Of a DNA stretch of 27,320 nt, positions 1 to 27,320 are shown piece by piece. Positions within the stretch are counted from its first letter, which is position 1; the number at the start of each line of letters is the position of its first letter. The notes under the pieces are model-generated. The model searched no databases. It saw nothing but the letters and a program-made list of their open reading frames with translations, and had not been told where the DNA came from. The DNA lies in IMG/VR virus record IMGVR_UViG_3300021142_001958, positions 1 through 27,320 of that record; one strand, given 5' to 3'. The translations under genes were made by a program, and so were the position numbers. The DNA comes from a virus.

Positions 1-8
1 TATTCGAC

Positions 9-863
9 TTAATTCTGACCTATCTGAGTTTCAGCAATAAAATCTAACTTATATTGTTCCTGCGACTTACCATCAGGATGATACTTTTTAAATACTTCAA
101 GATAATCTAACGAAGAAACACCATAGATACTATAGAAATTATCTTCTTCGAATCTGTTGAACTTTGGATTATATCTTCTAACAACTTTATTATTAATAAT
201 TCCCCAAGGAGATAACTTCCTTGTTTCCTTTTCACCAATAATCCTATTGAATCTATTTACAATATAGGTTATATCGAAATTATCAGTGTTCCATCCAGAA
301 ATAACATCTGGGTAGTCAAAACTCCAAACATCGATAAACTTTTTGCAAAGATCATACTCATCCCTACATTTAATATAAGTTACATTATCTGCAGGACTGA
401 AATCATCATATCCTAAGAGGTATGTATTATTTTCGCCACGAATTTTATAAGCGATAGAAATAATTGGTTGGAATGGATCATAAGGTTTAGCAAATCCTCC
501 AGTTTCTGGATCAGAATTAACTTCGATATCAACAATAGCTATTCTAATCTTATCAATATCCCAATTTACTGGTTCTGGAAACAGATCAGATATTAAACAA
601 TACTCAAATTTAGTATTGCCATATATCTTAAAGTTTTCCACAGATTCGTACTTTTTAACATACTCTTTTGTCTTTTTAATTGAACCTGGTTTAACCTTTC
701 TTAAAGGTTCACCATAAATTGTGTTATATTGGGATTCTTGGTTTGTAGGAATAAAGATGGATGGAGAATACGGAATTTTAACACTTACTTTCTTTCCGTT
801 TCTCCACCCTCTATAGAGGATATTATCACCATATACCTTAGCATTAAGATAAAAATCACTCAT
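9..863 (-). CDS. 43: T4-like DNA polymerase gp43, N-terminal/exonuclease part only
   Basis: Family B replicative DNA polymerase, N-terminal and 3'-5' exonuclease region. The ExoI motif VDIEV lies at residues 111-115 (D112, E114), and an ExoII-like block GWNTDNFD at 190-198 is followed by TYIVNR. The reading frame stops with TAA (minus strand, positions 11-9) after residue 284, before the ExoIII motif and the whole polymerase palm. The T4 family protein is roughly 800-900 residues. The last residues, LDFIAETQIGQN, are typical of the middle of the exonuclease domain. The eight bases left after the stop would read V-E in the same frame, which resembles family sequence. The gene is therefore nonsense-interrupted, split, or carries a sequence error. 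A GGAG ribosome site precedes the start. It is last in a minus-strand run with the Sm-like gene 19 bases upstream. Confidence 0.9.
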   Translation of the reverse strand: MSDFYLNAKVYGDNILYRGWRNGKKVSVKIPYSPSIFIPTNQESQYNTIYGEPLRKVKPGSIKKTKEYVKKYESVENFKIYGNTKFEYCLISDLFPEPVNWDIDKIRIAIVDIEVNSDPETGGFAKPYDPFQPIISIAYKIRGENNTYLLGYDDFSPADNVTYIKCRDEYDLCKKFIDVWSFDYPDVISGWNTDNFDITYIVNRFNRIIGEKETRKLSPWGIINNKVVRRYNPKFNRFEEDNFYSIYGVSSLDYLEVFKKYHPDGKSQEQYKLDFIAETQIGQN

Positions 864-882
864 TAATCATCTCCACAAAGCC

Positions 883-1188
883 TTAGAGGATAAGACTTTG
901 TGATGGCGTAACAATACCAGAATTCATTGTCTTGTATTGGGTAATAAATTCGTCAACTGCTTCGGTAACAAACATTACATGGCTCTTTGCAACAGTCAAA
1001 GAAAAATCCTTTTTGTCTTTTCCATAGATAGGAAAAGGAACAAATCCAAAAGTAGGTTGACCATTAGATTGTGAAGGAACCATACCAAGCTGAACAGGGT
1101 TGTTCAGAATATATGAATCTCCATTTTCGCTCAATTCACAAATAATATCTTCACCAGTGGTCAATCTAATACACTTAATTTCAGCCAT
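883..1188 (-). CDS. Small Sm-like-fold phage protein (paralogue 1)
   Basis: A 101-residue protein starting with the pattern IKCIRLTTGEDIICELSENG and followed by NPVQLGMVP. This is a common small T4-like/cyanophage family whose N-terminus resembles the Sm1 strand-turn-strand pattern (hydrophobic strand, TGEDII, hydrophobic strand, NP). The Sm-like assignment is from sequence pattern only and the function is unknown. Residues near the C-terminus (VTEAVDEFITQYKTMNSGIVTP) also fit the family. A second, longer member lies at 13639-13983, with the matching start VKILRLKNGDDIICLCE. It sits between speD and gene 43 in a tightly spaced minus-strand run. Confidence 0.6.
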   Translation of the reverse strand: MAEIKCIRLTTGEDIICELSENGDSYILNNPVQLGMVPSQSNGQPTFGFVPFPIYGKDKKDFSLTVAKSHVMFVTEAVDEFITQYKTMNSGIVTPSQSLIL

Positions 1189-1195
1189 AATAACC

Positions 1196-1555
1196 TCAAG
1201 CTTGTCTAATTAAAAAACTATGTTTAACATTCTCCGGAGAGAAGTATTCTTCTAATATGTCTAAAACAATCTGTTTATCAAAGTTCTTACAAGAAAAAAC
1301 GTCGAAATACAAATCACCATTATGATCCATAAAATGTCCCATAACATTAGACGTTTGTATAAACTGTAAAACAGTCCATCCAGTTAATTCTCCTTCACCG
1401 AAGTGGAGGACTTGCGGTTCACCAAACGGAACCATATCTATACGCTTAACAAGTTCTTTTACAAAATCTGCAATGTAAATAGGATCTTTAGATTTATTTA
1501 AATCACAACCTTTCACATCAAGAACTAAATGATACCCCCAGCTGTTTTCAGACAT
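1196..1555 (-). CDS. speD: S-adenosylmethionine decarboxylase-like proenzyme (SpeD/SpeH)
   Basis: A 119-residue pyruvoyl-enzyme homologue. Family marks are GYHLVLDVKGCD near the N-terminus, the candidate self-cleavage serine S69 in QTSN, H74 and C89 in FDVFSC. In bacterial SpeH the cleavage site reads E-S-H; here it is T-S-N, so the serine that becomes the pyruvoyl group is kept while its neighbours differ, as in related phage homologues I recall. AdoMet decarboxylase supplies the aminopropyl donor for spermidine. Some phage homologues of this fold use arginine or ornithine instead, so the substrate cannot be stated. It lies between dCMP deaminase and the Sm-like gene. Fold confident, substrate uncertain. 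Confidence 0.8.
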   Translation of the reverse strand: MSENSWGYHLVLDVKGCDLNKSKDPIYIADFVKELVKRIDMVPFGEPQVLHFGEGELTGWTVLQFIQTSNVMGHFMDHNGDLYFDVFSCKNFDKQIVLDILEEYFSPENVKHSFLIRQA

Positions 1556-1586
1556 AGTATTCTCCTAAAACTATAATACGAAAGTA

Positions 1587-2069
1587 TTATTTAGGAAAAT
1601 ATTTTGTCACCTTAATACCGCAACGTTTTAAGAATTCAATACCGTCTGTGCTTCTGTATTCTTCAATATAATAGAATTCTTTTATCTTAGCACCATAAAT
1701 TAATTTTGCACAATTCAAACAACAAGAATGTGTACAGAACAAAACGCCACCTTCAGTGGATTCGCTTGATGATGCTACTTTCATTAACATAGCTTCTTCA
1801 GCGTGAGTTACTTCTGGTTTTGTTTTGTAATAAAAGAATCCATCATCATCTTGAATAATTACTTCGTCCAAATATGGATCGTGGTATTTTTCAACGTATA
1901 TTTTGTTTTCACATATATTGTCCCAGTTTCTTGGCGTTCCATTCCAACTGTGACTAATAATCTTATCATCTTTGACTAGGACTGCACCAACCTTTAACTT
2001 TTCTGCATATGAAAGTTTTGCAGTTCTGGTTGCGATATCCATATAATAATCGATCATTTTAACATTCAT
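1587..2069 (-). CDS. cd: dCMP deaminase
   Basis: A 160-residue zinc cytidine/deoxycytidylate deaminase. The zinc-binding and catalytic HAE motif is at residues 89-91 (THAEEA), and the second zinc motif is SCCLNCAK with the C-x-x-C pair at 117 and 120. A cysteine stands in the place usually held by proline. The N-terminal block KVGAVLVKDDKIISHSWNGTP is characteristic of the dCMP deaminase/ComEB group. The enzyme makes dUMP from dCMP, feeding thymidylate synthesis in the phage replisome-associated nucleotide pathway. The start is ambiguous between residues 1 and 5 because neither has a strong ribosome site. It is six bases downstream of the small 61-residue gene. Confidence 0.88.
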   Translation of the reverse strand: MNVKMIDYYMDIATRTAKLSYAEKLKVGAVLVKDDKIISHSWNGTPRNWDNICENKIYVEKYHDPYLDEVIIQDDDGFFYYKTKPEVTHAEEAMLMKVASSSESTEGGVLFCTHSCCLNCAKLIYGAKIKEFYYIEEYRSTDGIEFLKRCGIKVTKYFPK

Positions 2070-2075
2070 AATAAA

Positions 2076-2261
2076 TCACACTTTTTGGACTTCTAAATTA
2101 TCTTTCTTCATAAAGAAGGTTTGAGAATCATTGATATTCTTTTTTACGCCAATGAAAACTTCGCCATCGATAATTTTTGTCGGAAAAGATTCAGAGGAGT
2201 AGTAAAAATCATTATTAAAAATGCTCTTAACCTTTATGATCTTTTCAGGTTTCTTGCTCAT
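2076..2261 (-). CDS. Small protein of unknown function
   Basis: A 61-residue lysine-rich protein (theoretical start MSKKPEKIIKVKSIF). No family was recognised. A short ribosome-site-like stretch (GAGGGAAATA) precedes the ATG and the gene lies just upstream of cd with six bases between them. It is the first gene after the regA terminator, so it probably heads a transcript running through cd, speD, the Sm-like gene and 43. An AT-rich stretch containing TATAAT on the minus strand (about 2275-2290) is a possible -10, but no convincing -35 was seen. Confidence 0.6.
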   Translation of the reverse strand: MSKKPEKIIKVKSIFNNDFYYSSESFPTKIIDGEVFIGVKKNINDSQTFFMKKDNLEVQKV

Positions 2262-2299
2262 ATTATTTCCCTCAAAATATATTATATATAAAGCAGAGA

Positions 2300-2329
2300 G
2301 AAAAATAAAGGGGATATTACTCCCCTTTT
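2300..2329 (-). terminator. Intrinsic terminator after regA
   Basis: Perfect 8-bp inverted repeat AAAGGGGA (2307-2314) and TCCCCTTT (2321-2328) with a 6-base loop. Read on the minus strand it is followed by a T-rich run (ATTTTT at 2306-2301). It would end the 44-62-regA transcript before the 61-residue gene. The plus-strand read also ends in TTTTA, so some bidirectional action is possible. Confidence 0.75.
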
Positions 2330-2338
2330 ACAAATTAG

Positions 2339-2393
2339 GTCGGAGGAATATTTTACTTGCCGACCCTCCGACTGCAAGTCCCATCCCGATGGG
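2339..2393. other. GC-rich structured intergenic segment between regA and its terminator
   Basis: The segment holds a perfect 8-bp inverted repeat GTCGGAGG (2339-2346) / CCTCCGAC (2365-2372) with an 18-base loop. It overlaps an alternative pairing of GGTCGG (2338-2343) with CCGACC (2360-2365). A second hairpin CCCAT (2380-2384) / ATGGG (2389-2393) sits right at the regA stop. The GC-rich content stands out in AT-rich surroundings. No T-loop or cloverleaf of a tRNA could be made. It may be a 3'-UTR RNA structure of the regA mRNA or a small RNA. Confidence 0.45.
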
Positions 2394-2798
2394 TTATTTT
2401 TTAGAACCTATGGAATACTTATGAGATATTACCCAATTATCTTTATCCTTATATGATAATATTTTGATTTGATTCATATCGACAGTATTTTGTTCTACTA
2501 CTTCTTTATTATCAACTTTTAGTAATTCCCAATCTTCCAATAGTAAAGCAATAGTATTTCTTCTAGCCAAATCATTTTCAGAAATATCTGAATATTTCCC
2601 ATCTAAAGAAAATAATTCTTTAAAATGCATAATTGCATATTCACCCCTTTTATGGAGAATATAACAACTTGGATATAAGATCTTATCTTTTTTAGAAGAT
2701 ATTCCTATCCTAGTTAAGGTTTCTTTAATTTTTAAGAAGGAATCTTCGTCTTCTAACGAGACACGAATTCCATATCCTTTGAAAACGTCATCAATCAT
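2394..2798 (-). CDS. regA: RegA translational repressor
   Basis: In T4, RegA binds early mRNAs near their start codons and blocks ribosome binding. The protein matches the T4 RegA pattern strongly: FLKIKETLTRIGISSKKDKILY, then PSCYILHKRGEYAIMHFKELFSLDG, ARRNTIALLLEDWELL near the middle and WVISHKYSIG at the end. The open frame extends to 2891, but the extension overlaps gp62 and has no homology. The ATG at 2798 gives 134 residues, close to T4 RegA (122), and a GGAG lies 11 bases upstream. It is third in the 44-62-regA operon and is followed by a terminator. Confidence 0.92.
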   Translation of the reverse strand: MIDDVFKGYGIRVSLEDEDSFLKIKETLTRIGISSKKDKILYPSCYILHKRGEYAIMHFKELFSLDGKYSDISENDLARRNTIALLLEDWELLKVDNKEVVEQNTVDMNQIKILSYKDKDNWVISHKYSIGSKK

Positions 2799-2835
2799 AA
2801 TTACATAAACTCCAAAATAATTGCTTAAGTTACAA

Positions 2836-3234
2836 CTATTTAGTAGTTTTAGAATTTCCACCCTTATCCAATCTCTTTTCAATAATGTCAAGATTTTCGG
2901 GCGTTAAAACTGATAAAATAGTCTTTGCTTTATCTGAAGAACATTGATAATATTCCATCAACATCTTCAATTCTTTCGAATCTGTATTTTTTAACCATTC
3001 TTGTCGTTTTCTCTTATACTGTCTAACTGAATGGAACAAATAATCGTATTGAATCTTCTTATCCAAGTGACTATTTATATTCATCATTTTAGCGTGATAA
3101 AGCGTATCCATATGTTGAGATAACGCTTTATTAATCACAAACGAGTTATAATCTTTCTCGTTTTCTTCAATATCTAGGTAATTTTTAGTAGATAATATTG
3201 AAGGAAGAATTTCTTTAAATAAGTCTAAGCTCAT
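2836..3234 (-). CDS. 62: Clamp loader small subunit gp62
   Basis: A 132-residue protein, shorter than T4 gp62 (187) but similar in size to marine T4-like versions. The N-terminal run IEENEKDYNSFVINKALSQHMDTLYHA matches the family pattern (YxxFVINRxLSxxxDTxxxA). With gp44 it forms the ATP-driven loader that opens the gp45 ring. Its start overlaps the gp44 stop by 4 bases, indicating translational coupling. Position between 44 and regA is exactly the T4 order, which is much of the support because the sequence itself is divergent. Confidence 0.88.
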   Translation of the reverse strand: MSLDLFKEILPSILSTKNYLDIEENEKDYNSFVINKALSQHMDTLYHAKMMNINSHLDKKIQYDYLFHSVRQYKRKRQEWLKNTDSKELKMLMEYYQCSSDKAKTILSVLTPENLDIIEKRLDKGGNSKTTK

Positions 3235-4172
3235 AAGAATTCGCCTTCTAACATTACCTCAGTCAAAAACGATAGTAATTGGATTTCTGGATCAACTACA
3301 AAACTTGTTTGATATTGATATTTAGCCATAGTCAAAATTACGCTTGGAATAGACGATGGCTTTAAAAAGTCATACAACCCATCATAAATCTTCCTATAGA
3401 TTGAATTTGGATCGTTATCAAGATTAGACACAACCCAACCTCTGGTCTTTGTAAAATCTTTTTCTTTAAGATATTTAATCAAATCCTTAATTTGGATATC
3501 GGCTACTTGAGCTAAAATTCCAGAATCTATTTTACCATTAACTGCATATCTCTGTAGTTCAACAAGAGTCTTTCTATAATCAGGGAAGAACTTATTGATT
3601 AGAACAGCCAAAGTTTCCTTATCATAATCAATCTTTTCAACAGAAAGAATAAAACATATACGTTTAAAGAATTGAGTGATAATTGCCTTTTTTTCGTTCT
3701 TAGGAATTGTAAAGTCTACTTCAATAAACCTTGAGAGTACTGGAGCAGGAATACGATTCTTATAATTTCCAGTAAGAATAAACGTACAGTTAGTATGAAA
3801 CGCTTCAGTGCCAGCACGCATAGCATCAAAAGCATTGGGCGATAATCTATCTGCTTCATCGATAATGATCACTTTCTTTCCACCAGAAAGTGATACTGAC
3901 GAAGCATAATTAGAAATTTTGTTACGAAATACATCGATACCGTTTTCAGAACTACCATTAATGAATAGATAATCACAACCTATTTCATTACACATAGCCT
4001 TAGCTGAGGTAGTCTTTCCACTACCTTGTTGTCCTGATAGAAAAAGATTGGGAATATTCTTATCATTGACATAAGACTGGAATAGTTTCTTCGTACTTTC
4101 TGGAAGTACACATTCATCGATAGTCTTCGGACGATATTTTTCCTCAAAAGAAAATTCGTTATAATCATACAT
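3231..4172 (-). CDS. 44: Clamp loader large subunit gp44 (AAA+ ATPase)
   Basis: AAA+ clamp-loader ATPase. Walker A GQQGSGKT is at residues 47-54, Walker B VIIIDEAD ends at 108, and LSRFIEVDF is the SRC-like arginine-finger region. The N-terminal FEEKYRPKTIDECVLP is the classic clamp-loader start. The open frame extends to 4214, but the ATG at 4172 places MYDYNEFSFEEKYRPK at the start as in the family and has a GTGAG ribosome site upstream, so it is preferred (313 residues). Loads the gp45 clamp onto primed DNA together with gp62. A minus-strand promoter candidate lies at 4206-4234. Confidence 0.95.
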   Translation of the reverse strand: MYDYNEFSFEEKYRPKTIDECVLPESTKKLFQSYVNDKNIPNLFLSGQQGSGKTTSAKAMCNEIGCDYLFINGSSENGIDVFRNKISNYASSVSLSGGKKVIIIDEADRLSPNAFDAMRAGTEAFHTNCTFILTGNYKNRIPAPVLSRFIEVDFTIPKNEKKAIITQFFKRICFILSVEKIDYDKETLAVLINKFFPDYRKTLVELQRYAVNGKIDSGILAQVADIQIKDLIKYLKEKDFTKTRGWVVSNLDNDPNSIYRKIYDGLYDFLKPSSIPSVILTMAKYQYQTSFVVDPEIQLLSFLTEVMLEGEFL

Positions 4173-4190
4173 AATATAAATCTCACAATA

Positions 4191-4198
4191 TATAAATA
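4191..4198 (+). promoter_or_regulatory. T4-type late promoter for HEG1
   Basis: Exact TATAAATA on the plus strand, 103 bases upstream of the GIY-YIG gene at 4294. This is the T4 late promoter consensus read by RNA polymerase carrying gp55 (also encoded here). T4 homing endonuclease genes such as I-TevI are likewise late-transcribed. Confidence 0.65.
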
Positions 4199-4205
4199 CA
4201 GTAAT

Positions 4206-4234
4206 AGTATACAACTATTACATACAAAAGTAAA
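4206..4234 (-). promoter_or_regulatory. Sigma70-like promoter for 44-62-regA
   Basis: On the minus strand TTTACT (4234-4229), 17 bases, then TATACT (4211-4206). The spacing is ideal and both hexamers match the sigma70 consensus at 4-5 of 6 positions. A transcript would start near 4199, 27 bases before the gp44 ATG. It lies inside the region also used by HEG1 in the other direction. Confidence 0.55.
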
Positions 4235-4237
4235 TAC

Positions 4238-4287
4238 ACCATCCGCGATACCGTAAATATCCGATGGTTTTAACGTACTAGTGGTAC
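4238..4287 (+). promoter_or_regulatory. Two-hairpin leader of HEG1 (shared with HEG2)
   Basis: Hairpin 1 pairs ACCATC (4238-4243) with GATGGT (4263-4268), with inner GATA (4247-4250) / TATC (4258-4261). Hairpin 2 pairs GTAC (4275-4278) with GTAC (4284-4287), just before the ATG at 4294. The same arrangement, with altered but still paired bases, precedes HEG2 on the minus strand at 23834-23784. Pairing next to the start suggests translational control; the function is inferred. Confidence 0.6.
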
Positions 4288-4293
4288 ATCAAC

Positions 4294-5028
4294 ATGAATA
4301 CTTATTCAAGAAAAAATCCACCAAAAGGATTTTACGTTTATTTCTATCTCCGCGACAAAGATTCCAAAACGGCCACAAAAGGAACTCCATATTACGTGGG
4401 TAAGGGGAGCACAGATAGAGCTTGGGAACCTCATGGAAAAATACCAGTACCGAAAAATAATTCGCTTATATTAATACTACATTCAGAATTATCAGAAACT
4501 TATTCATTTATATTAGAAAGATATTATATAAAATGGTTTGGTAGAAAAGATAATAGAACTGGGATTTTATTAAACAGAACCGATGGCGGTGAAGGAGTAT
4601 CAGGTTTAATTCATTCACAAGAATCCATCCAAAAAAGAATAAACTCGAATACAGGAAAAAAACGTTCGAAACAAGCAAAATTAAACATAAGCAATAGTAG
4701 AAAAGGAGTATCATCGTCGGTTAAAAAAGGAGACGTTAGACTTCAATCTACCAAAGAAAAAATATCCAATAAATGTTTAGAAAGAGTAAAAAACAAATCA
4801 CATAATCTATTAAAACAAAAAGATGGAAGTTCTGTAGCATCTAACTTATCCAAAATAGGACAACACAACTGGCAGAAAACAAAAAATTTGGTTAAATGTT
4901 ACGATAAACAAGGCAATTATATGTTAATAACCACGGACGAATATAGGACACAAACAGGAGATATGCGATTATGGGAATATGTATCCGTGGCTAGTAACGA
5001 AGGAAAACGTAGGAAAAATAATTTATAA
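4294..5028 (+). CDS. Free-standing GIY-YIG homing endonuclease (HEG1)
   Basis: A 244-residue GIY-YIG nuclease. The degenerate GIY motif is FYVYFYL (13-19), the YIG motif is YYVGKG (33-38), and the catalytic-type glutamate is E75 in [14 protein letters not shown]. Residues about 106-140 ([10 protein letters not shown]... [16 protein letters not shown]) are NUMOD3-like DNA-binding repeats. It sits on the opposite strand to the replication genes, between 44 and the dsbA-like gene, and its stop abuts the dsbA-like stop at 5028/5029, a typical intergenic insertion of a mobile endonuclease. About 60% of residues match HEG2 over the nuclease domain by eye. Both HEGs share a late promoter and a hairpin leader. 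It probably cuts related phages lacking the insertion. Confidence 0.88.
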
Positions 5029-5301
5029 TTATTCCGTTACACTTTCATATAATAATTCAAATTCTTGATTTTCAAGAGAAGTCTCTTCATAGTTCCGCTT
5101 ATGATAAGTTTTGGCAAGCTTATTAATCAGTTTCTTAGGAATCTTTAATTCCTCGTGAAGATTGTTAATGATATCCTTTAATACTTCCTTCTGTGATTCC
5201 TGCATAGTAAATACATTAGAAAGTTCTTTAAGCCCACCCTTTAGAGTTTCAAGTTGGCCCTCGTCAAAATTACCAAATGCTGACGCAACGGTCTTAGTCA
5301 T
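5029..5301 (-). CDS. DsbA-like double-stranded DNA binding protein
   Basis: A 90-residue charged protein. The second half (KEVLKDIINNLHEELKI, then KLINKLAKTYHKRN, then EFELLYESV) follows the pattern of T4 DsbA, an 89-residue protein that binds double-stranded DNA at late promoters (KDIRIRAKDELGV, NRLLALYHKDN, ELYDTV as recalled). Length and order of the blocks agree. The call rests on this remembered alignment and is moderate. It is nine bases downstream of gene 45, so clamp and putative late-transcription factor are co-transcribed, which fits because T4 late transcription needs the clamp. Confidence 0.55.
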   Translation of the reverse strand: MTKTVASAFGNFDEGQLETLKGGLKELSNVFTMQESQKEVLKDIINNLHEELKIPKKLINKLAKTYHKRNYEETSLENQEFELLYESVTE

Positions 5302-5310
5302 AATAATTCC

Positions 5311-5991
5311 TTAGCTGTAAGTAGAAGAAGTTTCAAGAGTGACATAATAAGTTAGACCATTATTATTATCACTGAACTTAGAAATTCCCTTAGAACAAAT
5401 TTCAACAACATATTCACCGGGGATCATCTTTAGATTTTCAGTCTTAAAAACTAATTTAAATGAATGTCCTTCTGGATCAACATTTTCTAATGCTAGTGCA
5501 TTAGAATGTGCAGAATCGTTAGAAGCTTCGAATGTAATTAGTTTTACTTCAGTGCCATCGCTTTCAATAGCAATGTTAGTAGATCCAAGAACATTAGCAG
5601 TACGAATTAACCAAGTAAAATCCTTTTCAGTAAGAGTAAACTTCACATCAACTGAAGGAAGATTAGGTCGCTTATCAGGTGCAGCTACGATCATCGTAGG
5701 ACTTGTAAAACGATACTTGATCTTACTACGTCCACCCATACCAACAATAATAACGTGATTATCATCAAATTCAAGGTCTGCACCATCCTTAAATAAGGAT
5801 ACAAGACTCAAGAAATTGTTTAGATCATAGATACAAAAATCCTTTGGGATGGTTTCTTCAATAACAGCGTCTGCCAAAACATTCTTCAAAGAAGATACTG
5901 TAGAAACTGTATTTCCTTGTTTGAACGCAATACTTGGATTGATAGTTGAGAAGTTTTTAAGAACACCTAAAGTTCTATCGGATAGTTTCAT
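5311..5991 (-). CDS. 45: Sliding clamp gp45
   Basis: A 226-residue processivity clamp, the same size as T4 gp45 (228). The opening MKLSDRTLGVLKNFSTINPSIAFKQG is the family signature (KLSxxTxxxLKNFSxINxxIxxKxG), and VAAPDKRPNLPSVDVKFTLTEKDF marks the inter-domain region. The trimeric ring tethers polymerase and, with gp55 and gp33-type factors, activates late promoters. AGGTG lies directly upstream of the ATG. A strong minus-strand promoter candidate is at 6021-6048. Confidence 0.95.
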   Translation of the reverse strand: MKLSDRTLGVLKNFSTINPSIAFKQGNTVSTVSSLKNVLADAVIEETIPKDFCIYDLNNFLSLVSLFKDGADLEFDDNHVIIVGMGGRSKIKYRFTSPTMIVAAPDKRPNLPSVDVKFTLTEKDFTWLIRTANVLGSTNIAIESDGTEVKLITFEASNDSAHSNALALENVDPEGHSFKLVFKTENLKMIPGEYVVEICSKGISKFSDNNNGLTYYVTLETSSTYS

Positions 5992-6020
5992 TTTTCACCT
6001 TTTTCATCAATTAAAATTAT

Positions 6021-6048
6021 ATTATATATGCAACAACATATTAGTCAA
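6021..6048 (-). promoter_or_regulatory. Sigma70-like promoter for gene 45
   Basis: On the minus strand TTGACT (6048-6043), 16 bases, TATAAT (6026-6021). The -10 is a perfect consensus and the -35 matches 5 of 6. The -35 overlaps the end of the upstream gene at 6041. It would give extra transcripts of the clamp and DsbA-like genes. Confidence 0.65.
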
Positions 6049-6343
6049 TACATTGTCGATATTCTTTTTCATCATCTTCTATTGTATTTGTCCTAATTTC
6101 ATTAGGGATAGAATAATATTCACGTTCTTCATTTCTCATTTCTTGCCACCTTTCCAATGAAACAATGGCTTCTTTAACGTCTTTATCTAAACCTTTTAAT
6201 CCGCGTTTTCCTGCAACTAGAAGTTTTTTTACAGCATGTTGAATACAAGGGTCGGATACTTCAAATAATTGAAGTACCCGATACACATCAATATATTCGC
6301 CTGGAACTTTTTTATAGTAATGAGAAAATTTCTCTTTACTCAT
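6041..6343 (-). CDS. DUF3310-like small phage protein
   Basis: A 100-residue protein with HYYKKVPGEYIDVYRVLQLF, then HAVKKLLVAGKRG and KDVKEAIVSLERW. The order (short N-terminal HY motif, IDVxxxxxxF, KxLLxAGKRG, then a helix ending in LxRW) resembles DUF3310 phage proteins (HYk..., kYllRaGkK..., KAlwYL), which are often annotated as putative nucleotide kinases without biochemical proof. The start overlaps the glycosyltransferase stop (TAATG), showing coupling. Confidence 0.5.
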   Translation of the reverse strand: MSKEKFSHYYKKVPGEYIDVYRVLQLFEVSDPCIQHAVKKLLVAGKRGLKGLDKDVKEAIVSLERWQEMRNEEREYYSIPNEIRTNTIEDDEKEYRQCID

Positions 6344-7140
6344 TAAAGTTCTCCAATATAAGACGCTACGTGTGGAAGTGATCCCTGGAACAGATATGAA
6401 CCCATATGACCGAGATTAATCCAAGGAGCAAGCCAAGTCTTGATACCAATCTTTCTACACTGTTGAGTGAAGAAATAATCCTCAGACAGATAACGCTTAG
6501 AATCAGGATCAATTACGCAATCAAAGAAAGCACAGATTTCTCTTGAACCGTCAAAGTGAGCCTGTCCAACATGATCTGGTTTATACATCTTTTCGGGATA
6601 TGCTTCTTGATATTTTTCAAAAACTTCGCGCTTAATTAGCATGAAACCAGTTCCTAGATCCATAATCTCAAGAGGATCTTGAATACTGAACTTAGTGGTT
6701 CCACCAACAGGATTAAACACAATAGAACCAGTCAACTTTTCATATTCACTAGGAGGAAGCTCTGGATTCTTCTTAATAGCCTTATTAAGCTGATTCCAAT
6801 CAAGACTCTTCTTAGGATATGGTCCACCAATAATTTCCTTATCAAGAGCAAGCATAGCAATAATGTCCTGTGGATTGAATACGATATCCGCATCAATGAA
6901 CATCATGTGTGTACAATCACTTCTGTATAAGAATTCGTCAGTGATGTAGTTTCTTGCGCGTTGAATTAGACTTTCATTCATTAAGAAACTGAATTTAACT
7001 TCAACACCGTACTGAGCCATTAAAGAATTCAAATCAATCAATGACTTTGCTGTTAACGTGGTCATCATACCACCGTAGGTAGGCATACCAATAAACAGCT
7101 TCTTTTTAGACAATTCTTCTCTAGAAATTTGAATTTGCAT
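6343..7140 (-). CDS. GT-A-fold glycosyltransferase-like protein
   Basis: A 265-residue protein with FIGMPTYGGMMTTLTAKSL near the start and the metal-binding DxD-type motif FIDADIVF preceded by RNYITDEFL. LDLGTGFMLIKREVFE follows the nucleotide-sugar domain. This architecture is common in T4-like marine phages and is usually annotated as glycosyltransferase. Acceptor unknown: it could be modified DNA, a virion protein or a host glycan. The second glycosyltransferase-like gene at 18562 lies within the DNA modification operon and is of a different type. No membrane segment is visible. Confidence 0.75.
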   Translation of the reverse strand: MQIQISREELSKKKLFIGMPTYGGMMTTLTAKSLIDLNSLMAQYGVEVKFSFLMNESLIQRARNYITDEFLYRSDCTHMMFIDADIVFNPQDIIAMLALDKEIIGGPYPKKSLDWNQLNKAIKKNPELPPSEYEKLTGSIVFNPVGGTTKFSIQDPLEIMDLGTGFMLIKREVFEKYQEAYPEKMYKPDHVGQAHFDGSREICAFFDCVIDPDSKRYLSEDYFFTQQCRKIGIKTWLAPWINLGHMGSYLFQGSLPHVASYIGEL

Positions 7141-7157
7141 TTTATATTTTTCCTCAA

Positions 7158-8234
7158 TTATAACTTATATAATTCATTTTCATTTCGTTGATACCATTTT
7201 CCACCAACAACTGTAAAGTCTCTTGTAGTATCAACATACTCAAAAACAGTTGTTTTATTATATATATCGTGGTGTGATATCATGAAACCTGTAGACCACT
7301 TTTGTGCGTCGCAAAAGTTAGCTCTCCTTACGTGCCCAGCGCCTAAATGATGCCATTCATAAGAACCGAAATTCAAATTATGCAGCGCCTCGCTCTTATG
7401 CTTGTGATGATGCCCATTCATCCCCGGAATTCCATAATTTTTTCCTTCTGGGTAATGATGGAATAAAACAGAATCAAATTTTACAAGATAATTCTTTCCC
7501 ACTTCTTTCTTCAAATCAGACTCATTAAATACGCCTAAGTCTTCTCTTGAAATATAATTAATTTCAAACTCATCGAGTCCAAGTAATTTGGAAATAGTGA
7601 AACCATGTAGATCAGATAGTAGTACCATAATATTAGGACTTGCTTCTGATAAGTGCTTCAATAAACGCATTTCGTGATTTGCAGAAATCCAATTAAATTC
7701 CGCATCAGGGACAATTTCTCTGATTTCTCTAAGAAATTCATGTACTGAATTGATTCTTTCAAGTATATTGAAACTTCTAGGATCGTTGAAATATTTACTG
7801 AATTCAGGCAAATCGAAATGGTCTCCACCGAATACAATAACTTCTGGTTGGATACGTTTTAGCGTATCAAGATACACTCTCTTAGTAAACGCATCAAAAC
7901 TAATATCATGAGTATCAGAAATGGTTACAATAGTTTGGAACCTTTTTGAATCTGGCCTCAAATACTTTCCATCATACTGCGCCTTTTCTTTATTAAATTC
8001 TCTTAATCTATCTTTAGACGCATGTTTAGCTACTTGGCCAAGTAACTTGGATTGTTCTCTAGTTCTTGTTAATCCAGAATACTGTTTGAATTCTGAAAAA
8101 GTTCCGAAATATCTAGACCACCAATAATCAGAGCAATCCGAATTATTTCTAAAAAAATCTCTAGTAATATTAGTATTAGGGAATTTTTCAGCCAAATCTA
8201 ATATAGCATTTATACAATCTTCTTTAGTCCACAT
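7158..8234 (-). CDS. Calcineurin-like metallophosphoesterase with N-terminal HNH-repeat-like domain
   Basis: A 358-residue protein. Metallophosphoesterase motifs occur in order: TISDTHD (D-x-H), VFGGDHFD, the variant SANHEMR where GNHE is usual, LFHHYPEG, and NGHHHKHK near the C-terminus. Residues 1-55 (WTKEDCINAILDLAEKF ... YFGTFSEFKQYSGL) look like the short DNA-binding repeat found next to HNH homing endonucleases: W-T-K-E start, a helix, then FGTFxEF. The fused repeat suggests a nucleic-acid substrate. This is distinct from the gp47 nuclease at 11868. Substrate unknown. Confidence 0.75.
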   Translation of the reverse strand: MWTKEDCINAILDLAEKFPNTNITRDFFRNNSDCSDYWWSRYFGTFSEFKQYSGLTRTREQSKLLGQVAKHASKDRLREFNKEKAQYDGKYLRPDSKRFQTIVTISDTHDISFDAFTKRVYLDTLKRIQPEVIVFGGDHFDLPEFSKYFNDPRSFNILERINSVHEFLREIREIVPDAEFNWISANHEMRLLKHLSEASPNIMVLLSDLHGFTISKLLGLDEFEINYISREDLGVFNESDLKKEVGKNYLVKFDSVLFHHYPEGKNYGIPGMNGHHHKHKSEALHNLNFGSYEWHHLGAGHVRRANFCDAQKWSTGFMISHHDIYNKTTVFEYVDTTRDFTVVGGKWYQRNENELYKL

Positions 8235-8244
8235 AAATTAATCC

Positions 8245-9561
8245 TTAAATTTTTTCACCAGCACGACCTCTGAAACGCACGAATCCAGGAAATCTTAAAG
8301 AATATGTTCCATTCTGATTTTGGGTTATTGCATCAGCTTTTGTTTCTACCAACATACCAATTACGGATGGGTCCCAATATTCTTTTCTTTGTTTATCAGA
8401 TAAACCATACCCTACATTGGTTAGGATTTCTTTACCGTCTTCAATACCTTTACAAACAAAGGCTCCAAGCATTCCAACATACTTATCTTCACCTTCAATA
8501 ATATCAATTATTTCCAGATCTACAGAAACGTATGGTTTTAGCTTGAGCCAAGCTACAGATCGTTTTATTTCATACGGTGCATAAGGGTCTTTAATCATTA
8601 TACCCTCATAGCCACCATTTATTGCTGCACTATTTATTTCCTTATATCTATTAAACCCTACATCAGTATTTAAGTCAACCAATTCTTGTTCTAATATTTG
8701 AACATTCCCCAATATTTCTTTATTATTAACATACCAAGAGGATAATGCAAAATTTCTTTCTAATTGTGGAACGTTATAGATACCTTTCTTAAAATGTTCA
8801 AGGGGTAATATATCGAAAACATGTAACACTGAATCATTAGTTTGTGCATTTTCTTTTCTGTGAATCTGTTTCATTAAATCTTGAAAAGAATCGCTCATCA
8901 CTTCGCCATCCAATACCATTGGTTCATTAAAGTAACTGGCAGAAGCACTTAATTGATTTTTAATGATACTGAAATTTAGCAGTTCTTTACCATTGCGGCT
9001 AAATTGATCAACCTTTCCATCTGGATATACGATAGAAATAACTCTAACTCCATCCAACTTACACTCAATAAGTTTTTCTCCTTGCAGTTTACTAGGATGA
9101 TCGTCTGATTTATGAGCTAATTGACAAGAAAAAACAGGAATAATGTATTCTGGCTTATTAGCTTTTGCTGCGCAGTTATTGATAGTCTTAACATCAACTC
9201 CACACTTCAGATCTTTTAATAGTATCCTACGATACCAATTATCCCACATATGTTTAGATGAATTCATAGCTATGAATGCTAAAAGTTGCTTTGCTGTATT
9301 ACCAGTAGCTTTTCTATCAATTAAATCTTTAATTAATTCATAAAATCCAGGAGATTCTAATACATTAAGGCAATCATCATCAGTAGTTTTTGGTACTGTT
9401 TTCGTACTTACGCCAAACGTGATTAATTTATCACAAGCAAGTTTTAATCCTTCAAAAAACTCAACGTTATTTTCTTCCATTTCACGAATGATGACAGACT
9501 CTTTAAAAAGTCTGCTGTTATCAGATTCCAACTCTAAAATAATATCAGCTGGATTGCGCAT
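8245..9561 (-). CDS. 30: ATP-dependent DNA ligase
   Basis: A 438-residue T4 gp30-type ligase (T4 is 487). Nucleotidyltransferase motif I is ECKLDGVR with adenylated lysine K168. Motif III is MVLDGEVM, motif IV EGIMIKDP and motif V AWLKLKPY. The C-terminal oligonucleotide-binding region ends in RFPGFVRFRGRAGEKI. It seals nicks at the fork and in recombination intermediates. The start overlaps the deformylase end by 17 bases. Confidence 0.95.
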   Translation of the reverse strand: MRNPADIILELESDNSRLFKESVIIREMEENNVEFFEGLKLACDKLITFGVSTKTVPKTTDDDCLNVLESPGFYELIKDLIDRKATGNTAKQLLAFIAMNSSKHMWDNWYRRILLKDLKCGVDVKTINNCAAKANKPEYIIPVFSCQLAHKSDDHPSKLQGEKLIECKLDGVRVISIVYPDGKVDQFSRNGKELLNFSIIKNQLSASASYFNEPMVLDGEVMSDSFQDLMKQIHRKENAQTNDSVLHVFDILPLEHFKKGIYNVPQLERNFALSSWYVNNKEILGNVQILEQELVDLNTDVGFNRYKEINSAAINGGYEGIMIKDPYAPYEIKRSVAWLKLKPYVSVDLEIIDIIEGEDKYVGMLGAFVCKGIEDGKEILTNVGYGLSDKQRKEYWDPSVIGMLVETKADAITQNQNGTYSLRFPGFVRFRGRAGEKI

Positions 9562-10150
9562 TAACTAATCTCCTATATGACATCATCTGTTTAACATACA
9601 ATTTCGTTTTCTTTTCGCGCTTCTTTAATGCAGTCTTTAAAGCCAAAGGTTTAGCAACTTCATTAAAAGTAACGCCGTTTAAGTGATCAATTTCATGTTG
9701 TGCAATACGCGCTGTTAATCCAGAATATTCAGCGGTTTTGAGTATTCCATTCTCGTCTTGGTATTCAACAACAATACTTTCAGGGCGTGTTATTGATAAA
9801 ATTAAAAACGGAAAACTTAGGCAACCTTCTTCCATATGAACAGTCTTTTCAGAACGTTTCACAATTTTTGGATTAAACAAAATGGTATAATTTCCTTCTG
9901 CACCCATAACAAATACATTATGGCGTAATCCGCATTGAGGCGCTGCAAGACCAAATCCTTTAGTAGTTTCAAGGGTCTTTTCCAATCTACCTCGCAGCTC
10001 AACAACATCAACACCAGAATTAAAATCAAATTCTGGAATATTCTCATTCAAAATAGGATCGTTTTCATTAACCAACTGATAGGGTTGGAATTTAACACTA
10101 ATGGACTCTGAAAAATTTAGTCCTGTATCAATAGTAATCATATCACTCAT
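9545..10150 (-). CDS. def: Peptide deformylase
   Basis: A 201-residue metal-dependent deformylase that removes the formyl group from nascent protein N-termini. All three signature motifs are present: GFGLAAPQCG (motif 1), EEGCLSFP (motif 2, metal-ligand cysteine) and IAQHEIDHLNG (motif 3, HExxH). The length is near that of bacterial enzymes. Phage deformylases, known from cyanophages, are usually viewed as boosting maturation of host or phage proteins. It overlaps the 46 stop by 4 bases, so it is translated within the recombination operon. Confidence 0.95.
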   Translation of the reverse strand: MSDMITIDTGLNFSESISVKFQPYQLVNENDPILNENIPEFDFNSGVDVVELRGRLEKTLETTKGFGLAAPQCGLRHNVFVMGAEGNYTILFNPKIVKRSEKTVHMEEGCLSFPFLILSITRPESIVVEYQDENGILKTAEYSGLTARIAQHEIDHLNGVTFNEVAKPLALKTALKKREKKTKLYVKQMMSYRRLVNAQSS

Positions 10151-11871
10151 GCTATAACCTCTGTCATTCTTGTGAAATTCTTTTTCTTTTCAAATTTTAA
10201 AACTCTATCAAATTTATCGCTAGTTCTATCTATCTTATGGGATATGATAAATATTCTCGTATCTTTATCAAAGTCAGACATTAATTCAAGAAAGTTTTCT
10301 ATACTTGTGGAGTCTAAACTACCGTCTAATATCTCATCCATTAATAAAAGATTTGTGTTTACAGAATTTTTCATTTTAGCGACCTGTCTAAAGGCGAACA
10401 ATATAGATAAATCAATTTTGGTTTTTTCACCTTCTGAGAAATTCATATAAGTGAATTCGTCTCTATGTCTACTTTTAATAACCTCTTCAAAATTCTCATT
10501 AATATTGAAATTAACGAAAAAATTGAGTTTTGATAAATAAAGATTAATCAATTTATTTAAAACAGGAAGATACTGTTTAATTATCCTAGTTTTAATACCA
10601 CCGTCTTTCAACAAAGTTGCTGAATATTCATAATAAGACTTTTCATCAGAAATTTTAGATAATGAAGATTCACACTCTTTATAATCTCTCAATAATTTTT
10701 TAAGCTCAACGTCATCATATTCAACATTCTTACTTTTCAAATCATCAATAAATTTAGTTTCTCTTTGTATAGTCTTTTCAATTTCTTTGATAGAAGCGTT
10801 TATCTTGATTATTTCGGATTGATGACTAATGATATTTTTATTGACGCCATCAATGGCTTCCATTCTGGTTTTCAATTTAGTAAACTCTTCTTCTAGTTTA
10901 TCTAAACCGTTTTTAAGATCAATTTCTTTTTTATTCGTAGATTCTAATTTATCTTGTCTAAATCCTGCATCTATTGTTTGTTTACAAGTAGGGCAAGAAT
11001 CGTTTTTCTCATAGAAAGAGTTTTCATTTCTAATTTTCTTTAGATTATCTTCTATCTTACTTTCTATAGAAATAAAGTTTTTCCGTTTCTTTTCAATAGA
11101 ATCTTTATCTACTATCTTCTTAAACAATGAATCAATGTGCATTTGAATCAATTCACAATCTGATTTCATTACTTCGATTTGATCTTTATTGGTTTGGATT
11201 TCTTGTAATTTCAAACCAACCAATTCATCATTATTTCTTTTTTGATTCCTTATGTTCTCTTTTTGAAGTTTAATTTTTTCCTTTGTCAATTCGAATTTAT
11301 AATTTGAATCTTTCTCTTCATCCTTGAGTTTAGAAATTTTATCTTTCACCAAAAGATTCATAGAAGAAAATATAAGAATATCAAATAGGTCTTCAACGAT
11401 AGTTCTTCTATCAGCAGCAGACATTTGCATAAATGGATTATATCTGGCAGAACCTAATACAACAACATTAACAAATGATTTATAATTCATCCGAAGAATA
11501 TTCTTTTCTAGATGTTCTTGATAATCTCTTGCACTAGCGTCTTGGTTAAGTAATTTACCATCGCAATATATTTCAAAGACGTTTGGCTTCAAACCTCTAA
11601 CGATCTTATAAGATTTACTTCCAATATCAAATTCAATCTCAACGACTAAATTGTTTTTATTGATTGAATTTATAATATTAGGTTTATTAGTTTTTCTAAA
11701 TGGCTTTCCATATAAAGCAAATACGATGGAATCAACTATACAACTGGTTTTTGATGCTCCGTTCTCACCAACACATATATTCCGTCTATGTGAATTAAGA
11801 TTTATCTCTAAGAATGCATTTCCTACTGAGAAAAAATTTTTCATTCTAATTTTTTGAAAAATAATTATCAT
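10147..11871 (-). CDS. 46: Recombination endonuclease subunit gp46 (Rad50/SbcC-like)
   Basis: A 574-residue SMC-type ATPase. The N-terminal P-loop reads GENGASKT, with serine where the consensus GxxxxGKT has glycine. A coiled-coil region of about 250 residues surrounds the zinc hook SCPTCKQ. The ABC signature is NFSEGEKTKIDLS, Walker B is LLLMDEILDGSLD, and the H-loop is FIISHK. With gp47 it resects DNA ends for T4 recombination-dependent replication. The start overlaps the gp47 stop by 4 bases. Confidence 0.95.
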   Translation of the reverse strand: MIIIFQKIRMKNFFSVGNAFLEINLNSHRRNICVGENGASKTSCIVDSIVFALYGKPFRKTNKPNIINSINKNNLVVEIEFDIGSKSYKIVRGLKPNVFEIYCDGKLLNQDASARDYQEHLEKNILRMNYKSFVNVVVLGSARYNPFMQMSAADRRTIVEDLFDILIFSSMNLLVKDKISKLKDEEKDSNYKFELTKEKIKLQKENIRNQKRNNDELVGLKLQEIQTNKDQIEVMKSDCELIQMHIDSLFKKIVDKDSIEKKRKNFISIESKIEDNLKKIRNENSFYEKNDSCPTCKQTIDAGFRQDKLESTNKKEIDLKNGLDKLEEEFTKLKTRMEAIDGVNKNIISHQSEIIKINASIKEIEKTIQRETKFIDDLKSKNVEYDDVELKKLLRDYKECESSLSKISDEKSYYEYSATLLKDGGIKTRIIKQYLPVLNKLINLYLSKLNFFVNFNINENFEEVIKSRHRDEFTYMNFSEGEKTKIDLSILFAFRQVAKMKNSVNTNLLLMDEILDGSLDSTSIENFLELMSDFDKDTRIFIISHKIDRTSDKFDRVLKFEKKKNFTRMTEVIA

Positions 11872-12944
11872 ATTTGGATACTAATCGCTTCGCTGTATAA
11901 CTCGCTTAAAATTTTCTTCACCCTCTCTGGATCATAATCTTTATTCGTTGAAATATCAACGAATTTATATATGGTCGTCAAAGTGTCTTCGCTTTCGTCT
12001 ATGTCTATCATTTCTTCAGTAAAAACGTCTTGAACGTCTTCAATGATTGCAAGATCAAAAGGTTCTTCTTTTTCTAATTGTTCTAAGAACTTATCAAAAA
12101 GATAAACATTAGATTTATTTTTCACCACTAACTTAGCGTAAGAATTTCTCAGTTCGTTTTTATGGAAATTTTCCATAATTAAATTTACATCACTTTCTTC
12201 AGTATCATCATAATAAACTTTATTAAACATCTTATACGGATTCTTTACAAAATCCAATTTTTGAGAATCCAAATCAAAAATATGAAATCCTTTAGGATCA
12301 CCAAAATCTGACCAAGTCAATTCATATGGCGTACCAACATAATGTATATTACGTTTGGTTGAGCGATGATGATAATGTCCACTAAAGACGTACTCAAACC
12401 TATCAAATAAAGAAGAATCCATACCTCCATGACCAACTATCCCTTTATACATAGCGAATCCAGATATCTCAAAATGTCCAATACAGACATTTGATCTACT
12501 TGTACGTAATTCATTCAAACAATCTTCTTCATTTTCTTTACAAATCCAAGGAATGAAACATATATTCTTACCTTGGATTTCGATTGTTGATGGAGAATCT
12601 ATTATATTAATGTTCGAATAATCTTTTAAAAGCAAAGATGGAGAATTAACTCTCAATGTGTCCTTATATGCAACGTCATGGTTACCAAGAAGAACATGCA
12701 TTGTAATATTTTCTTTTTCAAGCTTATCAAAGAAAAATCTTCTGGATTCATATAATCCAGAATTATTCACACGTTTCCTTTCATCAAAAAGATCACCAGT
12801 CTGAATGACTGTGGTGATGTTGTTTTCTTTTAGGTACGGAAAGAACACATTCTCATAAAACTTCTCAAAATAATCACTGAAAAGTAAAGAACCTGAACGC
12901 ACAGCGAAATGTGTATCGCCTAAAATAACAACCTTACTCATCAA
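11868..12944 (-). CDS. 47: Recombination endonuclease subunit gp47 (Mre11/SbcD-like)
   Basis: A 358-residue nuclease with ordered metallophosphoesterase motifs: ILGDTHF, QTGDLFDERKRVN, LLGNHD, a GHFEISG block, and FSGHYHHRS. The length is close to T4 gp47 (339). It supplies the nuclease activity of the gp46/47 complex. The start overlaps the gp55 end by 11 bases, so sigma factor and recombination genes are coupled. Confidence 0.95.
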   Translation of the reverse strand: MMSKVVILGDTHFAVRSGSLLFSDYFEKFYENVFFPYLKENNITTVIQTGDLFDERKRVNNSGLYESRRFFFDKLEKENITMHVLLGNHDVAYKDTLRVNSPSLLLKDYSNINIIDSPSTIEIQGKNICFIPWICKENEEDCLNELRTSRSNVCIGHFEISGFAMYKGIVGHGGMDSSLFDRFEYVFSGHYHHRSTKRNIHYVGTPYELTWSDFGDPKGFHIFDLDSQKLDFVKNPYKMFNKVYYDDTEESDVNLIMENFHKNELRNSYAKLVVKNKSNVYLFDKFLEQLEKEEPFDLAIIEDVQDVFTEEMIDIDESEDTLTTIYKFVDISTNKDYDPERVKKILSELYSEAISIQI

Positions 12945-13473
12945 AAAATTTCTCTAGTCCTTTTGGTGTTTCTTTAGCGGGTTCTTTTTTTGTAATATGT
13001 TTTTCTTCATACGAAGAAATAAATTCATACATATTGTCATATATTTGAATCTGAGCTCTTGTTGCTTCGTCAAGTTCTTCAAGTTCTTCTTCACCAAGAA
13101 CACCAAAACTTTCAGTAGCTTTATATTTAATGTATTGTTGTTTCTTTTCTTTGGCAATCCTTCGTACAAACGCCCACCAACATATTTTGGTAAAGTAAGC
13201 AAAAGGTTTATTGAATCTTTCTGGATCGAAATTTTCGAAGTACATGATGCAATTTTCTACAGCATCAGAAACCATTTCATCTTTAAAAGTATATTTGTAG
13301 AAATTTGGACGTTTTGACAGATTATTGGCTATCTTCAGAAAACAGTCGCCAATATAGTTGGAAGGTCTTGGTTTGGGTAAGCCCTTTTCTTTAGCTTCCT
13401 TTACTTGATTTTTATAATCTGTCAAGTGTTTAGTGAATTCGGCGTTATCAATATAATTTACAACTACTTTCAT
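12934..13473 (-). CDS. 55: Late-transcription sigma factor gp55
   Basis: A 179-residue sigma-like protein, similar in size to T4 gp55 (185). The central region (DEMVSDAVENCIMYFENFDPER, then KPFAYFTKICWWAFVRRIAKEKKQ) is the sigma region 2-like core-binding and -10 recognition domain. The last residues GLEKFFDE are hydrophobic-acidic like the sliding-clamp-binding tail of T4 gp55. It directs host RNA polymerase to TATAAATA, a motif found here at 4191, 16501, 22286 and 23859. A middle-type promoter candidate lies at 13520-13546. Confidence 0.93.
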   Translation of the reverse strand: MKVVVNYIDNAEFTKHLTDYKNQVKEAKEKGLPKPRPSNYIGDCFLKIANNLSKRPNFYKYTFKDEMVSDAVENCIMYFENFDPERFNKPFAYFTKICWWAFVRRIAKEKKQQYIKYKATESFGVLGEEELEELDEATRAQIQIYDNMYEFISSYEEKHITKKEPAKETPKGLEKFFDE

Positions 13474-13519
13474 TGAGTCTCCATTTTTATTATAATTATA
13501 TCCATTATAGTTTAATAAT

Positions 13520-13546
13520 ATAATACATTTCTAAAAAGTAAAGCAA
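13520..13546 (-). promoter_or_regulatory. Candidate MotA-type middle promoter for 55-47-46
   Basis: On the minus strand TTGCTTTA (13546-13539), 13 bases, TATTAT (13525-13520). This fits the T4 MotA box (wwTGCTTyA) and its spacing to the -10. The extended 14-base string TTGCTTTACTTTTT is repeated exactly at 24681-24694 in front of the NAD cluster. No motA gene is in the window. The 165-base gap 13474-13638 shows no other recognisable element. Confidence 0.5.
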
Positions 13547-13638
13547 TATTTTCGTAAAAAAAAGCTTGACTTCTGAATTCGACAGAGTTACATTAAGTAT
13601 GTACCCAGTTGATGATAGTATTAAATATTCTTAGTACG

Positions 13639-13983
13639 TTAGTGTACTTTAGAGTACTGTAGATCTAGATTATCTAATAACTTCTTAATATCTTCTTTAG
13701 ATAATTCTGTTTTATCTGTTATCATATTTAAGAAATACTCTTCTATGCTCTTTTTAGGTTCTAGTTTAAGCATAATGTCATTTTCAGAAATAATAGTAGA
13801 ATTATCTTCAATTAAATTAATAGGAAGCCAATGCTGAAGAACTAAAACTTGTTTTAGTGATTTTACATTTACTTCAATAGCTATCAAATAAGGATGTTCT
13901 ACTTTAACAGAGTCTTTAAGAATTTCACAAAGACAAATGATGTCATCGCCGTTTTTAAGTCTCAATATTTTTACATCTTTCAT
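13639..13983 (-). CDS. Small Sm-like-fold phage protein (paralogue 2)
   Basis: A 114-residue protein. Its start VKILRLKNGDDIICLCEILKD aligns with the protein at 883-1188 (IKCIRLTTGEDIICELSENG), followed in both by an HPYL/NPVQ-type turn. The C-terminal 40 residues differ (EDIKKLLDNLDLQY). Function unknown. It follows uvsW by two bases and is the last gene of the uvsY-uvsW run. Confidence 0.6.
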   Translation of the reverse strand: MKDVKILRLKNGDDIICLCEILKDSVKVEHPYLIAIEVNVKSLKQVLVLQHWLPINLIEDNSTIISENDIMLKLEPKKSIEEYFLNMITDKTELSKEDIKKLLDNLDLQYSKVH

Positions 13984-13985
13984 AA

Positions 13986-15491
13986 TTAAATATCTATTTT
14001 AGTTATTTTGTAATCGAATTTTTCTGAGTTATAGAGTTTTGCTCGTTCTATAAAATGTTTTAACAAAAAGTTCTGGTGTTTGTTTATCGACGCATCATCG
14101 ACTATATCGTATATAGTCGCTTTATTTTTGTCCTTATGTAATCTCAGCGCTCTTCCTATTGATTGTAATATTCTTATACAAGATTTGCCATTAACAGCGA
14201 AAATTATATTATGGAGATTTTTTATCGAAGTCCCAGTTCCCATAATTTTCACAGAAGCTATAAGGATAGCGTTCGATTCTTGTTCAAGTAATTTTCTAAT
14301 CCGTTCTCTTTCTTCGCCTTCTATTTTTCCATGAATAAAAAATACTTTTCTATCTGGCTGTAATTTTTTGGAGTTTTTTATTAAATCGTAAAGAACCTTT
14401 CCGTGTTTATCCACATATTCAAATAGAATAATTGTGTTTGTCTTCATTGACAGGGCCAAATTTTTTATAAAAATATTTCTTTTATTATTAGTAACAAAAT
14501 AATTAAGTTCGTCTTTATATTTTGCTTTTTTAATTAGATTACAAGTTTCTTTGTCATATTTAAGAACCAAACACCTTATATCAAACCCAGAAATTTCTCC
14601 TTTTTCTACTAATTCAGTAGTTGTATTTAATCTATTGATTTCTCCTGTCAATCCAATAATTGTATTGATGTTTGCCTTACATTTATCAGTAGTTCCTGTT
14701 AATCCTATTCTGTACTCTGCGTTTGTGCATTTTTCAAGAATCTTTGTTAATTCTTTTCCTTTTATGCCGTGAGCTTCGTCTATGATAACGAAATCATAAT
14801 CTTCAAAAAACAGATTACCTTTGATGTTCATCAAACTTTGCCAAGTGGATATGGTCAAAAGTTTTTCAGTGTCTTTATCTTGTCCCGAATAAATTTTATG
14901 TATGTTTCTTTCAACATCCCATCCATTGATACCTGAGTAATCAGCAAAGTCATTATACAATTGATGTGAAAGCGTAACGTTTGGAACAATAATTAATCCT
15001 CTTTTTCCTTGATCTATGAGATATCGTAGGATAGAATAAATTATGAGACTTTTTCCAGAAGCTGTGACAGATAACAATAATTGTCGTTTTCTTTGTATTG
15101 CGTCTACAAACCCCGTTTCTTGATAACTTCTGTGATATAATAATTTGTTATCGGATGCTGGTTGTAATTCAGACAAATAAGTTAGCAGTTCATCTTTAGA
15201 TGGGACTTTTTTGTATTTTAGGTTATCGTGTATTTCAAAAGAATAATTTCTTTTTTTGAAAAATTTTAAGATATCAAATAACAATCCGTGATAAATTATT
15301 CCAGTATTTCTGGTTATTATTCTAAGGAGAACGATTTTACCATCCCATATTTTAGCTTTGAATTTCGGATTGAATTTATATCCGTCAGCATAAAAGCTAT
15401 ATGCGTCTTGCAATTCGCGTAGAATGTATTCTTCTGCTTGTATTTTTATGTATGATTCGTTAAGTTTTTCTATTAAGACATCAATCATCAT
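13986..15491 (-). CDS. uvsW: UvsW recombination helicase
   Basis: A 501-residue superfamily 2 helicase, the same size as T4 UvsW. The N-terminal domain has FYADGYKFNPKFKAKIWDG, matching T4 (FEADGYRFNPRFRYGNWDG). The helicase motifs are motif I LSVTASGKSL, motif II IIDEAHG, motif III LTGTTD and motif VI QSIGRALR. In T4, UvsW unwinds R-loops and branched intermediates, switching replication from origin-dependent to recombination-dependent initiation. It overlaps the uvsY stop by 4 bases. Confidence 0.95.
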   Translation of the reverse strand: MMIDVLIEKLNESYIKIQAEEYILRELQDAYSFYADGYKFNPKFKAKIWDGKIVLLRIITRNTGIIYHGLLFDILKFFKKRNYSFEIHDNLKYKKVPSKDELLTYLSELQPASDNKLLYHRSYQETGFVDAIQRKRQLLLSVTASGKSLIIYSILRYLIDQGKRGLIIVPNVTLSHQLYNDFADYSGINGWDVERNIHKIYSGQDKDTEKLLTISTWQSLMNIKGNLFFEDYDFVIIDEAHGIKGKELTKILEKCTNAEYRIGLTGTTDKCKANINTIIGLTGEINRLNTTTELVEKGEISGFDIRCLVLKYDKETCNLIKKAKYKDELNYFVTNNKRNIFIKNLALSMKTNTIILFEYVDKHGKVLYDLIKNSKKLQPDRKVFFIHGKIEGEERERIRKLLEQESNAILIASVKIMGTGTSIKNLHNIIFAVNGKSCIRILQSIGRALRLHKDKNKATIYDIVDDASINKHQNFLLKHFIERAKLYNSEKFDYKITKIDI

Positions 15492-15925
15492 GCACCAGAT
15501 AAGAATTTCATATAATCAACGTGTACTTTTAATTGCCAAGTTCTATTTGATAGTTCTTTCAGTATAGATTCACAAATAGAAATGGCTTGTTCGTGATAAG
15601 ATTTTTTTTGTAGTAATTTGATCAATTGTTCGTCAGAATTCAGATATCTGTCAACTCCGCCTTTGCTGACTTTGATATCAAATTGATCCCAACCATATTT
15701 TTCTAACGTTTCTTGATCTAAGTGACCTAGATAATATTCAGTTTTTATTGTTTTGAATTTATCATACTCAAATTTAGCTTTCATTGCAGATAGCTTATGG
15801 TCATTAAGTATTTTTACGTATTTTGAGTGGAGTTTTGGAATTCTTAAAATTTCCGTACTTATTTGCGATTCGTTAATTACAGAATCTTGGTTCCAATTTT
15901 CTAAAATTTCATCAAGTTTAAACAT
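15488..15925 (-). CDS. uvsY: UvsY recombination mediator
   Basis: A 145-residue protein, close to T4 UvsY (137). Charged helical sequence, KLHSKYVKILNDHKLSAMKAK and KTEYYLGHLDQETLEKYGWDQFD, follows the family pattern of a tyrosine-containing ...YYxGxxD motif. The C-terminal helix NRTWQLKVHVDYMKFLSG corresponds to T4's SRGFAIKHIQDMRAF. It loads the UvsX recombinase on gp32-coated single strands. Adjacency to uvsW is the T4 arrangement. uvsX is not in this window. Confidence 0.88.
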   Translation of the reverse strand: MFKLDEILENWNQDSVINESQISTEILRIPKLHSKYVKILNDHKLSAMKAKFEYDKFKTIKTEYYLGHLDQETLEKYGWDQFDIKVSKGGVDRYLNSDEQLIKLLQKKSYHEQAISICESILKELSNRTWQLKVHVDYMKFLSGA

Positions 15926-15941
15926 AATATAAAATCTCCAA

Positions 15942-16472
15942 TTACAATCGTTCTACATTATATATATGGTATTTGAACGTGGCTGTTGCCAATACAACAT
16001 CGTCAGCTCCCATAGTAGTGTCCATCCAAATATCAGATAATGCTACTGGAAACATAGATTCAAAATTTATTTTTAATTTTGGTACATTTATACCGGAAAG
16101 AATAGCCAGATACCCTTCGGAATATTGCGGTTGCTGTGAATGCAACGTATATACAGATTCTCTGTATAAATTTTTATATTCATCAAAACTACAAGGAAAC
16201 GTCATCCCTCGCATCCAATCATAAATTAATTGCCAATTCCACATTTCTTCATCGACAATGAACGTCATCTCAAATTGTCCAAACACCAATTTATCTCCGG
16301 GCCTTGGTATGTTGGCGAATGGGGTTGGTTGATAAGGTGCAGTTGTTGATATTGTCGGTAGGTTGACTTTTTGGCAGAAATAGGTTACTGTACTAATTCT
16401 GGGGAACAGCATTTGGTATTTACTTGGTTGTAAATAACTGGTGTTAGAAGGATTTCTATTTAAAGCTGTCAT
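15942..16472 (-). CDS. Virion structural protein, tail-tube/baseplate-like
   Basis: A 176-residue protein. The N-terminal NTSYLQPSKYQMLFPRI, then VNLPTISTTAPYQPTPFANIPRPGDKL, FEMTFIVDEEMWNWQLIYDWMRG and a C-terminal strand-rich region are typical of T4-like structural proteins with the tail-tube fold (gp19/gp54 kinship). Which T4 counterpart it is cannot be decided by eye. A T4 late promoter (16501-16494, minus) 22 bases upstream of the ATG supports a virion role. It is upstream of uvsY with 16 bases between. No strong ribosome site was seen. Confidence 0.6.
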   Translation of the reverse strand: MTALNRNPSNTSYLQPSKYQMLFPRISTVTYFCQKVNLPTISTTAPYQPTPFANIPRPGDKLVFGQFEMTFIVDEEMWNWQLIYDWMRGMTFPCSFDEYKNLYRESVYTLHSQQPQYSEGYLAILSGINVPKLKINFESMFPVALSDIWMDTTMGADDVVLATATFKYHIYNVERL

Positions 16473-16479
16473 ATAAAAG

Positions 16480-16508
16480 TTGCTAAATAAAAGTATTTAT
16501 ATTATACT
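16480..16508 (+). promoter_or_regulatory. Sigma70-like promoter for the DNA modification operon
   Basis: TTGCTA (16480-16485), 17 bases, TATACT (16503-16508), on the plus strand 29 bases upstream of the dioxygenase ATG at 16537. TATACT is also the -10 proposed for gene 44. It overlaps the oppositely directed late promoter at 16494-16501, so only one can be occupied at a time. Confidence 0.6.
16494..16501 (-). promoter_or_regulatory. T4-type late promoter for the virion protein gene
   Basis: TATTTATA on the plus strand, that is TATAAATA read on the minus strand, ending 21 bases before the ATG at 16472. Exact match to the T4 late consensus, with a structural gene downstream. Confidence 0.7.
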
Positions 16509-16536
16509 TAAAATATTGATAAAAACAGGTGATATT

Positions 16537-17886
16537 ATGGTTAGGACGATAGTTGCTGAAAAAACTTTGGATTGCGAACACCTTCTAGGTCAGTTTTTGG
16601 ATGACCGTCATTTCGATTACGTTGTGGATGAAGATTGTAATTTTTTTGCACCTCCTATTTGTGGTTTAGAGGAAAAAAGTACGTGTACAAATAAAGACTG
16701 TTCTTCCTGCCCAAAGGGAGTGGATGAAGATACTGTTATTTTTATTTTAAGGAAGAATTTCTTTACTGAAGACGAACAATTGAATGCTCTAGAGGGATTG
16801 AAGGGCGCTGCGTCTATATCTTTTAATAGAGGAATTGCTGCAGGGCCAAGAGAAGAAACGGACTCTGATAGAGAATGGGTAACTGATCTTCAATTAGACG
16901 TGTTAGATTATTTTTCAAATCCTTCTAAAAATCTTTTTGACGAAGATTCTGTCAGTGAAATTTATGATCGTTATACCAATGTTAAGGATGCTCCATCAAC
17001 CAGAGGTTATGTTTGGTTAACTTCTAAAATGAAAGCTGATGAGTTTGAATTTGATACTTGGGCTAACGATGTGAAAAATATGCCACAAGAACAACAGATA
17101 GAAGAAGCTGAAAAGATCAAACAGAAATATATTTCAAATACAAATTATGCAGGTGCAGTTCATTCAGGAGTTGCTGGTTGGTATGATAGATATCCTAGAA
17201 TTCCTTATGGCAGAGCAACTTCATACACTGAAAAGAATCCAGAAAAGTTTTCTTTAGCGTATCCTTTTTTACAAAAACTATCTAAAGCGTTTTCTACTAT
17301 TTTACCAAGGAGATGGGCTTTCCAGAAATCTTGTATTGAAAGAATTGATCCAGAATTCCACGTTCCAGATACTGTTTTTACCACAATTACTGTAAATAAA
17401 ACATTTAGAACTGCTGCTCATAGAGATGCAGGCGATTTACATCAAGGATTTTCTAATCTTTCTGTACTTACTAATGGTAAGAAATATTCTGGCGGCATGT
17501 TGGTTCTGCCAGAATTTAGAGTAGCTGTTAATGTTCGCCCAGGTGATTTATTATTGATTAATAATCACGGAGGCATTCACGGAAATACTCCTATTGTTCT
17601 TGAAGAAGACGGTGCAGAAAGATATTCTGTTGTCTGTTATTTCAGAGAGAAAATGTTAGAGTTGGGCGCTAAGATTTATGAAGACGCCAGATATAAATTT
17701 GTAGAATTCAGAAGGAATAATAAAGATCATCCAGAATGGAGATCTATGTGGAATGGAACTTCTCCTGGTATGTGGAAGTCTAAGGAATGGTATGATTTTC
17801 TTGAAAATGAATTGGGTAAAGATATGGTAGCCAAATATCATCCTGAAAGTATTGAAAGTACGATATCAATGGATGAGTTCTTTTAA
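16537..17886 (+). CDS. TET/JBP-like 2-oxoglutarate/Fe(II) DNA base dioxygenase
   Basis: A 449-residue protein. The start is set at 16537 (MVRTIVAEK), where AGGTGA is well placed; the frame opens at 16480 but the extra residues overlap the promoter. The 2OG-dioxygenase core has the iron ligands H295-x-D297 in AAHRDAGD, the distal histidine H348 in GGIHGNTP and the 2OG-binding arginine R362 in ERYSVV. Between them is NLSVLTNGKKYSGGMLVLPEF, the pattern of the TET/JBP family. These enzymes hydroxylate 5-methylcytosine or thymine in DNA. A cysteine cluster (C42, C50, C55, C58) may bind metal. First gene of the modification operon; the next ATG overlaps its stop (TAATG). No DNA methyltransferase is in the window, so the base oxidised is open. 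Confidence 0.85.
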   Translation: MVRTIVAEKTLDCEHLLGQFLDDRHFDYVVDEDCNFFAPPICGLEEKSTCTNKDCSSCPKGVDEDTVIFILRKNFFTEDEQLNALEGLKGAASISFNRGIAAGPREETDSDREWVTDLQLDVLDYFSNPSKNLFDEDSVSEIYDRYTNVKDAPSTRGYVWLTSKMKADEFEFDTWANDVKNMPQEQQIEEAEKIKQKYISNTNYAGAVHSGVAGWYDRYPRIPYGRATSYTEKNPEKFSLAYPFLQKLSKAFSTILPRRWAFQKSCIERIDPEFHVPDTVFTTITVNKTFRTAAHRDAGDLHQGFSNLSVLTNGKKYSGGMLVLPEFRVAVNVRPGDLLLINNHGGIHGNTPIVLEEDGAERYSVVCYFREKMLELGAKIYEDARYKFVEFRRNNKDHPEWRSMWNGTSPGMWKSKEWYDFLENELGKDMVAKYHPESIESTISMDEFF

Positions 17887-18569
17887 TGTGTGGAGTTATT
17901 GGGGCAATACTCAAATCTCCTTCTGACAAAGAATTTTCTTTGGTGCGTAACGCATTCCACGAATCCAAAATTCGTGGAATGCACGCAACAGGATTATCTT
18001 ATGTTAAAAATGGACAATTGATTACGATTAAAAAATCTGTATCTGCTGATAAATTCGATGAGTTAAATCATCTTGCTGAATTTGTGAATGAAGACGGTAA
18101 CTTATATCTAATAGGACATTGTAGATATTCAACTTCCGATTTAGTTTACAATCAACCTATATCCAATGGAAATCTATCCGTGGTTCATAATGGGGTTATT
18201 AGCCAAGAACTATTTGATAATTGGAAATATTTTTATGGATATGATTGTTCTACTAAAAACGATAGTGAATTACTTCTTCATACATTAGAAGATCAAAAAG
18301 ACGTATTTGAAATATGGAAAGATTCTTCAATGGGCGTTTGTACGTTGAATGTCAATAAAGAATTGATTTTCTATAGAAATGGAAAAAGGCCAATATATTT
18401 TACAGAATTTGATTCGGGAATATTAATAGGATCAACAAAAGATATTCTAATTAGAAGCGGATTACAGAAAATTATTGAAGCGGAACCGTTTGTATATTAT
18501 ACTATACGCGATTTGAATCTGTTATACAATTATCCGCAGGACAGAGGAATAGATTTACAAAATGGATAA
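17886..18569 (+). CDS. Class II glutamine amidotransferase (glutaminase domain)
   Basis: A 227-residue Ntn-hydrolase glutaminase. It begins MCGVIGAI, exposing the nucleophile cysteine C2 after methionine removal. Further family marks are RGMHATGLSY (30-39), GHCRYST (77-83) and VVHNGVI (99-105). The protein is only the glutaminase half; there is no synthetase or phosphoribosyltransferase domain as in AsnB, GlmS or PurF. It would liberate ammonia from glutamine for a partner, plausibly the amidoligase two genes on. Overlaps both neighbours (by 1 and 8 bases). Confidence 0.88.
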   Translation: MCGVIGAILKSPSDKEFSLVRNAFHESKIRGMHATGLSYVKNGQLITIKKSVSADKFDELNHLAEFVNEDGNLYLIGHCRYSTSDLVYNQPISNGNLSVVHNGVISQELFDNWKYFYGYDCSTKNDSELLLHTLEDQKDVFEIWKDSSMGVCTLNVNKELIFYRNGKRPIYFTEFDSGILIGSTKDILIRSGLQKIIEAEPFVYYTIRDLNLLYNYPQDRGIDLQNG

Positions 18570-19350
18570 ATTATTAATATACATTCCTACTCTTGGTAGA
18601 GAAGGTAGACAAATTACGTTAAAATCGATTCCAGAAGAATGGAAAGATCGTGTATTTTTGGTATGCCCTTCCGCAGAAAATCACGAATGGGATAACAGAA
18701 TAGACGTTCCAGAATATTGTATAGGAAGTGTTGCTAAAACAAGGCAATTTATTCTTGATTCTAGTGAATCTAAATTCGTTGGTATGTTGGATGACGATCT
18801 ATCGTTTTATGAAAGAGATTCTATTATTTTAACTAAGACAACTAGATTAGAATCAATAGAAAAATATTTTTCTTTGATGGAGAGTTGGTTGATGAGCGGT
18901 GATGTGTATTGTACACAAGCTAACAGTTTTATGTCGCATAATAATCCAGAAGAATATTATTATGGAAAGCCATCCCATTCACATTTTGTTAATAGGGATT
19001 ATTTGAAATCTAAAGATATCCGCTTCGATGCTTTAAGTTATTTTGAAGATTTTCACGTACCTTTATCAGTACTTGAATGTGGTAAAAGGTTGAGAATTTC
19101 TGGTAAATACATAGCTAAAGAAAAAGAAGCAAATGCTTCTGGTGGATGTTCAATAAACAGAACAGCAGATAATAATAAAACTGCTATGTATAAACTTCAA
19201 GAACTGCATCCAAAGTATGTGACTTTAAAAGAAGAAGAAGGTGCTACTAATCAAAATTTGGTAGTTGATTTAAAGATGCGTATATCTTTTAAAAAAGCAT
19301 ATGATGATAACGTAATAAAAAATAGTGGTATTTTAGATGATTTCATGTGA
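18562..19350 (+). CDS. TET-associated-type glycosyltransferase (GT-A fold)
   Basis: A 262-residue protein. Opening YIPTLGREGRQITLKSIP is the nucleotide-sugar-binding start of a GT-A fold, and MLDDDLSF at 75-82 is the DxD-type metal motif (D77-D79). FEDFHVPLSVLECGKR follows the acceptor half. Phage TET/JBP genes are known to sit next to a dedicated family of such enzymes (TAGT), predicted or shown to glycosylate hydroxymethylated bases. The family placement is from gene context and overall pattern. It overlaps the glutaminase gene by 8 bases and the amidoligase by 14. Confidence 0.72.
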   Translation: MDKLLIYIPTLGREGRQITLKSIPEEWKDRVFLVCPSAENHEWDNRIDVPEYCIGSVAKTRQFILDSSESKFVGMLDDDLSFYERDSIILTKTTRLESIEKYFSLMESWLMSGDVYCTQANSFMSHNNPEEYYYGKPSHSHFVNRDYLKSKDIRFDALSYFEDFHVPLSVLECGKRLRISGKYIAKEKEANASGGCSINRTADNNKTAMYKLQELHPKYVTLKEEEGATNQNLVVDLKMRISFKKAYDDNVIKNSGILDDFM

Positions 19351-20302
19351 TAATTGGTCTTACGGTGTGGAATTAGAATACGGTAATTCATATAGATTTT
19401 GTGATTTACCAGAAGGTGCAAAATGGAATGACAAAGATAATACTTGTGTAAGTTCAACAGGGATAGCAAACGATCCAGACGGTAAGTTGTATAAGTATGG
19501 TGGAGAAATTAATACTAGACCAACGTATAGTATTGAAGAACAAATAGAACATATTTCGGAAATTAATCGTACTTTATGTCCACATCCCTTAGTTAATTAT
19601 AGAAGTAATCTTCACATTCACGTTAGAGTTCCTGGATTAAAGGATGATTTAGAAGCTTGTAAGAAATTACTACGCTACATTGACAAGTATCAACAACAAG
19701 CTTTTGATATTGTCGAAACTATTCCTGTACCAGATAAAAATGTTCTTACTCCAGAAGTATATGAATGGGAATTGAAGAGAATGAAAAGACGTATGAAATC
19801 TCATCAATATAAATTACCCGCAAACAGAGTAAACGCTATGCTCAATGCTACGACTACTCAAGAGTTTTTTGAAGAACATGCTCCTTTAACTGCAAAAGGT
19901 AGAATGTGGTACTTTAGTCCAAGGGCAGGAATTAACCTTAGACAAATGTGGGAAGAAACTAATACTATTGAATTTAGACACTTTCCAGGTACTCTGGATA
20001 TGGTAGAGATGGAGTCTTGTATTAGATGGTGTAAGAACTTTTTGTATCATGCACTATTCACTGATGATGTTAGTCCGCACGAATTTTATATGGAAGAGAC
20101 TTATGTTTTCCCTAAATTTCAACCATATAGATTTGAATGTGAACAAATATATCAATGGACTAATTTCGACACTAATAAAAAATCGGATATCACAAAAAGA
20201 TTGAATGCTTTACGATTATACGTTAATATAGATGATACAGAGAACGTAGATGCTAAGGTAGTATATCCATATATGTTAAGATTAAAGGCTCAAGGACTAT
20301 GA
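19337..20302 (+). CDS. Amidoligase (glutamine-synthetase-fold COOH-NH2 ligase)
   Basis: A 321-residue protein of the putative amidoligase family (PF12224-like). The ordered motifs are GVELEYG (10-16), GGEINTRP (55-62), HIHVRV (93-98), and TIEFRHFPGTLD (210-221). These give the glutamate/histidine metal ligands and arginine expected for ATP-dependent amide bond formation. It would ligate an amino acid or amine to a carboxylate. Iyer and Aravind-type analyses predict these enzymes in phage base-modification clusters. Its stop overlaps the next gene by 4 bases. Confidence 0.8.
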   Translation: MISCDNWSYGVELEYGNSYRFCDLPEGAKWNDKDNTCVSSTGIANDPDGKLYKYGGEINTRPTYSIEEQIEHISEINRTLCPHPLVNYRSNLHIHVRVPGLKDDLEACKKLLRYIDKYQQQAFDIVETIPVPDKNVLTPEVYEWELKRMKRRMKSHQYKLPANRVNAMLNATTTQEFFEEHAPLTAKGRMWYFSPRAGINLRQMWEETNTIEFRHFPGTLDMVEMESCIRWCKNFLYHALFTDDVSPHEFYMEETYVFPKFQPYRFECEQIYQWTNFDTNKKSDITKRLNALRLYVNIDDTENVDAKVVYPYMLRLKAQGL

Positions 20303-20742
20303 ACGTTCTTTTCGTATGTCATGGTAATATCAATCGAAGTGCAGCTGGAGAAATCATTCTCAAACAAATTAAACCTGATTGGAATATTAAATCAGCTGCA
20401 TTGAAAGATACGAAAGGTAATGAAATTACTGCTAAGAAAATGCGAGAAGCATTAGGCGAACTTGGATATCCTAGCGAAGGTATTAGATCGACTCCAATTT
20501 CTGATGAATTGGTTGATTGGGCAGATGTTATTTTCTATATGGACGATTCTAACAGAGATAAGTTAGAGGATAAGTTTGGTACTACAATATTTTCTAAATC
20601 TGTTAGACTCAGTAGTTTAATTGGCATTCCTAAAATACCAGATCCTAATTATGCAAAAGGTAATGAGTTGCATAAAATGGTTATTAAAATGTTAGAAGAA
20701 TCTTTAAAAGTTTTTATAAATGGATTACAGCAACAGGAATAA
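20299..20742 (+). CDS. Low-molecular-weight tyrosine phosphatase-like protein
   Basis: A 147-residue LMW-PTP fold protein. The P-loop is VLFVCHGNINRSAAGE with nucleophile C7 and R13 (CxxxxxR(S)). The general-acid aspartate is D115 in IPDPNY. Both catalytic elements are intact, so it should be an active phosphatase or arsenate-reductase-like enzyme. Its place between the amidoligase (4-base overlap) and the pyrophosphorylase-like gene (23-base overlap) suggests a job in the modification pathway, perhaps removing a phosphate from a nucleotide or a protein. No such role is established that I can recall. Confidence 0.85.
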   Translation: MNVLFVCHGNINRSAAGEIILKQIKPDWNIKSAALKDTKGNEITAKKMREALGELGYPSEGIRSTPISDELVDWADVIFYMDDSNRDKLEDKFGTTIFSKSVRLSSLIGIPKIPDPNYAKGNELHKMVIKMLEESLKVFINGLQQQE

Positions 20743-21739
20743 CAGAAGAGAACTATTCATTCGTTGGTATGCTTGGTCTTTAAATTATAAAGATTGCGAT
20801 CCAGCTGTTTGGTTAGCGAATTATCTTAATGAAAGATATGAACACAACATAGAACAGAAATATTGGTTTGCTTGGTTATATGGTAACACTTACCAATTAC
20901 CCACTGCTTGGGTATTGATGAACGAATTTCCTGATTACGAACTAGCTACTTTTGATAGACTTGATTGGTGGAATTCCAATAACTATAAGAGACTTCGTTA
21001 TCAAGTTGATATGAAATACGAAAAAGGCAAACTACCAGAAAAGTTTGTTTGTTATAAGTCTATTATTGGTGATAAATTACAAACAACTTTTTTTAATAAT
21101 TTATTATTGGATAATGAAAAATCTAGTTTCGATAATATTTGGAATTATACATTAACTAATTTTCATAGGTTTGGCAGGTATTCTGTTTGGTTTTATTTAC
21201 AACAATTGTATTCAACAGTCAATCTTCCTATCAGCCCAACGTCATTAATGTTGAAAGATTATTCTGGCTCTAAAAGTCATAGAAATGGATTGTTGTTGGC
21301 ATTAGGTCAAGACGAGAAGTATAATGAACGTTTAACATCTGCTGAATATGAATATCTTGAATGTATTGCCCAAGATATATTACAAGAAATGACGGATAGA
21401 TTTCCTAACTTGAAGTTTGATATAAATGCGTTTACAATGGAAACTGTTCTGTGTTCTTTTAAGAAAATCTTTAGACCTACAAATGGAAGATATCTTGGCT
21501 ATTATTTGGATAGGCAATCAGAAGAAATTATTCAACTAGAAAAAGATTCTTGGGATGGAATTGATTGGAACGTTTTATGGCAAGCTAGGAATGAATGCTT
21601 AGATAATCGTTTAAGTAGTAAAACAGTAATAAATGCTGGTAAATATCCAGAATTTATTAATTCAAATAAAATATCAAGGATGGATTGGTTGTTTGATGAT
21701 GAAGAAGAATTGAAAACTGGATTTGAGGCGTTTTTATGA
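20720..21739 (+). CDS. Alpha-glutamyl/putrescinyl thymine pyrophosphorylase-like DNA modification protein
   Basis: A 339-residue protein. Recognisable family blocks are EQKYWFAWLYGNTYQLPTAW, EFPDYELATFDRLDWWN, RLRYQVDMKYEKGKLPE, HRFGRYSVWFYLQQL and DYSGSKSHRNGLLLALG. This pattern belongs to the aGPT-PPlase group of phage proteins, thought to replace the pyrophosphate on a 5-hydroxymethylpyrimidine in DNA with an amine such as glutamate or putrescine. The gene overlaps the phosphatase gene and ends 4 bases into the kinase gene. The fold is mainly helical with no P-loop. The clade cannot be fixed by eye. Confidence 0.75.
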   Translation: MDYSNRNNRRELFIRWYAWSLNYKDCDPAVWLANYLNERYEHNIEQKYWFAWLYGNTYQLPTAWVLMNEFPDYELATFDRLDWWNSNNYKRLRYQVDMKYEKGKLPEKFVCYKSIIGDKLQTTFFNNLLLDNEKSSFDNIWNYTLTNFHRFGRYSVWFYLQQLYSTVNLPISPTSLMLKDYSGSKSHRNGLLLALGQDEKYNERLTSAEYEYLECIAQDILQEMTDRFPNLKFDINAFTMETVLCSFKKIFRPTNGRYLGYYLDRQSEEIIQLEKDSWDGIDWNVLWQARNECLDNRLSSKTVINAGKYPEFINSNKISRMDWLFDDEEELKTGFEAFL

Positions 21740-22275
21740 GAAAAATTATTTGTGTTATTGGTGAACCTGGAGTTGGTAAGACTACCCTTTTTCGTAATTT
21801 TATGGATGCATATTCTTGGGAAAATCAAGAACCAGTTAAGCTTGTAAATACAAAATATTCCAAAGATTTGGATCTTCATATAATTGGAAAATATGAAGAT
21901 GGAGAAGTTTTTGCAGGTACTGACAGACTTAGTATGGCAGTAATGCCAGAAGCAATAAAATTTGTTGAAAGCACTACATCTAATGTTATGTTTGAAGGTG
22001 ATAGACTTACGAGCACTAAGTTTTTTGATTTCTTATTGACTCTTCCAGAAACTGTAGTTAGTATAATTGTTTTAACTGCATCGCAAGAAACTTTAAACGA
22101 AAGATATGAGCAAAGAGGAAGCGAACAATCAGACACCTTCTTAAAAGGAAGGAAAACGAAGATTAATAATATTCGTGGTAATTTTGATTATATGGAATAC
22201 ATTCACGTTTATGAAAATAAAACACCAGAAGATATGTATACAGTAATCAATAAAATTAAATCTTTACTAAATTAG
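21736..22275 (+). CDS. P-loop kinase, hydroxymethylpyrimidine DNA kinase-like
   Basis: A 179-residue P-loop kinase. Walker A GEPGVGKTT is at 9-17. A TDRLSMAVMPEAIKF segment precedes FEGDRLTS, and a lid arginine segment ERYEQRGSEQ follows. The DRLSMAV...EGDRL pattern is shared with phage kinases that phosphorylate hydroxymethyluracil in DNA for hypermodification. Alternatively it is an ordinary nucleoside monophosphate kinase. Last gene of the operon; the pmoC late promoter follows 11 bases after the stop. Confidence 0.75.
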   Translation: MRKIICVIGEPGVGKTTLFRNFMDAYSWENQEPVKLVNTKYSKDLDLHIIGKYEDGEVFAGTDRLSMAVMPEAIKFVESTTSNVMFEGDRLTSTKFFDFLLTLPETVVSIIVLTASQETLNERYEQRGSEQSDTFLKGRKTKINNIRGNFDYMEYIHVYENKTPEDMYTVINKIKSLLN

Positions 22276-22285
22276 TAGGATATAG

Positions 22286-22293
22286 TATAAATA
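22286..22293 (+). promoter_or_regulatory. T4-type late promoter for pmoC
   Basis: Exact TATAAATA on the plus strand, 69 bases upstream of the pmoC ATG. It would place pmoC under gp55-dependent late transcription. AAGAGG at 22341-22346 is the pmoC ribosome site (8 bases from the ATG). Confidence 0.75.
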
Positions 22294-22354
22294 TAAATTG
22301 TAAGGGATTACATAAATCGAAATGGACTTTTTAATGTAACAAGAGGTATATAAA

Positions 22355-23122
22355 ATGGCTAGTATTGTTAATTCTGCTGCGGATACCGCAGAAGTGCCAC
22401 TTCTCAATAAGTCGTGGCTTGCTGGAGCCTTTAGTATCTATTTCGTATTCTATATTTGGGTACGTTGGTATGAAGGTGTTTTTGGTTGGGCTGCTGGACT
22501 TGATTCCTTTGCTCCTGAGTTTGAAACCTATTGGATGAATTTTCTTTACGCGGAGATTGTTCTTGAGGTAACAATTGCCTCAATCCTTTGGGGTTTTATT
22601 TGGAAAACTAGGGATCGTGATTTTTCTGCCCTGACTCCACGTGTCGAACTGCAACGTAATATGACGCATTTAATTTGGTTATTTGCTTATGCAAATGCTA
22701 TTTATTGGGGCGCTTCATATTTCACTGAACAGGACGGTACTTGGCATCAAACCATTGTTCGTGATACTGACTTTACACCAAGTCATATCATTGAATTCTA
22801 CCTCTCTTATCCTATCTACATTATTACTGGATTTGGAGCATTTCTTTATGCTAAAACTAGACTTCCTTTCTTTTCAGAAGGATTGTCTCTTCCTTATCTT
22901 GTAACTGTAGTTGGTCCGTTTATGATCCTTCCAAACGTTGGTCTTAATGAATGGGGACACACCTTCTGGTTTATGGAGGAACTTTTTGTGGCTCCTCTCC
23001 ACCTAGGTTTTGTTGTATTTGGATGGTTAGCACTTGCAATCGGAGGTGTTTTATTACAAGTATTTGACTCCTTTTCAAGACTCATTGGTGAGGAATTATT
23101 ATTTGTAATGAACGATAAGTAA
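22355..23122 (+). CDS. pmoC: Particulate methane monooxygenase subunit C (PmoC)
   Basis: A 255-residue integral membrane protein, the C subunit of pMMO, near the full family length. Several membrane segments are visible (e.g. 22-37, 62-83, 104-123, 145-165, 178-195, 217-236). The copper-C ligands D127, H131 and H144 (EQDGTWHQ ... TPSHIIE) and the copper-D ligands N198, H202 and H216 (GLNEWGHTFW ... APLH) are all present. Sequence such as DSFAPEFETYWMNFLY and HQTIVRDTDFTPSH is PmoC rather than AmoC. The last ~15 residues (IGEELLFVMNDK) differ from the usual ...EAVDxGLIxK ending. G+C in one sampled 60-base line is 43%, against 22% in a line of the neighbouring kinase gene, suggesting host acquisition. 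Preceded by a late promoter, followed by a terminator. Confidence 0.97.
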   Translation: MASIVNSAADTAEVPLLNKSWLAGAFSIYFVFYIWVRWYEGVFGWAAGLDSFAPEFETYWMNFLYAEIVLEVTIASILWGFIWKTRDRDFSALTPRVELQRNMTHLIWLFAYANAIYWGASYFTEQDGTWHQTIVRDTDFTPSHIIEFYLSYPIYIITGFGAFLYAKTRLPFFSEGLSLPYLVTVVGPFMILPNVGLNEWGHTFWFMEELFVAPLHLGFVVFGWLALAIGGVLLQVFDSFSRLIGEELLFVMNDK

Positions 23123-23136
23123 AAACTTATCAAAAC

Positions 23137-23166
23137 AAAAAAGGGAGGAAAAACCTCCCTTTTTTT
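23137..23166. terminator. Bidirectional terminator between pmoC and HEG2
   Basis: AAAAAAGGGAGG (23137-23148), loop AAAAA, CCTCCCTTTTTT (23154-23165): a 12-bp perfect stem with T-run on the plus strand. The minus-strand read likewise ends in T-rich sequence. It lies between the convergent pmoC and HEG2 and would terminate both; HEG2's stop codon overlaps its edge. Confidence 0.85.
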
Positions 23167-23779
23167 ATATTTTATGTTTACAATTATCAAAATGATATCT
23201 TGTCATATTCCCACCTCCACCAGATATTCCACAATGAGGACAAGTAATATTTTTTATATTTCTAGTTTTATATAATCGTCCTTCTTTATATTCTGGTTTC
23301 GAGTCTTCTGGATATATATGATATGATTTTTCATCATCGTGATACCACCGTTTACCTATACAATGTTTTCCTCCAGTATCTTTAAATTTTTGTATAGTAT
23401 CTTCAGTATATACTCCTACTTTTCCTTTGTTCCAAGGAAGTTGTCCTGTTTTCTTGCCCTTATTCCAAGGTGTGTATGGTTTTCCTTTATTCCACGGTGT
23501 TCCACCAGATAGACCTTCACCACCATCTGTCATATTTCTTAGAATGCCTGTGTTGTTATCTTTTCTACCAAACCATCTAATGTAGTATCGTTCTTGAATG
23601 AACGCTTGACATTCGGTTAGGTTCTGTGATATAATAATGTTTCTGTTTAGGTCTTTTGGAACTGGAATATTTCCATGTTTCTGAAATCTTCTTTTTCCAG
23701 AACCTTTACCGACATAATATGGAGTGAAATCTTCTCTTAAATAGAGATAGACATAAAAGTGTGACTGATAAATACTCAT
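23165..23779 (-). CDS. GIY-YIG homing endonuclease with C-terminal zinc finger (HEG2)
   Basis: A 204-residue GIY-YIG nuclease starting at the ATG at 23779, which has AGGAG eight bases upstream; the frame extends to 23821 but without homology. Motifs are YVYLYL, YYVGKG (21-26), catalytic-type E63 in [14 protein letters not shown], and [15 protein letters not shown]. Next come NUMOD3-like repeats of the type PWNKGK (three copies). A C-terminal zinc finger, [12 protein letters not shown]...HFDNC, completes it. The nuclease domain is close to HEG1. It lies convergent with pmoC just past the pmoC stop, and a second pmoC 3' end lies 0.7 kb beyond its promoter, suggesting it homes into the pmoC region. 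Confidence 0.9.
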
Positions 23780-23783
23780 GCTG

Positions 23784-23834
23784 ATACTCCTGTTTAGTAT
23801 TAGAACCCATAGATACGCCAATATCGTGATGGGT
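23784..23834 (-). promoter_or_regulatory. Two-hairpin leader of HEG2
   Basis: Read on the minus strand: outer stem ACCCAT/ATGGGT (23834-23829 with 23810-23805), inner GATA/TATC (23825-23822 with 23815-23812), then a second stem ATACT/AGTAT (23800-23796 with 23788-23784). The AGGAG ribosome site (23791-23787) lies partly in this stem. Same plan as the HEG1 leader, with compensated changes. Likely delays translation. Confidence 0.6.
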
Positions 23835-23851
23835 ATTTTTATTGACTATGG

Positions 23852-23859
23852 TATTTATA
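23852..23859 (-). promoter_or_regulatory. T4-type late promoter for HEG2
   Basis: TATTTATA on the plus strand, i.e. TATAAATA on the minus strand, starting 80 bases upstream of the HEG2 ATG. As for HEG1, the endonuclease appears to be a late gene. Confidence 0.65.
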
Positions 23860-23875
23860 TAATGAGGATTAAATA

Positions 23876-24049
23876 ATGAAAACTATCTTTGAAAAAGAAT
23901 ATTGTGGTGAATCTCTTTCTGATATAGAAAGAGATATTAACGAAGCATTTTCGGATCAATTCAATCCTGTTATGCGTGAGATTCCAGTAGATGATTGGGG
24001 ATTTCCAAAAGGAGACATTAAAGTTACTATTGTGTGGAGTAATGATTAA
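23876..24049 (+). CDS. Small conserved-type phage protein
   Basis: A 57-residue protein (starts MKTIFEKEYCGE). GAGG lies 8 bases upstream. The pattern FEKEYCGESLSDIERDINEAF, then FNPVMREI and KVTIVW, resembles small hypothetical proteins common in T4-like cyanophages as I remember them. Function unknown. First of three overlapping plus-strand small genes between HEG2 and the pmoC remnant; its stop overlaps the next ATG (TAATG). Confidence 0.6.
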   Translation: MKTIFEKEYCGESLSDIERDINEAFSDQFNPVMREIPVDDWGFPKGDIKVTIVWSND

Positions 24050-24258
24050 TGACAAAATATTCTGGAACTAAATGGAATACTGATGAATGTGGTAGGTGTG
24101 GAAAACCACACCATAATTATTCGGGAAAATTTGATAGATTTGGTATAGAATATGTAGTTTGTGGTATAACACATAAACGCATGAATGTTAATCAAACCAC
24201 GGTTCGTGATGTTTTTTATGCAACAAATTGGTATATAGATGGTGATAAGAATGACTGA
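24049..24258 (+). CDS. Small putative zinc-binding protein
   Basis: A 69-residue protein. ECGRCGKPHHNY near the N-terminus and VVCGITHKR further on give C-x-x-C...H and a later C/H that could bind zinc, though a full set of ligands is not certain. GGAG lies 9 bases before the ATG. No family recognised. Overlaps both neighbours. Confidence 0.55.
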   Translation: MTKYSGTKWNTDECGRCGKPHHNYSGKFDRFGIEYVVCGITHKRMNVNQTTVRDVFYATNWYIDGDKND

Positions 24259-24490
24259 ATCCGAACTATTAAAAAAGTATGAGGATGAAGTTAAACAAAT
24301 TCCAGAAATGAGGAATTTAGTTTCCTATAGATGTGAGGATGCTGTAAAAATTATTTCTTTTTTAATTAGTAATTATAATAAATCAGATAATGATTATGTG
24401 TTATTAGGTGTTTGTGTTGCCTTTTTAAAAGGAAGATGTAATCCTGCTATGATTAAAGATATTATTAATGAATGGAAGGAAACTGAATAG
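24251..24490 (+). CDS. Small helical protein of unknown function
   Basis: A 79-residue protein from the ATG at 24251 (MTESELLKKYEDE); a longer frame from 24239 adds four residues but GGTG is placed better for 24251. Mostly helical with a conserved-looking core CEDAVKIISFL. Its stop codon is followed directly by PmoC-like coding sequence from 24498. Its G+C (22% in one sampled line) contrasts with the 43% of the remnant that follows. Confidence 0.5.
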   Translation: MTESELLKKYEDEVKQIPEMRNLVSYRCEDAVKIISFLISNYNKSDNDYVLLGVCVAFLKGRCNPAMIKDIINEWKETE

Positions 24491-24497
24491 GATATCC

Positions 24498-24638
24498 CCT
24501 TTACATTACGGATTTGTGTTCTTCGGATGGTTGGCACTAGCAATTGCAGGAGTTCTTCTCCAAGTGTTTGCCTCATTTGGCAACCTTATTGGCAAAGAAG
24601 TAACTGAAGCAGTAGACAGTGGTCTTATTTCTAAGTAA
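24498..24638 (+). pseudogene. pmoC 3'-end remnant (second, diverged copy)
   Basis: Codons from 24498 read PLHYGFVFFGWLALAIAGVL..., then LIGKEVTEAVDSGLISK and a TAA stop at 24636. This is the C-terminal membrane helix and the canonical tail of PmoC, including the His equivalent to copper-D ligand H216. Over 34 aligned codons with the intact gene, 26 residues are identical but 15 of those 26 codons differ synonymously. No N-terminal part exists. An in-frame ATG at 24468 could give a 56-residue peptide, but its upstream part is not PmoC. A strong terminator follows at once. Confidence 0.9.
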
Positions 24639-24655
24639 ACGTTCTATAAACGGAT

Positions 24656-24680
24656 AAAGGGGGCTTCGGCCCCCTTTTTA
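24656..24680 (+). terminator. Intrinsic terminator after the pmoC remnant
   Basis: AAAGGGGGC (24656-24664), TTCG tetraloop, GCCCCCTTT (24669-24677), followed by TTA. A 9-bp perfect stem with stable UUCG-type loop and T-tail; the original terminator of an ancestral pmoC transcript. Confidence 0.9.
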
Positions 24681-24684
24681 TTGC

Positions 24685-24713
24685 TTTACTTTTTTTCAAA
24701 AAGCAGATATTAT
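24685..24713 (+). promoter_or_regulatory. Promoter for the NAD cluster
   Basis: TTTACT (24685-24690), 17 bases, TATTAT (24708-24713). The upstream string TTGCTTTACTTTTT (24681-24694) is identical to one in the gp55 promoter and resembles a MotA box. A transcript would start near 24720, just before a hairpin. Confidence 0.55.
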
Positions 24714-24722
24714 ATATACTAT

Positions 24723-24743
24723 GAGAAGAGATAGACTCTTCTC
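24723..24743 (+). promoter_or_regulatory. 5'-UTR stem-loop before the NMN adenylyltransferase gene
   Basis: Perfect 8-bp stem GAGAAGAG (24723-24730) / CTCTTCTC (24736-24743) with loop ATAGA. Placed at the predicted 5' end of the mRNA and not followed by a T-run, so more likely an mRNA-stabilising element than a terminator. GGGAGG (24757-24762) is the ribosome site. Confidence 0.5.
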
Positions 24744-24767
24744 TTTAACTATACTTGGGAGGCAAGT

Positions 24768-25784
24768 ATGTCAAAAAAATACGATTTAATCGTCTATATT
24801 GGACGTTTTCAACCATTTCATAACGCTCATCATGAAATCCTTTGTAGGGCAAAAGCACTTGCGGAAAAAGTAGTGCTCATTATAGGCTCTTCCCAGCAGC
24901 CTAGAACATATAAAAACCCATTTACTGATTATGAACGTAAGATGCTCATGATTGGTGATTGGGAAGTATCTTCTTATTGTGTCAAAGATTGCATGTATAA
25001 TGATCAAGCATGGGCAGTCAGTATACAAGAAGCTGTCGCAAAAGAAGTTTACAATGCGTTTTACTTGCAAGATAATGTTAAAATTGGTATTATCGGACAC
25101 GAAAAAGACCAATCAAGTTTTTATCTTAAAATGTTTCCTCAATGGGATCACATTGATGTAGAATGCATCGAACCGTTACACTCTACTAATATCAGAGATT
25201 TATATTTCCGTAATGATGTTAATATGAATTTTATTAAAGGTGTAGTACCTACAAAAGTTTTTACTTTTTTGAACGAATTCAAAGACAGTGAATCATATAA
25301 ACAAATAGTCAAAGAACGAGAATTTATTGAAGATTATAAGAAACAATACGCTTCATTTCCTTATCCTCCTACATTTGTAACTACTGATGCAGTTGTTATC
25401 CAATCAGGACATGTTTTGATGATCAAACGTAAATCAGAACCTGGTAAAGGATTATGGGCATTACCCGGAGGATTTCTGAACGCTGATACAGACAAAAGTA
25501 TGATCGATTGTTGTATTAGAGAATTGAAGGAGGAAACTGGTATTAAAGTGCCCGTTCCTGTATTGAAAGGAAACATAACAAATTCTAAAGTTTTTGATGC
25601 TATTGGGCGTAGTGCTAGAGGCAGAACAATAACCCATGCATTTAAGATAGTTTTGCCTGATGGAGAACTTCCAAAAGTGAAAGGTTCAGACGATGCGGAA
25701 AAAGCTAAATGGGTTCCTATTTGGGAATTACAATCTGAAGATTGTTTTGAGGATCATTATGATATCATTTCTTATTTCGTTTGA
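24768..25784 (+). CDS. nadM: Bifunctional NMN adenylyltransferase/Nudix hydrolase
   Basis: A 338-residue two-domain protein. The N-terminal nucleotidyltransferase domain has the phosphate loop YIGRFQPFHNAHHE (HxGH-like) and, later, HSTNIRDLY (the ISSTxIR-like motif). It joins NMN to ATP to give NAD. The C-terminal Nudix domain has GLWALPGGFLN followed by RELKEETGI; the core REXXEE is intact, but the first glutamate of the Nudix box is not in the usual place (spacing longer by two). Similar fusions occur in Vibrio phage KVP40-type viruses. Next in the cluster are an RlaP-like gene and nadV. Confidence 0.92.
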   Translation: MSKKYDLIVYIGRFQPFHNAHHEILCRAKALAEKVVLIIGSSQQPRTYKNPFTDYERKMLMIGDWEVSSYCVKDCMYNDQAWAVSIQEAVAKEVYNAFYLQDNVKIGIIGHEKDQSSFYLKMFPQWDHIDVECIEPLHSTNIRDLYFRNDVNMNFIKGVVPTKVFTFLNEFKDSESYKQIVKEREFIEDYKKQYASFPYPPTFVTTDAVVIQSGHVLMIKRKSEPGKGLWALPGGFLNADTDKSMIDCCIRELKEETGIKVPVPVLKGNITNSKVFDAIGRSARGRTITHAFKIVLPDGELPKVKGSDDAEKAKWVPIWELQSEDCFEDHYDIISYFV

Positions 25785-25792
25785 GGTTCATT

Positions 25793-26674
25793 ATGAGTTC
25801 TTATATTAAACAATTACAAGATCAATTAAATACGCCTAAATGGTTAATTGATAATATTCTCTTTGAAGGATTGACTGGATCTGTATGTTATGGAGTTTCT
25901 AACGATACTTCTGATATGGATATCGTAGGTTTCTGTATTCCTCCAAAAGAATTAATATTTCCACATTTAGCTGGAGAAATATTTGGGTTTGGTACTCAAC
26001 TTAAACGGTTTGACGTTTTCCAACAGCACCGTATTGAAAAAGATAGAAAGACATATGATTTTACCATTTATTCTATCGTAAAGTTTTTCCAACTTGTTAT
26101 GGAAAATAATCCTAATATGATTGATGCTTTATTTTTACCAAGAAATTGTGTATTGCATTCAACGCATATCTATGAACATTTAAGAGATAATAGAAAAATA
26201 TTCCTCCATAAAGGTTCTTGGTTTAAATTTCGTGGATATGCATATTCGCAATTATCTAAGATTAAAAGTAAGTCAAATGCTTCTAATCCTAAAAGAGCAG
26301 AAACAATAGAAAAATTTGGATACGATACTAAATTTGCATATCATATAGTTAGACTTCTTTTAGAAGTTGAACAGATTATGGCAGAAGGAGATTTGGATCT
26401 TCAAAGAAATTCAGAAATTCTGAAAAGTATTAGAAAAGGAGAATGGAAATTAACTGATCTGGAGTCTTGGTTTGATAGTAAAGAAAAGGCTTTGGAAGGT
26501 TTATATACAACGTCTAAGTTACCAGAAAGACCTAGAGAAAATAAAATTAAGGCGCTTCTCATGGAATGTCTCGAAATGCATTACCAAGATTTGAGTTCAA
26601 TCATTAAGGTCGCTCCAGAAGTTAATTCAATAGTTCATGATTTAGAATTATTGATTGAAAAATATAAGGTGTAA
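25793..26674 (+). CDS. RlaP-like nucleotidyltransferase (DNA polymerase beta superfamily)
   Basis: A 293-residue protein from the ATG at 25793; GAGG lies six bases upstream. A TTG 12 bases earlier is possible. The MNT-fold signature is GLTGSVCYGVSNDTSDMDIVGF, the G-S-x-x-Y-G...S-D-x-D nucleotidyltransferase motif (PF10127-like). Members of this family are linked with RNA ligase and predicted to act in RNA repair. Why it lies between nadM and nadV is unclear. Confidence 0.72.
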   Translation: MSSYIKQLQDQLNTPKWLIDNILFEGLTGSVCYGVSNDTSDMDIVGFCIPPKELIFPHLAGEIFGFGTQLKRFDVFQQHRIEKDRKTYDFTIYSIVKFFQLVMENNPNMIDALFLPRNCVLHSTHIYEHLRDNRKIFLHKGSWFKFRGYAYSQLSKIKSKSNASNPKRAETIEKFGYDTKFAYHIVRLLLEVEQIMAEGDLDLQRNSEILKSIRKGEWKLTDLESWFDSKEKALEGLYTTSKLPERPRENKIKALLMECLEMHYQDLSSIIKVAPEVNSIVHDLELLIEKYKV

Positions 26675-26675
26675 T

Positions 26676-27320
26676 ATGTATAAATCAATCATACTTAATT
26701 CAGATTCGTACAAATACAGTATGCCATTTCAATATCCCGAAGGGACGGAATATGTATATTCATATATCGAAAGCAGGGGTGGTCTTTGGGATGAAACTGT
26801 CTTTTTTGGTTTACAAGCTTTCATTAAGGAATATCTACTTGAACCTATAACAAAAGAAGATATTGATATTGCAGAAGAAATTATCACCCAACACGGAGAA
26901 CCTTTTTATAGAGAAGGTTGGGAATATATTCTTAAAGAATATGATGGATATCTTCCTGTAGTAATTAAAGCAGTACCTGAGGGAACAGTAGTTCCTGTTA
27001 AAAATGTATTGGCTACGATAGAAAATACAGATCCAAAATGTTGGTGGTTAACTACGTTTTTGGAAACGTCTCTTCTTAGGGCAATTTGGTATCCAACCAC
27101 TGTAGCTACAAATAGTTGGATGAGTAAGAAAATTATTAAGTATTGGATGAATAAAAATGGTGGATGTAATAGCGTGGATTTCAAGCTTCACGATTTTGGT
27201 GCTAGAGGTGTTTCTAGTCTGGAAAGTTCTGCAATTGGTGGGGCCGCGCACCTCATCAATTTTATGGGTACTGATAACATTAATGGTCTTCTTTTTGCAA
27301 GGGATTATTATAACGCTGGG
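26676..27320 (+). CDS. nadV: Nicotinamide phosphoribosyltransferase (partial, truncated by window end)
   Basis: At least 215 residues, still open at the window end. Starts with MYKSIILNSDSYKYSMPFQYPEG, followed by VYSYIESRGG and later DFGARGVSS (phosphate/substrate binding), as in NAMPT/NadV. It makes NMN from nicotinamide and PRPP; the upstream nadM product converts NMN to NAD. AAGGTG precedes the ATG. One base separates it from the RlaP-like gene. Confidence 0.93.
   Translation, partial: MYKSIILNSDSYKYSMPFQYPEGTEYVYSYIESRGGLWDETVFFGLQAFIKEYLLEPITKEDIDIAEEIITQHGEPFYREGWEYILKEYDGYLPVVIKAVPEGTVVPVKNVLATIENTDPKCWWLTTFLETSLLRAIWYPTTVATNSWMSKKIIKYWMNKNGGCNSVDFKLHDFGARGVSSLESSAIGGAAHLINFMGTDNINGLLFARDYYNAG

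What the first reader, a model, noticed from the sequence alone, without database searches (positions are those of the whole stretch)
16537..22275. Seven-gene operon for a predicted complex DNA base hypermodification
Seven overlapping genes read as one pathway: TET/JBP dioxygenase, class II glutaminase, TET-associated-type glycosyltransferase, amidoligase, LMW phosphatase, aGPT-pyrophosphorylase-like protein and P-loop kinase. Motifs are intact in all. The family logic (known from bioinformatic and some biochemical work) is hydroxylate a base, phosphorylate, substitute an amine, then ligate amino acids and/or sugar. The full set with the phosphatase and both amidoligase and glutaminase may be a new combination. 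The final base cannot be predicted.
Basis: partly seen in the sequence, partly recalled or inferred. Interest (0 to 1): 0.88.

Follow-up and report, generated by a model that had tools for sequence, protein, structure and literature searches.

The report
Phage DNA-thymine hypermodification gene cassette
A phage that probably infects methane-eating bacteria carries a tightly packed seven-gene kit, also found in dozens of other uncultured phages, that most likely rebuilds thymine in its own DNA into a large, amide-bearing base that should hide the DNA from bacterial defences.

Summary
The seven genes are real, overlap and have intact catalytic motifs; every family call passes Pfam's curated cut-off. 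The cassette recurs: 30 other viral contigs hold all six genes apart from the sugar-transferase slot, and two of these hold all seven. Independent modelling supports the two weakest calls. The amidoligase folds like glutamate-cysteine ligase and glutamine synthetase. The "pyrophosphorylase-like" protein matches only one solved fold with confidence, phage PaMx11 5-phosphomethyl-deoxyuridine glycinyltransferase. No cytosine-C5 methyltransferase occurs in 27 searched records from relatives and comparators, including four complete TET-phage genomes. A more distant TET phage, Melnitz, does carry one, beside its TET gene. Thymine is therefore the likeliest target.

My best mechanism: TET makes 5-hydroxymethyluracil, the kinase phosphorylates it, glutaminase plus transferase replace the phosphate with an amine, and the amidoligase acylates that amine. 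The phosphatase acts with the amidoligase, and a glycosyltransferase optionally adds sugar. Comparative evidence is a set of module swaps: glutaminase for flavin lyase, amidoligase+phosphatase for acetyltransferase. The product and the phosphatase's substrate remain unshown. Verdict: new variant of thymidine hypermodification, interesting but not categorically new.

The parts
16537..17886 (+). TET/JBP 2-oxoglutarate/Fe(II) dioxygenase; predicted to oxidise the methyl group of T in DNA to 5-hydroxymethyluracil
   Evidence: Pfam Tet_JBP 1e-22; H295-x-D297, H348, R362 at least 97% conserved in 62 sequences; an in-frame TTG start at 16480 also exists
17886..18569 (+). stand-alone class II (Ntn) glutaminase domain; predicted ammonia donor
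   Evidence: Pfam GATase_6 3e-10; C2, R80, N102-G103, D126 conserved in 49 sequences
18562..19350 (+). TET-associated glycosyltransferase (optional slot, replaced or absent in relatives)
   Evidence: Pfam TAGT 6e-8, phrog_842 6e-29; the slot holds TAGT, an unrelated predicted glycosyltransferase, or nothing; at least 4 changes on the ADDT tree
19337..20302 (+). ATP-dependent amidoligase of the glutamate-cysteine ligase / glutamine synthetase fold
   Evidence: Pfam Amidoligase_2 3e-6; AlphaFold2 pLDDT 92; best PDB matches YbdK, GshA, glutamine synthetase, Z about 9-10
20299..20742 (+). low-molecular-weight phosphatase, always paired with the main amidoligase subfamily
   Evidence: Pfam LMWPc 4e-16; CX5R and DP motifs conserved in 39 sequences; present in 35 of 37 amidoligase loci and in none without it
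20720..21739 (+). ADDT (amino acid:DNA transferase); predicted to displace the phosphate of 5-phosphomethyluracil in DNA with an amine
   Evidence: Pfam ADDT 1e-17; AlphaFold2 pLDDT 93; only confident PDB match is PaMx11 gp46 5-PmdU glycinyltransferase, prob 1.00, TM 0.53-0.64
21736..22275 (+). P-loop kinase; predicted 5-hydroxymethyluracil DNA kinase
   Evidence: Pfam Ploopntkinase3 4e-10; same PHROG (800) as phage Simon's kinase, which itself weakly matches HMUDK; G14-K15 conserved in 55 sequences

Best explanation
The operon is a post-replicative thymine-hypermodification pathway. (1) TET oxidises T in DNA to 5-hydroxymethyluracil. (2) The P-loop kinase phosphorylates it to 5-phosphomethyluracil. 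(3) The glutaminase frees ammonia from glutamine and the ADDT enzyme uses it to displace the phosphate, giving 5-aminomethyluracil. (4) The amidoligase, using ATP, joins a carboxylate (probably an amino acid, in the manner of glutamate-cysteine ligase) to that amine as an amide. (5) The phosphatase acts on what the amidoligase makes or uses, for example by removing a phosphate carried in with the ligated group. (6) The TAGT glycosyltransferase optionally adds a sugar, either to the finished base or to leftover 5-hydroxymethyluracil. The presumed purpose is to block host restriction and other DNA-targeting defences. Rough step confidence: DNA hypermodification 0.93; thymine as target 0.75; kinase 0.8; ADDT acts on 5-phosphomethyluracil 0.85; ammonia rather than an amino acid as its nucleophile 0.5; amidoligase acylates an amine 0.55; phosphatase role 0.3; sugar as optional terminal step 0.6. 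No step is shown biochemically.
For: Thymine: no C5-methyltransferase in 27 records searched, including the complete genomes of Cr30, DLP6, C48C1 and S-CBWM1, while Melnitz, a more distant TET phage, has one next to its TET gene; ThyX is present in several relatives; ADDT fold equals PaMx11 5-PmdU glycinyltransferase. Amine logic: in 45 GAT-containing ADDT loci the glutaminase is always accompanied by an amidoligase or a GNAT, and the only two ADDT loci with an amidoligase but no GAT are cut at the contig end. ADDTs next to glutaminase are 45-86% identical to the window's, the rest 26-35%. GNAT replaces amidoligase+phosphatase at least twice on the ADDT tree. Phage Simon has a flavin-dependent lyase (7e-62 to PDB 8z2o) directly before amidoligase-phosphatase-5hmdU kinase, where PaMx11 has flavin lyase-acetyltransferase-kinase. 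So {glutaminase or flavin lyase} x {amidoligase or acetyltransferase} has all four combinations filled, as expected if both makers yield the same amine. PMC6449724 describes 5hmdU, kinase, then alkylamine transferase as the shared route.
Against: That 5-aminomethyluracil is what flavin-lyase phages make rests on my recollection of Lee et al. 2022 and on the title of Wen et al. 2024 (cited in PMC11946847); neither paper is held. The separate clade of glutaminase-linked ADDTs has weak support (77/44, 78% of bootstraps). Glutaminase and a divergent amidoligase also sit together in the 7-deazaguanine cluster of Vibrio phage 2.275.O, and PMC10580990 reports the pair in OM43 phages, which suits direct feeding of ammonia to the amidoligase. 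Simon rests on one unverified record. The kinase family also occurs with a C5-methyltransferase in Melnitz. The window is a 27 kb fragment, so a methyltransferase elsewhere in its own genome is not excluded.
Confidence: 0.5

Rival explanations
1. Amino-acid-amide model: ADDT attaches an amino acid to 5-phosphomethyluracil through its amine, as PaMx11 gp46 does with glycine; the glutaminase then feeds ammonia to the amidoligase, which amidates the amino acid's carboxylate, giving a thymine bearing an amino-acid amide.
For: ADDT's solved homologue is a glycinyltransferase. Glutaminase and amidoligase are neighbours, apart from the sugar-transferase slot, in the cassette and co-occur in Vibrio phage 2.275.O and OM43 phages. 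Glutamine synthetase, a fold relative, uses ammonia.
Against: Glutaminase occurs without any amidoligase in ten loci, where a GNAT that cannot use ammonia takes its place, and amidoligase+phosphatase occur without a detected glutaminase in Simon.
Confidence: 0.25
2. Cytosine model: the TET enzyme acts on 5-methylcytosine made by a phage or host C5-methyltransferase, and the same later steps decorate 5-hydroxymethylcytosine.
For: Melnitz phage carries C5-methyltransferase, TET and the related kinase together; TAGT enzymes in T-even phages act on hydroxymethylcytosine sugars (PMC13390438; phrog_842).
Against: No C5-methyltransferase in 27 records of relatives and comparators including four complete TET-phage genomes; ADDT matches a 5-PmdU enzyme and Simon's copy of the amidoligase+phosphatase pair lies in a 5hmdU operon.
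Confidence: 0.15
3. Mixed locus: only TET, glycosyltransferase, ADDT and kinase modify DNA, while glutaminase, amidoligase and phosphatase modify a cell-wall or peptide target, as has been suggested for amidoligase and GATase of phage phiEco32.
For: That suggestion is quoted for other phages in PMC10580990; phosphatases of this family often act on proteins.
Against: These three genes lie between the DNA-modification genes in nearly every carrier with overlapping frames, and amidoligase+phosphatase also sit inside an unrelated 5hmdU operon in Simon.
Confidence: 0.08

Closest known systems
Pseudomonas phage PaMx11 thymidine-hypermodification operon (gp46-gp51)
   Same: ADDT fold (5-phosphomethyl-dU glycinyltransferase, PDB 8z2m/8z2n), 5hmdU-type kinase, acylating enzyme after the amine maker
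   Different: hmU comes from a thymidylate-synthase-family enzyme instead of TET; flavin lyase and GNAT instead of glutaminase and amidoligase+phosphatase; no glycosyltransferase in the operon
phage Simon (PQ683277) 5hmdU operon
   Same: amidoligase (41% identical) followed directly by the phosphatase, with ADDT, kinase and HMUDK helical protein
   Different: no TET and no detected glutaminase; flavin lyase and thymidylate-synthase-family gene instead
Caulobacter phage Cr30 TET cluster
   Same: TET (47% identical), ADDT, TAGT-like protein and the same kinase (41% identical) in a T4-like phage
   Different: no glutaminase and no amidoligase or phosphatase homologue in the cluster; a myo-inositol-1-phosphate synthase homologue lies between ADDT and kinase
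Phage M6, ViI and phiW-14 5hmdU pathways
   Same: shared logic of 5hmdU, DNA kinase, then amine transfer (PMC6449724); ADDT relatives in Viunavirus-type phages
   Different: hydroxymethyl group made at nucleotide level; different downstream enzymes
Synechococcus phage S-B43 CmoX/CmoY
   Same: ATP-dependent amide ligase acting on a phage DNA base (PMC12783734)
   Different: asparagine-synthetase-type ligase acting on carboxymethylcytosine, unrelated enzymes

Membership tests
Thymidine hypermodification pathway (5hmdU - kinase - ADDT) | ADDT amino-acid/alkylamine transferase | tested here: met
   Pfam PF18724 1e-17; fold match to 5-PmdU glycinyltransferase
Thymidine hypermodification pathway (5hmdU - kinase - ADDT) | 5hmdU DNA kinase | tested here: inconclusive
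   P-loop kinase PF18751, shares phrog_800 with Simon's HMUDK-like kinase; window protein does not itself match PF18748
Thymidine hypermodification pathway (5hmdU - kinase - ADDT) | hmU made at nucleotide level by a thymidylate-synthase-family enzyme | tested here: not met
   PF00303 absent from all searched relatives except Cr30; TET is present instead. Filed as a variant, not a plain member
Thymidine hypermodification pathway (5hmdU - kinase - ADDT) | modified thymidine in virion DNA | not testable with these tools
   needs LC-MS
TET/JBP dioxygenases | double-stranded beta-helix domain with HxD...H iron ligands | tested here: met
TET 5-methylcytosine hypermodification systems | accompanying C5-cytosine methyltransferase | tested here: not met
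   0 of 27 records of relatives and comparators, positive in Melnitz; the window itself is only a fragment
Amidoligase (GCS/GS-fold COOH-NH2 ligases) | fold and metal/ATP-site Glu, His, Arg residues | tested here: met
Amidoligase (GCS/GS-fold COOH-NH2 ligases) | ATP-dependent amide bond formation | not testable with these tools
   needs assay
Low-molecular-weight phosphatases | CX5R(S) loop and DP acid | tested here: met
   C7-x5-R13-S14, D115-P116 conserved; PDB relatives
Class II glutaminases | N-terminal Cys nucleophile, R, N-G, D | tested here: met
Base J pathway (JBP plus J-glycosyltransferase) | glucosylation of hmU by a JGT-type enzyme | not testable with these tools
   a TAGT-family enzyme is present; its acceptor is unknown

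The most novel reading that the evidence does not exclude
A new kind of hypermodified thymine in which ammonia, not an amino acid, is placed on 5-phosphomethyluracil by a glutaminase-ADDT pair and the resulting aminomethyl group is then linked by an ATP-dependent ligase to an amino acid (plus sugar in some phages): a ligase-built isopeptide-like DNA base made from TET-oxidised thymine.
Probability: 0.35. Interest if true: 0.8.

Novelty: new variant of a known kind. Interest (0 to 1): 0.6.

Why it matters
It joins two pathways usually treated apart, TET oxidation on DNA and the kinase/ADDT thymidine route, and predicts testable new DNA bases with an amide bond formed on the base. The module swaps give a simple rule for reading such operons: source of hmU, source of amine, acylating enzyme, optional sugar. 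The cassette is common in uncultured phages. Here it sits next to pmoC in a phage that probably infects a methanotroph, so it could shape how such phages escape restriction. The enzymes could also be tools for attaching groups to thymine in DNA.

Tried and rejected
Megablast of 24 kb of the window against cultured phages: no match. Related-locus scans with the ADDT, Simon amidoligase and glutaminase single sequences found one, none and none, so neighbourhoods rest on the TET and amidoligase scans. Glutaminase profile found none in Simon, Cr30, DLP6, C48C1, S-CBWM1, but it also missed the divergent one in Vibrio phage 2.275.O that a looser scan sees, so absence in Simon is not proven. A strict one-clade claim for glutaminase-linked ADDTs was dropped for weak support. 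The three independent pairs for amidoligase and phosphatase are too few for significance. An arginine-phosphatase role for the phosphatase was considered because YwlE is a relative, but the loop has Ile where, as I recall, YwlE has Thr. Iyer 2013, Lee 2022, Burke 2021 and Wen 2024 are not held, so prior prediction of this exact operon cannot be excluded. Linkage of the cassette to pmoC in general was rejected: 0 of 80 other pmoC viral loci hold it within the sequence fetched, up to 10 kb each side. TATAAATA counts are no higher than chance.
Full report
OBSERVATION. The window is a 27,320-base virus record with T4-type genes; my reading of the ORFs gives a family B polymerase fragment, clamp and loader, gp46/gp47-type proteins, a UvsW-like helicase and a tail tube protein. 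The seven named genes lie at 16537-22275 on the + strand and overlap by 1, 8, 14, 4, 23 and 4 bases; pmoC follows after 79 bases. Each protein passes its Pfam gathering score. PHROGs and NCBIfam agree where they have models. Catalytic residues are at least 97% conserved in 39-62 relatives per family, 4 for TAGT.

THE CASSETTE IS WIDESPREAD. A scan with the TET protein gave 34 viral loci and a scan with the amidoligase 37. After removing duplicates, 30 contigs besides the window hold TET, glutaminase, amidoligase, phosphatase, ADDT and kinase. The window, L004 and L036 hold all seven with TAGT; L019 has the same order but its contig ends before the kinase. Between glutaminase and amidoligase lies an optional glycosyltransferase slot: TAGT, an unrelated protein I read as a GT-B glycosyltransferase (no Pfam match; no PDB match), or nothing. 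This slot needs at least four changes on the ADDT tree.

OTHER MODULES AROUND THE SAME CORE. TET, ADDT and kinase recur with different middle genes: GNAT acetyltransferase after glutaminase (L009, L011, L014, L021 group); myo-inositol-1-phosphate synthase (L005, L006, L007, L034 and Caulobacter phage Cr30); a protein I read as a PLP enzyme (L003); TET with only a TAGT (L016, L040).

FOLDS. The amidoligase model (pLDDT 92) matches YbdK, glutamate-cysteine ligase and glutamine synthetase (Z 9-10, 176-234 residues for most rows). The ADDT model (pLDDT 93) has one confident match among 350,542 PDB chains: PaMx11 gp46, 5-phosphomethyl-2'-deoxyuridine glycinyltransferase (8z2n, 8z2m; probability 1.00, TM 0.53-0.64). 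A sequence-profile search alone does not find it.

WHICH BASE. No PF00145 C5-methyltransferase was found in 18 records and nine more, including the complete genomes of Cr30, DLP6, C48C1 and S-CBWM1 and contigs up to 173 kb. The search does find one in Methylophilales phage Melnitz, where it lies directly before a distant TET and a kinase of the same family. PF00303 (thymidylate synthase and pyrimidine hydroxymethylases) appears only in Cr30, whereas ThyX is found in 7 of 11 records, Melnitz among them. With the ADDT fold match, thymine oxidised on the DNA by TET is the best reading. The window's own genome is incomplete, so this is inference from relatives.

KEY COMPARATOR: PHAGE SIMON. An unverified sewage phage record (L041) holds amidoligase (41% identical) followed at once by the phosphatase, then a 5hmdU-kinase-like protein, HMUDK_hel (3.8e-42), Nmad5 and a thymidylate-synthase-family gene, with an ADDT upstream. 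It has no TET homologue near these genes and no detected glutaminase. The gene directly before the amidoligase is homologous to the solved PaMx11-type flavin-dependent lyase (8z2o, 7.3e-62). In PaMx11 itself the order is ADDT, flavin enzyme, GNAT, kinase, HMUDK_hel, thymidylate-synthase family. Amidoligase+phosphatase and GNAT thus occupy the same slot.

WHY I FAVOUR AN AMINE INTERMEDIATE. In 54 ADDT loci with upstream sequence, 45 have glutaminase and all 45 also have an amidoligase or GNAT; of nine without glutaminase only two have an amidoligase, and both are cut at the contig end. At 95% clustering this is 25 glutaminase clusters (19 with amidoligase, 6 with GNAT only) against 7 with neither glutaminase nor amidoligase. 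ADDTs beside glutaminase are 45-86% identical to the window's; the others 26-35%. GNAT versus amidoligase switched at least twice on the tree. So glutaminase tracks ADDT, not the amidoligase. Glutaminase and flavin lyase look like alternative makers of one amine, and GNAT and amidoligase like alternative acylators of it. I recall from Lee et al. 2022 (not held) that flavin lyases give 5-aminomethyl-dU and that acetyltransferases act on it; the title of Wen et al. [quoted passage not shown] In Vibrio phage 2.275.O a divergent amidoligase lies beside QueF, QueC, a DpdA-like protein (my reading of gp468) and a divergent glutaminase. QueF would also give an aminomethyl base (preQ1), though the glutaminase there fits the rival model as well.

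THE PHOSPHATASE. It is present in 35 of 37 amidoligase loci and in none without amidoligase; the two exceptions have a divergent amidoligase and a GNAT, and Simon keeps the pair. Its substrate therefore depends on the amidoligase reaction. A phosphorylated ligated group is my guess, not a result.

HOST AND CONTEXT. The next gene is a stand-alone pmoC (AmoC family 1.8e-119), closest to gammaproteobacterial Methylococcaceae (up to 88%), so the host is probably a methanotroph, as for the pmoC-phages of Chen et al. 2020 (PMC7674155). The cassette is not a general feature of pmoC phages (0 of 80 loci). A TATAAATA sequence lies before pmoC and another before the tail gene but none directly before the cassette on its strand, so pmoC may be expressed separately; the count is at chance level.

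CONCLUSION. It is a TET-initiated variant of thymidine hypermodification with an amidoligase-phosphatase acylation module. Shown here: gene content, order, conservation, folds and linkage. Inferred: target base, order of steps, amine intermediate, ligated group, phosphatase role and biological purpose.

Noticed in passing
22355-23122 (+): Stand-alone pmoC directly after the cassette, nearest to Methylococcaceae pmoC (up to 88%); a TATAAATA sequence at 22286 lies 69 bases before it. No other pmoC viral locus of 80 has the cassette nearby.
   Followed up: partly
24768-27320 (+): Apparent NAD salvage set: bifunctional NMN adenylyltransferase/Nudix (24768-25784) and nicotinamide phosphoribosyltransferase start (26655-, runs off the end), with an RlaP-family nucleotidyltransferase between.
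   Followed up: no
L005:13009-14229, L006, L007, L034, L037 (phage Cr30): A myo-inositol-1-phosphate synthase homologue and a small conserved protein sit between ADDT and kinase in another TET-ADDT-kinase cluster, hinting at an inositol-bearing base.
   Followed up: partly
L042:8048-15074 (Vibrio phage 2.275.O): A divergent amidoligase and class II glutaminase lie in a 7-deazaguanine DNA-modification cluster with QueF, QueC and GTP cyclohydrolase.
   Followed up: partly
L242:457-4537 (phage Melnitz-3): C5-methyltransferase, TET/JBP protein, a 427-aa protein with no Pfam match and a related kinase in a row: a probable cytosine counterpart of the system.
   Followed up: partly
L039:11932-15379 (phage C48C1): TET followed by a protein of unknown family and a UDP-galactopyranose mutase, suggesting galactofuranose on the base.
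   Followed up: no
GenBank KU682439, KF301602, MG450654; NC_025422; phrog_800: Phage TET proteins are annotated as 'SNF2 DNA repair protein', and the kinase as 'terminase small subunit'; both look like misannotations.
   Followed up: no
G006:45500-45946 and DLP6 49878-50366: Divergent ThyX-like matches (about 3e-10) covering only part of the model, in one cassette carrier and one TET phage.
   Followed up: no
4294-5028 (+) and 23165-23821 (-): Two proteins with a similar N-terminus ([17 protein letters not shown]) that read like GIY-YIG homing endonucleases; neither matches Pfam.
   Followed up: no

Follow-up and report, generated by a model that had tools for sequence, protein, structure and literature searches.

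The window analysed here, a viral DNA stretch of 27,320 nt comprising positions 1 to 27,320 of IMG/VR record IMGVR_UViG_3300021142_001958, carries a pmoC gene on the plus strand (22355..23122), which starts with ATG and encodes a protein of 255 aa. In a Pfam search, this protein matched PF04896 (AmoC/PmoC) with 398 bits over profile positions 8-244 of 245. Comparison with solved structures gave 448 bits for the Methylococcus-type PmoC 7ev9_C, as opposed to at most 248 bits for the three AmoC chains among the matches listed. All six ligands of the CuC and CuD copper sites are present. The CuD ligands are N198, H202 and H216, whose counterparts in M. capsulatus we take to be N227/H231/H245, and the CuC ligands are D127, H131 and H144, corresponding to D156/H160/H173 in the M. 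capsulatus numbering printed in PMC7674155.

A tree of 145 PmoC sequences, which included no AmoC outgroup, placed the window PmoC in a phage clade of 13 sequences beside Methylococcaceae PmoC (SH-aLRT 87), at the tip of a long end branch (0.24 vs. a median of 0.012). At alignment columns conserved to at least 99%, the window PmoC departs at one residue only (E97V), and dN/dS of codons 12-213 against phage relatives ranges from 0.02 to 0.07 where dS is estimable, some pairs being saturated. The gene is full-length and under strong purifying selection; judged from the sequence, it appears to be a working copy whose product may assemble into pMMO and function there. These results bear out several claims of an earlier, sequence-only reading of this DNA, namely a near-full-length PmoC with intact CuC and CuD ligands, its distinction from AmoC, and a methanotroph host. 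The phylogeny it had proposed as a check, in which a position outside methanotroph PmoC would have spoken against it, puts the window PmoC inside that group, and a gammaproteobacterial methanotroph is supported as the host. A possible boost of methane oxidation in late infection was a further suggestion of that reading. Phages with pmoC from freshwater were, as it had also stated, already published (PMC7674155); among INPHARED phages, no pmoC match was found.

The T4-type late promoter motif TATAAATA is located at 22286..22293 (plus strand), 69 nt before the pmoC ATG, and is conserved in relatives. Of 52 distinct phage regions upstream of pmoC, 33 contain it within 120 nt of the gene, compared to 70 of 4200 control stretches, and its position in relatives is mostly 77-93 nt ahead of the pmoC start. 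These 52 distinct 120-nt regions represent the loci of scan 1 together with the window; duplicates, loci for which no full-length start was called and regions with less than 150 nt to the end of the contig had been removed. The number of motifs in the window alone is at chance (5 found vs. 6.0 expected) and was rejected as evidence; what counts is the conservation in relatives. In addition, the window encodes a gp55-like late sigma factor, a gp45-like sliding clamp and a gp33-like regulator. Because the motif is conserved before the pmoC genes of relatives and late factors are encoded in the window itself, the predicted late expression of pmoC, which had already been proposed from the promoter in the earlier reading, is well supported at the sequence level. 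Elsewhere in the window, a Tet/JBP-type 2-oxoglutarate oxygenase (16480-17886; PF12851, 80 bits) possibly contributes to phage DNA base modification.

Downstream of pmoC, we observed a hairpin followed by a T run, which resembles a terminator (23140..23166, plus strand), and, beyond a cassette of 1.4 kb, a second pmoC 3' end. This orphan end was detected as a second PF04896 match in the window (24495-24596, profile positions 211-244; 37.2 bits with a cut-off of 26.7). It comprises codon 214 to the stop codon (24498..24638, plus strand) and is in frame with an ATG at 24468 (56 codons). Its sequence is identical at 135 of 136 nt to the pmoC 3' end of L008, a phage contig of 73 kb. It is followed by its own terminator (24657..24679, plus strand), which is unlike the one after the window pmoC and orthologous to the terminator after pmoC in L009/L010, and then by a nadM-Nudix gene (24768..25784, plus strand), which in L009-L011 stands directly after an intact pmoC in an unoccupied arrangement. 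Because of the match to L008, the L009/L010-type terminator and the neighbouring nadM-Nudix gene, we regard the orphan as the native, canonical pmoC tail, so that the odd tail of the open reading frame would be the newcomer.

This putative replacement tail covers codons 214-255 (22994..23119, plus strand) and starts at the boundary between codons 213 and 214 (22993|22994, plus strand; hereafter site S4), exactly where the orphan end begins. It agrees with the orphan copy at 70 of 102 nt and with L008 at 71 of 102 nt, and it has three residues (L217, G230 and E246) that are not shared by any further member of a set of 134 distinct PmoC proteins. The sequence-only reading had described the tail as unlike the canonical ending, which is correct, but it had overlooked the canonical end 1.4 kb downstream and the endonuclease gene between the two. 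The odd tail of the window PmoC is not a matter of C-terminal drift alone. A query of IMG/VR with the tail (best 80 of 107 relatives) yielded no donor carrying it, and our search for a second contig with the window's own cassette was likewise negative.

The cassette between the two ends consists of the terminator, an endonuclease gene (HEG1), a second copy of TATAAATA and three small open reading frames. HEG1 is encoded on the minus strand (23165..23779), tail-to-tail with pmoC; it spans 204 aa from the ATG at 23779, the frame being open from a TTG at 23821, and ends in a C-terminal zinc-finger-like motif. The second TATAAATA (23852..23859, minus strand) lies 80 nt before the HEG1 ATG. The small passenger ORFs, all on the plus strand, encode 57 aa (23876..24049; phrog_11659, unknown function), 69 aa (24049..24258; family not found) and 83 aa (24239..24490; no family above the cut-off).

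At the sequence level, HEG1 showed a weak PHROG match to homing endonucleases and no Pfam match, and a Foldseek search against the PDB returned nothing significant (E 0.38). Its catalytic pattern (Y8, Y19/G21, R27, E60, N79) is invariant in 16 homologues. While an AlphaFold2 prediction without alignment was unusable (mean pLDDT 36), the model obtained with 16 homologues was usable and reached a pLDDT of about 90 or more in the N-terminal domain. Its structural matches were headed by PD-T4-3 (Z 7.2) and UvrC (Z 6.1), with Slx1 scoring lower; PD-T4-3 and Slx1 are, we assume, GIY-YIG nucleases. Rows 1-5 and 7-10 of these matches are GIY-YIG nucleases (Z 7.2-2.8, the best of them at 7.2-6.0), and the first unrelated row has a Z of 3.9. 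Homologues beside other phage pmoC genes match PF01541, NUMOD3 or, weakly, SegE. By its modelled fold and catalytic residues, HEG1 is a GIY-YIG homing endonuclease, which would be expected to cleave DNA site-specifically and to be mobile. Free-standing GIY-YIG genes of T4 (Seg, MobE class) stand between phage genes, and HEG1 is like them in placement but unlike them in having no Pfam match.

A second GIY-YIG endonuclease gene, HEG2 (4294..5028, plus strand), shares 59% identity with HEG1 in the catalytic domain. It adjoins the clamp-loader gene in the replication block, and a copy of TATAAATA is found 103 nt upstream of it. The last codons of HEG1, encoding the zinc-finger end (23177-23212), are 92-100% identical over 33-36 nt to endonuclease genes beside pmoC in five other contigs (L029, L030, L039, L044 and L046). 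These genes are otherwise dissimilar to HEG1, as if the shared end were a recombination anchor.

A second, independent case of a stranded pmoC end was found in contig L018, where a complete (spliced) pmoC is followed by a reverse GIY-YIG gene, a small ORF and a decayed pmoC 3' end from residue 217. Beyond these two, no orphan pmoC end was found in the loci of scans 1 to 4, and ten contigs added later were compared by tblastn only. The idea that the L018 remnant represents the tail type of the window ORF was unsupported, with 20 of 33 residues shared with the window tail and 21 of 33 with the canonical tail. Published assemblies of pmoC-phages often broke at pmoC, with similar copies as the cause (PMC7674155), and the orphan end could in principle be a misjoin of two pmoC-bearing phages in one metagenome. 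However, L008 shows no match to the sequence on either side of the orphan block, the right flank of this block runs into the native terminator and nadM, and L018 independently has the same arrangement. An assembly chimera is therefore a most improbable source of the second end.

We further looked into the related phage genes, in many of which the pmoC reading frame is interrupted. Deduplication by name left 80 + 17 + 8 + 2 = 107 pmoC-phage contigs, or 108 with the window, and 11 of the 108 carry a total of 15 group I introns. This frequency is a lower bound, since the scans kept 80 relatives each (the best 80 of 115 in scan 1, 80 of 122 in scan 4, 80 of 107 in scan 5 and 80 of 131 in scan 6); in seven contigs (L074, L079, L238, L336, L341, L342 and L343), pmoC is partial at the contig end. 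Rfam model RF00028 gave nine matches of 69-105 bits, all above the gathering score, in five of seven loci tested, and missed the introns of L036 and L039. Our own model, made from 11 introns, found 13 in 97 contigs, all of them in pmoC, and in addition one each in L269 and L398; its scores of 157-185 bits come from a model built from most of these same introns. The introns are 249-261 nt long, have no ORF of their own and are mostly found beside a GIY-YIG gene. In their core, 34 of 43 pairs have changed on both sides. A U precedes the 5' splice site and a G forms the intron end throughout the set, with the exception of L022 intron 1. This intron (L022 1540-1790), the first of four in tandem, ends in A at the predicted splice site, where splicing may be altered or three residues may be inserted. 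With the introns removed, each of the 11 contigs again encodes a PmoC, 249-260 aa in length.

The introns occupy eight sites, given here in window codons: 44|45 (L017), 128|129, between the CuC ligands D127 and H131 (L269), 201|202 (L022), within codon 204 (L039, L044, L046 and L398), within codon 206 (L018 and L022), 213|214, i.e. S4 (L022 intron 3 and L036), within codon 219 (L029 and L030) and 223|224 (L018 and L022). Six sites thus fall into codons 201-224 around CuD and one inside CuC, and L022 alone harbours four introns within 22 codons of one gene. Seven of the eight sites are at most 7 codons away from a copper ligand (permutation p 0.0003, in a test that ignores the general preference of introns for conserved sequence). 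The L269 intron in the CuC motif surfaced through the window-tail query of IMG/VR. All eleven intron-bearing contigs belong to those that share 82% identity or more with the window in residues 129-201. In bacterial pmoC, no introns were found in 80 loci, as judged by uninterrupted reading and, for five of them, by Rfam. For the window, the possibility of a group I intron was rejected: Rfam reported none at E up to 5, and our own model reached 12 bits at best with filters off. At the edge of the L036 locus (1-229), we noticed a partial tmRNA-like match (RF01850, 54 bits, below the gathering score).

The first base of the orphan end, at 213|214 and close to a CuD histidine codon, coincides exactly with the site at which L022 intron 3 and the L036 intron are inserted. 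The same position emerged from pairwise comparison of the phage genes. Among 2145 phage pairs, the sharpest 3' exchange was that between L004 and L008 at CDS nt 638 (97% identity before, 69% after), which lies one nt from 213|214, and the L008 tail beyond this break is the orphan tail of the window. The pmoC genes of L004 and L008 are about 97% identical up to codon 213, after which their 3' ends are strongly different. Sharp recombination-like breakpoints were also seen at pmoC CDS nt 318 in L213/L234 and L227/L237, which belong to the other phage pmoC clade and lie far from the intron sites found. A clustering of breakpoints near CDS nt 660 was discarded as a homing signal, as it appeared equally in bacterial pairs (85/87) and phage pairs (45/53).

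Endonuclease genes are associated with intron-bearing pmoC. Of the 7 groups with introns, 5 have a GIY-YIG gene at most 150 nt after pmoC, compared to 4 of the 49 groups that lack introns (Fisher p 6e-4). For these neighbour statistics, 98 of the 108 contigs were entered; L074 and L238 have no usable gene end, which left 96, and 93 had at least 500 nt downstream. Clustering of the 93 contigs by ungapped identity gave 56 groups, a few near copies (e.g. L031 and L078) counting apart. The GIY-YIG genes beside phage pmoC belong to several subfamilies. Different endonucleases and introns that repeatedly reach one coding stretch fit homing into a sequence that cannot drift.

Two other histories are conceivable. 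In the first, pmoC is a plain phage auxiliary gene whose tail has merely diverged, and the orphan is a recombination scrap left without any homing mechanism. The N and C termini are indeed the variable parts of PmoC, both according to PMC7674155 and in our alignment, and C-terminal divergence is common in PmoC generally, which counts against an invasion by a cassette. However, this history leaves unexplained why the junction, an intron site and the L004/L008 breakpoint all fall at codon 213|214 and why endonuclease genes are associated with intron-bearing pmoC, and we consider it very unlikely. In the second, two adjacent pmoC copies arose by tandem duplication, and the second was destroyed by insertion and deletion until its 3' end was left. 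Decay of such a pair would leave one intact copy and a remnant, and tandem pmoC copies do exist in bacterial MAG contigs (L109-L113, Methylococcaceae/Methylumidiphilus loci). Yet the 107 other phage contigs carry a single pmoC in the stretch covered, the L018 remnant apart, the syntenic L009-L011 have one copy at the locus, and random decay would not predict a remnant that begins exactly at an intron site beside an endonuclease cassette. A decayed duplicate thus appears unlikely.

We consider it probable that the pmoC of the window is a working phage gene and has been the target of an invading GIY-YIG homing-endonuclease cassette, in a combination of collaborative homing with a tail-replacing cassette. 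HEG1 or its ancestor would cut an uninvaded pmoC in the conserved CuD coding region, presumably at S4, and repair from a donor phage would bring in the endonuclease gene together with its passenger ORFs, as well as the pmoC 3' end and terminator of the donor. One complete gene would result, in which the 5' part is joined to a new tail that starts at codon 214 or further upstream, with the endonuclease gene ending tail-to-tail with it. The recipient's old 3' end would be stranded downstream together with its own terminator and neighbour gene, and the completed pmoC would be transcribed late. The endonuclease could spread because every restored pmoC stays functional. In related phages, where group I introns occupy the same few dozen base pairs of pmoC, an intron that splices itself out would shield the gene from the neighbouring endonuclease and ride on its cuts, as in collaborative homing.

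The replaced tract may extend upstream beyond the tail. The whole window ORF, and not only its tail, has diverged from L008 (about 77% nucleotide identity), and therefore the cassette may have carried all of pmoC with it. Another phage or host would then have supplied the complete gene, only the last 141 nt of the recipient gene would have survived, and there would be no hybrid at codon 213. The divergence of the entire ORF and its long branch in the tree would agree with such a whole-gene replacement, whereas the 5' flank and body of the ORF find their best alignment in the syntenic L009/L010 (78% from 22319), as a native gene would. We regard it as a possible but less likely course; being a variant of the proposed cassette invasion with a longer conversion tract, it shares part of its probability with that invasion.

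The closest match to the layout of the window is provided by mobile-ORF hybrids of fungal mitochondria, such as Allomyces atp6 and Glomus atp6, atp9, cox2 and nad3. There, an endonuclease ORF was inserted along with a C-terminal end of foreign origin, which makes the gene complete, and the native end was left downstream (PMC3630166). The window likewise has a duplicate pmoC end with HEG1 between the copies, the inserted end being divergent (70/102) and the native end like that of relatives (135/136). In the fungal genes, the native ends are 91-98% and the inserted ends 64-81% identical, compared to 99% and 69% in the window (PMC3630166). Unlike the fungal examples, as far as these are described there, the window stems from a bacterial virus, concerns pmoC, and contains an endonuclease gene that converges on pmoC and is accompanied by a separate promoter motif and by passenger ORFs. 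A phage case of such a C-terminal-replacing endonuclease hybrid was not found in our literature search.

Among phages, the closest system is the psbA gene of cyanophage S-PM2, where a group I intron and the adjacent free-standing endonuclease F-CphI, with the intron site at the cut site, take part in collaborative homing (PMC6083498). Here as there, a gene of host energy metabolism, in its phage copy, carries a group I intron and adjoins an endonuclease gene, an arrangement that we found in relatives and not in the window, which has no intron. As far as that source describes the psbA system, with its Endo VII-type enzyme, phage pmoC differs by its GIY-YIG endonucleases, eight intron sites and convergent genes, and the window and L018 by their stranded 3' end.

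The pmoC-phages of freshwater lakes reported by Chen et al. 2020 have a stand-alone phage pmoC and methanotroph hosts, as proposed here, and late co-expression was inferred for them (PMC7674155). The words 'intron', 'homing' and 'endonuclease' are absent from the main text of PMC7674155. In contrast to that account, the interruptions in comparable genes are group I introns here, and the tail duplication is an endonuclease cassette. Group I introns are likely the cause of the published 'fragmented' phage pmoC, to the extent that our contigs represent those named genomes. Literature linking pmoC or methane monooxygenase to group I introns or homing in phages was not found in a search that covered mainly open-access journal papers, among them PMC13037316 and PMC10904782.

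More tentatively, and with slightly less than even confidence, we suggest that the copper-site codons of phage pmoC may form a homing arena for several GIY-YIG endonucleases and at least eight intron sites, in which cuts drive the exchange of tails. Homing would converge on the CuC and CuD codons because these sequences cannot drift without loss of methane oxidation. The window would then be the first replacement-end cassette seen in a prokaryotic system, and the published fragmented pmoC genes would be intact via splicing. If this is true, phage pmoC genes read as broken would yield an intact product by self-splicing, a point of direct relevance to the question of whether infected lake methanotrophs can receive additional PmoC from these phages. 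Phage pmoC would also join psbA as the second phage energy-metabolism gene subject to collaborative homing, at a far greater number of intron sites, and selfish endonucleases would reshuffle a host-derived enzyme gene between phages.

Follow-up and report, generated by a model that had tools for sequence, protein, structure and literature searches.

Covarying two-hairpin elements at the starts of phage homing endonuclease genes: a structure very probably carried by the opposite strand and a candidate mobile antisense RNA

Two homing endonuclease genes in one viral record are each preceded by a leader that can be folded into two hairpins, and the question raised by this locus is on which strand these hairpins are selected and what they do for a mobile gene. 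The window, by which we mean the whole stretch of 27,320 nucleotides that was analysed, is a viral record of 27 kb in which T4-type replication genes and an amoC/pmoC gene are found. A sequence-only reading had described the two leaders and a late-promoter motif upstream of each, and inspection of the sequence showed both leaders and both motifs to be present. The products of the two genes, HEG1 and HEG2, share 61% identity over the matched catalytic region. The features on the endonuclease strands are as follows.

4294..5028, plus strand: HEG1, GIY-YIG-type homing endonuclease gene, 244 aa (ORF list)
23165..23779, minus strand: HEG2, GIY-YIG-type homing endonuclease gene, 204 aa from the ATG at 23779 (ORF list; PHROG homing-endonuclease match; tblastn relatives)
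4238-4268, plus strand: HEG1 outer leader hairpin ACCATC-CGC-GATA-loop-TATC-C-GATGGT, followed by GTAC/GTAC (sequence)
23834-23805, minus strand: HEG2 leader hairpin ACCCAT-CAC-GATA-TTGGCG-TATC-T-ATGGGT, followed by ATACT/AGTAT into AGGAG (sequence)
4191..4198, plus strand: late-promoter motif TATAAATA for the HEG1 message (sequence)
23852..23859, minus strand: late-promoter motif TATAAATA for the HEG2 message (sequence)

HEG2 is adjoined by the amoC/pmoC-family gene (22355-23122, plus strand; PF04896, E 1.8e-119); freshwater phages carrying pmoC have reportedly been described in one study. The stretch at 18562-19350 (plus strand) matched a TET-associated glycosyltransferase (TAGT, PF20691), which suggests modified phage DNA bases.

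Relatives of HEG1 and HEG2 identified in viral contigs by tblastn were found to have the same leader. A pattern search with GGAGNATCAGCATGANNAT returned at least 120 stretches, and most of those listed carry the leader ahead of many different proteins; the pattern requires a canonical Shine-Dalgarno sequence and an ATG and thereby biases the set, copies lacking them being found later with the models R1 and R2. Covariance model R1, built from 57 leaders with HEG1 and HEG2 among them, gave scores of 84.2 bits for HEG2 and 64.6 bits for HEG1 and returned 114 matches, amounting to 107 distinct copies, in environmental viral contigs. Judged from these sequence comparisons, the HEG1 and HEG2 leaders are members of one family, far beyond chance. 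Large viral contigs held up to 13 copies each and, among the named phages examined, the only one with the element was Pseudoalteromonas phage vB_Psh_XG4, with a single copy at 56134-56217 of PP712099. S-PM2 gave no match with model R1 or R2, T4, KVP40 and HTVC008M likewise had no model match, short-query blastn against named phages yielded chance matches only or none, and a pattern scan over prokaryote genome contigs found nothing. For the elements in the window and at 14 loci, no Rfam 15 family scored above its gathering threshold, the best sub-threshold match being the Hsp17 thermometer (20.7 of 45 bits). SymR of E. coli, to which the element is compared below, has an Rfam family.

Covariation in further homologues had been proposed as a check on the leaders, and across the 107 distinct copies the stems are maintained through numerous compensatory changes. 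Of the 16 pairs in the sense alignment, 14 were changed on both sides and 93.4% of pairs were standard; the covariation score was 0.667 in the true register and at most 0.126 in any slid register, and RNAalifold recovered the same helices unaided. The antisense alignment, which comprises a smaller and different set of copies, had 13 of 19 pairs changed on both sides with 99.4% standard pairs, and in a wider antisense set that included divergent copies this rose to 16 of 19, all such covariation counts being of sequences and not of events. On the strength of these alignments, the two hairpins are real and form a conserved structured RNA, and the earlier view of a covarying structure that moves with endonuclease genes is supported. 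Besides the stems, a single-A junction, a G-Y-G bulge and a near-invariant G-U third pair of the second hairpin (P2) are conserved; the hairpin loops are not. The short second stem that had been described next to the start codon does exist, but it really extends over 8 bp (CTAAYRCT/AGYATCAG in sense) and is fully paired only on the opposite strand, by way of G-U pairs, where it reads CUGRNNNN/NNNNYUAG.

G-U pairs are tolerated in RNA helices and A-C mismatches are not, so the two strands of a covarying helix can be told apart. On the endonuclease strand of the 107 copies, helix mismatches comprised 108 A-C against 4 G-U cells, which are not independent of one another, one P2 pair being nearly always G-U on the opposite strand, but whose sign is constant except at the loop-closing pair, to which all four G-U cells belong. 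The freely varying outer stem of the first hairpin (P1) had 17 A-C and 0 G-U on this strand, and P2 alone 176 A-C and 2 G-U; in nearly all copies the sense P2 contains one to three A-C mismatches, whereas the antisense P2 is fully paired. The 107-copy alignment had been made with a sense model, so any bias could only be towards the sense strand. In 40 distinct further copies from seven phage genomes, none of which was used in model building, the antisense strand showed 79 G-U against 3 A-C. The divergent P2 copies of L069, L126, L117, L014 and XG4 pair well only with antisense G-U, and in 102 of 108 copies the antisense strand had the lower predicted folding energy, the mean difference being 4.5 kcal/mol as against 2.1 for shuffled sequences. 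Because these mismatches appear as G-U opposite the endonuclease gene and as A-C on its own strand, we conclude with high confidence that the selected structure lies on the opposite strand, from which the folded RNA would be made. The earlier placement of the structure in the endonuclease's own 5' leader is not supported by this count. Extending the sense helix as a simple clamp on the ribosome-binding site was also considered and rejected, since it would need A-C pairs. Translation of the endonuclease is likely held back, as had been suggested, but by the opposite-strand RNA. More generally, the case shows that a conserved structure can be reassigned from one strand to the other on the asymmetry of its wobble pairs.

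Read on the antisense strand, the element consists, in order, of an ATAAATA motif, the 8-bp hairpin P2, one unpaired A, the bulged hairpin P1 and a U-tract. Its features in the window are listed here.

23768..23774, plus strand: ATAAATA late-promoter motif opposite HEG2, within HEG2 codons 2-4 (sequence; spacing; nucleotide-level constraint)
23780..23834, plus strand: proposed HEG2 antisense RNA to the end of the second hairpin, predicted +1 at G23780 (G-U versus A-C asymmetry; antisense alignment; T4 late-promoter spacing)
23781..23803, plus strand: HEG2 hairpin P2, CTGATACT / AGTATTAG, 8 bp, third pair near-invariant G-U (antisense fold and alignment)
23805..23834, plus strand: HEG2 hairpin P1, ACCCAT-A-GATA-loop-TATC-GTG-ATGGGT (sense and antisense alignments)
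23835..23846, plus strand: U-tract (ATTTTTATTGAC) after HEG2 P1, terminator-like (sequence; U-rich tail in all copy classes)
4299..4305, minus strand: ATAAGTA, one mismatch to the ATAAATA late-promoter motif, within HEG1 codons 2-4 (sequence)
4238..4293, minus strand: proposed HEG1 antisense RNA, with P2 arms at 4270-4277 and 4285-4292, linker at 4269, P1 at 4238-4268 and predicted +1 at 4293 (sequence; covariance model; G-U/A-C count; folding)
4206..4234, minus strand: sigma70-like promoter TTTACT-17-TATACT just past the HEG1 antisense RNA, towards the gp44 gene (consensus match only; shuffles give as many)

In HEG2, A23804 is the single unpaired linker between P2 and P1, and the loop and 5' arm of P2 contain the complement of the endonuclease Shine-Dalgarno sequence. 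Across the family this complement was found inside the RNA in 60 of 61 copies, and an ORF lay on the strand opposite the element in 44 of 44 new copies, nearly all of them of endonuclease length. The endonuclease genes with the element at their starts are of GIY-YIG, HNH, TnsA-like and other types, NUMOD3 and DUF559 being further families among the 54 element-bearing proteins that were scanned. At L018 (2413-2560), L195 and L196 it is an upstream ORF of 17 codons, and not the endonuclease's own start, that the RNA covers; the stop codon of this ORF overlaps the start of an HNH endonuclease gene (ATGA), an arrangement that recalls mok-hok coupling. Three of the 54 scanned ORFs matched phrog_218 (head closure) and two a TnsA-like domain; the phrog_218 matches may reflect either an endonuclease fold common to a phage head protein or annotation carry-over. 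Near an element-bearing endonuclease gene, matches to permuted tmRNA (RF04321) and alpha tmRNA were recorded at L055 (3211-3561, minus strand) and L108 (633-983, minus strand).

The motif opposite the first codons is constrained as DNA. Codons 2-4 read ANT-ATT-TAT; codon 2 varies freely at its second base but ends in T in 88 of 92 cases (P about 3e-21). The Ile codon within the motif is ATT in 86 of 96 cases, compared with 667 of 1775 in the bodies of the proteins (P about 5e-25), and the Tyr codon is likewise biased far beyond the bodies of the same proteins. The distance between ATAAATA and P2 is 6 nt in about 100 of 107 copies; this spacing is kept where the start codon has moved upstream, and the motif is kept in other reading frames (M-L-F-I, M-Y-L-F). 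Related endonucleases that lack the element show no M-x-I-Y start. A protein-level cause of this start was ruled out by the copies in other frames, the codon bias and the different starts of element-free relatives. ATAAATA is also enriched upstream of ORFs in the element-bearing contigs, and NATAAATA is a known late promoter of T4-like cyanophages (PMC2984593). From the spacing of T4 late promoters (PMC2988020), transcription is predicted to start one base before P2.

At the other end of the element, P1 is followed by an A, one base and a U-rich stretch. In most copies this tract overlaps the endonuclease gene's own late-promoter motif, as the complement of ATAAATA, and copies without the sense ATAAATA mostly retain a tract of U5-U7. 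A consensus terminator scan did not call P1, which is interrupted by bulges that such a scan disallows. The U-tract is a plausible RNA end.

We propose that the element specifies a mobile cis-antisense RNA restraining translation of the homing endonuclease, and we would give this mechanism in full an even chance of being correct. Codons 2-4 of the endonuclease gene would conceal a late phage promoter (NATAAATA) that drives an opposite-strand transcript of roughly 60 nt, which would begin one base before P2, run through P2, the single A and P1, and end at the U-tract. Such an RNA would be fully complementary to the ribosome-binding region, its complementarity extending from P1 across the start codon or to just short of it, and by covering the Shine-Dalgarno sequence it would most likely restrain late endonuclease translation. 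The P2 loop, which displays part of the Shine-Dalgarno complement, is the likely first contact, and the unit would move with its gene, having become joined to unrelated endonuclease families. This reading is favoured because the layout matches that of SymR on symE and because CfrI provides a precedent in S-PM2. Simple antisense action could dispense with the single-A junction, the G-Y-G bulge and the near-invariant G-U pair. Their conservation suggests an additional binding partner and leaves room for a protein partner or for a put-like role. At one locus (L039) the endonuclease gene has been deleted and the RNA element retained, but its flanks are 97% identical to those of L078, which marks the loss as recent and of little value as evidence on function.

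Comparison of a filled with an empty site (L094 and L143) placed the boundaries of the insert about 54 nt upstream of P1 and at the endonuclease stop codon, the insertion point being the stop/start junction of two host genes. The endonuclease gene runs opposite to both neighbours at 56 loci and co-directionally with both at 15. In many copies the U-tract is followed by a sigma70-like promoter directed at the adjacent host gene, strong examples (such as TTGACA-17-TATAAT) lying upstream of P1 in L094, L131, L090, L081, L048 and L132, and these outward promoters suggest that the insertion restores expression of the neighbouring host gene. The gene beyond the element points the other way in 23 of 106 copies, and a 5' leader of the host operon was disfavoured as the sole function, about a fifth of the copies facing an oppositely oriented gene.

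This context bears on a different explanation, in which the element is an insulating terminator read in the antisense direction. Since the endonuclease genes mostly lie opposite the host operon, such a terminator would stop operon or antisense transcription over the endonuclease promoter, and a new sigma70 promoter beyond it would restart the downstream host gene. The preference for opposite orientation, the insertion at a junction between the stop of one gene and the start of the next, and the sigma70-like promoters just past the U-tract all fit; we nevertheless regard this explanation as unlikely, since it does not account for P2, for a promoter motif held at a fixed distance inside the endonuclease gene, for the conserved bulge or for the co-directional insertions, and the excess of sigma70-like promoters (27 of 83 opposite versus 4 of 23 co-directional insertions, P 0.20) is not significant on its own.

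A trans-acting RNA or ribonucleoprotein, which would bind a phage or endonuclease protein or pair with other messages, was judged quite unlikely. It would give a purpose to the single A, the bulge and the G-U third pair, none of them needed for antisense pairing, and genomes carry up to 13 copies of which many share at least 9 nt within the first 33 nt of the RNA, but the element always lies opposite an ORF start, its loops are not conserved and it is carried by unrelated endonuclease families. Slightly more doubtful is a put-like antiterminator, in which the RNA would form the 5' end of a late transcript, bind RNA polymerase and promote read-through into the downstream host gene: the general shape, with an interrupted stem II, is that of HK022 putRNA (PMC9378689), but this likeness is one of shape only, a U-tract directly follows P1, and the element also occurs next to downstream genes of the opposite orientation.

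Hairpins in the endonuclease message that sequester its own ribosome-binding site, the model of the sequence-only reading, are strongly disfavoured; the endonuclease strand does still form most of the pairs and P2 overlaps AGGAG, but every set of copies shows a G-U/A-C asymmetry in favour of the other strand, P2 is mismatched on the endonuclease strand in nearly all copies and folding is weaker there. Least credible of all is a single-stranded DNA hairpin on the strand opposite the endonuclease gene, serving replication or recombination, which G-T pairs in the abundant single-stranded DNA of T4-like phages would endow with the same asymmetry, but for which we know of no partner enzyme and against which the promoter motif at fixed spacing, the U-tract and the Shine-Dalgarno coverage point to RNA.

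Returning to the cis-antisense reading, copies in the same genome share part of the RNA that covers the Shine-Dalgarno sequence, and on this ground one may speculate about a phage-wide network in which the antisense RNAs of resident cassettes silence each other's endonucleases and those of incoming phages. Although we think such cross-silencing improbable, it would, if true, bring the logic of type I-like toxin-antitoxin systems and of cross-immunity to homing endonucleases.

Among known systems, the closest in layout is SymR of E. coli, whose promoter lies inside the symE ORF, which is complementary to the 5' end of symE, folds into two strong hairpins and tightly represses its target (PMC1891008). 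The element likewise has an opposite-strand promoter motif inside the target ORF (ATAAATA over codons 2-4, a candidate promoter), complementarity to the region where ribosomes bind the target message (60 of 61 copies) and a compact two-hairpin form. SymR, however, belongs to a bacterial chromosome and to the SOS-regulated SymE toxin, whereas here we find a mobile phage endonuclease cassette with late phage promoters, covarying stems, a conserved bulge, many copies and no Rfam match. CfrI is an experimentally detected antisense RNA over a homing endonuclease gene in the T4-like cyanophage S-PM2 (PMC2984593); unlike the element it is about 225 nt long and also overlaps psbA, and membership of the element in CfrI was rejected, S-PM2 having no match to R1 or R2. 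HK022 putRNA, of about 70 nt, has two stem-loops at the transcript start, with an interrupted stem II, and acts in cis on RNA polymerase (PMC9378689), its antitermination working through the zinc-binding domain of the beta-prime subunit. Compared by shape only, the element shares two stem-loops, a size of about 70 nt in all and a predicted position at a transcript start, but it has a U-tract, none being described for putRNA, which is not tied to endonucleases.

In T4 I-TevI, I-TevII, I-TevIII and segB and in Aeh1 mobE, hairpins on the endonuclease message sequester the ribosome-binding site and are combined with late promoters; in T4 the hairpin itself contains the late promoter, and late messages therefore avoid folding (PMC2988022). 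Hairpins near the starts of T4-like homing endonuclease genes together with late promoters are thus common to both. Here, however, the selected structure is on the opposite strand and not on the endonuclease message (108:4; P2 176:2), and in HEG1, HEG2 and most copies both stems lie downstream of the late-promoter motif, from which a late start at 3-nt spacing would trim only a couple of P1 bases. How phages' free-standing homing endonucleases are kept in check is known only for a few T4-type cases, in which each gene has a hairpin of its own; if the proposed mechanism is true, one RNA family, with a promoter probably in the first codons, would be common to many unrelated endonuclease families and many phages, and would offer a direct way into the question of how selfish genes restrain the damage they do.

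Follow-up and report, generated by a model that had tools for sequence, protein, structure and literature searches.

Two matches to the PF04896 (AmoC) profile were found in phage record IMGVR_UViG_3300021142_001958, the 27,320 bases of which were analysed as a whole (the window): one at 22382-23092 (E 2e-121) and one at 24495-24596, with the latter covering profile positions 211-244 of 245. The first lies within an intact pmoC (22355-23122), an open frame of 255 codons encoding a protein of 255 aa. The second identifies 24498-24638 as the final 46 codons of a pmoC gene, as an earlier note on this DNA had described it, and the open frame 24468-24638 likewise matches the profile (E 3e-9). Neither a start codon nor a ribosome-binding site of its own was in evidence for this remnant. 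Situated between the two pmoC 3' ends (after 23122 and before 24496) are HEG2, a homing endonuclease gene convergent to pmoC, and three small genes spanning 23876-24490 (Table 1).

Table 1. Features at the pmoC locus of the window; the terms resident, imported, displaced and passenger follow the reading preferred in the text.
Feature	Position	Strand	Basis
Resident pmoC body, codons 1-213	22355..22993	+	Closest to L008/L007, which have the same flank beyond the remnant
Imported and recoded 3' end of pmoC, from codon 214 through the stop, joined in frame to the body; last residues EELLFVMNDK	22994..23122	+	Outlier tail; lowest median identity of the clade
G+C-rich hairpin and T run (GGGAGG...CCTCCC), terminator-like, between pmoC and convergent HEG2	23141..23167	.	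Read from the sequence
HEG2, predicted free-standing GIY-YIG homing endonuclease, 204 aa from ATG, with C-terminal zinc-finger-like CPHC...H...C motif	23165..23779	-	Invariant residues; PHROG homing endonuclease
HEG2 leader RNA: late-promoter-like TATAAATA, two nested helices with covariation, and a third helix that contains the ribosome-binding site	23774..23864	-	Covariation; cmsearch 90 bits
s1, small phage gene, 57 aa, passenger	23876..24049	+	phrog_11659, E 1.6e-22; relatives in Klebsiella/Salmonella jumbo phages
s2, small ORF, 69 aa, passenger	24049..24258	+	No confident relatives found
s3, small ORF, 83 aa, passenger	24239..24490	+	No relatives found; stop codon 5 nt before the junction
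Right junction	24495..24497	+	Resident pmoC starts again at 24496, 2 nt upstream of the boundary between codons 213 and 214
Displaced resident pmoC 3' end (remnant)	24496..24638	+	PF04896 E 4e-10; 99.3% identity to the in-place pmoC tail of phage L006 over 136 bp
Resident pmoC terminator (AAAGGGGGCTTCGGCCCCCTTTTT)	24656..24682	+	Alike in L007/L008
NMN adenylyltransferase/Nudix gene	24768..25784	+	Follows pmoC immediately in L007/L008/L009, the empty-site reference

The body of the intact gene carries the CuC motif D127-H131-H144 and the CuD ligands N198 and H202, these positions being read from the sequence. The CuD copper ligands described for PmoC, Asn227, His231 and His245 (PMC12576850), map to N198, H202 and H216 of the window protein, and the codons of this site encode part of its best-conserved region. 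With this mapping, the remnant begins at P214, in agreement with the start in the copper-D histidine region noted previously.

Comparison of the remnant to the tail of the intact gene showed 69% DNA identity and agreement at 27 of 34 residues (a count given earlier as 26), while the number of shared codons differing synonymously was again 15, now 15 of 27 (fraction 0.56). Synonymous differences from relatives range from 0.36 to 0.55 for the window body and from 0.54 to 0.76 for the tails, with the exception of the recent match of the remnant to L006 (0.08). The value of 0.56 is thus that of ordinary divergence between phages, and the two tails hence stem from long-separated lineages, as had been proposed. 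The remnant has a median DNA identity to relatives (0.714) that is typical for the clade (others 0.69-0.79), whereas that of the intact tail (0.629) is the clade minimum. The oddness previously attributed to the ending of the intact copy was also evident at the residue level, with Leu217 and Gly230 occurring in none, and Val221 in three, of the 231 other tails compared. The ending EAVDSGLISK of the remnant had been taken as the usual one for PmoC; this holds for the gammaproteobacterial-type clade, in which EAVDxGLI(A/S)K is usual (L006, L010, L016 and, among bacterial-contig loci, L189, with similar endings in L184 and L188), but other pmoC clades end differently. A recoded tail was also considered for L029 and L076 and was dropped, their ending being normal for their own clade. 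No donor of the odd tail with more than 70% DNA identity was found among the 232 tails compared, the nearest being those of L006 (0.695) and the remnant itself (0.686), a small margin.

HEG2 can be assigned to the GIY-YIG family on the basis of invariant motif residues together with weak profile and fold matches. Over 13 relatives, YVY..YVG, R30, E63 and N82 are invariant, so that the GIY-YIG motif and the catalytic Arg, Glu and Asn are present. A Pfam search with HEG2 alone gave no match, and its relatives L020 and L029 match GIY-YIG (E 4e-5 and 0.035) and NUMOD3. A profile search of the PDB returned GIY-YIG proteins as a weak match (E 0.008), and the seven best Foldseek matches were all GIY-YIG, likewise weak (E at least 0.1). 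No relatives of s2 or s3, and no donor of them, were found. Transposon insertion was rejected, there being no transposase among the genes of the insert and no repeat seen at its junctions.

Related phages lacking HEG2, a comparison that the earlier note had called for, were found to exist. In L007, L008 and L009, pmoC is followed by a like terminator and then by the same NMN adenylyltransferase/Nudix gene as in the window, and these were the only relatives found with the same flank beyond the remnant; upstream of pmoC, relatives have little in common with the window. The window body is closest to L008 and L007 (82% DNA identity, synonymous difference 0.36). Its similarity to these phages is 84-91% over codons 197-207 and 60-66% thereafter, the drop lying at about codon 210-213, which is also where the remnant sets in. 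Since the body is nearest to these two phages and similarity is lost only at this point, the imported part looks like the tail only. Furthermore, because the body is closest to L008 and L007 and only L007-L009 have the flank beyond the remnant, body and remnant can be read as one gene; that both belong to a single resident gene is the simplest reading, replacement of most of the gene being less economical. The suggestion that the phage once had a normal pmoC at this position is thereby supported, with the remnant corresponding to the resident tail and its terminator and downstream gene arranged as in the three relatives. The tails of L007 and L008 share only 67% identity with the remnant, and may themselves have been exchanged. 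A search for pmoC in GenBank phages gave no match.

On this reading, the insert extends over 22994-24495 and comprises 1,502 bp (up to 1,504). Its right junction is abrupt and lies 2 nt from the site of the group I intron of L034 and of intron 3 of L020, both of which interrupt the gene precisely at the Ala213/Pro214 boundary. Within a pmoC stretch of ~24 codons at the CuD site, Rfam recognised group I introns in L016 (two), L020 (four), L027, L034 and L042, at six different positions in all, and pmoC of L028, L037 and L044 is broken at the same places as in intron-bearing loci. No group I intron was found in the window, and the intron that protects the gene in collaborative homing thus has no counterpart there. 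The sequence at the proposed homing site is native in L002 and L008 (around GCC followed by CCTTTACATTATGG) and recoded in the window (GCT followed by CCTCTCCACCTAGG). As recoding of the tail lies almost wholly 3' of codon 213/214, and as the remnant is without the 5' half of the site, neither copy would keep the proposed target. Group I introns were also observed elsewhere in pmoC, in L015 and L114. In L020 (1530-2720), four tandem group I introns occur within about 70 coding bases of pmoC, with micro-exons of roughly 18, 21 and 30 nt predicted from the introns.

Exchange of the segment 3' of this site was encountered in other phages. Between the sister phages L006 and L002, pmoC identity is 91-100% up to about codon 205; beyond about codon 212, and as far as the stop, it is 64-82%, and L006 matches the window remnant instead. 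The exchanged 3' end of L006 (8637-8777) is a clean replacement relative to L002, the new tail being 99% identical to the remnant; an exact search of IMG/VR with a stretch of the remnant returned the L006 contig only. This tail swap shows, independently of HEG2, that the part of pmoC lying 3' of the site is mobile between phages.

The layout of the window recurs in L016. There, a pmoC with two introns and a normal tail is followed by a terminator, a different homing gene oriented as in the window, a small ORF and, from about codon 216, a degenerate pmoC tail. The layout probably arose twice, as both the nuclease and the passenger of L016 differ from those of the window. The small ORF of L016 (10162-10404) and a gene of L008 (12409-12651) are 97.5% identical over 243 bp, a match that extends as far as the stop codon. 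These two phages are otherwise distinct, and in L016 this near-identical small gene lies between the homing gene and the displaced tail. Among 59 distinct loci, nine have a homing endonuclease gene within 1 kb behind pmoC, a density about eight times that elsewhere in these loci. In L029, L055, L064, L076 and L077 such a gene lies behind a pmoC that has the consensus site with no intron there. Not every pmoC-adjacent nuclease can therefore cut the site, and those of phages like L029 and L076 must cut elsewhere or not at all.

What can be read from the DNA itself is a single-point insert of 1.5 kb with in-frame closure of pmoC, a displaced native tail that retains its terminator and flank, and a junction near an intron site. 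The arrangement is probably the result of insertion of a 1.5 kb unit, consisting of a recoded pmoC 3' end, terminator, HEG2 and the three small genes, between resident codons 213 and 214, with displacement of the resident tail. HEG2 or an ancestor would have cut the resident pmoC in the CuD-site codons, at or beside codon 213/214. The left end would then have been repaired by copying from a donor phage that had HEG2 just behind its pmoC, and with this copying would have come the donor's recoded 3' end together with its terminator, HEG2 and the small genes beside it. The right side, being without homology, would have been joined illegitimately to the other broken end. Such an insertion is supported by the empty-site relatives, the similarity drop, the contrast between normal remnant and outlier tail, the junction at the intron site, the L016 layout and the density of homing endonuclease genes. 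One-sided repair in T4 and the end product seen in fungal mitochondria may also be counted in its favour by analogy. Counting against it are the negative donor search, the consensus sites beside other homing endonuclease genes and the 67% figure for the L007 and L008 tails.

The earlier note had regarded the remnant as belonging to a second whole pmoC, with an altered copy having replaced all but its 3' end. Its assignment of the odd tail to the HEG2 block is retained, but the remnant reads instead as a resident tail displaced by insertion. Transfer of a complete altered pmoC, together with HEG2 and the small genes, from another phage would fit with both the intact tail and HEG2 being foreign to the flank, with the frequent recombination of phage genes and with the little that relatives share with the window upstream of pmoC. 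It is nevertheless improbable, since the body is closest to the very phages that share the flank, L007 and L008, and similarity drops only at about codon 210-213. Slightly less probable is an assembly chimera, in which the contig would join a phage carrying pmoC, HEG2, s1, s2 and s3 to the pmoC tail and flank of another phage. The near identity of L006 to the remnant is what such a join could produce, and an exact search, which may not have covered records close to the window, found the junction in no second IMG/VR contig. However, the stretch shared with L006 does not reach the junction at 24495/24496, which is 8 nt away from it, and the codons after the junction (CCCCTTTA) are absent from L006; the right flank agrees with L007 and L008, and in L016 the layout recurs with different sequences. 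The L006 tail is, moreover, foreign between two L002-like flanks, which a single wrong join cannot give. Lowest in likelihood is a local duplication of the phage's own pmoC 3' end upon HEG2 insertion, followed by fast divergence of the in-place copy, perhaps because loss of the cut site was favoured by selection. The tails closest to the odd tail are indeed those of L006 and the remnant, by the small margin given above. Against this, identity between the remnant and L006 is still 99.3%, which leaves little time, and the odd tail differs synonymously at more than half of the shared codons and also at invariant residues.

For the preferred insertion of the 1.5 kb unit, the closest described layout is that of the mORF hybrid genes of fungal mitochondria, reported for atp6 of Allomyces macrogynus and for atp6, atp9, cox2 and nad3 of Glomus (PMC3630166). 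As in those genes, an endonuclease ORF accompanies a 3' end, presumably foreign in the window, that is fused in frame to the resident gene; the endonuclease ORF lies between the two 3' ends, and the resident 3' end is found downstream, near to insert-free relatives and differing from the inserted one mostly synonymously. In the atp6 mORF the inserted and resident 3' ends have 63.5% DNA and 91% protein identity (PMC3630166). The window case differs in residing in a phage, in involving an auxiliary metabolic gene and in having a convergent HEG2 with three passengers, and no donor was found for it among the tails compared. The closest phage setting is that of F-CphI beside psbA in cyanophage S-PM2, for which the term 'collaborative homing' is used (Zeng et al. 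2009; PMC6083498). F-CphI and HEG2 are both free-standing homing nucleases encoded next to a host-derived metabolic phage gene, with a site in that gene also used by group I introns. F-CphI, however, has an Endo VII motif and its psbA is protected by an intron, whereas HEG2 is GIY-YIG, with no intron present and with protection presumably provided by the recoded exon. Similarities to the Seg and Mob endonucleases of T4 include a GIY-YIG gene between conserved genes, control by a late promoter and an RNA hairpin and, presumably, co-conversion of flanks; one-sided illegitimate repair of double-strand breaks has been seen in T4 homing, giving non-homologous junctions where one exon is missing (PMC2988022). 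None of the T4 cases in that account has kept a displaced native 3' end alongside a foreign one in its place. Split genes such as Aeh1 nrdA and T4 gene 60 differ in having no restored full-length gene.

Fragmented pmoC in two pieces, with neighbouring genes that come and go, has been described in large freshwater phages (Chen et al. 2020; PMC7674155). Gene and phage group are the same as in the window, and the text of that study mentions no intron or endonuclease and gives no homing explanation. Group I introns may account for these fragmented genes, and the proposed insertion likewise gives a possible reason for the broken pmoC genes described from phages. In the literature searched, outside of which most subscription papers lie, no report of the displaced-tail layout was found for phages or for pmoC, and no paper was found in which 'pmoC' and 'group I intron' occur together. 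If correct, the proposed insertion would extend the 'mobile gene tail' mechanism of fungal mitochondria to viruses and to a gene important in the methane cycle. It also suggests that homing is part of the reason why PmoC C-termini diverge among phages. A broader proposal, for which the case is evenly balanced, is that the CuD codons of phage pmoC are a common landing site, at which unrelated homing nucleases would recurrently bring gene-restoring tails (the window, L016) and group I introns would accumulate, such that selfish elements, and not only selection on methane oxidation, would shape the viral PmoC C-terminus.

The leader RNA of HEG2 belongs to a conserved type that precedes phage homing genes of several GIY-YIG subfamilies and of the HNH type. 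Its conserved features are UCRCG...YCCMA in two nested helices, a third helix in which the ribosome-binding site lies, and TAAATA upstream. Compensatory changes were found for 13 of 15 pairs, with a covariation of 0.746 as opposed to 0.226 for shuffled and at most 0.145 for slid alignments. The window copy had no match in Rfam, and the HEG2 block as a whole gave only sub-threshold Rfam matches, taken as chance. Leader matches numbered 41 in the loci compared, with nine copies in one phage record of 259 kb and one in Pseudoalteromonas phage vB_Psh_XG4. Copies were observed in L004, L016, L020, L027, L029, L043, L055, L064, L076, L087, L098 and others, and at a second position in the window (4209-4299, +). 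The latter belongs to HEG1 (4209-5028, +), a GIY-YIG homing gene related to HEG2 with the same leader type, which lies amid genes on the - strand, upstream of a clamp-loader-like gene. In L016, the displaced pmoC tail is cut short by a second leader copy immediately after it (10478-10567, -; 97% over 67 bp), and this copy is not followed by a homing gene. In L114 (4237-5303), a forward HNH nuclease gene follows pmoC and an opposite-strand leader RNA overlaps the 3' end of the nuclease gene, an arrangement suggestive of the replacement of one homing gene by a different one.
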